Origin: Candidatus Poseidoniales archaeon
GTDB taxonomy: Archaea > Thermoplasmatota > Poseidoniia > Poseidoniales > Thalassarchaeaceae
Length of the DNA: 48,813 bases
NCBI GenBank assembly: GCA_003602515.1
Contig: QQSB01000005.1
Span: forward strand, 35,129-83,941
Direction: 5' to 3'
Numbering within the stretch: the stretch's first letter is position 1; each line of letters begins with the position of its first letter. Below are positions 1 to 48,813 of this stretch, one piece after another. The notes under the pieces were generated by a model that saw only the letters and a list, made by a program, of their open reading frames with translations, made no database searches and was not told the origin of the DNA. The position numbers and the translations under genes were made by a program.

Positions 1-125
1 GGCCACTACGTCTCCCCGCAGGGCGCAGCAGCCTCAACCACTTACCCTGATAGGCAATCTATCAGAGCGCACAAAGCAGGCTTGCGACCTGCCGATGGTA
101 TTTGAATAAGACGGGGGACTAGCCA
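1..125. other. Possible structured RNA or its 3' part, cut by the window start; identity unknown
   Basis: Non-coding stretch with perfect hairpin CTGATAG-GCAAT-CTATCAG (47-65), hairpin GCAGG-CTTGCGA-CCTGC (76-92), and possible outer pairing of GGC..GTC(T)CCCC (1-17) with GGGGGAC..GCC (~113-123). Confidence 0.3.
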
Positions 126-171
126 CATCGTACAATGAAGAACAATGGCGAAAAATGGCGAAATATTAGTG

Positions 172-381
172 TTATGGAGCGTCATTTATTCCGTATGGAA
201 TGTAGATTTTTTTTATAAACTGAGGGGCAAAATCAATTCCGTAGGGCAAAACAATTTCTATCTGACTGATGCCTTCTTGATAGTCCAAAGTATTTTGATT
301 ATGACCACAGGCAGGACAAATTCCGATTTGAACAAGCTCCATCCCGCAAACACCGCATGAAGTGTTGATTGGCTCTGCCAT
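172..381 (-). CDS. Small zinc-ribbon protein
   Basis: 69 aa ORF with CGVCG...CPACG zinc-ribbon knuckles; same strand and close to the downstream end of the transporter gene. Confidence 0.65.
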   Translation of the reverse strand: MAEPINTSCGVCGMELVQIGICPACGHNQNTLDYQEGISQIEIVLPYGIDFAPQFIKKIYIPYGINDAP

Positions 382-388
382 TCTTCAC

Positions 389-1996
389 TTACTCCAACTC
401 ATAATCAATTTTCGACTCTCTGGGAGGGGGCCCATAGATCATTGGCGTTAGCGATAAAGATGCTATCATCATAGCTCCAATGATAGCTGCCGGAATAAGG
501 CCATTGTCCCATTGTATTGCGTACCTGACTATACAGTAAACTGTAGCCAGTGCTACGCTCAGAAGCATGATTGGGTATCCTGTTTTGAAGAACCGATTGA
601 ATGATATGTCATAACCTGATTCCTCGGCTAGTCCGGCAGCGACCACGTTAGCAGATGCTCCGATTATTGTGCCGTTCCCCCCCAAGCAAGCCCCTAATGC
701 CAATGCCCAAGCTAGAGGGGCAAGTTCCAATCCCAATTCTGGATCTTCTGCTAGTTTGATTACGACCGGTACCATGGTAGCAGTGTATGGTATGTTGTCA
801 ATAAATGCAGAGGCGATAGCGGATACCCATAGCAGTAGAAGTACCGACACCATGAGTCGGTTTTGCTCTGAGGCTCCCTTTATGGTATCCGAAATTCCGT
901 CGGCTATAGTATCAATCATTCCCATGTTCTCAAGGCCATGAATCATTATGAACAAGCCTGCAAAGAAGATTATTGTTGTCCACTCAACCGCATCTAGTTG
1001 TTCCTCTACGCGATGTGGCGAAGTAACCAAGAGCATGAGGACAGCACCACCTATCGCTATTGTAGCGACTGTGAGGAGAGGATGGTGGAATGCAGAGTGT
1101 GCAAAGAAAGATACGATAACTAATGCTAAAATCGCACCTGATTTCTTTAGTAATTGGACATCCTTGATTCCATATCTAAGCCTCAGCAAATCGACGTTTC
1201 GATGTTTCTCCCCGGATAGCCCAGTAGATTCCAATTTGGATAAAAGCCAGAAGGAAGGTGCCATTGCTATTACCACTGCAGGTCCGACATGGATGATGAA
1301 ATCTATGAACGTGATTCCCTGATTTGCGATGCCCGTATCAGATAGAGCCTGTGAAGATAGTTGAGCGCCGATGATAATATTTGGAGGATCCCCGATTTGT
1401 GTTGCTGCCCCTCCGATATTAGAAAACATCACTTCTGCGATAATTAGTGGGACTGGTTCCAAGTCCAGGACCTTGGCTATCTGAATAGTAACTGGGACTA
1501 TCAGTAAAATTGTCGTTACATTGTCAAGGAATGCGGAAAATACAGCTGTTATCGTACAGAGTATAACTGAAAGTCTCCAAACAGAACCTCCACTAAGAGC
1601 ATAAGCCTGTACGGCAGCCCACTCGAAAATCCCTGTTTTTCCGAGTATGTCAACTATTACCATCATACCAATCAATAGCCCGATTGTTTCCTCGTCTATC
1701 CATGTCACGACTGTTCCGAGGTCCGGTCCGTCGCCGATCAGGTGTAGAGTCACAACAGCCGCCACCCCACCTAGAGCAGCAGCAAGAGCCCTATGCACGA
1801 CTTCGAAAATAATTAGCGTGTATACTGCGATTAGAATGGCGAAAGATGCAGGAACTGCCCAACTCGGCATCTCTGGCGGCTCCCATAACCCAGAAGGAGA
1901 GGAAGCAGCCAGGACAGAAGGAATGAAGATGGTTAGCAACAGAAGGAAATATGCGACAAAGGTAACCCTGCCCCGCACTGTCTCAGCGATGTTCAT
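389..1996 (-). CDS. Na+/H+ antiporter NhaD / ArsB-type permease (ion transporter superfamily)
   Basis: Many TM segments, 'NIGGAATQIGDPPNIIIG' signature and repeated 'AFIDNIPYTATMVPV' half. Start chosen at MNIAETVRG (1996), preceded by GGAGGG on the minus strand; the ORF is open to 2068. Confidence 0.88.
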   Translation of the reverse strand: MNIAETVRGRVTFVAYFLLLLTIFIPSVLAASSPSGLWEPPEMPSWAVPASFAILIAVYTLIIFEVVHRALAAALGGVAAVVTLHLIGDGPDLGTVVTWIDEETIGLLIGMMVIVDILGKTGIFEWAAVQAYALSGGSVWRLSVILCTITAVFSAFLDNVTTILLIVPVTIQIAKVLDLEPVPLIIAEVMFSNIGGAATQIGDPPNIIIGAQLSSQALSDTGIANQGITFIDFIIHVGPAVVIAMAPSFWLLSKLESTGLSGEKHRNVDLLRLRYGIKDVQLLKKSGAILALVIVSFFAHSAFHHPLLTVATIAIGGAVLMLLVTSPHRVEEQLDAVEWTTIIFFAGLFIMIHGLENMGMIDTIADGISDTIKGASEQNRLMVSVLLLLWVSAIASAFIDNIPYTATMVPVVIKLAEDPELGLELAPLAWALALGACLGGNGTIIGASANVVAAGLAEESGYDISFNRFFKTGYPIMLLSVALATVYCIVRYAIQWDNGLIPAAIIGAMMIASLSLTPMIYGPPPRESKIDYELE

Positions 1997-2155
1997 TGTG
2001 CATCCCTCCGATAAGCTGAATATGAGACTGCTGGCTACGGGCCCTGCAAAATACTTCGATATCGTCACTTTGAAAACTCTCTGGAGAGTGAGACTTTTCG
2101 GCGATAAATAGGGAAATATGTTACTAAAGGAAGATATCAGAAAAAGTAGTATTCT

Positions 2156-2446
2156 CTACTTGACAGACCAGAACACAGCAACGTTCCCTCTCTGGAAAAC
2201 CAGATTCGATCTGGTCAATTCGGCTAATTCTCTAAACAAGGAGTTTCTCTGTTGCCTATCAGATGTTGTTCCTTTGTTTGCCTTAACCTTGACGAGGTTC
2301 TTTCTTGATAGTTGATCTGAGAGTTCAGAGATTACCGACTCAGTGACCCCTATCCTTCCGATCCTTACGGAAACTTCCAGATCCTGACTCTTGGCCATAT
2401 TTATGATCCTTCTAGGGATATTTTCATTCAATATCTTGACCTCCAA
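2156..2446 (-). CDS. YhbY/CRM-domain RNA-binding protein
   Basis: 96 aa; 'RRIINMAKSQDLEVSVRIGRIGVTESVISELSDQLSRKNLVKVK' matches the CRM fold pattern. Confidence 0.8.
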   Translation of the reverse strand: MEVKILNENIPRRIINMAKSQDLEVSVRIGRIGVTESVISELSDQLSRKNLVKVKANKGTTSDRQQRNSLFRELAELTRSNLVFQRGNVAVFWSVK

Positions 2447-2777
2447 AATCAGGACCCTGGCGCATTGTCCTACCGCATTCTAGGCATGTAATAATCAGAA
2501 TCTTCGAAGAAATTCTGACTCTTGAGTTTACCCCTGGTGAAAGAGATTTTTTACAACTTCGGCAAATCCTCCTTCTTATCTTCGAAGCCGGCCTAACGCC
2601 GTGCTTCTTTCCTATTGCGATAATTTGCCTCGCAGCACTATCTGCAATCTGAACATACTCTCCAAGGTTGCTCTCAAAAGATTGAGATAGATGTCTGATG
2701 GCTGATTCTGCATCGTTCATTCTTTCCGACCTGCGTCTCCTAGAACGTCTGCCTCTTCCAACCATTGTCCACCTCAT
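2424..2777 (-). CDS. rnp4: Ribonuclease P protein component 4 (Rpr2/Rpp21/Snm1 family)
   Basis: Basic protein with 'RIRRRICRSCKKSLSPGVNSRVRISSKILIITCLECGRTMRQ' zinc-ribbon core; adjacent to the CRM gene. An alternative start lies at 2765. Confidence 0.85.
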   Translation of the reverse strand: MRWTMVGRGRRSRRRRSERMNDAESAIRHLSQSFESNLGEYVQIADSAARQIIAIGKKHGVRPASKIRRRICRSCKKSLSPGVNSRVRISSKILIITCLECGRTMRQGPDFGGQDIE

Positions 2778-3397
2778 AGATTTCTTACAGCATTTGCGAC
2801 GGATTGGCTAACTTCCTGAATTGTTCCGGTTCCGTCTACAGTGGATAGGATCCCCATGTTGCCATACCAGTCCCCAAGAGGCTTTGTCTGATTATGATAG
2901 GCAGCTAGGCGCATTCTGACTGTTTCCTCATTGTCGTCCTTTCTCTGGACGAGTCTGTTCGATAGTTCTGGCGGGGGTGGTTTGAATGAAACATGGTAGA
3001 TCTCGCCCGTTTCGGGGTCCATCCTCCTTCCGACGATTCTGTTGACGATGTCTTCATCTGGGACCGCTATTGATATCACAGCAGAAACCTCGGTTATCTC
3101 CGAGAGTGCTTCCGCCTGGGGGATTGTTCTTGGGAAGCCATCGAAGAGCACACCATTTGATGCGTCCGATTCACTCAACCTATCCTTGATCAGTCCGATG
3201 ATAACCTGATCGGGGACAAGTTTCCCTGCTTCCATGTACTCCCTTGCTTCCAAGCCAAGTTCGGTACCTTGAGAAACGGCAGAACGTAGCATGTCGCCGG
3301 TGGAAATCTGAGGTTTTCCCGTCATCTCTACGATTATTTCTGCCTGGGTACCCTTGCCGGCACCGGGCGGTCCGAACAACACAATTGATCCCATCAT
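2774..3397 (-). CDS. adk: Adenylate kinase
   Basis: P-loop 'IVLFGPPGAGKGTQAE', 'ISTGDMLR', 'LFDGFPRTIPQAEAL', LID 'GRRMDPETGEIYH'. Confidence 0.95.
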   Translation of the reverse strand: MMGSIVLFGPPGAGKGTQAEIIVEMTGKPQISTGDMLRSAVSQGTELGLEAREYMEAGKLVPDQVIIGLIKDRLSESDASNGVLFDGFPRTIPQAEALSEITEVSAVISIAVPDEDIVNRIVGRRMDPETGEIYHVSFKPPPPELSNRLVQRKDDNEETVRMRLAAYHNQTKPLGDWYGNMGILSTVDGTGTIQEVSQSVANAVRNL

Positions 3398-3436
3398 GGC
3401 CGATGGGCGTGGGATGGTACAGAAAAATGAACCGCT

Positions 3437-6400
3437 CTAGGGTCCGTTCTGCTCCCACCAAAGATGACCATATGCTACCCACTGGTCCATTGTCCACCCG
3501 TCCGGGAGTCCGGTCAGGGGGAGGGGGAGTGCACCCTCTGGGACTTGGTGGGTGGGTAATGTCGGGATTGTGGACTGTAAGGCATCTTCAATTTCCCCAG
3601 TAGAGACCTCTCCGGTTACCACGTCACCCGTGGTTGATGTGTCCATTGCAGCGGCCCTCCTCTCTTCCTTTGTCCCTGCTTGGAGGGCTGAACCACGGGG
3701 GATCAGTTCCTCTTCGGATCCAACCGGTTGGAACTCTTGTCTTGCCCTGATGCCAAAGGATATCATGCCCGCCAGAAGGGCGAAGAATACTATTGCAATT
3801 GTCCATGCAGGGAGTCCCAGTGATTCAAAAATTCCGGAGATTCCTCCGCTATTGGATGACTTGGCCTTGCTGATATCGATGGTCAATGATGCCTGGGTAA
3901 CCGTGACTTGCTCTCCTTCTGATGTTGAGTTTGCAAATATCTGCAGTTGGTTGAGTCCGTCTTCGGCAGATTTTCGTGGCTTGACGGTAACCGTGATTTC
4001 AGCGTTTTCGCCGGAGCCGAGTTCTCCTATCGAAGATGGTTCGAATGTAATGGACCACCCATCCAAACCACCGTAATCTAGCAATACGCCCGAAGGGGAG
4101 TTGCCACGATTATGTACTTGCAAAGTGAATGTGGACTCTGTCCCCTCGGAAACTCCCTGCAAGCTTGCAGAGCCGGACTGTACATCTATCCACACGGATG
4201 GCAGCACCGAGACCTCCAGCTCAACGGTAATTGTTTCCTTGGAAAGGCTTGGAGATGTTGATTCGATAATTACGGGGACCTTCTCAGATAGGGTACCCAC
4301 TGGGGTTCCACTGGGCAGTTGGAGGCCAATGGTGATAATTGAGTCCCTATTCATGTCCATAGTGAATGTTTTTCCTGTCAAGAAGCCGCCGGACCACCCA
4401 TCTGGGAGGGTGCCCATTGTTAGATCAATTAGCAGAGGGACATTGCCTGAGTTGTGAAGGAAAATATTGGAGTTACCATCTCGGCCCAGTGCGATTGAGA
4501 ACCCATCTTCGCTCTCCACATCTAGTGTGGTAATTTCCCTAACTTCCAATACAGTGGCATTAGTGACCACAGTATCTCCCAAAGTGGTTTTGACCGTGAT
4601 CGTGTTTCTATCGCCCCTTTCTGCTGCAAGTGGGACTATGGTGCGTACTATCAATCTGGACTCGTCTCCCGGTTCTACTACCAATTCAGCATTGGTTTCT
4701 TCACCGGTTGGGGGTTCGTCATCGAATAGGTATACTTGTATTGGCCAAGTATTAGTTGAGGAGAGTGCTCTAACCTGGAAATTGAGTGGCACGTTTCCTC
4801 GATTAGAAATCGATAGTATTGTAGTGACGGTTTCTCCGTTCAGAACAGCTCTGGAATCGGATATGGCTACCGGACCGAACTCGATGCCGTTAGAGTCTGA
4901 AATTTGGGTACTGAAGTGCGTACTCTCCAGAACTTCAACCTCGGCTGTCTCTACTGTGAATAGGGTGGGGTCGTTTACTGAAGTGGTGATGCAGGTGACC
5001 TGGTTCGTATCCCCTGCAGATAAACCAGAAGATGCTGGGGGCACTTTGACGCGAATCTGCACTGGTACGAATTGGAGTCTGCTAAGTGGGCCAATTGTGA
5101 TTTCAGAAGATTGGCTGCTTCCGACATGGACAATCCAACGGTCGGATGTCTCACAAGAAATGCTGTATTCTGTAGGCCCGTTTCCTATATTTTTGACTGA
5201 CAGCGTGAAAAGGGCGAAGGTGTTTGGCTCGGAACCCAGACTCTCGGTTCCTGCCGGGATCGTGAATAGCCCCTCTACGCGATCAATGTCGACTGAAAGG
5301 CGTATGGAATGGAAGATAGTTGGCGACATCTTGTCCCTCAGGGTGACGTCGGTAACGAATAATCCGGGGAGGGCAAATCTGCTTTCTAAATCTGCATCTT
5401 CATCCGTCAGATTCAGTGAAATTATCACTCTGTCCCCCTCATCTCCGAATGGTGAGAGGACCCAAGGCCCGACCTCACTTAGCGAACGTGACCACTCGTC
5501 CTGTGGAGAATTCATTATTCCGGAGTCGCCAATTACTTGTACGGCAGATGTTGAGATTTCGACTGTTATCTCAGATGTCCCCTCATTCAAGAGCTCAAGT
5601 TGGAATTCGGCCCAACTTACTTGGCTTGGATCGATGTTCTGATACTTAGCGGATTCTAATTCCTGGAAGTCAGAGGGATGGGAACCGTCATCCATCAGAG
5701 GAGTGATTCTGACGCCAATCTCAGTTACATCCAATTCCAGATCATACACGTTGTTATTTATCCCGGAGATTTCATCATTCAGTTCGAGGATTTCAGAGAA
5801 GTAATCAAGGGTGAGTCTGACAACGTGTGAGCCGGTTGTTGAGAAAGAATGGTATATCGAAAATGTCTCAATTCCCCCTCCTACAAGTGATGGCATCGAA
5901 TAGACCCCAATCTCGGACCCGTCAGTAATGTCCTGAAGAGAAATTGAGTATTCCCCTGTTGGTGCTGATGCTTGATTAATCCAAGAAAGTTGCATGGAGA
6001 TTGTATCTCCCTTCAGAGGACTGGATTCGGAGGTGAAGATGGAGTTCGGTACCACTGTCAGATCTGCCTCCTGGCGTTCTTCTGCTACCGCAGATAAGAC
6101 CAGTGAGAAGTCTTGAACGAAACCGCCCGCATGCCCGACCTGGATAGACCAGAGTCCTGATTGAGAAGATGGAAGACGTACCCTCTCGAGATTGTTCAGT
6201 TGATCACTGGGACCTGCCGTCTGACTTATTCCGTTTGCAAAGTTATTCCCCCTGTAAACTTCTCCGGTCGGAGAGGTTACTACAAGGTCTAGATTGTTTA
6301 CAAGGCGGCTTGCATTCTGATCTGCGGAGGCAGAGCCCTCCTTGTCGTTCCATGCAAGAGTTACGTCGATTCCGCTACCTCCAGAAACGTCAAATGTGTA

Positions 6401-8203
6401 GATGAAACTATGGCCTGGCATTAGTTGTCTTCCCTGATCATAGAATACGGACTGATTCACCCCGTTACTTTTCGGTAAGAGACTATTTGAGATATTCAGT
6501 TGCCCCCAGCCCTCTCGAGAGTTGGGTATGTTCTGAACACCGATATCATCAGCCCCGTTAACCAGTAATGCCCTGATAAGGTCGGATCCGGGGGCCGCCA
6601 TTCCAACCTCCTCTCTCAGGAATTCCCTTGCCATAGCAGAAGCTCCTGCAACGACAGAGGTTGACATCGAGCTTCCATTAAGTGTCATGTACAAAGGTGT
6701 GAATCCATCTGAATGAAGAGAGTTTGAGCAGTTACCGCCTGAGGCAAGGTCCGCCTCTTGGGCTCGAGCAGAACAGATCATCACGCCCGGTGCAACCAAA
6801 TCTGGCTTAATTCTGCCATCTGAAGTCGGACCAGAAGATGACTCATTGAAGACCTGACCAACAGGGTCGGATCCAAAGGCTCCTGTGGTCGAGGCTCCGA
6901 CGGAAAGGGCGTTTTTTGCAGTGCTTGGAGATGTGACTCCTGAAATTCCCATATCACCTGCAGAAAAAATCACTAGGAATTCAGGGTAGTCATTTGTAAA
7001 CCAATCAATCGATCGGGAGTCAGAGGTATATTCTCCAACTAGGCTTTCACTGCCCCAACTATTTGTGTGAATGTATGCGTCATTCAGTAGTGAGTGCTCG
7101 AACATTTCGTACAGCGAACCCCATCTTGCCAAAATTCCTGAACTATCAACTTCTAATTGGTAAAAGTGGAAAGTGGCTTGGGGAACGATTCCAGTGGAGT
7201 TTGAGTCTCCAGAACCATCTCCCAAAAGTGTCGATGTGACATGTGTTCCGTGTCCGCTGTTTGAATCCGCTCCAGAATTATCTGGCCCAAATAAATTGAA
7301 AACCGGGCTCCTGAGCCTTCCATCAAAGTCACCATGATCTGCGTCTAGTCCAGTATCGGAAATTCCGATTACTTCTCCGTTTCCTGTTAGGTTGGCTCCA
7401 GAAATTGTTCTAGCAAATTCTGCACCTGAAATAATGCTAGCATTTGAGTTCTGGATAGATAGAACCGGCCCAGGTTCAACTCTAGCAATCCTGTAATCGG
7501 ATGCTAACGAAATAATCAATGAGGGTTTGGCAGATTTTATCTGGCATATGTGGGAGTCGCATTGGAAAGATTCGAATTGAATACCAACCAATTCATTGAT
7601 TTCCTGATTTAGTTCGATGGCATCCTCTGGTGAATTTGATGGAGAAGGAGTGACGTCCAGGTCAATTAGAGAGTCTTCAAACTGCATTAACGTTAGTAAC
7701 GAGTTAGATATCTTCCATGTTGATGGCATTGGGCCGGCCCAGCGAACCTGAGGCAGGTTCTTTACTCGTGATATTTCTGAATCTGAGGCCTCTCCTGAGA
7801 GGCTGATAACTACGGAATCATCCGGCATATGGTCAATTATTTCAATTCCAATGGAAAGGAGTTCGTTCTCCAATTCAAACAAGTCTTGACTAATGGACTG
7901 GACAATATGCAATCTGGAATCATAGGGCCTTTGTAAGCCAATTATCTGCCATGGACCTAGGGGTATTTGTTGATCAAGGGGGTCTGAAGTACCGAAAGGT
8001 GAGTGAATCTTTCCGGATGATTCCGAGATTTGATAATCGCTAGAAATTGGATTTTCGAACGCGGCCCATGTTTTCTCTACAGGGGCATCGGAGGACCGAG
8101 GAAGGGGTTCTTCTTCGAACATAGTTTCTTCAGAAAAAGAATGAGCAAAAGTAGAGAACAAAAAGAGAGCAATGACTGAACAAACTGATTTTGTAGAAGT
8201 CAT
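3437..8203 (-). CDS. Giant membrane-anchored subtilisin-like (S8) serine protease
   Basis: Signal peptide; triad segments 'GISDTGLDADHGDF', 'SGHGTHVTS', 'NGSSMSTSVVAGASAM'; long Ig/CARDB-like beta region; one TM 'AWTIAIVFFALLAGMISFGI' and a cytoplasmic tail ending 'LPDGWTMDQWVAYGHLWWEQNGP'. Confidence 0.9.
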   Translation of the reverse strand: MTSTKSVCSVIALFLFSTFAHSFSEETMFEEEPLPRSSDAPVEKTWAAFENPISSDYQISESSGKIHSPFGTSDPLDQQIPLGPWQIIGLQRPYDSRLHIVQSISQDLFELENELLSIGIEIIDHMPDDSVVISLSGEASDSEISRVKNLPQVRWAGPMPSTWKISNSLLTLMQFEDSLIDLDVTPSPSNSPEDAIELNQEINELVGIQFESFQCDSHICQIKSAKPSLIISLASDYRIARVEPGPVLSIQNSNASIISGAEFARTISGANLTGNGEVIGISDTGLDADHGDFDGRLRSPVFNLFGPDNSGADSNSGHGTHVTSTLLGDGSGDSNSTGIVPQATFHFYQLEVDSSGILARWGSLYEMFEHSLLNDAYIHTNSWGSESLVGEYTSDSRSIDWFTNDYPEFLVIFSAGDMGISGVTSPSTAKNALSVGASTTGAFGSDPVGQVFNESSSGPTSDGRIKPDLVAPGVMICSARAQEADLASGGNCSNSLHSDGFTPLYMTLNGSSMSTSVVAGASAMAREFLREEVGMAAPGSDLIRALLVNGADDIGVQNIPNSREGWGQLNISNSLLPKSNGVNQSVFYDQGRQLMPGHSFIYTFDVSGGSGIDVTLAWNDKEGSASADQNASRLVNNLDLVVTSPTGEVYRGNNFANGISQTAGPSDQLNNLERVRLPSSQSGLWSIQVGHAGGFVQDFSLVLSAVAEERQEADLTVVPNSIFTSESSPLKGDTISMQLSWINQASAPTGEYSISLQDITDGSEIGVYSMPSLVGGGIETFSIYHSFSTTGSHVVRLTLDYFSEILELNDEISGINNNVYDLELDVTEIGVRITPLMDDGSHPSDFQELESAKYQNIDPSQVSWAEFQLELLNEGTSEITVEISTSAVQVIGDSGIMNSPQDEWSRSLSEVGPWVLSPFGDEGDRVIISLNLTDEDADLESRFALPGLFVTDVTLRDKMSPTIFHSIRLSVDIDRVEGLFTIPAGTESLGSEPNTFALFTLSVKNIGNGPTEYSISCETSDRWIVHVGSSQSSEITIGPLSRLQFVPVQIRVKVPPASSGLSAGDTNQVTCITTSVNDPTLFTVETAEVEVLESTHFSTQISDSNGIEFGPVAISDSRAVLNGETVTTILSISNRGNVPLNFQVRALSSTNTWPIQVYLFDDEPPTGEETNAELVVEPGDESRLIVRTIVPLAAERGDRNTITVKTTLGDTVVTNATVLEVREITTLDVESEDGFSIALGRDGNSNIFLHNSGNVPLLIDLTMGTLPDGWSGGFLTGKTFTMDMNRDSIITIGLQLPSGTPVGTLSEKVPVIIESTSPSLSKETITVELEVSVLPSVWIDVQSGSASLQGVSEGTESTFTLQVHNRGNSPSGVLLDYGGLDGWSITFEPSSIGELGSGENAEITVTVKPRKSAEDGLNQLQIFANSTSEGEQVTVTQASLTIDISKAKSSNSGGISGIFESLGLPAWTIAIVFFALLAGMISFGIRARQEFQPVGSEEELIPRGSALQAGTKEERRAAAMDTSTTGDVVTGEVSTGEIEDALQSTIPTLPTHQVPEGALPLPLTGLPDGWTMDQWVAYGHLWWEQNGP

Positions 8204-8265
8204 TCGTCGCTCCGAGACTAGATTCTCTTTTGACTATTGACACTATGCGATTGAAATTAGATACA

Positions 8266-9306
8266 CTATGTGGAGTAATATTGGCTGATTGATTCGTCCG
8301 TCTTTGCTACGGACTTTCGCCAGTCTCCCTCGACTCCCATCAGTGCTCTGATGCAATCAACATTCTCGGGGATCACATCGCTCTCTTGGTGAATTGCTTG
8401 GAAATAGTAGAGTCGGTCTCCGACTAGTTTTACTCCGTCTTCCCAAACGAAGATTTCATGCAAATCTCCCCACTTCCTTCCTATATCCCTAGCCATCTCC
8501 ATTACTTCGGCGGTAGTCGGAATTCTGTCCTCTAACCCATTCATGATAATTACTCGTGGAGTATCTGTCCACATTTGTAATATCGAATCTGTGGTCAGCC
8601 CATGTCCACTAGGTAAATCGGCGATGATGCTGTGGACATGCATTATTGTTGTTGGGACGGCTACAGCTAGACTGTTTATCTCAATCTGAGGTTTAACTGT
8701 CATTACATCTGGACCATGATGGCTTGGAACTTTCAGGACGGGTTTAATCGCGTTTATTGGTCCCTTTCCGGAATCTCCTGGATCTGCGGCTCTCCTGATC
8801 ATTGTACATTCAACCTTCAATGACCCACAGTGCTCGAAAAGAGGGACTAAGGTTCGAGACAGGCCTGTCGTATTACAAGAAACGACCCTAGTACCAATTG
8901 CATTCATATTCTCTGAGTGATTAGCCGATGAAGTATAAGACAGGCCGGTTAATTCATGCTTTTCTCCCCCTTGAAAGATGTACTTGATTCCTGCAGTCTT
9001 GTATTTCTCAAGATTCTCTGCTCCTAACTTTCCTGGAGCGCAATCTACAACGATATCGGAAATAGCGAGTAAATCAGAAAGACCTCCGGAGCAAGAGTAA
9101 CCCTTCTTTGAAAACTGTTCGATCCGAGTATCATCATCAAATGTGCAGTAGAGAGGGAAACCCTTCTTGATTGCTAGTTCGCATCCAAAACTTGGACCAG
9201 TTTTTGTTACTCCTGAAACTTCCATATCTTCTTGGGCGTCTATAGCGTCTGCGACGCGCTTCCCTATAGTTCCAAAACCGTTTATTGCTACCTTTATGGT
9301 TCCCAT
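8266..9306 (-). CDS. gap: Type II (archaeal) glyceraldehyde-3-phosphate dehydrogenase
   Basis: 'IKVAINGFGTIGKRVADAI', 'VSCNTTGLSRTL', 'IRRAADPGDSGKGPINAI'. Start set at MGTIKVAING (9306); the ORF is open to 9387. Confidence 0.93.
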   Translation of the reverse strand: MGTIKVAINGFGTIGKRVADAIDAQEDMEVSGVTKTGPSFGCELAIKKGFPLYCTFDDDTRIEQFSKKGYSCSGGLSDLLAISDIVVDCAPGKLGAENLEKYKTAGIKYIFQGGEKHELTGLSYTSSANHSENMNAIGTRVVSCNTTGLSRTLVPLFEHCGSLKVECTMIRRAADPGDSGKGPINAIKPVLKVPSHHGPDVMTVKPQIEINSLAVAVPTTIMHVHSIIADLPSGHGLTTDSILQMWTDTPRVIIMNGLEDRIPTTAEVMEMARDIGRKWGDLHEIFVWEDGVKLVGDRLYYFQAIHQESDVIPENVDCIRALMGVEGDWRKSVAKTDESISQYYST

Positions 9307-9435
9307 TTTCAAATCCCCATGTCTTTGCCTTTGCACAATCGACGTCTGAAGGATGCCTATGAACATAGCGAATTCGGCAAGAGTCAATAATGAGTCGCCT
9401 CTTTCTGGATACTACAGTAATGCGGGGGTAGTGGT

Positions 9436-10977
9436 TTGAGGGATATTGCCAATAAGAGTTTGAAACTCAACAATGACCTGGACAGGTATGTCGAGCAGGC
9501 ATTAGAGCAAGGTCGACCTGTAAAGATAGGTTGGGGTCGAGCTGGTGATGAGAGGCCAAAGGATGGAGAATTTGGAGTAATGACTCACTTGCCCGAAGGG
9601 GCTAGGGTACTATGTCTTGGGTCTCTTGGAGATTGTGTTGGAGCAGCAAATCGTGGTGGGACCTTGACCCTACGTGGGGATGCCGGTTCTATGCTCGGAG
9701 CGTTTCACCATTCTGGAAAGACCGTTGTAGAGAAAGATGTTGGCGACAAGGCAGGATTCGGGATGAAGGGCGGGGAGATTTCCATACATGGATCGACAGG
9801 AGATGAGCCCGGATACTCGATGACTGGGGGAATTCTTCTAGTCAGAGGACACTCAGGCGATCGCCTAGGTTGTGGAATGTCGGGGGGCTCGATAGTTGTG
9901 ATGGGTTCGGTCGGATCAGAGCCTGGGATAGGCATGACTGGAGGCAGGGTCATAATTTCTGGAAGTTGCCCACCTCCGCCGGACGGAGTAGAAATGAGGT
10001 CGATAAAGAAAACAGAGATTTCTGAATTCTCAAAATTACTAGATCCAATGGGCTTGTCCCTGAATGATGATGCTTTGGTTCTAGAGCCTACGGGAGCGGT
10101 CCTTTCGACCGTTGAGGAGACAGAAGTTTTCATTTCTGAGGGTTTTGAAAATATTTCCCTATATCCGAATGAGGACTCTTTATCCGATAATTCCCCCCTA
10201 GACCACTACACCCTTCTTGTTCAAGATGGTGCAGATTCGGGAGGTGCACTTTTGAAAATACCCTGGATAATGACTTGTGAGACAACCATGGGTTCTGAAA
10301 AGTGGAAGGGGGTAGATTCACCGGCAATTGTCAGAACAAAATCAAGAGAGAACGACTTACTTTTAGTTGGAAAAAATGAGTTTTGCGATGCGATAGACCA
10401 TGTTGGAAATTGTTCGGGTATTGTTTTTGACATCACAGACTTCCCGGGGCTTAATGATGCGGAAATAGAAGGGATGATTATTTCACTTCGTAGTAGGATG
10501 TCTGGAAACTCGATAATATTACTGAGGGGAAGAATTGACAGAATAGAGCGACTTTTCAGGCTCGTCATGGACTTGGAGTTGGATGGGGCAGTTGTAAACT
10601 CGGCAACTATAGGCGGGACTCGTCTAGCCTCATCACTCCCCAAGATTGGATTATCTGCTAAGGCTATGGGAATGAGTGAAACGGGAAAATTTGTGATGAT
10701 TGAGGTTTTACAACAGCCTATTGCAGAGGACCTGATAATTGCAGTAGCTTCAGGATGTACTGCATTGGTTTCGCCGTGCCCTGATGGTGACTTGAGTGCA
10801 AAGATCAACGAATTGACAGTGGGCATTCGAGAATTGATGCGAGAGATAGGGGTAGACAGGATTGAGAGGATAGGGAGAAGAAATCTTCGAGCCAATAATT
10901 TCGATACCGCTGCAATTTCTGGACTGAGGTTGGTCGGATATGATCGCCCTCTAAAGATGTGGCTAGATCTGAGGTGA
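9436..10977 (+). CDS. GXGXG-domain / glutamate synthase-like fusion protein
   Basis: N-terminal GXGXG repeats ('GDKAGFGMKGGEISIHGSTGDEPGYSMTGGILLVRGHSGDRLGCGMSGG') followed by a barrel-like half with 'GAVVNSATIGGTRLASS' and a GltS-like C-term 'GIRELMREIGVDRIERIGRRNL'. TTG start. Confidence 0.78.
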   Translation: MRDIANKSLKLNNDLDRYVEQALEQGRPVKIGWGRAGDERPKDGEFGVMTHLPEGARVLCLGSLGDCVGAANRGGTLTLRGDAGSMLGAFHHSGKTVVEKDVGDKAGFGMKGGEISIHGSTGDEPGYSMTGGILLVRGHSGDRLGCGMSGGSIVVMGSVGSEPGIGMTGGRVIISGSCPPPPDGVEMRSIKKTEISEFSKLLDPMGLSLNDDALVLEPTGAVLSTVEETEVFISEGFENISLYPNEDSLSDNSPLDHYTLLVQDGADSGGALLKIPWIMTCETTMGSEKWKGVDSPAIVRTKSRENDLLLVGKNEFCDAIDHVGNCSGIVFDITDFPGLNDAEIEGMIISLRSRMSGNSIILLRGRIDRIERLFRLVMDLELDGAVVNSATIGGTRLASSLPKIGLSAKAMGMSETGKFVMIEVLQQPIAEDLIIAVASGCTALVSPCPDGDLSAKINELTVGIRELMREIGVDRIERIGRRNLRANNFDTAAISGLRLVGYDRPLKMWLDLR

Positions 10978-10981
10978 GAAA

Positions 10982-12736
10982 ATTCCTACTCTCGAATTCA
11001 AACACTCTGTCCTCAGTTATATCCAGAATATTCACAGGACTAGCCATGTGGCTGAGGAATGGTCCGAATGGTTGCCGGAATTAGGTTGCCCGGTAGATAG
11101 CAATAGCGATGATTCCATAGAAGTGGAGGTTTTTCCGGATCGTCCTGATCTTCTCAGCCATGAGACCATTGCAAGGGCTTCCCGTTCATTCCTTTCAACT
11201 TCTGAGGTTGGAGTTGACTTGCCTGTTTCCCAGGGTGAAATCAAACTTTCAGTCTCCTCCGATCTGAAGGATGTCAGGCCGATAGTTATGGGAGCGGTAG
11301 TCAGGGGAGTCGATACTGGGGCAAATGCTGAAGAAAAAGAAGATTTTATTCAGACTCTGATGGATCACCAAGAAAAGTTACACATGACACTAGGGAGAAG
11401 AAGAAAATTTGCGTCAATAGGAGTCCACGACCTAAGCACTCTGAAACCTCCATTTAGGGTCACTACGGTACCGTCTGATTTCTCTTTCATGCCACTCGCC
11501 TGCTCAGAAGAGATGACGATTGAAAGAATTCTGAAAGAGCATCCGAAAGGAGCAGAGTACTCCCACCTGATGGATGGAATGGAGCGTTTTCCCGTGATTA
11601 TTGATTCTGAGGACATGGTTCTCTCATTTCCACCAATTATCAATGGAAGCCATACAACTGTTCACGAGGAGACTAAAGATTTCTTCATCGATGTTACTGG
11701 TTGGGATTTTAGGTCATGTGAATCCTGCCTACTGCTTGTATGCCTATCCATGTCAGAAAGAGGAGGAGTGGTTGAGAGTATCGAAATATCTGACTCAAAT
11801 GAAGAATTTGCTCGAATACCCAATGGAGATGCGCGTAAGCACCGAGTCCCAGAGAGTCTGATTAGGAAAATTCTGGGCTTAGAGTTGGACTCAGAAGAGT
11901 TATCTCGATCAATAGCGAAGATGGGCGGAAGGCTGGAGGGAAGTCAAACTGTGACTGACGGCCCCAATGAACGTGGGCGGTGGGCGGACTGTGTCGTAGG
12001 GGAGATTGAGCACATTATTTCGATGCCTCGCTGGAGGAGTGATATCATGCACCCGGTAGATGTCGTAGAGGATATTGCAATCGGCCACGGTTTCGAAAAC
12101 CTACCAGAAGTTTTGTCGAGTACACACCTAGATGCGATTCCACTAGATTCATCGAATCTTGACAGGAGGTTTGGGGAAAGTATGAGGTCTTGCGGGCTTC
12201 AGGAGGTCCAAAGTCTAACTCTCTCGAATGAGGGGGATCAATTCGAGATAATGAGGTGGCCACAAGAAGAGGGATTGGCATTGATCTCCAATCCTATTAC
12301 CTCGGATCACACTATTCTGAGACAGTACATTCTGCCTTCTCTGCTAAAATTGCTTGCTGCCAATAGGCATCACGAATTACCTCAAAGAGTGTATGAATTG
12401 GGGACTGTTGTAAGGGATTACAATAATTCTCAAAGAGGAGCTTGGACCTGTGCTGAAGTTGGTAGTGGTTTCACCGCTTCAAAGGGCATCGCACAGGCCC
12501 TACTGCGAGACCTAGGTGCTGAAGATGGAAGTGTGGAATTTTCACCTACCGAACCGGGACATGGGCCTTGGATTACCGGCAGAGGAAGCCACATCATTGT
12601 AAAGGGAAAAATCATCGGTGAATTCGGAGAAATTGCTCCCGAAGTGAGTATTGGATTCGGAATAAAATCGCCAATTCAGGCTGGAGAAATTGACCTAGAA
12701 GCGATTGGTTCGGTAATAGCTGACCCCGTCTCCTAG
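10982..12736 (+). CDS. pheT: Phenylalanine-tRNA ligase beta subunit; proposed ATT start
   Basis: 'VEVFPDRPDLLSHETIARA', 'MPRWRSDIMHPVDVVEDIAIGHGFENLPEV'. The ORF track starts at GTG 11048, but in-frame upstream sequence reads (I/M)PTLEFKHSVLSYIQNIHRTSH, resembling the PheT N-terminus. Confidence 0.92.
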   Translation: MPTLEFKHSVLSYIQNIHRTSHVAEEWSEWLPELGCPVDSNSDDSIEVEVFPDRPDLLSHETIARASRSFLSTSEVGVDLPVSQGEIKLSVSSDLKDVRPIVMGAVVRGVDTGANAEEKEDFIQTLMDHQEKLHMTLGRRRKFASIGVHDLSTLKPPFRVTTVPSDFSFMPLACSEEMTIERILKEHPKGAEYSHLMDGMERFPVIIDSEDMVLSFPPIINGSHTTVHEETKDFFIDVTGWDFRSCESCLLLVCLSMSERGGVVESIEISDSNEEFARIPNGDARKHRVPESLIRKILGLELDSEELSRSIAKMGGRLEGSQTVTDGPNERGRWADCVVGEIEHIISMPRWRSDIMHPVDVVEDIAIGHGFENLPEVLSSTHLDAIPLDSSNLDRRFGESMRSCGLQEVQSLTLSNEGDQFEIMRWPQEEGLALISNPITSDHTILRQYILPSLLKLLAANRHHELPQRVYELGTVVRDYNNSQRGAWTCAEVGSGFTASKGIAQALLRDLGAEDGSVEFSPTEPGHGPWITGRGSHIIVKGKIIGEFGEIAPEVSIGFGIKSPIQAGEIDLEAIGSVIADPVS

Positions 12737-12927
12737 TCACCCTTATCCTTTGACAAAAGCTTCATTGCATCCAAGAATTTCTTACTCTGTAGATGGCTTT
12801 TATCATCATCCTTACTTTCTTTCTTTCCGGATTTTTTCTCGTACTCAACCACGTTTTTCATGTAATTTGTTCGTGAAATAGCCGGTCTTGCCGGTTTCTT
12901 CTTTTTGAAGGGCCATATCGGTCCCAT
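12733..12927 (-). CDS. Small Lys-rich hypothetical protein
   Basis: 64 aa ORF 'MGPIWPFKKKKPARPAISRTNYMKNVVEYEKKSGKK...'; convergent with pheT. Confidence 0.5.
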   Translation of the reverse strand: MGPIWPFKKKKPARPAISRTNYMKNVVEYEKKSGKKESKDDDKSHLQSKKFLDAMKLLSKDKGD

Positions 12928-13018
12928 GACCTGTGAGTGACGGACGTACGAATGATGCTTTCCCTATTTCGGGTCAAAAAGCAGCATTTTTGGTGACTAT
13001 TGGAGTCGCTGGAGTGTT

Positions 13019-13756
13019 ATGGGAGTCCACCACATAGGGGTTGACGAGGCAGGCAGGGGACCGGCCATTGGGCCCCTGGTAGTTTGCGCTCTTTCGATCC
13101 CAATGGAAGACAGGGCAATTCTTACTGAATTGGGAGTGGATGATTCGAAGAAACTTAGCAAGAAAAAGAGAGAGGCAATACACTCTGAAATAATCGCTAG
13201 TTCCAAATCTAGAGGTTGGAGGATTGGTTTGGTACACTGCAATCCAAAGAGAATTGACCTGTGGATGGAATCTAGAACTCTGAATTCTCTGGAGGTATGG
13301 GCATTTTCAGAGGCGATCAAAGAGGTTTCAGATAATTCACTAGAATACAGGATTTTTCTTGATGCTTGTGATGTAGATGCAGAACGTTTTGGCAGGAATA
13401 TTTCATCGTCCTTGAAAATGGAGAAGAATGACTGGAAAATATTTTCTAAGCATCGGATGGACTCTGATGATGTGGTAACTGGGGCTGCAAGCATTATCGC
13501 CAAAGTGAATAGGGATTGGGCGATGGAAAGGCTATCTGAGGATTTAGGAATTGATCTGGGGTCAGGATATCCCGCGGATCCAAAGTCAAAGGCCGCAATC
13601 GAAGAGCTTTGTAAGCGGGAAGAACTCAATGATTGTCTCAGAAGAAAGTGGAAAAATGTCGATAGGGCATGGATGATGCACCATAGGAAGCCGATTCCGT
13701 CAAGGTCCATCACACCCCATAGCGGGGTTCAATCCGCTCTTGATGAATGGAATTAG
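13019..13756 (+). CDS. rnhB: Ribonuclease HII
   Basis: 'HIGVDEAGRGPAIGPLVVCAL', 'DSKKLSKKKREAI', 'FLDACDVDAERF', 'VTGAASIIAKVNRD'. Confidence 0.93.
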   Translation: MGVHHIGVDEAGRGPAIGPLVVCALSIPMEDRAILTELGVDDSKKLSKKKREAIHSEIIASSKSRGWRIGLVHCNPKRIDLWMESRTLNSLEVWAFSEAIKEVSDNSLEYRIFLDACDVDAERFGRNISSSLKMEKNDWKIFSKHRMDSDDVVTGAASIIAKVNRDWAMERLSEDLGIDLGSGYPADPKSKAAIEELCKREELNDCLRRKWKNVDRAWMMHHRKPIPSRSITPHSGVQSALDEWN

Positions 13757-13791
13757 CAAGAATGGTGAAATGTAATCATTGGCTGGTTTGA

Positions 13792-15510
13792 TTGATAATC
13801 ATGGGAGATAATGGAGATTTTGATCCCGACGATATTCAGACCGTTAGAAAATATGCATTGCAGAATGCCATAGAATACAATGGGGAGGGTAAGTCAGGAA
13901 GTGTCCTAGGAAGGTTATTGGCAGAAAGATCGGATCTTCGACCTCAAGCAAAGATGCTTGTCGGCCTGATTGATAACGAAGTAGAAAGGGCTAACTTATT
14001 GGCAAAAGAGAAAGGATTGGCCGTGGTTAGAGCAGATCTTGAAGATATCGCCCCGGAGGCTTTGGAGAGAGAGAAGCACAAGAAAAGGGAAGGTTTGCGT
14101 GATTTGCCGGGCGATACATCAAACGTAGTACTTAGATTTGCACCCAATCCAAATGGCCCCTTATCAATCGGTCATTCTAGAGGGGTAGTGATTAATTCCG
14201 GTTATGCGGAAAAATACGATGGGAAAATAGTACTCAGATTCGATGACACGGATACCAGGGTGAAGCCTCCTTTGCTGGAAGCTTACAGTTGGATTGAAGA
14301 AGACTTCGAGTGGTTATCGGGAAGGGGTGCTGATGTTATCATTAGAGCCAGTGAAAGAATGCCAATTTATCTCAAACAAGCGAAGAAGATGATTGCAGAG
14401 GGATATGGATATGTATGTCGGTGTGAGGCTGAAGAGTTTCGGAAGTTTCGCGAAGGGAAGTTGGACTGTCCATGCAGAGAAAAGAAGATTTCGAAGAACT
14501 TAGAAGAATGGGCGGAGATGGAATCTGGCGATTTAGTGGAAGGGACTGCCGTAGTACGTGTAAAGACAAGTATGAGTCTGCCAAATCCTGCCCTCAGAGA
14601 CTGGCCGGCACTCAGGATTCAACACTCCCCACACCCAGTAGTTGGAGAGAAATACAAGGTTTGGCCGCTGTTGGATTTCCAAAGTGCGGTGGAAGATCAC
14701 ATGCAGGGAGTTACACACATAATCAGAGGTAAGGACCTAATGGACAGTACTAGGAAACAGACTCTTCTGTACGAGCACTTCGGTTGGTCATATCCGGAGA
14801 CCCTTTACTGGGGGAGGGTAAAAGTTCACGAGTTTGGTGGATTCTCGACATCGGGAATGTCATCTTCAATCTCAAAGGGAGAATATGATGGGTGGGATGA
14901 TCCTCGTCTACCTACTCTAAGAGCTCTGCGAAGGAGGGGTTTTGAGCCTCAATCTCTAATTTCTCTTTGGAGTGAAATTGGTCTAACTCAGAAGGATATT
15001 TCAATTTCAATGCAAACCTTAGAGGCTTTCAATTCAAAGAATATTGATGGCATTTGTGAAAGAAGATTTTTTGTTTCCGAGCCAGTAAGGATTCAAATTC
15101 ATGGTGAAAACATCCCCTCTGAAGCAAAGATTGCTAGACATCCGGACGGATTAATTCTGGGGATGAGGGAATGGGGGGTGAAAAATTCTATTTTCATTCA
15201 AAATGAAGATTTAATACAGGCAAAATTGCGTTTGAAGGATTTCGCCGATATTGAAATTAATGGTTCTAATGCACAGATTGAAGGCGAAGAAAGAAGCGAT
15301 AATCGACCAATCATACATTGGCTTCCTGAAGAAATATCCAGAGAAGCAAAGATGTTCGTTCCAGAAGGAGAGGGAATTAGGGAATTGGCGGGTATGATTG
15401 AAGATTTTGAATTGACTATTGGGGAAGTCTACCAGTTTGAGAGGGTCGGTTTCGCTAGGCTTGTGAAGATTAACAACGGAGTTGCAGAATTGGTCTGGCT
15501 TCACAACTAG
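13792..15510 (+). CDS. gltX: Glutamate-tRNA ligase (archaeal type)
   Basis: 'VVLRFAPNPNGPLSIGHSRGVV', 'LRFDDTDTRVKPP', KMSKS-equivalent 'SSSISKGEYDGWDDPRLPTLRALRRRG'. A second start lies at 13801. Confidence 0.93.
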   Translation: MIIMGDNGDFDPDDIQTVRKYALQNAIEYNGEGKSGSVLGRLLAERSDLRPQAKMLVGLIDNEVERANLLAKEKGLAVVRADLEDIAPEALEREKHKKREGLRDLPGDTSNVVLRFAPNPNGPLSIGHSRGVVINSGYAEKYDGKIVLRFDDTDTRVKPPLLEAYSWIEEDFEWLSGRGADVIIRASERMPIYLKQAKKMIAEGYGYVCRCEAEEFRKFREGKLDCPCREKKISKNLEEWAEMESGDLVEGTAVVRVKTSMSLPNPALRDWPALRIQHSPHPVVGEKYKVWPLLDFQSAVEDHMQGVTHIIRGKDLMDSTRKQTLLYEHFGWSYPETLYWGRVKVHEFGGFSTSGMSSSISKGEYDGWDDPRLPTLRALRRRGFEPQSLISLWSEIGLTQKDISISMQTLEAFNSKNIDGICERRFFVSEPVRIQIHGENIPSEAKIARHPDGLILGMREWGVKNSIFIQNEDLIQAKLRLKDFADIEINGSNAQIEGEERSDNRPIIHWLPEEISREAKMFVPEGEGIRELAGMIEDFELTIGEVYQFERVGFARLVKINNGVAELVWLHN

Positions 15511-15556
15511 TCGTGGTGTGAACTATTGCGGGGAAGAGCCAATTTTCCCGTATTAA

Positions 15557-17602
15557 TTGCGTCGCATTGAAGGGTACGATATGAATCAGAGTAGCGTGGA
15601 CCGGTCCCGAGCAAGGCAAGTGACCATATTTTCACTGATGCTGGTAGTAGTAATTTTCTCACCAATAAATGCCCAAGCTGAAGAGAGCGATAATTGCTGT
15701 GAATCTCCGGATGAGTTCAATCTGTTCCTTATTGGGGATCCGGACAGCGGACAACTGACTCCATTCGAATCGGACTTAGAGGAGAAGAAGTCCGTAGAGG
15801 TGACATCATCCGTTCTTGGAGAAGTAGAAATTGGTTCATGGATGATTGAGTGGGGAGAGGCGGGGAGTTACTCTTCTGGAACCTGGACCTTCTCGATACC
15901 ATACGAGGTATCAGACTCTGCTGGAGTATCGGCCAATGCGACAGTAGTTGTAAAAGTCGGTGGAAACACATACGAAAGTTCCTCGCAATTACCGGCAGTC
16001 TATCTTTCTGAAACTGGAGAGGTTCAAGTGGATGTAGAAGTACAAGATGGGCAAGTATCGAAAAACGAGAAGATAGAGGTCATCTTTTCTGTTAGGAGTC
16101 TGATTTTCTCCAATCCGGGGAGCGAGTCAGGAATAGTTTTCTATTGGGGTTCTGAAGAGGTTGATGCTGCAATATCAATCTCATTTCCACTGGTTAACGT
16201 GGTGATTAGGGAAGCCAGCGTAAAGGGAAACCTGGTTTTCTTTCCAGTGAGGTTGACTTCTGGATTTGGTGACAAGATTTGGACTGGATCAACGGGTGGC
16301 TTGATGGTTCAGAATATCGAGATCTCTGAAAGTCCTATAGTGAACTCCAATGAAGAATGGGTGGATGTGACATTTGTTTGGGAACCAAGCAGCACCAGTG
16401 GTGGGACCGTGAGAACCGACTTCCAGATCTCACTACAGGACTCACTTGTTGTCACAGTAGACAAGATCCACGAAATTACACTTGGCCAAGATACCGGGGA
16501 CAACAGCTGGTATCCCGAGGAGGAGCCCCCTAGAACTGGTGGTTCGAACCTAATGGTCGAAGTAAATTGCAAATACGACGGTAATTCAATAGAAAGAAAG
16601 ACGACGATTACCCTTGATGGAGCTATGTCGCAGTGGATGAGGTGGGGCCTTGACAATATTGGAAATAAGAGCCTTGGGTCGAATAGTTGGTGGAGAAATC
16701 TGAATACATTTTCAGATTCCGTTAGCCAATCAGAGAAGTCAAATGCCAGAGTAGACAATACAGAACTGGCTGCACTGGAGAGTCATCTGAAGGGTTCAAA
16801 GTCCGATTTGAAATCTTTTCTCTCCATAGGCCTGATGATCAATTCTGAATCTGTCTTCGGAGTGGATCCTGTTGATTTTGGACCTTTAGTTGTGAGTATA
16901 GATCTAGGGCCATCAAGGGCTTTCAACTCAGATGAGATTTCCATATACATCGAGTCGAGTTACAGAGTTGAGAGGGACTCGAGACAGACTCTGATTGAGG
17001 ATTTCATCAGACCCGGGGGATATGACTTTTGGGAAGAGGTTGATCTTTCATTTGAGATTCGGACAGGGATGCTTTCAGGATTCGATGGGGTTAATCTGGA
17101 CAATGGAGACGTCGATTATACACATAGAAGATGGATTGTGATGGAAATCCTCACTATGGATCAGGCGGGCATAGACTCTGATACTGATTTTAGACTTGAT
17201 TTTGAAGCGAAAAATGCCCTCCTATTCAGTCCTCTAATTTCGGCTATGATTTCTGTGTTCGCACTATGCTTGGCCTTAGGGATAGGAATGGCGCTGACGA
17301 AAAGGAGAACTAGGGTTCCCAGTATGATCATGATTGGCGTATTGGGGGTTCTTTCTCTCTCGATATATTGGTTTGGTCTACCCATGCCAATTGTCCTTGG
17401 AGTAGTCGGGTCAAGCGTGTTACTGGTTTTCCCTGCTGCCATAATTTCACCAGTGATTGAAGATAGCGATAGTCAGAGAAATTCGAAGAAGGGCGGGAGA
17501 GTGAAATGCCCGTCTTGCGGGAAAAGGAACCCAGTTGAATCTGATATTAGGCCAATAAGGATTGAATGCTCCAGGTGCAGTAGCATTCTCAGGATCGAAT
17601 AG
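15557..17602 (+). CDS. Secreted/membrane protein with C-terminal TMs and zinc ribbon
   Basis: Signal peptide 'VTIFSLMLVVVIFSPINAQA', beta-rich ectodomain, two or more TM segments near the C-term, then 'CPSCGKRNPVESDIRPIRIECSRCSSILRIE'. Confidence 0.7.
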   Translation: MRRIEGYDMNQSSVDRSRARQVTIFSLMLVVVIFSPINAQAEESDNCCESPDEFNLFLIGDPDSGQLTPFESDLEEKKSVEVTSSVLGEVEIGSWMIEWGEAGSYSSGTWTFSIPYEVSDSAGVSANATVVVKVGGNTYESSSQLPAVYLSETGEVQVDVEVQDGQVSKNEKIEVIFSVRSLIFSNPGSESGIVFYWGSEEVDAAISISFPLVNVVIREASVKGNLVFFPVRLTSGFGDKIWTGSTGGLMVQNIEISESPIVNSNEEWVDVTFVWEPSSTSGGTVRTDFQISLQDSLVVTVDKIHEITLGQDTGDNSWYPEEEPPRTGGSNLMVEVNCKYDGNSIERKTTITLDGAMSQWMRWGLDNIGNKSLGSNSWWRNLNTFSDSVSQSEKSNARVDNTELAALESHLKGSKSDLKSFLSIGLMINSESVFGVDPVDFGPLVVSIDLGPSRAFNSDEISIYIESSYRVERDSRQTLIEDFIRPGGYDFWEEVDLSFEIRTGMLSGFDGVNLDNGDVDYTHRRWIVMEILTMDQAGIDSDTDFRLDFEAKNALLFSPLISAMISVFALCLALGIGMALTKRRTRVPSMIMIGVLGVLSLSIYWFGLPMPIVLGVVGSSVLLVFPAAIISPVIEDSDSQRNSKKGGRVKCPSCGKRNPVESDIRPIRIECSRCSSILRIE

Positions 17603-18448
17603 TCAAATTTGTCCTGTGGAAACAAGAGAATCTGCAACAATAGAAGCCGACTCGATTGGAGTTAAATTGCTCCAATTGGACTGAGCTATGCTAATTTGAG
17701 ATGCTAGATCTGATTTCCAACCAGATCCCAGAACACAGTGCCAAAGCAATTCCTCTAACCTTGATGTTGAAGGGAGGCTGGAATTAAGAACTGGTCTAAC
17801 CAAACTCCCCATGATTCTTTCACGGTTTTGCAAATCAGAATTATTCCATACCCTAATTGCTTCCCCAATATCACTTCGTTCAAGCCATGAAAAATTATTG
17901 AAATCGAGATTTTCGACTTCTGTGACTGGGATTATGCGGATTGATCCCTCTGCTGAAAGGTGATCCCTCAGGTAGGAGTAAACTGGATCGTATGTTGTAT
18001 CCAGTGCTCCATTAATCCAATTCCCAGACAAAATCCATGGCCTCATCCTCCTAAGGCGGAGACTTAGAGGATTCAGTAACATAGCAAGGGCGTGCGCCTG
18101 GGCAACTGAGCTGAGAGGGCCCTTTCGGAAGTCGCCTAGCCTCCCCCTCAATCCGTCGACAATGATTGTAGAAAGCGACAGTCCAGAGGGGTCTTTTATT
18201 GCCGTATCCGAGTCATCTGAGATTTGGATAAAGGGAGCATAATTAGGCCCAGAATCCGTAAATCTACGCTTGTATGGAATTCCGGCATCTAGCAAAGCGG
18301 CTTCGATGGGGGCAATGGAGAGGGCTCCTTCCAAGTTTGGTTTTGAAACTAGTAGAATCGACCTTCTCCCATTGATAGTATCTTTTACGAAAAATTGTAT
18401 TGAGTCTCGAACTGAATTGAAAATATCGTGCTGGATAAGAGGTTCCAC
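17603..18448 (-). CDS. Degenerate DHH/RecJ (GAN/Cdc45)-like protein
   Basis: 281 aa next to rps15; 'SILLVSKPNLEGALSIAPIEAALLDAGIPYKRRF' has the layout of the RecJ/GAN first motif without the Asp/His residues; 'LSTIIVDGLRGRLGDF' follows. Confidence 0.5.
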   Translation of the reverse strand: MEPLIQHDIFNSVRDSIQFFVKDTINGRRSILLVSKPNLEGALSIAPIEAALLDAGIPYKRRFTDSGPNYAPFIQISDDSDTAIKDPSGLSLSTIIVDGLRGRLGDFRKGPLSSVAQAHALAMLLNPLSLRLRRMRPWILSGNWINGALDTTYDPVYSYLRDHLSAEGSIRIIPVTEVENLDFNNFSWLERSDIGEAIRVWNNSDLQNRERIMGSLVRPVLNSSLPSTSRLEELLWHCVLGSGWKSDLASQISIAQSNWSNLTPIESASIVADSLVSTGQI

Positions 18449-18485
18449 CCTCCTTCGATCGGAGGCGGGTTCAAATCACTACTGA

Positions 18486-18947
18486 TTATTCGACCATTAG
18501 TCTGAGTTGGTCTCTCTTGTATGTCCATTCTGAGTCAATCTGGTTATTTTCCCTGTAATACCTCGAAAGTCTCCTAATCTTAGATTCACAAAGTTCCAGT
18601 TGCCTCCTGTTGTGGATGTCCTTGGAATTTTGAGTGAGGTGATCGATTAGGCGAAGGGCTCGCCTCATTAGACTCATCAAATCCTCTGGGAGTCCTGAAG
18701 ACTGGCCTAGTCTACTCAATGTCTGGGATATTCTCTCCCCGGTTACTAACCTAACGTCTGGAACTCCATGTTTGTCCCTAAGTATGGTTCCGATTGAAGC
18801 GTTTGTATGGCCTTCATCTGATAACTGAACAATAATCTCCTCTATCTCTTTCTTGTCCGAATTTGACCACTCGGGAGGCGACTGCGAATGGGGCTTGCTG
18901 GAGCCGCTAGAACCCTTACCTTTACTGTGCATCCTTGACAAATTCAC
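18486..18947 (-). CDS. rps15: 30S ribosomal protein S15P/S13e
   Basis: 'MHSKGKGSSGSSKP', 'PPEWSNSDKKEIEEIIVQLSDEGHTNASIGTILRDKHGVPDVRLVTG', 'HNRRQLELCESKIRRLSRYYR'. Start may be the second Met (18932). Confidence 0.93.
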   Translation of the reverse strand: MNLSRMHSKGKGSSGSSKPHSQSPPEWSNSDKKEIEEIIVQLSDEGHTNASIGTILRDKHGVPDVRLVTGERISQTLSRLGQSSGLPEDLMSLMRRALRLIDHLTQNSKDIHNRRQLELCESKIRRLSRYYRENNQIDSEWTYKRDQLRLMVE

Positions 18948-19015
18948 ACCTCTGGCATCCGGGCGACCTGCTCTCCCTCTTTAACCGCTACGCCAGATCA
19001 ATTGAAATTGAATAA

Positions 19016-20797
19016 TCAGAGACGATGTCTAGATTTAGCCAGTTTGCCGGGACCCAGGGGCCATTCCCACCCAGGGGCAAGTGCTCTAGCAGATCCCATG
19101 AGTTCTCCTTCCTGAATCACCAGAATCTCATCTCCAACTAAAATCGAACTATCATAGTGTGCAATCATGCTTGGAAATATGTCTCCAACCCAGTCTGCTC
19201 CGGAATGGATTTCTACGATCTTTAGGAGCCTTAGTCCCCTCATGATTTCGAGGCTCGCCTTGGAAAGTAAGAATCTCCCCCTTCGAGGGTCCCATTTTGC
19301 CAGTTGCACGTCATCCTTAGTAATTGTAAAGATTGGAGGCCTACCTCTAATTTGACAGTCTTCCAGCCATTCATCCGAACCAAACTGGAATCTAGAAATT
19401 GATTTCATCTTCTCCTCTCTAACGCTGAAATCGACCCCTCCGCCGTCATCTTCGGAAAATGAGGAGGAGATCGCTGCTTGTAGCCTTTCCAACGATCCTC
19501 CAGAACCAGCACTTGCTCCCATCCTAGTATCGATTACAACCCGGTCGGCGAGAAGTAATTCGATTCCAGAATGATTCACTATTGTGGAGTAACCGACTCT
19601 TTCTACAAGTCTACCAATCATGCCCCTAATTGTCGATAGTTCATCTTCGTCCCAGTCTCCAGTTACTGGAATATCATAGTGTGAGGCTGGCCACAAATCT
19701 TCCAAATCTCTTGGAACTAGTCCTAAAGGAGCGGTCACCATTACCTCATGGGCTCGTGAATTTCCAATCGCACGTCTGAACCTAGAATGGCTTTGTGAGA
19801 GTCGGTATGGCTTCTTTGCCGAGCAAGGGAGTAAAACAAGAACGTCACGTTGTCTTGAAGGTGGATCATAATACTCAGAAATGGCTTCTCTCCAATTCCT
19901 TATTGTTACATCGTTCCTACTCTCGAATGAGTGGCAAAGGAGTTTTGTCCCAGATTCCACAGAACTGCTGGATAACCCTATTTTCTTTGAAAACTCAAAT
20001 GAGAGTTGATCGTGCCTCCTCAAATGTTCTACAGAACGGGGGCTAGAGGTACTCTGTCTCTCGGCCAAATCCCTGAGTAAACCATCTCTAATTGCCGATC
20101 TAGTGGCTGAAATTGCTCGAATCCACATCTCCTTTTGTGATTCCATTGATGAGTCCTCTTTTGTTGAGTGTTCAGGCATCCTAGGGCCGGTTTCAGTGAG
20201 GAGTACACCCAAGGAAGATGCTTGTCTTGAACGAGCCATGTCGAAAATGTCTACTCCCATCCAAGAGAGCAACGCACAATTATCCGGGCCTCCAATCCCC
20301 GGTGTCCAAATCAGCGAAGAAGGGAAGGTTGTCCTGATAGTCAATAGGGCCCGTTCTAACAAACCTGGGCTGCTGGACAATTGAGGAGAGTCGGTCAGTA
20401 CAATTAATGACGGTTGCAACCCAGTAGTTAGAAGAGACTGATCGTGATGCAATGAGTTCCATGTTACCGGTACTAGCTCGATTCCAGATCCAAATTCGCC
20501 TGAATCTGAATCTACTAAACTCGGTGGAAGAACCAAGCCCTGGGAAGCTTTCCAAGTATCCAGAGAATCGAATGGAAAACATAGTTTGGCACGGGTTTTT
20601 ACCTTCATTGATGAAGGAATATTGGAATTATCCATAGAAGAGTAAAACGGTGCGACTGAAATGGGAAAATCCGGATCGTCTTCTCCAATAATTAATCCGG
20701 GGGCAAATGAAGCGGGGTCGTTCCTGTCTCCAAGGGAAAATAGTCTGGAGAACCTATCTCTCGATATCACGCTCCTACCTATTGGCCGCTCATCCAT
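19016..20797 (-). CDS. arcS: Archaeosine synthase ArcS-like protein (TGT-related, DUF5591, PUA)
   Basis: 'VLVLLPCSAKKPYRLSQSHSRFRRAIGNSRAHEVMVTAPLGLVPRDLE' characteristic of ArcS; C-terminal PUA-like segment. Confidence 0.8.
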   Translation of the reverse strand: MDERPIGRSVISRDRFSRLFSLGDRNDPASFAPGLIIGEDDPDFPISVAPFYSSMDNSNIPSSMKVKTRAKLCFPFDSLDTWKASQGLVLPPSLVDSDSGEFGSGIELVPVTWNSLHHDQSLLTTGLQPSLIVLTDSPQLSSSPGLLERALLTIRTTFPSSLIWTPGIGGPDNCALLSWMGVDIFDMARSRQASSLGVLLTETGPRMPEHSTKEDSSMESQKEMWIRAISATRSAIRDGLLRDLAERQSTSSPRSVEHLRRHDQLSFEFSKKIGLSSSSVESGTKLLCHSFESRNDVTIRNWREAISEYYDPPSRQRDVLVLLPCSAKKPYRLSQSHSRFRRAIGNSRAHEVMVTAPLGLVPRDLEDLWPASHYDIPVTGDWDEDELSTIRGMIGRLVERVGYSTIVNHSGIELLLADRVVIDTRMGASAGSGGSLERLQAAISSSFSEDDGGGVDFSVREEKMKSISRFQFGSDEWLEDCQIRGRPPIFTITKDDVQLAKWDPRRGRFLLSKASLEIMRGLRLLKIVEIHSGADWVGDIFPSMIAHYDSSILVGDEILVIQEGELMGSARALAPGWEWPLGPGKLAKSRHRL

Positions 20798-20856
20798 TGG
20801 CTGCCCATGGAAGCATTTCGCTTGAAGGATTCTAAGACCTAGTTGCCCTCCCGAGC

Positions 20857-21960
20857 TTGATGCATGGGGCCAGAGTCGTAATTTCTACGTTAATTGTTTC
20901 CTTAATTTTCAGCTTTTCTTGTACAGGGGAAACCCAGCAAAACTCGATTTTGGAAGAGTTAGGTGATGCTCCAAGCAAATTGTGGGATTCTAATGAAATA
21001 GGCGAACAATGGCAGATTATCTCACCAAATAATTCAACGACCTTGGGGTCTTTCTCATCGAATGACTCTGTAGATGTTTTTGCCTTGGAAATTTCTTCAA
21101 CGAATTGGACGATGGTTGGATTTTGGGTCTCAGATAACGAGACAGTTAGAATTAGCATACAGAGACTGAATCAAAGCACTTGGACGATAGTGGAATTTGC
21201 CGATGGTGATCAGGGCGAATTGGGTCTTGATCCCGGAATGCATGCAATCAGACTAGAGAGGAATGGTGACTTCGAGGGAGACATTGCATATCGATTCACT
21301 CTGGAAAATAGGGGTTCTTTCGTGGACGAAGGGGAATTTGTCAATTTGGCATGGATGTTTACGCCTTTCTACCTAGTCGCAGGGCTATTCCTAATATTCC
21401 CGCTAATAATTGTACTATGGTGGAATAGGGGTAATCTATTGTATTCAAAGAGAGAAGGGGAATTAGCGAAAAATGAGAAGCATGTCTTGGATGCTCTTAG
21501 AAATAGATTCTCAATCAAAGACCTGTCAAAGGGTCGAGAAGAGGTGTCTGCGGCACTTTCAATTCTAGGTAAAGGATCCTGGAATTCTATTTCTGAGGAG
21601 CTCGGGGCACCCGAGATAAGGCATTTTACTGAAAATATCGATATATGCGTCTGGAGATTTGTCGATTCCAGTAATTCACTTCTAGTTGGTGTCAGGACTG
21701 AGGCAATTGGATGGAAAATGGCTGCTATCAGAATTTTCTCACCACTCGGTGAAGTTGCTGCGATCCAGCGAGTAGTCCCAGAAATGATTTTTCAGGATGA
21801 TGAGGTTTTTTTGGGAGATCTAGAGGGGGGTTCGACAACATTAGTACAAATTGAAACTCAAGGAAGTCCACTAGCGTTCAACATTCAAGTTTCAGGATTG
21901 GTGGGCGGGAAACCGATAGCAGCGGTTCCAGTAAATTCGATAGAAATGGGAGAGGAATGA
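20857..21960 (+). CDS. Hypothetical secreted/membrane protein
   Basis: Signal-like N-term, ectodomain, strong TM 'MFTPFYLVAGLFLIFPLIIVLWW', cytoplasmic C-terminal half. Confidence 0.6.
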   Translation: MMHGARVVISTLIVSLIFSFSCTGETQQNSILEELGDAPSKLWDSNEIGEQWQIISPNNSTTLGSFSSNDSVDVFALEISSTNWTMVGFWVSDNETVRISIQRLNQSTWTIVEFADGDQGELGLDPGMHAIRLERNGDFEGDIAYRFTLENRGSFVDEGEFVNLAWMFTPFYLVAGLFLIFPLIIVLWWNRGNLLYSKREGELAKNEKHVLDALRNRFSIKDLSKGREEVSAALSILGKGSWNSISEELGAPEIRHFTENIDICVWRFVDSSNSLLVGVRTEAIGWKMAAIRIFSPLGEVAAIQRVVPEMIFQDDEVFLGDLEGGSTTLVQIETQGSPLAFNIQVSGLVGGKPIAAVPVNSIEMGEE

Positions 21961-21964
21961 GTAC

Positions 21965-23107
21965 TCAGAGTCCACGTCTTGATCTTGCTTCGTCCCTTAT
22001 CCTCTCCTCAACGGGTGGGATGAAACTCTCCAGTTCAACTCTAATTTCTTCGATTTTCTTCTTCAACTTGCGGGATGGCTTGTTAGGTGATTGGAGCCTT
22101 AGTACGACGGTGACGGATCCCCTTCTAGATCTAGGATGATTGTAAGGCAGTCCCCTACCGGGAATCGAAATTGTTTCTCCTGGATTAGAGCCGGGAGGCA
22201 CTATAATCCTAAGAACATCAGAATCAATATGTGGAATCTCTATGGTGGACCCAAGAGTCAAGTCAGCGAAGTTTAGAGGAAGTGCCATGAGAAGGTCTGA
22301 TCCATCTCTTTCGAACCATGGGTGTGGCTCGACATCAATTTCTATGTACAAATCTCCGGGACTTCCATTGAGTGATGTTGAAGCCTCTCCTTGTCCACGC
22401 ATCCTAAGTCGGTTTCCAGATGTTATTCCAGGCATAATCGAGAACTTGACACGATTTGTTTGCAGGGCCCTTCCATCGCCTCCGCAATCAGGGCAGGGTT
22501 CGGAAATCAATCTTCCAGACCCCCTACATGGGGCACAGTCCTTTCGGACTCTTTGTCGGAATGGCCCTATCATGGAAATCTCTTCTATCCTTCCCCTTCC
22601 ATCGCATGAAGGACATTGCCGTGAGCCCCCATCCTTAGCGGAGCCAGAGCCATTGCAACTATCGCATCCCTTCAAGGCCTCAATCTCTATTTCATCTTCC
22701 AAGCCATCCATCGAAGCTTGAAAGGGTACTGAGTGCCTTACCAGTAAATCAGAACCACGTGTTCTATCTTCCTGTTGACCGCCGAAGAATTGGCTAAAAA
22801 TTGATTCAAAGCCCCCGCCGAAAAGATCATCGAAACTAATATCCACTCCCTGGAATCCTCGTGATCCAAATGGGGAACCGCCAGGTCTTTCATGACCAAA
22901 GCGATCGTAATTTCGTCTTTCTTCGGGGTTAGAGAGGATTGCATAGGCCTCTTGGATTTCCTTAAATTTAGCCTCTGCTTCTGGGTTATTTGGATTCTTA
23001 TCAGGGTGATACTTTCTTGCAAGGGAACGGAAAGACTGCTTTATTTGGTCCTCTGAAGCCTCTTTGTCGACTCCAAGAATAACGTAATAGTCTCTCTTGC
23101 TGGCCAT
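21965..23107 (-). CDS. dnaJ: Chaperone DnaJ
   Basis: J-domain 'DYYVILGVDKEASEDQIKQSFRSLARKYHPDKN', CxxCxGxG zinc fingers, C-terminal substrate-binding region. Confidence 0.95.
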   Translation of the reverse strand: MASKRDYYVILGVDKEASEDQIKQSFRSLARKYHPDKNPNNPEAEAKFKEIQEAYAILSNPEERRNYDRFGHERPGGSPFGSRGFQGVDISFDDLFGGGFESIFSQFFGGQQEDRTRGSDLLVRHSVPFQASMDGLEDEIEIEALKGCDSCNGSGSAKDGGSRQCPSCDGRGRIEEISMIGPFRQRVRKDCAPCRGSGRLISEPCPDCGGDGRALQTNRVKFSIMPGITSGNRLRMRGQGEASTSLNGSPGDLYIEIDVEPHPWFERDGSDLLMALPLNFADLTLGSTIEIPHIDSDVLRIIVPPGSNPGETISIPGRGLPYNHPRSRRGSVTVVLRLQSPNKPSRKLKKKIEEIRVELESFIPPVEERIRDEARSRRGL

Positions 23108-23156
23108 TACGTTCCCGACCTAGGCTCCTGAAGGAGTCATATCAACCGTTCCCCAA

Positions 23157-23972
23157 TCAAGCGATTAACGATCCGCAGGCTGAGCAATAGTTTGACTCTG
23201 CGTCATTGTACGTAGAACAACTATCGCACAATATGGTTTTCATCTGCGTCCCTTGTGGGATTGCCCATCTAGAGTTTTCATCGTCCACTAAAGGGTAGGA
23301 AGACTCGCTTTTCTTGAGTAATGCTTTCTTCCTTCTTTCTTCTCTCCTGGATGCGGTTTTTTCTACTGAAGAAGAAATTAATTTTGAAACTCGTGAGATT
23401 AGATTTGGTTTGTCTTCTGGGAGTTCTTCGATAGTTTCCTTTTTCTGATCGATTCCATCGACTGAAACCGTGAATTCTGAATTATCCCCAATCTTTTGTT
23501 CAGGTTCTAGGGGTTCCCGATTTATCTCACCAATCTTGCCATGCATTCTCCTTCTGGAGGTGATGGCCTTTCTACCTTTGAAATCAGAATGCGCTCTTGC
23601 TTCCAACTTCTGAATTGCTACTTCTCCCTTATCCCAGAGTCCTCTATCCTCCAATTTGTAAGTTTTTGATAAGGCACTTATAGCCTTAGTTCGGCGGAAT
23701 TCGTGATCATGGACAACTGAATATCGATAAGCGATAATTACTCCGATTATTAGTGCGATTAAGTGGGCTAATATTTGCGCAGAATCATCGTTTGATAGGG
23801 CCTCGCCGAGATCGGGGGAGAGGTTTCTAAAAGAAAAAAGTATGATATTAGGAATTAAAAGAAGGGCAAGTGAAATCAGCCCAGAACGTTGTGCCACAAT
23901 TATTCGTCGATTGTTATGGGTTTGAATTTTCGTGCAAATCGATTCTGACCGGTTAGCACTATTAGTTCCCAT
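23157..23972 (-). CDS. Membrane protein with C-terminal zinc ribbon
   Basis: Two TM segments near the N-term, charged linker, C-term 'CDSCSTYNDAESNYCSACGSLIA'. Confidence 0.6.
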   Translation of the reverse strand: MGTNSANRSESICTKIQTHNNRRIIVAQRSGLISLALLLIPNIILFSFRNLSPDLGEALSNDDSAQILAHLIALIIGVIIAYRYSVVHDHEFRRTKAISALSKTYKLEDRGLWDKGEVAIQKLEARAHSDFKGRKAITSRRRMHGKIGEINREPLEPEQKIGDNSEFTVSVDGIDQKKETIEELPEDKPNLISRVSKLISSSVEKTASRREERRKKALLKKSESSYPLVDDENSRWAIPQGTQMKTILCDSCSTYNDAESNYCSACGSLIA

Positions 23973-23986
23973 TTGTTGGATATCAT

Positions 23987-24481
23987 GTGGAGCCTGTGAT
24001 CATAGTATCTTCAATTGTCAGAAGCCATGATGATCCAATCAAGGTTGTCGAGTCAGTCCGTTCAATTTTTCCAGAATGGGATCCCGATAATGTACTAGAA
24101 AATTCTGATTTCCCAATAAGAAGGGGTTCTGAGGAAATAAGTGGAAGCGTAGATTCACTTGATAATCTTCTATCAATATTGAGGGAAAATCGGGTGCTAG
24201 ATACGGCGCTCGATGCAATGGCAATGCGAGCTGATGAAGAAGGAGCTGTTTTCAGCCTCTCTAGGCAGTCAGCATCCATAGGGAAGGTCTCATTTGATTT
24301 GGGAGAGAATCCACTTGGAGGTACAATGGAAGTTTCTTTGTCCGGTCGAGACATTGTCCTCTGGCTAGAGCAGGCTACATGGCACAAGGGGAGGGATGAT
24401 GTGCCACGAGAAGTCGGTGACGAGTTAGCGATGAGTGAAACCGGAGAGGCTGCGGAGTGGTTCGGATCTAGAAGTAGTTAG
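23987..24481 (+). CDS. UPF0201 (COG1325-like) archaeal putative RNA-binding protein
   Basis: 'IVRSHDDPIKVVESVRSIFPEW...LLSILRENRVLDTALDAM...ISLSRQ'-like pattern of the archaeal UPF0201 family; GTG start. Confidence 0.6.
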   Translation: MEPVIIVSSIVRSHDDPIKVVESVRSIFPEWDPDNVLENSDFPIRRGSEEISGSVDSLDNLLSILRENRVLDTALDAMAMRADEEGAVFSLSRQSASIGKVSFDLGENPLGGTMEVSLSGRDIVLWLEQATWHKGRDDVPREVGDELAMSETGEAAEWFGSRSS

Positions 24482-24488
24482 CGAGAAT

Positions 24489-25091
24489 TTAGTCAGTATA
24501 ATGTATCTGATTGAGGGATTTACAGACCGAAGTAATGATGCCATATTGTTCTTTCAACGGCAATATTTTCTCACTTGGAAGGTGAATGAATAGTACAACC
24601 GGTTGATGAATTTCTGATGAAGCCAGTAGTGAGCGATAGTATGTCTCATTGCAAACAAAACCGCCAGCGTCTTCGTTCCATCTGATTTTTGAATAATCAG
24701 CAAGATAGTTGTCAATGAAACTTCGGGGAACTTTTGTTTCAAGTATTGCATTTCCTTGAGATATGTTTCCTGAAGTCAGTAATCTACCGGAATTATCTGC
24801 AATTTTCATGTGAAAATTATTCCTAGCGTATCTCTCAAGGAGTATTTCATTGGCATTTTCCGAGAATCCTAGATGCAGTACTACACCGATTTTTTCCCCA
24901 CTTTCTATCCTGTCGGATACCTCTCTTGAGCCATTTTCGTCCACTGCAAGTATAGAGGTGCTTATTTTGAAATCAAATACTCCTTCTGCAGAGATTAAAT
25001 CTACAACCTGTTGAGATATATTTCTCTTGAAATTTGAAAATGGCTCAAATCCAGTTAACAGTAACCCCTCGTGCATGGTTTTCGCACTCAC
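24489..25091 (-). CDS. pcp: Pyroglutamyl-peptidase I-like (peptidase C15)
   Basis: 'LLLTGFEPFSNFKRNISQQVV', 'VVLHLGFSENANEILLERYARN', 'AGGFVCNETYYRSLL' (Cys segment), 'VLFIHLPSE' (His segment). Confidence 0.8.
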   Translation of the reverse strand: MSAKTMHEGLLLTGFEPFSNFKRNISQQVVDLISAEGVFDFKISTSILAVDENGSREVSDRIESGEKIGVVLHLGFSENANEILLERYARNNFHMKIADNSGRLLTSGNISQGNAILETKVPRSFIDNYLADYSKIRWNEDAGGFVCNETYYRSLLASSEIHQPVVLFIHLPSEKILPLKEQYGIITSVCKSLNQIHYTD

Positions 25092-25161
25092 TATACGTTG
25101 TTGTCGTTTTCTATGATAATATGGTCGGCAAATTCATCCGCTTACAATTATCGCAAACAAT

Positions 25162-25494
25162 GTGGAAGGGGAGTTCGTAGTCAAAGTGGAGGCGGTCGAG
25201 GACGATGGTTTCAGGCCTCTAGGCGTTGTTTCTGCTATTTGGAGCGAACTTAGCGGTGGCGTTGGCCCATGGGGTGCGATCCGTCCACTTTTTGCAGTGG
25301 TACTTTCGCTTGTCCCGTTCCTATTCTTAGGGCAGCATTTCAATCGTCAACACAGGAAGGGGATGGAGTGGTTTCTAATTCAGTTTCCGCTAATTGCGGC
25401 ATTTCTGTGGCCCTTTCTTTTCGTGTGGTCGATAGCCGATGCTTGGTGGGTTTCCAGTGGCATAGTAGCATCTTCAGAGTCGATGAATAACTAG
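25162..25494 (+). CDS. Small two-TM membrane protein
   Basis: 110 aa with TM segments 'LFAVVLSLVPFLFLG' and 'FLIQFPLIAAFLWPFLFVWSIADAWW'; GTG start. Confidence 0.5.
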   Translation: MEGEFVVKVEAVEDDGFRPLGVVSAIWSELSGGVGPWGAIRPLFAVVLSLVPFLFLGQHFNRQHRKGMEWFLIQFPLIAAFLWPFLFVWSIADAWWVSSGIVASSESMNN

Positions 25495-26012
25495 AAGTCG
25501 TCATCTAGTGAGAGTGGGCTAAAGAGACCCCCTGGAGTTGATACTTCGGAAAGTTGTTTGCGAATTTCGAATTCCCAGTTGCGAAATTCTTGAAGTGCAG
25601 AGACAAATTCCAGTTGACTCTCATTGAGTATTGTTCTGATCAGAGTATCCAAAATATCCATCCTATCCTGATCGACTCTTTCAATTAGCTTCTCGAGTGG
25701 GAATGAATCGATACCGGATATGGTTTCTGACTGTGGAGAGTCACTGGGAAGTGGATTTAGAAGGATTTTTGGCAATTCTTCCCCCTCTTCGGTGGCAGCT
25801 TTCTGTAGAGAATCCAGTACCACTCGAATGTACTTTGATACGACAAGTGCTACTTCTATTATTGGCATACTGAGTTGATTTGTCAAATGGACCATATTCT
25901 CCCTGAGAAATAGGAGTTTATCGTTCGAAGAGGCTTCGGTGCCGGGAACGTTTCTCTCCCCCTCGCTCATGATTGCCTGAGGGGAGGGGGGCAAATGAAT
26001 TGTTGAGTTCAT
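25491..26012 (-). CDS. Hypothetical protein, coupled to the giant 1909-aa gene
   Basis: 173 aa ORF; its ATG overlaps the upstream gene's stop (ATGA, 26009-26012). Confidence 0.6.
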   Translation of the reverse strand: MNSTIHLPPSPQAIMSEGERNVPGTEASSNDKLLFLRENMVHLTNQLSMPIIEVALVVSKYIRVVLDSLQKAATEEGEELPKILLNPLPSDSPQSETISGIDSFPLEKLIERVDQDRMDILDTLIRTILNESQLEFVSALQEFRNWEFEIRKQLSEVSTPGGLFSPLSLDDDF

Positions 26013-29000
26013 GAAGTTCTGTCGTCGTAGCGAATCGGCGAACCGCTATTACCCCTAATTCCATCTAGTAGATCGTCATCTATCTCAAAGAAGTCATTCA
26101 ACCAGTCTCCGTCGGTATCCCAATTTGTTGGATCCGTCCCATCAGCAACCAAGTCTCCGTCGATATCTAGAATCCACCAGCCATATGCATACTCCCCTAG
26201 TCCTGGATTTGGCAAGTGATTCCTATCTCCTGCTAGCCTATTGAATTCATCAGTCCATTCGCCATTGACATGAACTATGTCGTTACTGGAGTTTACATCT
26301 AAGTAGGTCAAGTCATTATCTTGAACTATCAAGGCATAGAGTTGGTCGCCGTCATTGATTTTGTTGATTCGTAAATAGTTGGAAGAGAGTGAGTTCGAAC
26401 CGGAACATGTCCCAAGCAGGGTCTCACGAAGTTGCCACCATTCTTCCACCTCTTCGCCGGAACAATCGAACAATGTTGAAGCCCTAACAATCGAAGGTGA
26501 GGACAGGGTCGCATTGACAACTGCGTAATACTCTTGGAAATTATTGTATGGCACATACTCGCAACTACTGCCCGTGCAGTCCCACTCTCCATCATTGTCT
26601 GCGTCCTGAGTAGCATCGGATGGATCTGTGGGGTCATGAGTAAACCAATTCCAGTCCAAATCTGGTCTTGTAATCACCCCATCTGAGAACTTAATCGGCT
26701 TCCAGTTCTGAGGCGTAACCTCAGTCCACTGCACTTTTATCTTCATGAAGGATGACCAGTTATCGTTAGTCTCATTCCAACCCCTATAATACTCATAGAA
26801 GTCGGGCATCATGTCTCCATCGGTGTCATTATCGAGTGGGTTTGTCCCATACTTGAACATCTCTCTTCCGTCGGATAGACTCATGTCTTGCCTATAGTCA
26901 ACCACCACTCCATCCACAAAAACTGGAGTCATCAGAATGGAGTCGGAGTCTGAATCCGGATCTAGGGGCCCGGTTCCATTGTCATATTCCATTATATTTG
27001 TGAAATAAAGTGAGCTAGCACCATTTCCGAATTGCTTATCCTCTGGAAGAGGGGTGAATACCCGGGAATCCCAGTTCCCTTGGATTGCGGGAGTGTCTAA
27101 TATCTCCCTGTCCAGCCAACCGTCTGCATCTGGGTCATAATCGGCATCTAGGGGGTTTAGGGGGTTTAATGACCAACGGTATGAGTTGACTGGTAATATC
27201 TCTGCATAAATTGAGTAACAGTATTCCCAGCCATCTGGCATTCCGTCCCCATCCGAGTCATCGTGAGTAGGGTCACTGATTCCGATTAGAGATTTGTTGA
27301 AGTTATCTGGGTCTACCTGATTAATTAGACCTACCTTTTCAGAAGAATACAGACTTTTAGAAGAGAACAACGAGTATAGTCGGCCCCATGCAGAGTCATT
27401 TGAGAGGCCTTCCTCTTCGACGAAGGCATTGGCTGCATCGGCACCATAGGAGACTGCTGAAGTCCCATTTGGGACATTTCCTATCTCCAATCTCTTACCA
27501 TACCATCTAGAGTCGTACTCTGCCAGATTATCGAAAGATTCGGAGTCGGAAATCTCCCCATCCCCATTACAATCGAATGAGTCATCGTCAGAATCAAAAT
27601 CTACATCTGAGTCGGTTAGTGGATTCATTGTCCACTGATTTTCCTCTAGATCCCATTCCGAGAACCAGTACTCGTATCCATCGCTCATGCCATCTCTATC
27701 AGTATCCTGATCCTTTGGATCCGTGATTCCAAAGATTGCCTGAAGCATAGGCTTTGCAGGCAAACCAGATTTCCACTCCAAGTATTGCTCCATCCCTAGT
27801 TCTGCTCTACCCTCCTTGCTGAAGAGTATCCTAAACACCCTGTTTTCAAAGGCAGTCTCATCTATTTCTCGCGATTCAACGCCAAATGTTGGTGCTCCCA
27901 TAGGGTAAGATTCTCCATTAATCGGGAGATTTGCTGTAAGATTTAGTTCGACCAAGTCACCGATCCCATCCCCATCCGAGTCGAACCCCCCTTGGTTGGG
28001 GATTAGTGGATTTAGTGTCCATACGCCTGCACTTGAATTCCAAGTAGTGAAAATTACCTCTATTCCATCAAGCAAACCATCTCCATCAGTATCTGGGTTA
28101 TTTGGATCGGCAGAAGTTCCTGTCAAATTGGATTGATCTTCAGTCAAGAAATGGCCAAACGAAAGAGCTGATTCGGCCCCAATCCATGGAGTCTCGAGGA
28201 GAGCCCCGGCTGCATCGGTCAAGTAAAACTGTGGTGATGAAATGGTTGGATCTGATTCGCTAATTCCGCTATCGATTGAATTGTATTCTTCCCAATTTGA
28301 CATCCCGTCCAGGTCTGGATCTCCGAGACCATCCCCTCCATTGACTGGATTGAGTGTCCAATCACTGTCGAAAAGACTCCACCTTGCATGGAAGACCTCC
28401 CATCCATCGGGCATTCCATCGTTATCGGAATCTGAATTCAATGGGTCCGATGAACCGATATCGTCGTTTGGAAGCCCTGACCACAGTGATAGGTAGTATT
28501 CACCGGTTCTTTCTCCGAATGATTTGTCTGCTAGACCCTGCCATGAATGATGCGGCAGAGATGATGTATGGTTATCTGGATACACTGTTCCTGAGGATAA
28601 TGAGTCTGATATCAGAATGTCAGATTTGATGTGATATTCCATCCAATTAACAAATGCTTCTTCTAATTCTATGATCCCATTCTTGTTGACATCGAATCCA
28701 TCTCCATCGGGATTTTCCAATGCATCAGAGCCGTTCATTGGGTTGATTCCTGAATTTGAAGCTGGCCAGTTACATGAATATCGGGCTTCCCAACCATCAG
28801 GAAGTGAATCCGAGTCTGAATCTACAGAATTTGGGTCGGTCGGTACCCAATTCTGTACTGAGTCAGAACTTTCGCCATGTGATATTATCCCAGAAGAAAT
28901 TGACCTATCGAGCAGTCTTTCCCACTCATACTCGCATAGATTGGATAACCCGTCCCCATCAGCATCGCCAGAAGCATCGTCTGGGTTATTGGGGTCCAAT

Positions 29001-31738
29001 GTCCATTCATTCCCCCCTGTGTAGATATCGCCAATCCAACGACGATGTTTGATTTCCCATCCATCGGGCATACCATCCCCATCTGAATCTGGGTTAGTCG
29101 GATCGGTAGGTAGATCGCTGCCGCCACTAGAGCCTGTTCCAGTCCACCCGCCAAGATGCACTTCTTCTGCAGATATTCCTACGTCTGGTTCGCACAGGTA
29201 CTGCTGATTAAGATAGTAGCAATCGAATGATGTTTGGTCGATGAACCACCCCCAATACTCCTCTCCATCAGTTAGTCCGTCCCCATCCGAGTCTGCCACC
29301 CTAGGGTCAGTTCCGTTTTGACCAAAATCTGAGGGAGTGACGAACCTATACTCTTCCAAATTAGTCCACAATCTATCAAAACCATGGCCACTTCCTCCAC
29401 CTATTGACACGCCATCAGCATCATTATCCCTAGATGCATCGAATGGATCAGTAGGATCTAGTCCGTATGCAAACTCCCAGCCATCAGGAATACCATCAAG
29501 ATCAGAATCATGCGAATGCGGATTCATTGGGGCTATGTTCATGAATCTACCTGGCGATACGCCAGCGAAAACCCAGGTTTGCCCTTCTCTATCCAGACTA
29601 GTAAGTGAGGTAACCAGGCCAGGTATATCTGTCTGATTCTGGCGGATATCAAGAACCCCATCGGAGCCCCCTTCTAGGCACCATGTTCCATCTGAGGAGC
29701 CTAGAACTATCATCCCCTCAAGTGGGAGGATGGAATGTACATCATTAGCCCCGGTTAAGAGGCCATCTAGATTGAGCATCCTCTCATTGTCTATGGACTC
29801 CTTAGGTTGCGAAATAAATAGGTCCATTGTGATTAGGTGCAGACCCCCTCCCATCCCTAGCCATACGTCGTCGGAGCCTTGTTCAGAAGTTTCTACGATT
29901 ATGGAGTTGACAGTCGCGGTCTTAGTCGTATCCAGAATATCTGGGCTAACGAATTCGTCAGCGTTATTTCTTGTGAAGACCCACCATGGCATCCCATTGT
30001 TGTCTGAGCCATCGGAAGAATTCCAGGCGATTAGTCCGAAATCGGACCCAATTAGTAAAATTGGGGTTCTTCCGAAGATCTTGGCATGTCCTGCGGAAGT
30101 TGCTGTTGCGTTAGAATTCATCAGCAATGATGAGAGAGACTCTACGAAAATAATCTCGGAGACGGATAGAGATTGTTCAGAGACGGAGAATGTTGTCCTC
30201 CAGGCGCCATCCTTTCCCATTATCAGTATCCCAGGATCAAATGAATCGGAGACAAATGGGAATATAACGGCGGCTTCTCCTAGTTCGTGAGTAGTTAGGG
30301 TATCCATTACCGGTAGCCCATTTTCAAGAATTAAAGTGTGAAGGCCTATGTTTGAACCCAACATTAGGAAATCTATGTTCCCTACAGAATTTCTCTCCAT
30401 TGTGTACAATTCTATCCCTGGGGGAAATTCAAATGAAGAAGAAATTCCCCTGAATGGATCTAGTGCCGTAATCGCATATTTACTTCCTACCAACAACCTC
30501 TCTCTTGGTTGATCGGGAATTATGCTGTGTACGGCAGAATCCACTAGCCTTATCGCTGTTGAATGGTCAAAATTGATGATTGTGTCGGAGTCGGGAGAGA
30601 TCTCGATTCCTCTAACTCCCGGTATTACTCCCGAGTTTTCATCGAAGTCCACCGAGTACTCTTCGAAGTTACTGAATGACTCGCCCCACTGAGATGTCCC
30701 AATTGTAACATCCTCGGTGATAAATCCATCCTCGTCTTTGTCCCACCCATCCGAATCACTGTCAATTATGGCATCGCTAGAATTCAGAGGATCAAGTCCA
30801 TATTGGGCCTCCCACCCATCTGGAATTCCATCTCCCAAAACATCTAGTGTGGCAGGGGCTATTTCATCCCAGAAGAAGTAGTCCGAGTCAGAGAATCTAG
30901 GATCAGTCCCCATCCAACCAGATTCGCCTGTTGGCCTCTCAAACTGTGTCTGGCATGAGTCTTCAGTGAGCCCCTGTATCGAGCCCCAACACCAGAGACC
31001 GTCCCTCTCAGTAATCCAGTCGTCGGGAGAGCCCAGCCAGTATTCCTCTGCGTTGGTGAATCTTTCTCCAATGTCAATCTCTCCATCACTATTGAAGTCA
31101 AATCCATCCCCGCAACCCCAACTGAAGTCTGCTTCACACCTATCAAAATCGATATTAATATCACTGGGGTCTAGAGGATCAAAGTATCGGCATTCCCAGA
31201 AGTTGTTTGGATTCAAAGGGTCGTTTGGGTCTTTCTTGTACAGCCCTCCCAAAGTGCACATGTGTACTTCATATCCATCAGGCAAACCATCACCATCAGT
31301 ATCCGAAGATCTTGGGTCCAGATACTCTCGCAATCCAGATTCGCTTTCCTCTGGTGATTTTCCTGTTAGAGTATTGCGTTCTTCAAAGCAATTATCCAAG
31401 GTATAGGGCCAGCAATATTCTTGCAAGGCAGTTAACCCGTCTCTGTCGTGATCAGTCGAATTATCTGTAGAATCTGATGGATCGAGGCCAGATATGGTGC
31501 CCTGGAAAGATGCAGTCTCAATATCTACAGATTCTCCGAAAATCACCTCAAATAGATCGGGCATTAAGTCCCCATCTTGGTCGGTAACAGGAGATTCTGT
31601 CCCTTCTGCCAAATTAGGGTCAGTGGAAGAAACTGGTGATTGCGGGCGAGTCTGAGAGACGAATGCTAGGCTGGAAAAAATCAACAATGTTACTAGCAAA
31701 GCTGTTTGCTTCCTACGCATCTGCCCACCTCTATGCAA
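26009..31738 (-). CDS. Giant secreted Ca2+-binding repeat protein (thrombospondin type 3 / 'DSDGDGMPDGWE' repeats)
   Basis: Signal peptide 'MRRKQTALLVTLLIFSSLAFVSQT'; about 13 D-x-D-x-D-G-x-x-D-G-x-E motifs; no C-terminal TM seen. Confidence 0.88.
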   Translation of the reverse strand: MHRGGQMRRKQTALLVTLLIFSSLAFVSQTRPQSPVSSTDPNLAEGTESPVTDQDGDLMPDLFEVIFGESVDIETASFQGTISGLDPSDSTDNSTDHDRDGLTALQEYCWPYTLDNCFEERNTLTGKSPEESESGLREYLDPRSSDTDGDGLPDGYEVHMCTLGGLYKKDPNDPLNPNNFWECRYFDPLDPSDINIDFDRCEADFSWGCGDGFDFNSDGEIDIGERFTNAEEYWLGSPDDWITERDGLWCWGSIQGLTEDSCQTQFERPTGESGWMGTDPRFSDSDYFFWDEIAPATLDVLGDGIPDGWEAQYGLDPLNSSDAIIDSDSDGWDKDEDGFITEDVTIGTSQWGESFSNFEEYSVDFDENSGVIPGVRGIEISPDSDTIINFDHSTAIRLVDSAVHSIIPDQPRERLLVGSKYAITALDPFRGISSSFEFPPGIELYTMERNSVGNIDFLMLGSNIGLHTLILENGLPVMDTLTTHELGEAAVIFPFVSDSFDPGILIMGKDGAWRTTFSVSEQSLSVSEIIFVESLSSLLMNSNATATSAGHAKIFGRTPILLIGSDFGLIAWNSSDGSDNNGMPWWVFTRNNADEFVSPDILDTTKTATVNSIIVETSEQGSDDVWLGMGGGLHLITMDLFISQPKESIDNERMLNLDGLLTGANDVHSILPLEGMIVLGSSDGTWCLEGGSDGVLDIRQNQTDIPGLVTSLTSLDREGQTWVFAGVSPGRFMNIAPMNPHSHDSDLDGIPDGWEFAYGLDPTDPFDASRDNDADGVSIGGGSGHGFDRLWTNLEEYRFVTPSDFGQNGTDPRVADSDGDGLTDGEEYWGWFIDQTSFDCYYLNQQYLCEPDVGISAEEVHLGGWTGTGSSGGSDLPTDPTNPDSDGDGMPDGWEIKHRRWIGDIYTGGNEWTLDPNNPDDASGDADGDGLSNLCEYEWERLLDRSISSGIISHGESSDSVQNWVPTDPNSVDSDSDSLPDGWEARYSCNWPASNSGINPMNGSDALENPDGDGFDVNKNGIIELEEAFVNWMEYHIKSDILISDSLSSGTVYPDNHTSSLPHHSWQGLADKSFGERTGEYYLSLWSGLPNDDIGSSDPLNSDSDNDGMPDGWEVFHARWSLFDSDWTLNPVNGGDGLGDPDLDGMSNWEEYNSIDSGISESDPTISSPQFYLTDAAGALLETPWIGAESALSFGHFLTEDQSNLTGTSADPNNPDTDGDGLLDGIEVIFTTWNSSAGVWTLNPLIPNQGGFDSDGDGIGDLVELNLTANLPINGESYPMGAPTFGVESREIDETAFENRVFRILFSKEGRAELGMEQYLEWKSGLPAKPMLQAIFGITDPKDQDTDRDGMSDGYEYWFSEWDLEENQWTMNPLTDSDVDFDSDDDSFDCNGDGEISDSESFDNLAEYDSRWYGKRLEIGNVPNGTSAVSYGADAANAFVEEEGLSNDSAWGRLYSLFSSKSLYSSEKVGLINQVDPDNFNKSLIGISDPTHDDSDGDGMPDGWEYCYSIYAEILPVNSYRWSLNPLNPLDADYDPDADGWLDREILDTPAIQGNWDSRVFTPLPEDKQFGNGASSLYFTNIMEYDNGTGPLDPDSDSDSILMTPVFVDGVVVDYRQDMSLSDGREMFKYGTNPLDNDTDGDMMPDFYEYYRGWNETNDNWSSFMKIKVQWTEVTPQNWKPIKFSDGVITRPDLDWNWFTHDPTDPSDATQDADNDGEWDCTGSSCEYVPYNNFQEYYAVVNATLSSPSIVRASTLFDCSGEEVEEWWQLRETLLGTCSGSNSLSSNYLRINKINDGDQLYALIVQDNDLTYLDVNSSNDIVHVNGEWTDEFNRLAGDRNHLPNPGLGEYAYGWWILDIDGDLVADGTDPTNWDTDGDWLNDFFEIDDDLLDGIRGNSGSPIRYDDRTS
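26050..31600 (-). repeat. Protein-coding degenerate repeats encoding DSDGDGMPDGWE-type units
   Basis: Recurrent '(a)tcGGGCATtCCATC(c/g)CCATCnGA(g/a)TC'-like strings (e.g. near 28400, 29060 and 27240) at irregular spacing. Confidence 0.8.
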
Positions 31739-31824
31739 AATGCCGGGTTCAGAGATTTATCATGGTGATGGAGCGTCGTTCGGACATATGCTGATACTAA
31801 GGCCTGGGATGAGTTTGATGTTTC

Positions 31825-31848
31825 AAAATAGTAATTATTGACTATTTT
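31825..31848. promoter_or_regulatory. Perfect inverted repeat AAAATAGT-N8-ACTATTTT, candidate operator
   Basis: Read directly; lies between divergent genes, 44 bp before the MBL-fold start codon. Confidence 0.5.
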
Positions 31849-31891
31849 CCATGGATTTGTTGAAAGGGCGTCTGGAACCGCGTGTTACTTG

Positions 31892-32698
31892 ATGGCAATT
31901 GGGATTACGCATTTGGGTTCTGGCAGTCGTGGAAATGCCACCGTTGTCAGTTCCGGTGACTGCAATGTTCTAGTCGACTGTGGTTTCAGCCTCAAACAAA
32001 CTGAGAAGAGGCTTGGAATAGCCGGAATTAACCCCAGTAGTATTGATTCTATTGTGGTTACTCACCATCACAAGGATCACTCTGGATCGGCGCTTAGAGC
32101 ATCAAAGAAGTGGGGCTCGGAACTACACTGCAATCTAGGAACTGCATCGAAGATGGAGTGGGATTTAATGGAAGAATGCGTTACATTTGGCAATCTAGAG
32201 AGAGTTGAGTTCTCGTCAGACCTTAGCATGTTGGCAATTCCCGTCCCTCATGATGATGCGGATAATGTGGCACTAATTGCGAGTGATGGCAATGGGGATC
32301 GTGCTGCAATTGTTACAGATTTGGGAGAAGCCCCTCAAGATCTAATCAAGCATTTAACTGGTTGTAACCACATTTCAATTGAGGCAAACTATGACCACCA
32401 TAGGTTAGTTAGTGGACCTTATCCCGAATCTCTGAAGAGGAGGATATCGGGCAGAGGGGGTCACCTTTCCAATAGACAAGCCGGAGATATACTGCTGGAA
32501 GTTATGCACGATGATTTGGAGAGTATTGTCCTTTGTCACCTTTCAGAGAGAAATAACGCACCTCATTTGGCTGAGAGCGAAGTCCTAATGGCGATTGGAG
32601 ATGAGTTTACAGGAAATATCTCCATTTCTAGGCAACTTGGACCAGAATTTAGTTTTTTGACGGGGCAGTCTAATCCGAATAGTATTGTGGCAGTGTGA
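31892..32698 (+). CDS. MBL-fold metallo-hydrolase (YycJ-like)
   Basis: 'ITHLGSGSRGNATVVSSGDCNVLVDCGFSLKQTEKRL', 'VVTHHHKDHSG', 'VLCHLSERNN'. Start set at MAIGITHLG; the ORF is open from 31838. Confidence 0.88.
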   Translation: MAIGITHLGSGSRGNATVVSSGDCNVLVDCGFSLKQTEKRLGIAGINPSSIDSIVVTHHHKDHSGSALRASKKWGSELHCNLGTASKMEWDLMEECVTFGNLERVEFSSDLSMLAIPVPHDDADNVALIASDGNGDRAAIVTDLGEAPQDLIKHLTGCNHISIEANYDHHRLVSGPYPESLKRRISGRGGHLSNRQAGDILLEVMHDDLESIVLCHLSERNNAPHLAESEVLMAIGDEFTGNISISRQLGPEFSFLTGQSNPNSIVAV

Positions 32699-35227
32699 CT
32701 ATCTACCCATTACTGCTCTGTGAACTGAATTCTGAACTTCTTTCATCCTTCCTACAGCCCCAAGGTCTCTGAACAGGGAAAGCGACCTCTGCAGATAATC
32801 CATCCTCTGGGAGCGATCAGACTCAACTTCACCTAGTCTTGCTAGTAATTCTCCTTGCAGCATACGGAAGTCGTTTGATTCTGCGACTGCTAAACCATTG
32901 AGATAATGCTCTGCAGCCTCCTCTCTACGACCTGCATCGATTAGGACCTGTCCGAGCAGCATCTCTACCTCCACAGTACTTTGGGGGTCGTTTTGATCGG
33001 AGAGAGTCTCGAGTGCTCCCGAGTAGTGGAATAGTGCAAGTTCGTTATCTGATATCTTTGCATAGTACCTCCCTAGGACGGCTCGTGATCGGGCATGGAG
33101 GAAATCTTGATTGGAATCTCTAGTATCCTCATAGGCAAAAATGGCGTGCTCCCTTGCCCTGTCCAACTCCCCCATTTCTATGAAGGCCGACGCTAGTCTA
33201 ATTCTGGCTTCATTCAAAACAGGGTCTTTCTCCTTCTCCAGGAGTTCCTCGACATTCCCATACACCTCTAGTGCTCTACGGGAATCTCTCCTTCGACGGA
33301 ATATATGCCCCATGTTGTTGTAGCTTCTTGCTGCTCCGACAGCGTCCCTGATGCCAATCTGGATCTCCAGTGCCTTCCTGTGAAGTTCGAGTGCATCGTC
33401 CATTGCCCCCCTCTTTACTGCTATATCTGCCCTAGCAGATAGAAGACGCGCGAGCTCGTGACTAGGGGCGCCCCCTCCAATATGTTTTGAAGCGGCATCG
33501 TATTCTTCTTCGGCCTGATCCCACCTCCCCTGGATAGTCAGAATGTCACCCTTTAGTTCCCTAATTAGGCCTCTACTTTTAGAGTCAAAATCACTGCTTT
33601 CGAGAGAGTTTAGGATTGATAGTAATTCTGTGTGACCAGTGCTAACCAAGCCATGTCCCTCTGAAATTAAGACCTCGGCGATACCATCTTCGTCACCTGT
33701 ATGGCTAAGGTGATAGATGAATTCAATTCGATCTGTAGCATCGTCCTTCTTCTCCCTATACCAATTGACAGCGGCCAAATGGAGGGAGTTCCTCATCTCC
33801 TCGTCCATCGATCTTAACAAGAATTCACGAACTAAGTCGTGGACATCAAAGTTATCAGCATCGGATTGGCGAGCCAGTCCCTTCTCGACTAAGTCGTCTA
33901 GCAGGTCTACGCTACCCTCTACTTGATGGATAGCTTGCACTGGGATGGGTTCACGGAATACTGCAATGGCCCCCAATAGGCGTTTCTCTGGACCTGAGAG
34001 TCGGCTAAATATCTCCTTTTCAACAAATGCCTCTAGTGTGGCATGGAATGTCTCGGCAACGTTCCCCCTGTTAATCAACTCTAGAATCAGTGGGTGCCCT
34101 CGAGATAGTGAATAAATGTGAGTAAACTGATCTGAGTCCATTTTTGGCATTGCCGTCAGGATCTGTCTACTAGAGTCAGCATCCAAACCCTGAAGTGGCA
34201 TTACCAGGGTAACGATATTGCCCGACTGGTCAGATTCTGGGACTACCATCCTGAATGATCGGGAGAACATCACCAGGCCAACTTCCTTCAGAGTATTAAT
34301 ACTCAATGTGAGTTCTCTAAGAATTGAGTAAAGTGTTTCATCGCCGACCTTGTGCAAATCGTCTATTACAATCAGAGATGGCGCCTCAGACAAACCAGTA
34401 GCGATCAGGTTTACGGCCATTTTTGTTTGTGGTACAGGAGATGAGGCAAGATAGTCAGAAAGATCGTTATTTCCCACTGCGGAGAGCCATTCTGCGCACG
34501 CCTCTAGGAATGCTCGAGAACCTTCCCAATCCTGACATCGATGATAGAGAAGATTCCTCCGATGAGTGAATCTATCGAGGATTTTGGTGGAAAGGGAGGT
34601 CTTTCCGATTCCAGCTATCCCCGGGACGAGGATAGAAGCTGACTTGGCTTCCAGTAGATTTGCCATCACATCTAGTTCCTTTTCACGACCGTAGAATCTT
34701 CTAGTTCGGGGGAGGTCGTTTAGGTACGATACTAACTGCTTCTCAATGTGTTTCGAAAGATCTCTTTCTACCAAATCTGGAGTCAGTCCCGATAGATCGA
34801 TAGTTCCTGAATCATCCATATATCGCAACATGTCGACATGCCTTAGAGGTAAATCCGTGGTCTCGATTGCTTCTGCCAGAGATGTGTTTTCAGAGCGACC
34901 ATCGGAGAAAACTACCCTTACCTTTGTCTCTGAAACCCTTGCCCAAATCTCGTCTGCAACCTTGGCCCCCTCATCAGTCAGAAAATAGGCCTTCCTTTTC
35001 CTAGATACTCCGGTTACGTGTGCCTGTCTCTCGATAAGATGCCCGGACTCCTTCATTCCGGAAATTGCTCGGGGAACATTGGAGCGAGCGATTGACACGG
35101 CATTGGCGATTCCCATTTGAGATAACGCAAATGGGACCTCGACCTTTTCACTGTGGTCTAAGTAATCACTAAGATGAAGGAAAATCCTCTCTTGGACTCC
35201 AGGTCGTGATGAAGCACTCGATGCCAT
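32699..35227 (-). CDS. wHTH-STAND ATPase-TPR signal-transduction/regulatory protein
   Basis: N-terminal winged-HTH-like region, Walker A 'VPGIAGIGKTSLSTKIL', Walker B 'SLIVIDDLHK', C-terminal TPR array. Start set at MASSASSRPG (35227). Confidence 0.8.
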   Translation of the reverse strand: MASSASSRPGVQERIFLHLSDYLDHSEKVEVPFALSQMGIANAVSIARSNVPRAISGMKESGHLIERQAHVTGVSRKRKAYFLTDEGAKVADEIWARVSETKVRVVFSDGRSENTSLAEAIETTDLPLRHVDMLRYMDDSGTIDLSGLTPDLVERDLSKHIEKQLVSYLNDLPRTRRFYGREKELDVMANLLEAKSASILVPGIAGIGKTSLSTKILDRFTHRRNLLYHRCQDWEGSRAFLEACAEWLSAVGNNDLSDYLASSPVPQTKMAVNLIATGLSEAPSLIVIDDLHKVGDETLYSILRELTLSINTLKEVGLVMFSRSFRMVVPESDQSGNIVTLVMPLQGLDADSSRQILTAMPKMDSDQFTHIYSLSRGHPLILELINRGNVAETFHATLEAFVEKEIFSRLSGPEKRLLGAIAVFREPIPVQAIHQVEGSVDLLDDLVEKGLARQSDADNFDVHDLVREFLLRSMDEEMRNSLHLAAVNWYREKKDDATDRIEFIYHLSHTGDEDGIAEVLISEGHGLVSTGHTELLSILNSLESSDFDSKSRGLIRELKGDILTIQGRWDQAEEEYDAASKHIGGGAPSHELARLLSARADIAVKRGAMDDALELHRKALEIQIGIRDAVGAARSYNNMGHIFRRRRDSRRALEVYGNVEELLEKEKDPVLNEARIRLASAFIEMGELDRAREHAIFAYEDTRDSNQDFLHARSRAVLGRYYAKISDNELALFHYSGALETLSDQNDPQSTVEVEMLLGQVLIDAGRREEAAEHYLNGLAVAESNDFRMLQGELLARLGEVESDRSQRMDYLQRSLSLFRDLGAVGRMKEVQNSVHRAVMGR

Positions 35228-35286
35228 ATACCCAACACTAATCTCACTCAATATACAAATGTTAGTAGAACTTGGAATGTTAATTA

Positions 35287-38200
35287 TCATTGGAAATCGG
35301 GATCTGGGACCCATTCCTCAGAAGATGAATCCCATAGCCAACCCGGATGATCATCATACCTCTCTAGTTTGCTCTCACCTTCCCCTTCACCGTAGTCCAT
35401 GGGAATTTGTGCCGGGGTTTTGTACTCGCCATCTTCTTCATCGATCTCAATTCCTATGAAGCCGGTGAAGTAAGCAAGAGCAACTAGGGCTAGGATAGCG
35501 GCAATAGAAGCCCCTACAATCGAAGCCCAATTAGTTGAGGATGGGGTTGGCTCTCCCTTGCTAATTGCCCCTACCTCTGTGGTTTGTCCTGCGTAGGTGA
35601 ATTCCGGAATCGATGAGTCCCCCTTTATTCTAGAGGCGGGAATTCCCAACTCCCATGAGCCATCTTCAGAGACGATTGTGTTATTGACGGGGTTTCCGCC
35701 TATCAAAACGGATACTTGCTTTCCAGGAAGTCCGATACCGGAATATATTGCCATTTGTTCTTCTCCTACCCAAGACTGATCTGGCTCCTGAATCGTGAAT
35801 TGTAGAGGGACGATTCTGAAGGTGACCGGATCTGAGTTGACTCTTGAGTCCCATGCATCGGTAGCAATGAAAATCACATTGTTCAGAGTCCATGACTCCA
35901 TGTCATCGTCGAAAAACAACATGTCTGCAGGGTCGTAACGAGCAATTCCGTCTGTTCCGACGCCAACGACAAGAGGGTGTCTGTCGTCTGAGTCGATCGA
36001 TGTGTCATTGTAAACGGAGATGAATTGAATATCGCTATCTGCGTCTGAGAAATACTCCTTCAGGTCTATCTCTGCTGTGGTGCACTTGTCAACAGAGTTG
36101 GATTCTGAGTCACAATAAAGTGTGATTTCACTTTGCCAACCAGATGAGTCGAATTCGGGCTGATTATTACCTGCATTTGGTGGGTTGTCTGCAATGATCG
36201 TTACTTCGGACCAGCTACTGTAGTCAATACCGTCATAAGATCGGAATCGTAGAAGATATTCCGCGTCATGACGAAGTTGCGTGGTATCCCAATCCATCTC
36301 CCAGATACCATCTTCGGAAAATTCACTGGTACTCGTTTCGAAAACTGAGACGTAGTCATTTGAAACGTCCTTTACTTCCAGGTCTACCCTCGTAACCCCA
36401 CCGTCAAAGTCCCTAGCCACTCCCGATAGCTTGGTGTCCAAGGATGATGATATCCTTGTTCCTGAAACTGGCTGATTGACACTAATTGTAGGTTGACTAT
36501 TCCTATTGTCTATTGTGAGTGTTAGTATCACTGGCTGGCACTCGTCCACATCCCCATTGCAGAAGTCTGAATCTGAAGCCCAGATTGTGAACGTGTATGT
36601 CGTCAATTCCCTGGGCCTGGTGCTGAAGTCCCATACCCAATCCCAAGTTCCATCTACATTTGTTTCAACGGGACTGGTAACTTGGTAGTTTGGCCCAGAA
36701 ATCTGCATGTATACCAGGCCTATGTCACTATTGCAATTGTCTGGACAGCCATATGGGTCCTGTGAATAGCCATCGAAAACCACAGATCCCTCATCGTGGG
36801 ATGAGAATGAGCTCGGAGTAGTTACGAATATGCTAGGGGCTTGAGTATTGAGTTTGATTGATCGCGAAACAACGGGGCTGTAGTCTATACCATCAAATGC
36901 CCTGAATTCGAACGTATAATCGCCCTCGCCTGCAAGTCCTGTCATGTCGAAATTGTAGTACCAGGAACTGAAGGGCCTGTTGAATCGTGTGACCTCGCCC
37001 TCATCCGCACCGCTTGTATCAATTGCGTATTCGGCATCCTCCCAAGAGCCGGTGAATGGATTTCTAACCTGTATAGCATGAACGTAACCCCCCTGGTCCC
37101 ATTGGGCTCTTTCATCGGTTAGGTAACTGTTCGCCAACGTACCATCATGAGCGCTTCCAGTGATGTTGACAACTCTTCTGAATGAGTGCCCGTCATTCTC
37201 GGTAACTCTCACTGTTGGGGCTTCGTTCTCAAGATGTGCGGTCTCCTCCAGAGAGTTCTCCTCAAGAGTGAATTGACCCGAGTAATATCCATATCCAAAT
37301 CTGTACGCAGTATATCTGTAAAGTGACATTTCCCGAGTTCCTGCGGAATAATCACAACTGGAATCTGCAGTATCTATGTCGAGATCGCCATCGTTGTCTA
37401 TGCCGTCCGAACAAGAGTCCTCGTACTCATCATCCGCGAATCCATCTGGATTATCCCCTCCTCCTAGTCCCCTGAAGTCTAGGTGAAAGTTGGATGGTAG
37501 GGCTACCCAAGGAGTAAAGCCATCACCACCGGTGTTTACGCGATACAGATCGTTTCCTAGAGCATCCTCTACAATGACCAAAGCATCGCTTACCTTTTCA
37601 CCGCCGATTAGTGTCTGGAATCTAACTAGTTCGGCTCTGCTGACCTGTACTGCGAAGTGAGTTGGTTGTGTTGCAATCTTGACCTTTGACAAGTCCAAGT
37701 TCGTCAAGTCTGCAAATGTGAACACTGTTGAGTTGTTGTCCATACTGACGCCCAATGGGAAGTTCCTCGGCGTCATGTTCTGGCAATTGTTGCAGTCCTT
37801 CACCGGAGTTGGGATAATCGCCCCCTGGAATTCGTTGTCTGTCCATGCCTCCTGATCCGGCCACGATAGCCTGACGGGGAATTCTCCACTGGGTGGAGAT
37901 GGTATATACTCTGATTGGGCAGTGACCGAGCTCTTTGTCACGTTGTACACTGTCTCGACCTGGTTCCAGTCGTTTTCAGAGAAGTACGCTAGTGAACCGA
38001 ATTGCTGTGAACCTGCATAACCACTGTCGTAATTCTTGATCACAGCACCGGTCTTTTGCACGTCGAATGAGTTCCTTTGAATATCCAGAAGAGAGCCTAC
38101 GGCTCGAATCCCATCGGCCGTACCTCCTGCAGTGATGATGTTGTCATACATGGTCACCCCAGTGACATATGCATGCACTACGGGGCAAGAAAACTCCCCC

Positions 38201-39549
38201 CCCCAATTGGTTTCACTGCCACAGGTCCCAGTACCGTCATAGGAGATTGAGTTGTTTGCCAGGTATAGCCTAGATGCTGCTTGGATGGCGTATGAGTACA
38301 TCCCCGCAACCACTGGGGTCAAGGTGGTGTCGAAAATCGAGTTGTTCTCGGCAATGACGTCATAGGATCCACCCAGCCACAAACCAAAGTATCCCCCTAT
38401 TGGTCCGATTTCGTTTTCGTGGATATGGGCCTCGCTATTGTAGACGACTACACCAGAACCTTCCCCCGCGCCGCCGATATCGTTTTCTATCAATGACACC
38501 AGTGCACCGGCTGCTGCATAAACTCCCGCACCCTCAACCGTGGTTATTTCGTTGTCCGAGATTTGGAAGTCGAACGAGGTCCCTCCTACTGCCTTCTTTC
38601 CATTCAGATCGATACCATTGCAGTTCACATTTATCTGCGTGTTTGTCACGCTTCCTGCTGATGTGTAAAGTCCAATTCCAAAATCTCCTGACGAGATTTC
38701 GGCGTTATCTATCTCGATAAATGAGTCCTCGGCCCAGATTGTGGCCCGCCCGCCGTCCCTATTCCCGCACCCATTGTCGGTCCCGATGAGTGAAATATCG
38801 GAAAGCGCGAATGGGCTCACTGAGGATCCTGATGAATAAATCTGTAGTGCTGCTCCAACGATGCTCGTGCTCGCATCGGTCCCTACAACGAATTCACCGC
38901 CATTGAAGGTTGGTTGAGCAAGGTTGGTTGTCAGGACGCTGGAGGTGTTTATCTGGGTGAAAGAAAGTTCGGTAAGTGTGGGGCTAGCACCGTCTAGGAC
39001 AAGTGCGCCGTATCTGAATTCGCCTACTGCTGAGACATATTGGGGGATTCCCCATGCACTGTCGAACGTGACATATCTGAGACCGGTTTCAGAGAGATCT
39101 ATCGAACTTCTCATGAGTACTCCCTCGCTGCATGAAGGGTCATCTATCCAAATCTCTTGATTGCCAGAGCTCATCCCGTAGCATTCCCCGATTGCACTCG
39201 AATTTGTGGGTTCACTCCACCTGAGGGTAATTCGCATTGCGGGGCCTGCGTTTGAAGAAGCACCACAAGAAGACACTCCGGCGCACAGGCTTCCTCTTAC
39301 GTCTAGATGAGTGCCATTTGGGAACTCTATGGTTGCTCCGGGATTAATGATTAATTTGGCACCAGGAGCAATCGTCACATCTCCGGTCAGAGTGTGCACG
39401 CCGGCCCAAGTCTCAGTACCGGTAATTGTCCCCGTAGTAGTCTCATTTGAAGCGGATACAGTACCTGCGGGCAAGGCCAATGAAAGTAAAATGCTCAACA
39501 AGAATAGTCCTGTTAATGAGAATGACCGCAATTTTTCTTCCCGCGCCAT
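35287..39549 (-). CDS. Giant surface protein: beta-helix + metal-binding motif + Ig-like domains + TM + W-rich tail
   Basis: Signal peptide; 'LTGDVTIAPGAKLIINPGATIEF' and periodic beta-helix pattern; 'CSDGIDNDGDLDIDTADSSC'; TM 'WASIVGASIAAILALVALAYFTGFIGI'; tail 'HPGWLWDSSSEEWVPDPDFQ'. Confidence 0.85.
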   Translation of the reverse strand: MAREEKLRSFSLTGLFLLSILLSLALPAGTVSASNETTTGTITGTETWAGVHTLTGDVTIAPGAKLIINPGATIEFPNGTHLDVRGSLCAGVSSCGASSNAGPAMRITLRWSEPTNSSAIGECYGMSSGNQEIWIDDPSCSEGVLMRSSIDLSETGLRYVTFDSAWGIPQYVSAVGEFRYGALVLDGASPTLTELSFTQINTSSVLTTNLAQPTFNGGEFVVGTDASTSIVGAALQIYSSGSSVSPFALSDISLIGTDNGCGNRDGGRATIWAEDSFIEIDNAEISSGDFGIGLYTSAGSVTNTQINVNCNGIDLNGKKAVGGTSFDFQISDNEITTVEGAGVYAAAGALVSLIENDIGGAGEGSGVVVYNSEAHIHENEIGPIGGYFGLWLGGSYDVIAENNSIFDTTLTPVVAGMYSYAIQAASRLYLANNSISYDGTGTCGSETNWGGEFSCPVVHAYVTGVTMYDNIITAGGTADGIRAVGSLLDIQRNSFDVQKTGAVIKNYDSGYAGSQQFGSLAYFSENDWNQVETVYNVTKSSVTAQSEYIPSPPSGEFPVRLSWPDQEAWTDNEFQGAIIPTPVKDCNNCQNMTPRNFPLGVSMDNNSTVFTFADLTNLDLSKVKIATQPTHFAVQVSRAELVRFQTLIGGEKVSDALVIVEDALGNDLYRVNTGGDGFTPWVALPSNFHLDFRGLGGGDNPDGFADDEYEDSCSDGIDNDGDLDIDTADSSCDYSAGTREMSLYRYTAYRFGYGYYSGQFTLEENSLEETAHLENEAPTVRVTENDGHSFRRVVNITGSAHDGTLANSYLTDERAQWDQGGYVHAIQVRNPFTGSWEDAEYAIDTSGADEGEVTRFNRPFSSWYYNFDMTGLAGEGDYTFEFRAFDGIDYSPVVSRSIKLNTQAPSIFVTTPSSFSSHDEGSVVFDGYSQDPYGCPDNCNSDIGLVYMQISGPNYQVTSPVETNVDGTWDWVWDFSTRPRELTTYTFTIWASDSDFCNGDVDECQPVILTLTIDNRNSQPTISVNQPVSGTRISSSLDTKLSGVARDFDGGVTRVDLEVKDVSNDYVSVFETSTSEFSEDGIWEMDWDTTQLRHDAEYLLRFRSYDGIDYSSWSEVTIIADNPPNAGNNQPEFDSSGWQSEITLYCDSESNSVDKCTTAEIDLKEYFSDADSDIQFISVYNDTSIDSDDRHPLVVGVGTDGIARYDPADMLFFDDDMESWTLNNVIFIATDAWDSRVNSDPVTFRIVPLQFTIQEPDQSWVGEEQMAIYSGIGLPGKQVSVLIGGNPVNNTIVSEDGSWELGIPASRIKGDSSIPEFTYAGQTTEVGAISKGEPTPSSTNWASIVGASIAAILALVALAYFTGFIGIEIDEEDGEYKTPAQIPMDYGEGEGESKLERYDDHPGWLWDSSSEEWVPDPDFQ

Positions 39550-39624
39550 AATGCATCGGACTACATCTAGACAATTTAACCATAGGGCAAAGGAGTTTCA
39601 TCGATTATCTGCGAAACATATGTT

Positions 39625-40860
39625 TTATTGGTTTATTCCAAATTCAATTTCTACTTGCCTAGACCATTGTTGAGCATCAAGGAGCCCATATCCTTTCTTC
39701 GGGTCGTGATTATTTATCTGGCTTGATTCGGTCCGTGCCGAGTTTGCAAGGGCGATCTTGACCAAGTCCATTTCATGCTGGTCAATTATTCCGTCCTCGC
39801 CCTCTATCTGACCTTGGTACAAGGAGAGGATCAATGCAAGAGCCCCAGTCACCAATACAGTTGAGTCGCTGGTACCAGTTGAGAATGCATATGGGGGATC
39901 CCTGCCACTGTCTCTGCAAGACCAGAGGTCTACTCCGGGAGCGCTGATCTCTGGTTTCTGATTTGGGAATATTCGTTGCTCGCCTGTTTCTGGATCGTAT
40001 TGTGCACCTTCCGCACTATCAACCCACGGATCGCCATTTCTATCATGCGCCCCGACTGCAATCACGCCAGACAGACTGGCGGGAGAGGAGACGTCGGAAA
40101 GGTTCTGTTGTGGATCGCGATTTCCTGCCGCTGCAATAACGAAAATACCGTCATCTAAAGCCTCTCTGACGGCATCAAGAGTATCAGATGTTGCTGAGAA
40201 ACTGGACCCCGGTGCAGTCCCCAGACTTAGTGAAATAATGTCGGCATCCTGAGAAATTCGGCACCATCTAATCGCTTGTGAAACCATCCGCTCGTTAGCA
40301 GACTTGCCATCTGGCCCTAGAGAAATCGCAATAGAAAGAGAGACTCCCGGTGCGGCTCCAGTGAATGATCCGTTTGCAGCAAGAAGGCCAGCCATCAAAG
40401 TGCCGTGGCTATTCGTTCCAATGTCTCTGACCGGAGAGTCTTTTTCGCTGTAGAAATCACGGAATCCGGATAAGGTTAGATGCGATAGGTCGGGATGGGA
40501 GACATCTATTCCGGTATCAACCATGCAAACTCTGACACCTTCACCAAGGTTTCCAGATTCCTGTAGCTCCCTAATGCCGCTATCCTCGAAGGCCCATTCC
40601 GAATCCAGAACCTCTCCAATAAGTGAGTAAATTGAGGGATATAGGAGTAAGATAGAGGCCACTACTGCCGAGAATCCGACGGCCCCCCAAGGCCACAGGA
40701 ATCTAATTATTGGGCCCGTCAAGAACCTAAGCCCTCTAGCATCTTCATCACTGATTCCGTAAGACTCTCCCGGATAACCAGGCGCATCGCTGTCTACGGC
40801 AGTGAGTAGATTTGGGTCATCGGGCTCAGGCATCAATTCGAGACGCGAGATTCCACGCAT
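39625..40860 (-). CDS. Membrane-anchored S8 subtilisin-like protease
   Basis: N-terminal TM 'WGAVGFSAVVASILLLYPSIYSLI'; triad segments 'VCMVDTGIDVSHPDL', 'NSHGTLMAGLLAA', 'FSTGTSDSTVLVTGALALI'. Start set at MRGISRLELM (40860). Confidence 0.88.
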   Translation of the reverse strand: MRGISRLELMPEPDDPNLLTAVDSDAPGYPGESYGISDEDARGLRFLTGPIIRFLWPWGAVGFSAVVASILLLYPSIYSLIGEVLDSEWAFEDSGIRELQESGNLGEGVRVCMVDTGIDVSHPDLSHLTLSGFRDFYSEKDSPVRDIGTNSHGTLMAGLLAANGSFTGAAPGVSLSIAISLGPDGKSANERMVSQAIRWCRISQDADIISLSLGTAPGSSFSATSDTLDAVREALDDGIFVIAAAGNRDPQQNLSDVSSPASLSGVIAVGAHDRNGDPWVDSAEGAQYDPETGEQRIFPNQKPEISAPGVDLWSCRDSGRDPPYAFSTGTSDSTVLVTGALALILSLYQGQIEGEDGIIDQHEMDLVKIALANSARTESSQINNHDPKKGYGLLDAQQWSRQVEIEFGINQ

Positions 40861-40888
40861 ATTGCTCTCATGTGAGTGGCATTTAGTA

Positions 40889-43800
40889 TTAGAACGGGGC
40901 GCTAACTCGTCTACCTGGCCTTCTGGTAAAGTACAGTAGAGCTGCAACCAGCATGATCAGGAATCCGTATGCCAGATACTTCAGACTATCATTCTCATCT
41001 GAACTGGTCCAAAGTTGAGCCTCAAAGACGCATGAAGGCTTCCCTTCTGACCTCGGTGACGTACAAGACCGTGACTGTTCGTCCAACAATTCACCCTCAA
41101 TTGAGAAGACGATCCAGTACTTCTTGGACTCAGTAAACTGGGTATAGTCCATGGTGACGTAGAATGTCGATTCGCTCATTGCTGAGACTGATCCGCTGGA
41201 TGTGGAGTTGACTCCTACTGGGTTTTCACAGTCAATGTCAGAGCATAGTGTTGCCACTAGATTGACGTTTTCTGCATCTACATTGCCGCCGTTCGAGATG
41301 TTGACTGAATAGCTCTCTATTTGACCAAAGGAAGCGAATGCATTTCCTCCGAGGATCCTAGCCGTTTCACCATTTATGGCGAGAACTGGGGAGTCCATCT
41401 TCATCACAGTTGAGCCCGAGTAAGTATTGTTGTCCTGATCCGAAACAGTGAATGTTACCTCTTCGGTGTAAGAGGAAGGCAGTTCTGGTTCATTTGGGCG
41501 TACTAGAGTGAAGGTGGCGATTCCGTCAGAGAATGGGGATACTGGCTGAGTGGTCGGACCGGCAAATTGCCACCATTCTGAGCTATCGAATTCAAAGTAG
41601 AACAACTCGTCTGAGTTCCCAGTGTTCTTGAATGGGATCTCGATAGTCACGGCAGTTTCCTCGCCGCTGAAGTAGAGATTCTCGGGCTCATTGAGTTCGA
41701 TCCCGTTGTATTCTGGCACATCAACCCTCAATTCTATCTGAGTCGAGTAGCCTTGTTCAGTCGATATCTTGACCAAAACCAAATGTCCATCTGGGAAGTG
41801 ATGTGCAACTCCGACATTAGCTGGGACTACACGGATGTTGATTTGTTCGATAAGGTCTGAATCAGACAAGCCCAAGTCGAATGTCGCGGAATCAACCCAC
41901 CCTCCAGATGAATTCTGGAAATGGACATTCCAATCCAGTCCATCTGCGCCTGGAACTGTTCCAACGACAGTGTATTCGTCGAACGAGTTGTGGCCGTCGT
42001 ATTCAACTGAGATAGAGAACTCAGCATTCTGGTATTTACATCCTACAGCTGTGCTTGTTGGCAGGCCTTGCCCCAGTGGGAAGTCATCGACATCGTCAAG
42101 CTCGCCATCATTGTCGTCATCTGAATCTTCATTGTCGCCAATTCCATCATTGTCATTGTCTGAGGTTTCAGTAGAGTCGTTTGGGAAGGCATCTTCGCCA
42201 TTAATGACGCCATCGCCATCATCGTCGTTTGTGCAAGTGGTATCGATCTCTTCGACTCCAGCTCTATCGTCCCCTTGCACTGATACAGTGATACTCTGCT
42301 TAGAGACCCTATCGATACTGAGGGTGTTGATCGGGCTAACCTGTCCGGCTCTGATAGAAATTCCCTTTCCGCCGGAGTAGGATACGTTTCGAACGCCCTC
42401 GTTTAATTCGAAGCTACTGGATGTTTGCACCGTGCCCGGCAGTAGCAATAGAGTCAGTATGCCATCGCTTCCTAGCTCCTCGGACCACGAGATCGGGCCG
42501 TATTCTATGACTAGGTCATAATCATCAATCTCTGTAAGATCATGCGCACTACCATCGAAGGCCAACCAACTGGTCTCAAGCCTTAGGGTTCCGCCAACTG
42601 TGAGTTCTGATTCTACCGAACCCCCATCTACCCCAACTTCAAGGGGCTCGATGGAGATCAGCCCTGTGCATTCAGAGGCCTCGGATGTAGATGTTGCCAT
42701 TGTCACCCAACTGCCTGGTTGAATCATTACAGTCCACTCTCCAAGGGAGTTTCCGGATACTGATACGCGATCTCTCGAAATTCCATGAGATGGGATCATC
42801 TCAACTTGCCACTCGCCGCTAGAAATACAAGACTGGTCCAGATATGAGATGCTACCGGAGATTTCAACCTCTCCTGCCGAGATCTCGATATCCTCGATCA
42901 CCGAGGTTTCTCCGATTTCTACTAGTGAGGTTTGAGTACCGAAGCCGTCCCTCTCTACTGTGATATTCCATGAGCTTTGTACAGGAAGGAATGTGGACCA
43001 GCCACCGTCATTATCTGTAACTAGATGGTGAATTGGCGATTCAGCGTCCCCGGTTATATTTACAGAGGCATTTGAAAGTCCCTCTGAGAAACCTGGGGAG
43101 CCATCATCATCTAGATCCCAGAATACCTTTCCGCTGAGACTGACAAGTTTCTCTGCGGTCAGGAATACTTGGTGATTGGGCCCTACGGTCACACCTGATT
43201 CAACGAGAGAAGTGTTCTCCAATAGTGTCCTGACACCGTCTTGATTGGTCTGGTTAATCTCAACATTCCATGACCCGGGTACAAGCCTAATTTCAAGAGG
43301 CTGATCAAAACCTCCGATGGAACTAACGAATGATCCAAGGCCTTCCTCCGAGGAAATCTTGAGTTCGATCAACTCCGGTGATGCAACATCGGAAGTTGAT
43401 TGTAGGGTTACGGTCACAGAGGCAAGTTCGGCCGTCTGGAAATTCAATCTGGAACCAGCTGTTGATTGGGAAGTAGAAATCGATCTTCGCAATCCCTCGT
43501 ACACCCCTGGATTTGTCTCGAACTCATCCACAATTACTATCCAATCTCCCTCTTCGATATACTCGACCAATATTCCATCATCGTTGGTTGTGAAGGTTTG
43601 AATCCATCCATTTTCGATGCTCTCGAATTTAACTTCGTGGTTTTCGAGTAATTGCCCACTTTCATTCCTGAGAGTTATGTTAACCAACCATCTTGGCTCG
43701 AATCCTACAGAGCGCTTTACCGTAGAGGTAGAACCTATCTCAACTTCAAATATCTCGTTTGTGTCATACAGGGTATCGAATGGCTCGTCTGCAGAAGAGT

Positions 43801-46800
43801 TGGCCCTCTCGACTACTATTCGATACCTTCCAGGTTCAAGCGATATTTCCGCCAATCCTGTTTGGACCCATTCGGATCCTTCCATTGATACGGTGTAACC
43901 ATCACCATTTGGGGACAGGGGCTTTATCTCGAATGGGTATGAAACTGGGGTACCGTTGGACGCATTGTTATCGCCTGCATGATCGATGAAGAAGTCTATC
44001 TCTACCGTAATATTAGTTGGGAGGACCAGGAGCTCGACCATGGGTTCTGACGATGTGTTGACTTCCTTGACAACAGAATTGGCTGACATCTCATTGCCTG
44101 CTTCCAGTGTGAAAGACCAGTTACCGAGAGGGAGCAGCATGTCGAATCTTCCAAGATCATCCACTTCTTCTCTCCAAACGGCATCAGTTGTCCCATCCAA
44201 GTTGTTTGCTTTGGCAAAAACTGGGGCCCATCCTGAGAATCCCTGATTGTACGTGTTTCCTTCACGGTTGAGGCTTACTTCGCCCAGAACAATTGTTGAG
44301 TCTGTGAGCTCGATTGTGATATTCTCCATCGAATCAGTCACTTGGAAACTGGTACCGTTAGAGAAGAATCCCCCTGCCCCAACCATCCTTTCAACAGTGG
44401 CATGAACAAATGCCCCTTGGGGGAGAATGACGCTGAATTCCCCGAATGAATCTGTAATTGATTCAAGAGTGAAGCCATCCCATTGGAACAATATCTCCTG
44501 GTTTGTCACTCTGGATAATGGATCAGAGATATCGTCCCCCTTGACCGGTTTGTCGATAACAATACCAGTTACAACCTGGCTTACCAAGAACTCGAAAGAC
44601 TCAGTTAAATCAGCATCCCCTATGGCGACGCGCTGCCACAGTTGCTTCTGATCGCTGAGAGTGTAATTGAGTATCCAATTACCCGGATTCAATTCTGCAT
44701 GGTAAGACTTTGATGCGTTGTCGAAGACTGCTGTGACAGAGCTTCTGGAGATGTCCTCTGGGATGAATTGCAATTGCAGGTCATCAACACTAGTTCCGTC
44801 ATCGGAAAGGGTGAATGTAATGTCTGATGTCTGGGGCACTTCGGAAGGGAAGGAAACTAGAGTTACAAATCCGGATTCAAATGTGAATGCCTGAGAAATC
44901 TCTGGGAAGCCATCGTCATCAATATCTACCTCTGCAAGGTATGAGCCGGGCACTATTGGTCCGACCTCGAAAGATCCGCTTTCATCAGGAGTCACGAAGC
45001 ATGGCTGAGTGATGACTCCCTGGCACTCTTCATCGGAATCATCACTGGAGCCATTGATTGAGAAAATCGAAACCTCGCTAGACAATGGCCTGCCTGTGAA
45101 AATCGAGACAGTGCCCTTGACCGCCCCTCCGGTGATTGTTACCGGAGTCTGAATCTCTGAAGAAGTCAGAGGTACCACAAATGGTTCTGCGAGCTCCACA
45201 TGATCTCCTGTTCCGAAATCAACTGATACGATGTACTCCCCAGGTAGGGCGTCTACAATGTGGAATGATCCTGGTCTGACCATGGGCCCACTAAACGAAC
45301 CGTGTCCGGAGAATATACCAGTCCCATTGATTGTTCCAAATGTGGATAGTTCGTCTGAGGCAGATGTGGCGAAGTTTCCTGAACCGATGAATGTGGCTTG
45401 GGAAAGTTCCCTGGTAAATTCACTGACTCCCTCAGATGTGAACTTTCCAGAGCCGTTTGCTATACCATCCAAGAAATAGTGCCCTTCTTCGTTAACGCAG
45501 GCATCATAATCTTCGGGGACCGAATCTCCGGTGCAATCGGGGAAATCGCCAGATAGTGTGCCATCGATGATTCCCTTTCCAGAGAATTGCCCCTCTCCAG
45601 TAATGCTGTGGTTATCGAATACAGCTTGTGTGTGAGTACCTGTGAAGTCTTGAACGGACACTGCTCCCATGCTCTCCATTGTCCCCTCGCCTAGGAATGT
45701 AACCTCACCCGTTCCGCTGAACCTCAAATCCTCTCCAGTCATACTCCCATCAGAAGTCATGGCCACATAGGGTTGGATCTCTACCTCATCTGAAGATGGA
45801 GTTAGGATCACATTGGCAGAGAGAACAGGTTCTCCGTCGAAGTCAAGTTCTCCCGACCAAGAAAGTATTCCCGAAGCAGTTGACGGAGAAACCGATATTG
45901 GTGCCTGGATAACTGATTCGCCATTGCTGTGGCCATCTGAACCGGAAATGTTCACTATTGTTTCAGAAAGCCATGTTGATCCGTAGACGTTAGCCAGAAT
46001 TCCAGTTACTGGATTTACATCACGATTCTGAGATGTCTCCAAGAATAGCTCTGACATCAGGTTGGCGGATCCCGATAGCAGAGATTCTCTGGCCGCATCC
46101 AAGTCTGGTTCCCCGCTAAAAGCCGAGACTCTTATCTTTCCAGCAGGGGCTGAGAAAGAGAAGTGGCCATGCTCATCTGCTTGGGTCGTCCCTATGGGTA
46201 TCCAGTATGTCCGGGAGTCATTGTCTACAACATTTCCATCCTCGTCTGCAGACTCATCTCCGCTGAAAGCATCCCTCTCAATCAGAATCCTCGCATTAGG
46301 AACTGGTCCCACCCCTTCCAATGTGACGGTGCCCTGAAGTGATGCCCCGCTGTAGTATTTCAGGATCTTAACATTCCTATTGGAATCATAGATTGACCCA
46401 CAGTACCTGTCCACCTTTCCGGTTAGTACGAACTCGGAATCGTTTGCAGAAGATGAAGCGGGAGAATTGATCGATAGGGTCTCATCCTCGGGGTCATAAT
46501 TGCTAGTTAATGCGTTAATTGGAATTACTCCCTCTTCAACTTGAGTCATCTTCCAAGGCCCTCCTGATTGGATCTGGGACCACCCTGATGAGAGGCTGTC
46601 TGCCGAATTAAGTGAGACATCGGACAATTGAGAGTCGCCCGCCACTGTTGATGCAGAACCGGTAATCTGGATTTCTTCGCAGGAAGTCCCATTTGTAGGG
46701 TCATACCAGTTTGATAGTACAAAGTGGTTCATCATTGCTCCAGGGAGCGCCATTGCCCCCTGCAAATAGCTCCCGGGCGTCCCTGTGAGAGAGTTTGGCA

Positions 46801-48813
46801 GAATCCAGGTAGAGGGGGTGTCGGCATCTCCCACCTGTCCACTTATCGATGGAAGGCCTAACGTGGAGGTTCCATAACCGACATATGTCCTTGCGATCAT
46901 CGTATCGAAGAAACTGTCCAGATGCTGATATTCCATGTCCGTCATCTGTATCATGTCCTCTCCCGTGGCTGCTCCGGAGGCCTGGGCCTTCAAATCGTCC
47001 ATGTACCTACTTTGGAACTCATCAGCGGACATAGGACCTTGGTTTGTTTCGTAAGTTGTTGTTATGTAGGAATTGATGTCAAGTCCGGAAAGATGAGTTG
47101 GAGCATGGAAGATTCCAGTAGTTTGGCCCCTGTGATAAGCCTGGTAATCCTGGTAGTACTTACCTCCGAGGGGATATAGTCGGTTATCTACCGCAAAGTA
47201 TCGAATCTCGTGATTCCTAGAAGTTGTACTTCCATGCGACTCTTCGTAATCTGATACCTCGTACGAGTCGATGGAAGAGATTCCATCGTATATCTGTACG
47301 AGATCATCGAGCGCGAAGGCCGTGATTAGGAATGCACGGGCCAAACCGAATCTGGCATTGGTTCTGTGGAGTGCTGTCGAGAGATCATCGTAATCATCAA
47401 TGATGTCTCTGGTATATCGGTAACCTGCCATATCGTAGTGGCTGGCGTCATCAAATTCTACCAATTCGAACGCAGATGACGATCCACGAGCTTGATCGAA
47501 GAGAGACATTGCTTCGGATGAATTGGTAGTCATTTCTCCGTATTGTTCACCGTTTACCAACACAACATATGTGTCCAAACAAGACTCAACGCATGTCAGG
47601 CCGTTGCTATCCAGGGGATTGCCCATGAGCAATTCTGCATCGCCATATTCAGCAATAACGGCCATCAAACGATCTTCTACAAACTCCTTGTTGTTATTGG
47701 AAGTAATGGCCTCGAATTCCTGAACCTGCTCTTCTGACATAGTCTCCTGTAGGACCGTTAGGAATGATTCACCGAGTTGGCCGTTTATGCTCTTGTCGCC
47801 CATCGCCAAGGTGGTGATGAACAAAGAAAGTGTGTCTTCCTGCCCTCCCGATAGTAGCATTGCCCCACTGTTAGGGATTCCAGATTGGAAGTTGTCCGCA
47901 ACAGTGGGATGCTGGCCAGAGGCTAGGGCCTGGAATCCATAATCCCACCAGGAAACGAAGGCAGGACGATCGCTGAAGGGTGTCTCGCTATCCTGATGTG
48001 ACAGCCAATCATATGCCTCATTCCAACCCTGGGAGTTGAAACTTGGACCGAAGGTACCCATGTACCATAGTCCAGAGTCGCTTTGGTCGTAGGCATCACT
48101 ATTCATGACCGAAAACAATCCTAACAGGTCCTGCCTCAGTATGTCCGGGACAATATCGTATAGGCTCTGATCGACTTCACTTGCTGATTGGTCGCCCCTT
48201 GGGATTCCAGCGTCGATTCCATATGTAGCGTGCTGAGATGATATGAGGAGCAAAACCATGATCATGGCTGGGACTCCCGGACGAGCCTTGGAAGCGGGCC
48301 AGAGGGACTTGAAGCGGGTCCTTGGTGTCCCAATTCCTGAGTTCCGCCATACCTTGGTGAAAGATGGCAGACTTGCAGCACTCCATAGCATGGAAATTCC
48401 AATCCCCCCTACTACTGCCATTACTGGGGTTGCGTTGATGATGAAACGCCCGGCCGACCATGCCATGTATGTCGCGATAATGGTCCAAAGGCCCAGGAGA
48501 GTCAGTTCTGACTTGTTCTTCCTGCTTCCCCTCCACAATAGCAGGAATGCGCATCCTATAGCGATTAAAGCCACAATGGGCCCATAGGAAGCGAAGAGGA
48601 CCCCGCGCTCGGGGGCTTGTGCCTCACCGATAGTGCCGAATATCTTGTTCTTGGAGAAGTAGAAACCACCAGTAAATAGGATGTCCCACCCATTGAATAA
48701 ATCCCTGGCCTGGAGTATGAATAGCAATGCGAGGATAGAGCCGAATAATGTGCTTCCTCCTAGCACTACCAAAAGCCACGGCTTGTCCCTGAATGAGCTA
48801 GACACCCACCCCA
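40889..48813 (-). CDS. aglB: AglB/Stt3-type oligosaccharyltransferase fused to a giant multidomain ectodomain (5' partial at window edge)
   Basis: TM segments with 'MAWSAGRFIINATPVMAVVGG'; 'FVSWWDYGFQALASGQHPTVADNFQSG' (WWDYG at 47936-47950); then carboxypeptidase-regulatory/Ig-like repeats, TSP3 motif 'NDDDGDGVINGEDAFPNDSTETSDNDNDGIGDNEDSDDDNDGELDD', C-terminal TM 'YLAYGFLIMLVAALLYFTRRPGRR'. Confidence 0.88.
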   Translation of the reverse strand, partial: GWVSSSFRDKPWLLVVLGGSTLFGSILALLFILQARDLFNGWDILFTGGFYFSKNKIFGTIGEAQAPERGVLFASYGPIVALIAIGCAFLLLWRGSRKNKSELTLLGLWTIIATYMAWSAGRFIINATPVMAVVGGIGISMLWSAASLPSFTKVWRNSGIGTPRTRFKSLWPASKARPGVPAMIMVLLLISSQHATYGIDAGIPRGDQSASEVDQSLYDIVPDILRQDLLGLFSVMNSDAYDQSDSGLWYMGTFGPSFNSQGWNEAYDWLSHQDSETPFSDRPAFVSWWDYGFQALASGQHPTVADNFQSGIPNSGAMLLSGGQEDTLSLFITTLAMGDKSINGQLGESFLTVLQETMSEEQVQEFEAITSNNNKEFVEDRLMAVIAEYGDAELLMGNPLDSNGLTCVESCLDTYVVLVNGEQYGEMTTNSSEAMSLFDQARGSSSAFELVEFDDASHYDMAGYRYTRDIIDDYDDLSTALHRTNARFGLARAFLITAFALDDLVQIYDGISSIDSYEVSDYEESHGSTTSRNHEIRYFAVDNRLYPLGGKYYQDYQAYHRGQTTGIFHAPTHLSGLDINSYITTTYETNQGPMSADEFQSRYMDDLKAQASGAATGEDMIQMTDMEYQHLDSFFDTMIARTYVGYGTSTLGLPSISGQVGDADTPSTWILPNSLTGTPGSYLQGAMALPGAMMNHFVLSNWYDPTNGTSCEEIQITGSASTVAGDSQLSDVSLNSADSLSSGWSQIQSGGPWKMTQVEEGVIPINALTSNYDPEDETLSINSPASSSANDSEFVLTGKVDRYCGSIYDSNRNVKILKYYSGASLQGTVTLEGVGPVPNARILIERDAFSGDESADEDGNVVDNDSRTYWIPIGTTQADEHGHFSFSAPAGKIRVSAFSGEPDLDAARESLLSGSANLMSELFLETSQNRDVNPVTGILANVYGSTWLSETIVNISGSDGHSNGESVIQAPISVSPSTASGILSWSGELDFDGEPVLSANVILTPSSDEVEIQPYVAMTSDGSMTGEDLRFSGTGEVTFLGEGTMESMGAVSVQDFTGTHTQAVFDNHSITGEGQFSGKGIIDGTLSGDFPDCTGDSVPEDYDACVNEEGHYFLDGIANGSGKFTSEGVSEFTRELSQATFIGSGNFATSASDELSTFGTINGTGIFSGHGSFSGPMVRPGSFHIVDALPGEYIVSVDFGTGDHVELAEPFVVPLTSSEIQTPVTITGGAVKGTVSIFTGRPLSSEVSIFSINGSSDDSDEECQGVITQPCFVTPDESGSFEVGPIVPGSYLAEVDIDDDGFPEISQAFTFESGFVTLVSFPSEVPQTSDITFTLSDDGTSVDDLQLQFIPEDISRSSVTAVFDNASKSYHAELNPGNWILNYTLSDQKQLWQRVAIGDADLTESFEFLVSQVVTGIVIDKPVKGDDISDPLSRVTNQEILFQWDGFTLESITDSFGEFSVILPQGAFVHATVERMVGAGGFFSNGTSFQVTDSMENITIELTDSTIVLGEVSLNREGNTYNQGFSGWAPVFAKANNLDGTTDAVWREEVDDLGRFDMLLPLGNWSFTLEAGNEMSANSVVKEVNTSSEPMVELLVLPTNITVEIDFFIDHAGDNNASNGTPVSYPFEIKPLSPNGDGYTVSMEGSEWVQTGLAEISLEPGRYRIVVERANSSADEPFDTLYDTNEIFEVEIGSTSTVKRSVGFEPRWLVNITLRNESGQLLENHEVKFESIENGWIQTFTTNDDGILVEYIEEGDWIVIVDEFETNPGVYEGLRRSISTSQSTAGSRLNFQTAELASVTVTLQSTSDVASPELIELKISSEEGLGSFVSSIGGFDQPLEIRLVPGSWNVEINQTNQDGVRTLLENTSLVESGVTVGPNHQVFLTAEKLVSLSGKVFWDLDDDGSPGFSEGLSNASVNITGDAESPIHHLVTDNDGGWSTFLPVQSSWNITVERDGFGTQTSLVEIGETSVIEDIEISAGEVEISGSISYLDQSCISSGEWQVEMIPSHGISRDRVSVSGNSLGEWTVMIQPGSWVTMATSTSEASECTGLISIEPLEVGVDGGSVESELTVGGTLRLETSWLAFDGSAHDLTEIDDYDLVIEYGPISWSEELGSDGILTLLLLPGTVQTSSSFELNEGVRNVSYSGGKGISIRAGQVSPINTLSIDRVSKQSITVSVQGDDRAGVEEIDTTCTNDDDGDGVINGEDAFPNDSTETSDNDNDGIGDNEDSDDDNDGELDDVDDFPLGQGLPTSTAVGCKYQNAEFSISVEYDGHNSFDEYTVVGTVPGADGLDWNVHFQNSSGGWVDSATFDLGLSDSDLIEQINIRVVPANVGVAHHFPDGHLVLVKISTEQGYSTQIELRVDVPEYNGIELNEPENLYFSGEETAVTIEIPFKNTGNSDELFYFEFDSSEWWQFAGPTTQPVSPFSDGIATFTLVRPNEPELPSSYTEEVTFTVSDQDNNTYSGSTVMKMDSPVLAINGETARILGGNAFASFGQIESYSVNISNGGNVDAENVNLVATLCSDIDCENPVGVNSTSSGSVSAMSESTFYVTMDYTQFTESKKYWIVFSIEGELLDEQSRSCTSPRSEGKPSCVFEAQLWTSSDENDSLKYLAYGFLIMLVAALLYFTRRPGRRVSAPF

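Follow-up and report, generated by a model that had tools for sequence, protein, structure and literature searches.

A giant, double-anchored oligosaccharyltransferase as a conserved AglB variant of the archaeal order Poseidoniales

The archaeal oligosaccharyltransferases (OSTs) known so far are single-subunit enzymes of roughly 600–1000 residues. The window analyzed here, a stretch of 48,813 nucleotides from a Candidatus Poseidoniales archaeon, bears on its minus strand an open frame that an earlier, sequence-only reading had taken for an OST fused to an ectodomain of about 2000 residues with a second membrane anchor, raising the question of whether such a protein exists as one polypeptide and what role its outer part might have. 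The frame indeed occupies positions 40889..48811 (-) without interruption and leaves the window at its upstream edge. On the whole contig it reaches upstream to about window coordinate 50770 and totals 3309 codons, codon 17 (MEKEKEAPQ) being the probable start. The window holds residues 670–3309 and the stop codon, or about 80% of the protein; the rest, including some 9–10 more N-terminal helices, lies upstream, beyond the reach of that reading. An open frame of 2600 residues with family-level matches to STT3 (E = 2e-12), to CarboxypepD_reg (2.9e-10) and, as the best match in NCBIfam, to TIGR04154 (1.7e-44) is far outside chance, and the giant OST passes the cut-off of PF02516 with 47.8 bits against 24.5.

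The source assembly, in which the window spans contig positions 35129–83941, is 1.36 Mb in size and 76% complete, and directly outside the window edge it contains a run of 22 unread codons (residues 648–669), across which the source genome is joined by the reading frame only. In the same-genus locus L138, which is likewise 3309 residues long, this position is read without a gap. Among the 59 Poseidoniales loci whose frame is closed at both ends in the genome collection, 56 show a single unbroken frame of 3124–3319 residues; these include single-cell genomes (L128, L146, L158 and L161, as inferred from their AG- isolate names) and L191, for which the isolate name (PACB) points to long reads. 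The other three are L143, L145, in which an unread codon adjoins the end of the frame, and L164, with several frame changes along its length that resemble those of error-prone assemblies. In the single-contig genome G037 the locus is split into frames of 1603 and 1624 residues by one frame change near residue 1541; both can be aligned end to end to one intact relative, and the split is a lone frameshift or sequencing error and no independent gene pair. Neither a mis-assembly nor relatives with the OST and the ectodomain as two independent genes were found when both were looked for, and the fusion inferred by the sequence-only reading therefore stands. That two genes were joined by mis-assembly or frameshift, as the unread run beside the window and the split in G037 might suggest, has a virtually negligible probability given the unbroken frames of equal length in dozens of independent assemblies and the end-to-end alignment of the G037 frames, and mis-assembly is rejected for the family.

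The giant protein is also the only OST detected in its genome, where PF02516 matches at one place. The same holds for 55 of 60 relatives, and across the class a match was recovered in 185 of 193 genomes, those without one being draft assemblies for which no true absence is claimed. Each of these matches is at one place, except in G082, which has two OST copies of equal length on different contigs. A stand-alone aglB, sought by profile searches in the source genome, its relatives and the class, was not found. The protein had been perceived as a single oddity; its unusual build is real, but it represents the standard OST of Poseidoniales, and long anchored forms recur in the phylum. The OST frames of the sister order measure about 2340–2375 residues, and those of the phylum range from about 900 to 2750 residues where no contig end cuts them. 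In 20 inspected phylum regions, the 13 complete OSTs that reach 2000 residues or more all have a C-terminal helix, and none of the six of at most 1430 residues does (the frame of L113, cut by a contig end, lies outside these counts). In a phylogenetic tree the Poseidoniales OSTs form one clade with support of 100/100, within which two families are separated in a manner that fits vertical descent. Since the tree does not resolve the deep branching of the phylum, no single origin is claimed for all long forms. A Poseidoniales-like OST locus was also encountered in an assembly titled Deltaproteobacteria (L205), which is likely to reflect contamination or a mislabel.

The N-terminal region (residues 1–370) is predicted by hydropathy to contain about 9–10 extra helices ahead of the first STT3 external loop, placing the first external-loop Asp at residue 405 as against residues 80–100 or so in the sister order and in the majority of the other relatives, which lack these helices. 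They match no family in a Pfam search and are weakly conserved, with 15–22% identity between the two Poseidoniales families. A separate multi-helix extension before the STT3 part, apparently independent of the Poseidoniales one, is seen in L113 and L114 (residues 1–260). The STT3 membrane part itself (residues ~368–880) is complete, and its last helices, recognized by hydropathy and by the TIGR04154 match to residues 368–990, fall within the window (residues 670–879; 48182..48811 (-)). It is followed by the soluble catalytic domain (residues 880–1484; 46367..48181 (-)), for which the AlphaFold2 model is mixed in quality (mean pLDDT 73).

The acidic motifs of this enzyme core are GSDPWYMK in external loop 1, SDHDS in external loop 2, and TIGE, a TIxE motif, in external loop 5 (residues 729–732; 48623..48634 (-)). 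In an alignment of 18 diverse OSTs of the phylum the Asp of loop 1, the Asp of loop 2 and the Thr and Glu of loop 5 show no variation. The AGRF motif (residues 789–792; 48443..48454 (-)), with invariant Arg and Phe in the same alignment, and the WWDYG catalytic motif of the soluble domain (residues 957–961; 47936..47950 (-)) were re-found where first noticed; together with the loop 1 Asp, DHD and TIxE, these [AGV]RF and WWDYG signatures are largely invariant over the 18 proteins. At the expected place of the DK motif, which in AglB is canonically D-x-x-K (PMC3703281), the giant OST has the deviating conserved sequence D-x-R-L-x-P (residues 1211–1216; 47171..47188 (-)), a candidate variant whose Asp, Leu and Pro are invariant in 31 Poseidoniales, with Leu instead of Lys or Met at position +3. 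The giant OST is probably an active enzyme. Its closest solved relatives are eukaryotic STT3 and the AglB-L of Archaeoglobus fulgidus (PDB: 3WAJ/5GMY; 868 residues; PMC3703281). It shares with the latter the STT3 membrane part, the loop 1 Asp, the loop 2 and loop 5 motifs and the WWDYG-containing soluble domain, to which it adds the N-terminal helices, about 1800 residues of β-sandwiches and a second membrane anchor. The TIGR04154 profile (archaeo_STT3, the archaeosortase A-associated OST, 831 positions) aligns in a relative through position 796, thereby covering the first β-sandwich, whereas it has nothing corresponding to the remainder of the ectodomain; the giant OST scores 152 bits and four relatives 225–250 bits, well below the cut-off of 450 bits that defines this subfamily.

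The ectodomain proper comprises about 12 β-sandwiches over some 1800 residues (1485–3278), so that the earlier estimate of 2000 residues, while correct as to its existence, has to be adjusted to this figure, or to about 2400 if the soluble catalytic domain is included. It begins directly after the sequence KILKYYSGA with a prealbumin/CarboxypepD_reg-like domain (residues 1485–1600; 46019..46366 (-)), at the position covered by TIGR04154 in the relative, and both this junction and the domain are conserved phylum-wide. A conserved Gly-rich segment (residues 1692–1843; 45290..45745 (-)) looks like an insertion within the second prealbumin-like domain, and AlphaFold2 predicts for it very long β-strands with a confidence near 90. 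This segment, of G-x-G-x-F type, is conserved above most of the ectodomain and its predicted strands reach up to 42 residues. A tandem β-sandwich array follows (residues 1890–2860; 42239..45151 (-)), identified by AlphaFold2, Pfam and Foldseek, with the model of residues 1975–2860 being all-β at a mean pLDDT of 85.5. It is succeeded by an Asp-rich, thrombospondin-3-like linker (residues 2861–2916; 42071..42238 (-)), in which no residue is conserved at 95% in the order, and by CARDB/NEW3/DUF11-like Ig domains (residues 2930–3276; 40991..42031 (-)). Across residues 1890–3280 only 3–6% of the positions are conserved at the 95% level versus 29% in the STT3 part. PF13620 was detected in all ectodomains scanned, 20 from Poseidoniales and 13 from the phylum, which assigns them to the CarboxypepD_reg/prealbumin-like class. 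A search for paralogues of the ectodomain in its own genome gave matches to other proteins from the low-complexity Asp linker only, and one ectodomain matched nothing in a plasmid search.

The second membrane anchor proposed from the sequence is borne out by a C-terminal transmembrane helix (residues 3279–3297; 40928..40984 (-)), predicted from hydropathy and conserved in the long relatives, and the Asp repeat and the tail RRPGRRVSAPF were likewise re-found. This tail (40892..40927 (-)) contains K/R and no acidic residues. Its last residue is Phe in all 57 full-length Poseidoniales OSTs, 51 of which end in PF (40892–40897 (-)). The C-terminal Phe, invariant in Poseidoniales and not so in other families, is a possible inner-face binding motif. 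Because the soluble domains of AglB are extracellular (PMC5131992) and the tail is basic, the arm is predicted to lie outside the cell.

In 60 ectodomains we counted 2278 N-x-S/T sequons versus 1124 of the reversed pattern [ST]-x-N, a 2.03-fold excess, whereas 64 PurD proteins from the same loci have 90 of each and hence no enrichment; these counts come from related sequences and are not independent. Shuffling of individual ectodomains gave an expectation of 17.8 against the 31 sequons observed here, and of 16–19 against 49 in several relatives. The doubling is the pattern to be expected from selection for glycosylated sites, though it is no proof of their occupancy. The AglB of Haloferax volcanii is itself N-glycosylated (PMC8241124). 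The suggestion that the OST is glycosylated in cis receives indirect backing: the excess of sequons in the ectodomain, as opposed to PurD, points to glycosylation of the arm, and does not distinguish cis from trans.

On the basis of these observations we favor, with moderate confidence, the interpretation that this is a probably active single-subunit AglB/STT3 enzyme whose double-anchored β-sandwich array forms an N-glycan-decorated rod or loop with docking and spacing roles. In a Candidatus Thalassarchaeaceae archaeon (Marine Group IIb, order Poseidoniales), the giant protein would serve as the OST of N-glycosylation, its soluble domain being extended outside the cell by about a dozen prealbumin/Ig-like β-sandwiches that the C-terminal helix and basic inner tail would tie back to the membrane. 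With both ends in the membrane, the array would lie across the outer face as a rod or loop close to the active site. There it may space the enzyme within the surface layer, offer docking surfaces to emerging proteins or partner proteins, and bear N-glycans that the enzyme itself attaches in cis or in trans. The role as a surface scaffold or substrate-recruiting arm that had been proposed fits this anatomy and is, like the activity of the enzyme and the glycosylation of the arm, putative. The rapid divergence of the array speaks for a spacer or surface role no less than for specific docking, and the docking step is therefore proposed only weakly. As the phylum also has OSTs of 1280–1430 residues without the long arm, the latter is dispensable for transfer as such. 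The non-canonical DK motif and the mixed quality of the model of the soluble catalytic domain likewise weigh against the interpretation.

The gene neighborhood bears on two alternatives to this interpretation. PurD is encoded upstream of the OST in all 56 testable Poseidoniales loci. The next gene downstream codes for an N-terminally membrane-anchored subtilase (Peptidase_S8; 39625..40860 (-), start MRGISRLE set from relatives), and of 59 testable loci, 53 have the subtilase pattern immediately downstream of the OST. The third gene of this conserved row encodes a 1420-residue β-helix surface protein with a C-terminal helix and tail (35287..39549 (-)), and several of its orthologues share the C-terminal motif (P)GWLWD...W(V/I)PDP. 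In several other families of the phylum (L108, L110, L118, L119 and L120) the OST likewise has a purD-like gene within a distance of a few genes, perhaps an old neighborhood, and in the same loci a small protein with hydrophobic segments directly follows the OST.

This recurrent proximity of a protease raises the possibility that the product is a polyprotein, cut probably by the adjacent subtilase into an ordinary AglB and a separate, C-terminally anchored surface protein. A gene of subtilase size and place was present in the regions first inspected, and the C-terminal helix would hold the released arm at the membrane. Against this, judged by gene size and layout, nothing like a subtilase gene adjoins the long OSTs, double-anchored as well, of the sister order and the other families inspected, and the junction leading into the first domain is a conserved feature of the whole phylum. 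Proteolytic release by the neighboring subtilase is hence possible in Poseidoniales and seemingly not general, and as an account of the protein we regard it as unlikely.

Equally unlikely, in our estimate, is that the ectodomain is mainly a surface coat or adhesion rod, a stand-in for an S-layer, to which the OST merely lends an anchor. In the Foldseek search the ectodomain model came closest to Cna-B pilins and adhesins (TIE, BcpA, PitA), parts of bacterial covalent pili or adhesins which, unlike the giant OST, have no comparable enzyme domain. Consistent with a coat function are also the heavy sequon load of the ectodomain, the surface protein encoded in the adjoining gene row, and the report of an OST gene among the transcripts raised when the genus O1 is active (PMC9723583). 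Nevertheless, an enzyme of more than 20 helices would be a costly anchor, and the phylum already possesses stand-alone β-sandwich arrays with simple anchors. These CarboxypepD_reg arrays of Thermoplasmatota (L246–L258) are of the same domain class as the OST ectodomains and mostly have a C-terminal helix, but they lack an OST part and are richer in PEGA/PKD and poorer in NOMO_5th. Some Thermoplasmatota genomes are rich in arrays of this type, with as many as 65 domain matches each, and the arrays have a NOMO-like build.

A further alternative concerns NOMO, a subunit of the BOS complex of the eukaryotic ER multipass translocon (PMC12262048, PMC11186639), which is likewise a rod, built from about 12 prealbumin/Ig-like domains and ending in one helix with a short tail on the inner side, and differs in being a separate protein without an OST part. 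NOMO is the best solved-sequence match of the OST ectodomain profiles: that of Poseidoniales matches a single PDB sequence, NOMO2 (E = 3.3e-5), and the phylum-wide profile recovers NOMO2 with E = 4.1e-33, the next non-NOMO match being at 1.7e-6. Moreover, all five NOMO_5th matches in 118 genomes sit in OST-sized, OST-placed frames, as assigned by contig and frame length and with three of them from one family, and 12 of the 13 long OST ectodomains contain NOMO_5th, while in the control set it does not rank among the 25 most frequent families. However, NOMO2 is also the top match (1.4e-28) of a control profile built from 13 unrelated CarboxypepD_reg arrays of this phylum, indicating that most of the signal reflects the domain class; homology is consequently not claimed, and a relationship initially suggested by the ectodomain profile is demoted. 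In a six-frame genome search the best NOMO_5th match reaches 22.9 bits and none passes the Pfam cut-off of 27; one and the same profile segment matches several places in NOMO, and NOMO is not among the top 50 hits of the fold search with Foldseek. Single-sequence PDB searches with one ectodomain and one giant control protein returned no matches and are uninformative on specificity. The bias of NOMO_5th towards OST arrays may be taken as a lead, and does not amount to family membership. It is very unlikely that the Thermoplasmatota combine an OST catalytic subunit and a NOMO-like rod, which eukaryotes keep as distinct components assembled at the secretion channel, in one polypeptide whose double-anchored arm organizes co-translational glycosylation, and that the ectodomain fused to the OST truly corresponds to NOMO seems more improbable still.

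We conclude that the giant double-anchored OST is a real and conserved AglB variant not met before in the literature searched; a search of open-access literature yielded no paper describing it, though this does not prove that there is none. The commonness of the domain class that makes up its ectodomain tempers the surprise of such a protein across an order. Still, a whole order of abundant ocean archaea has as its only form of OST a double-anchored protein of more than 3100 residues, and long OSTs with the same junction and C-terminal anchor recur in many families across the phylum, of which cultured members outside Poseidoniales should allow these proposals to be tested. Should the arm serve to dock substrates or partners, fusion would have given archaea what eukaryotes achieved with extra OST and translocon subunits.
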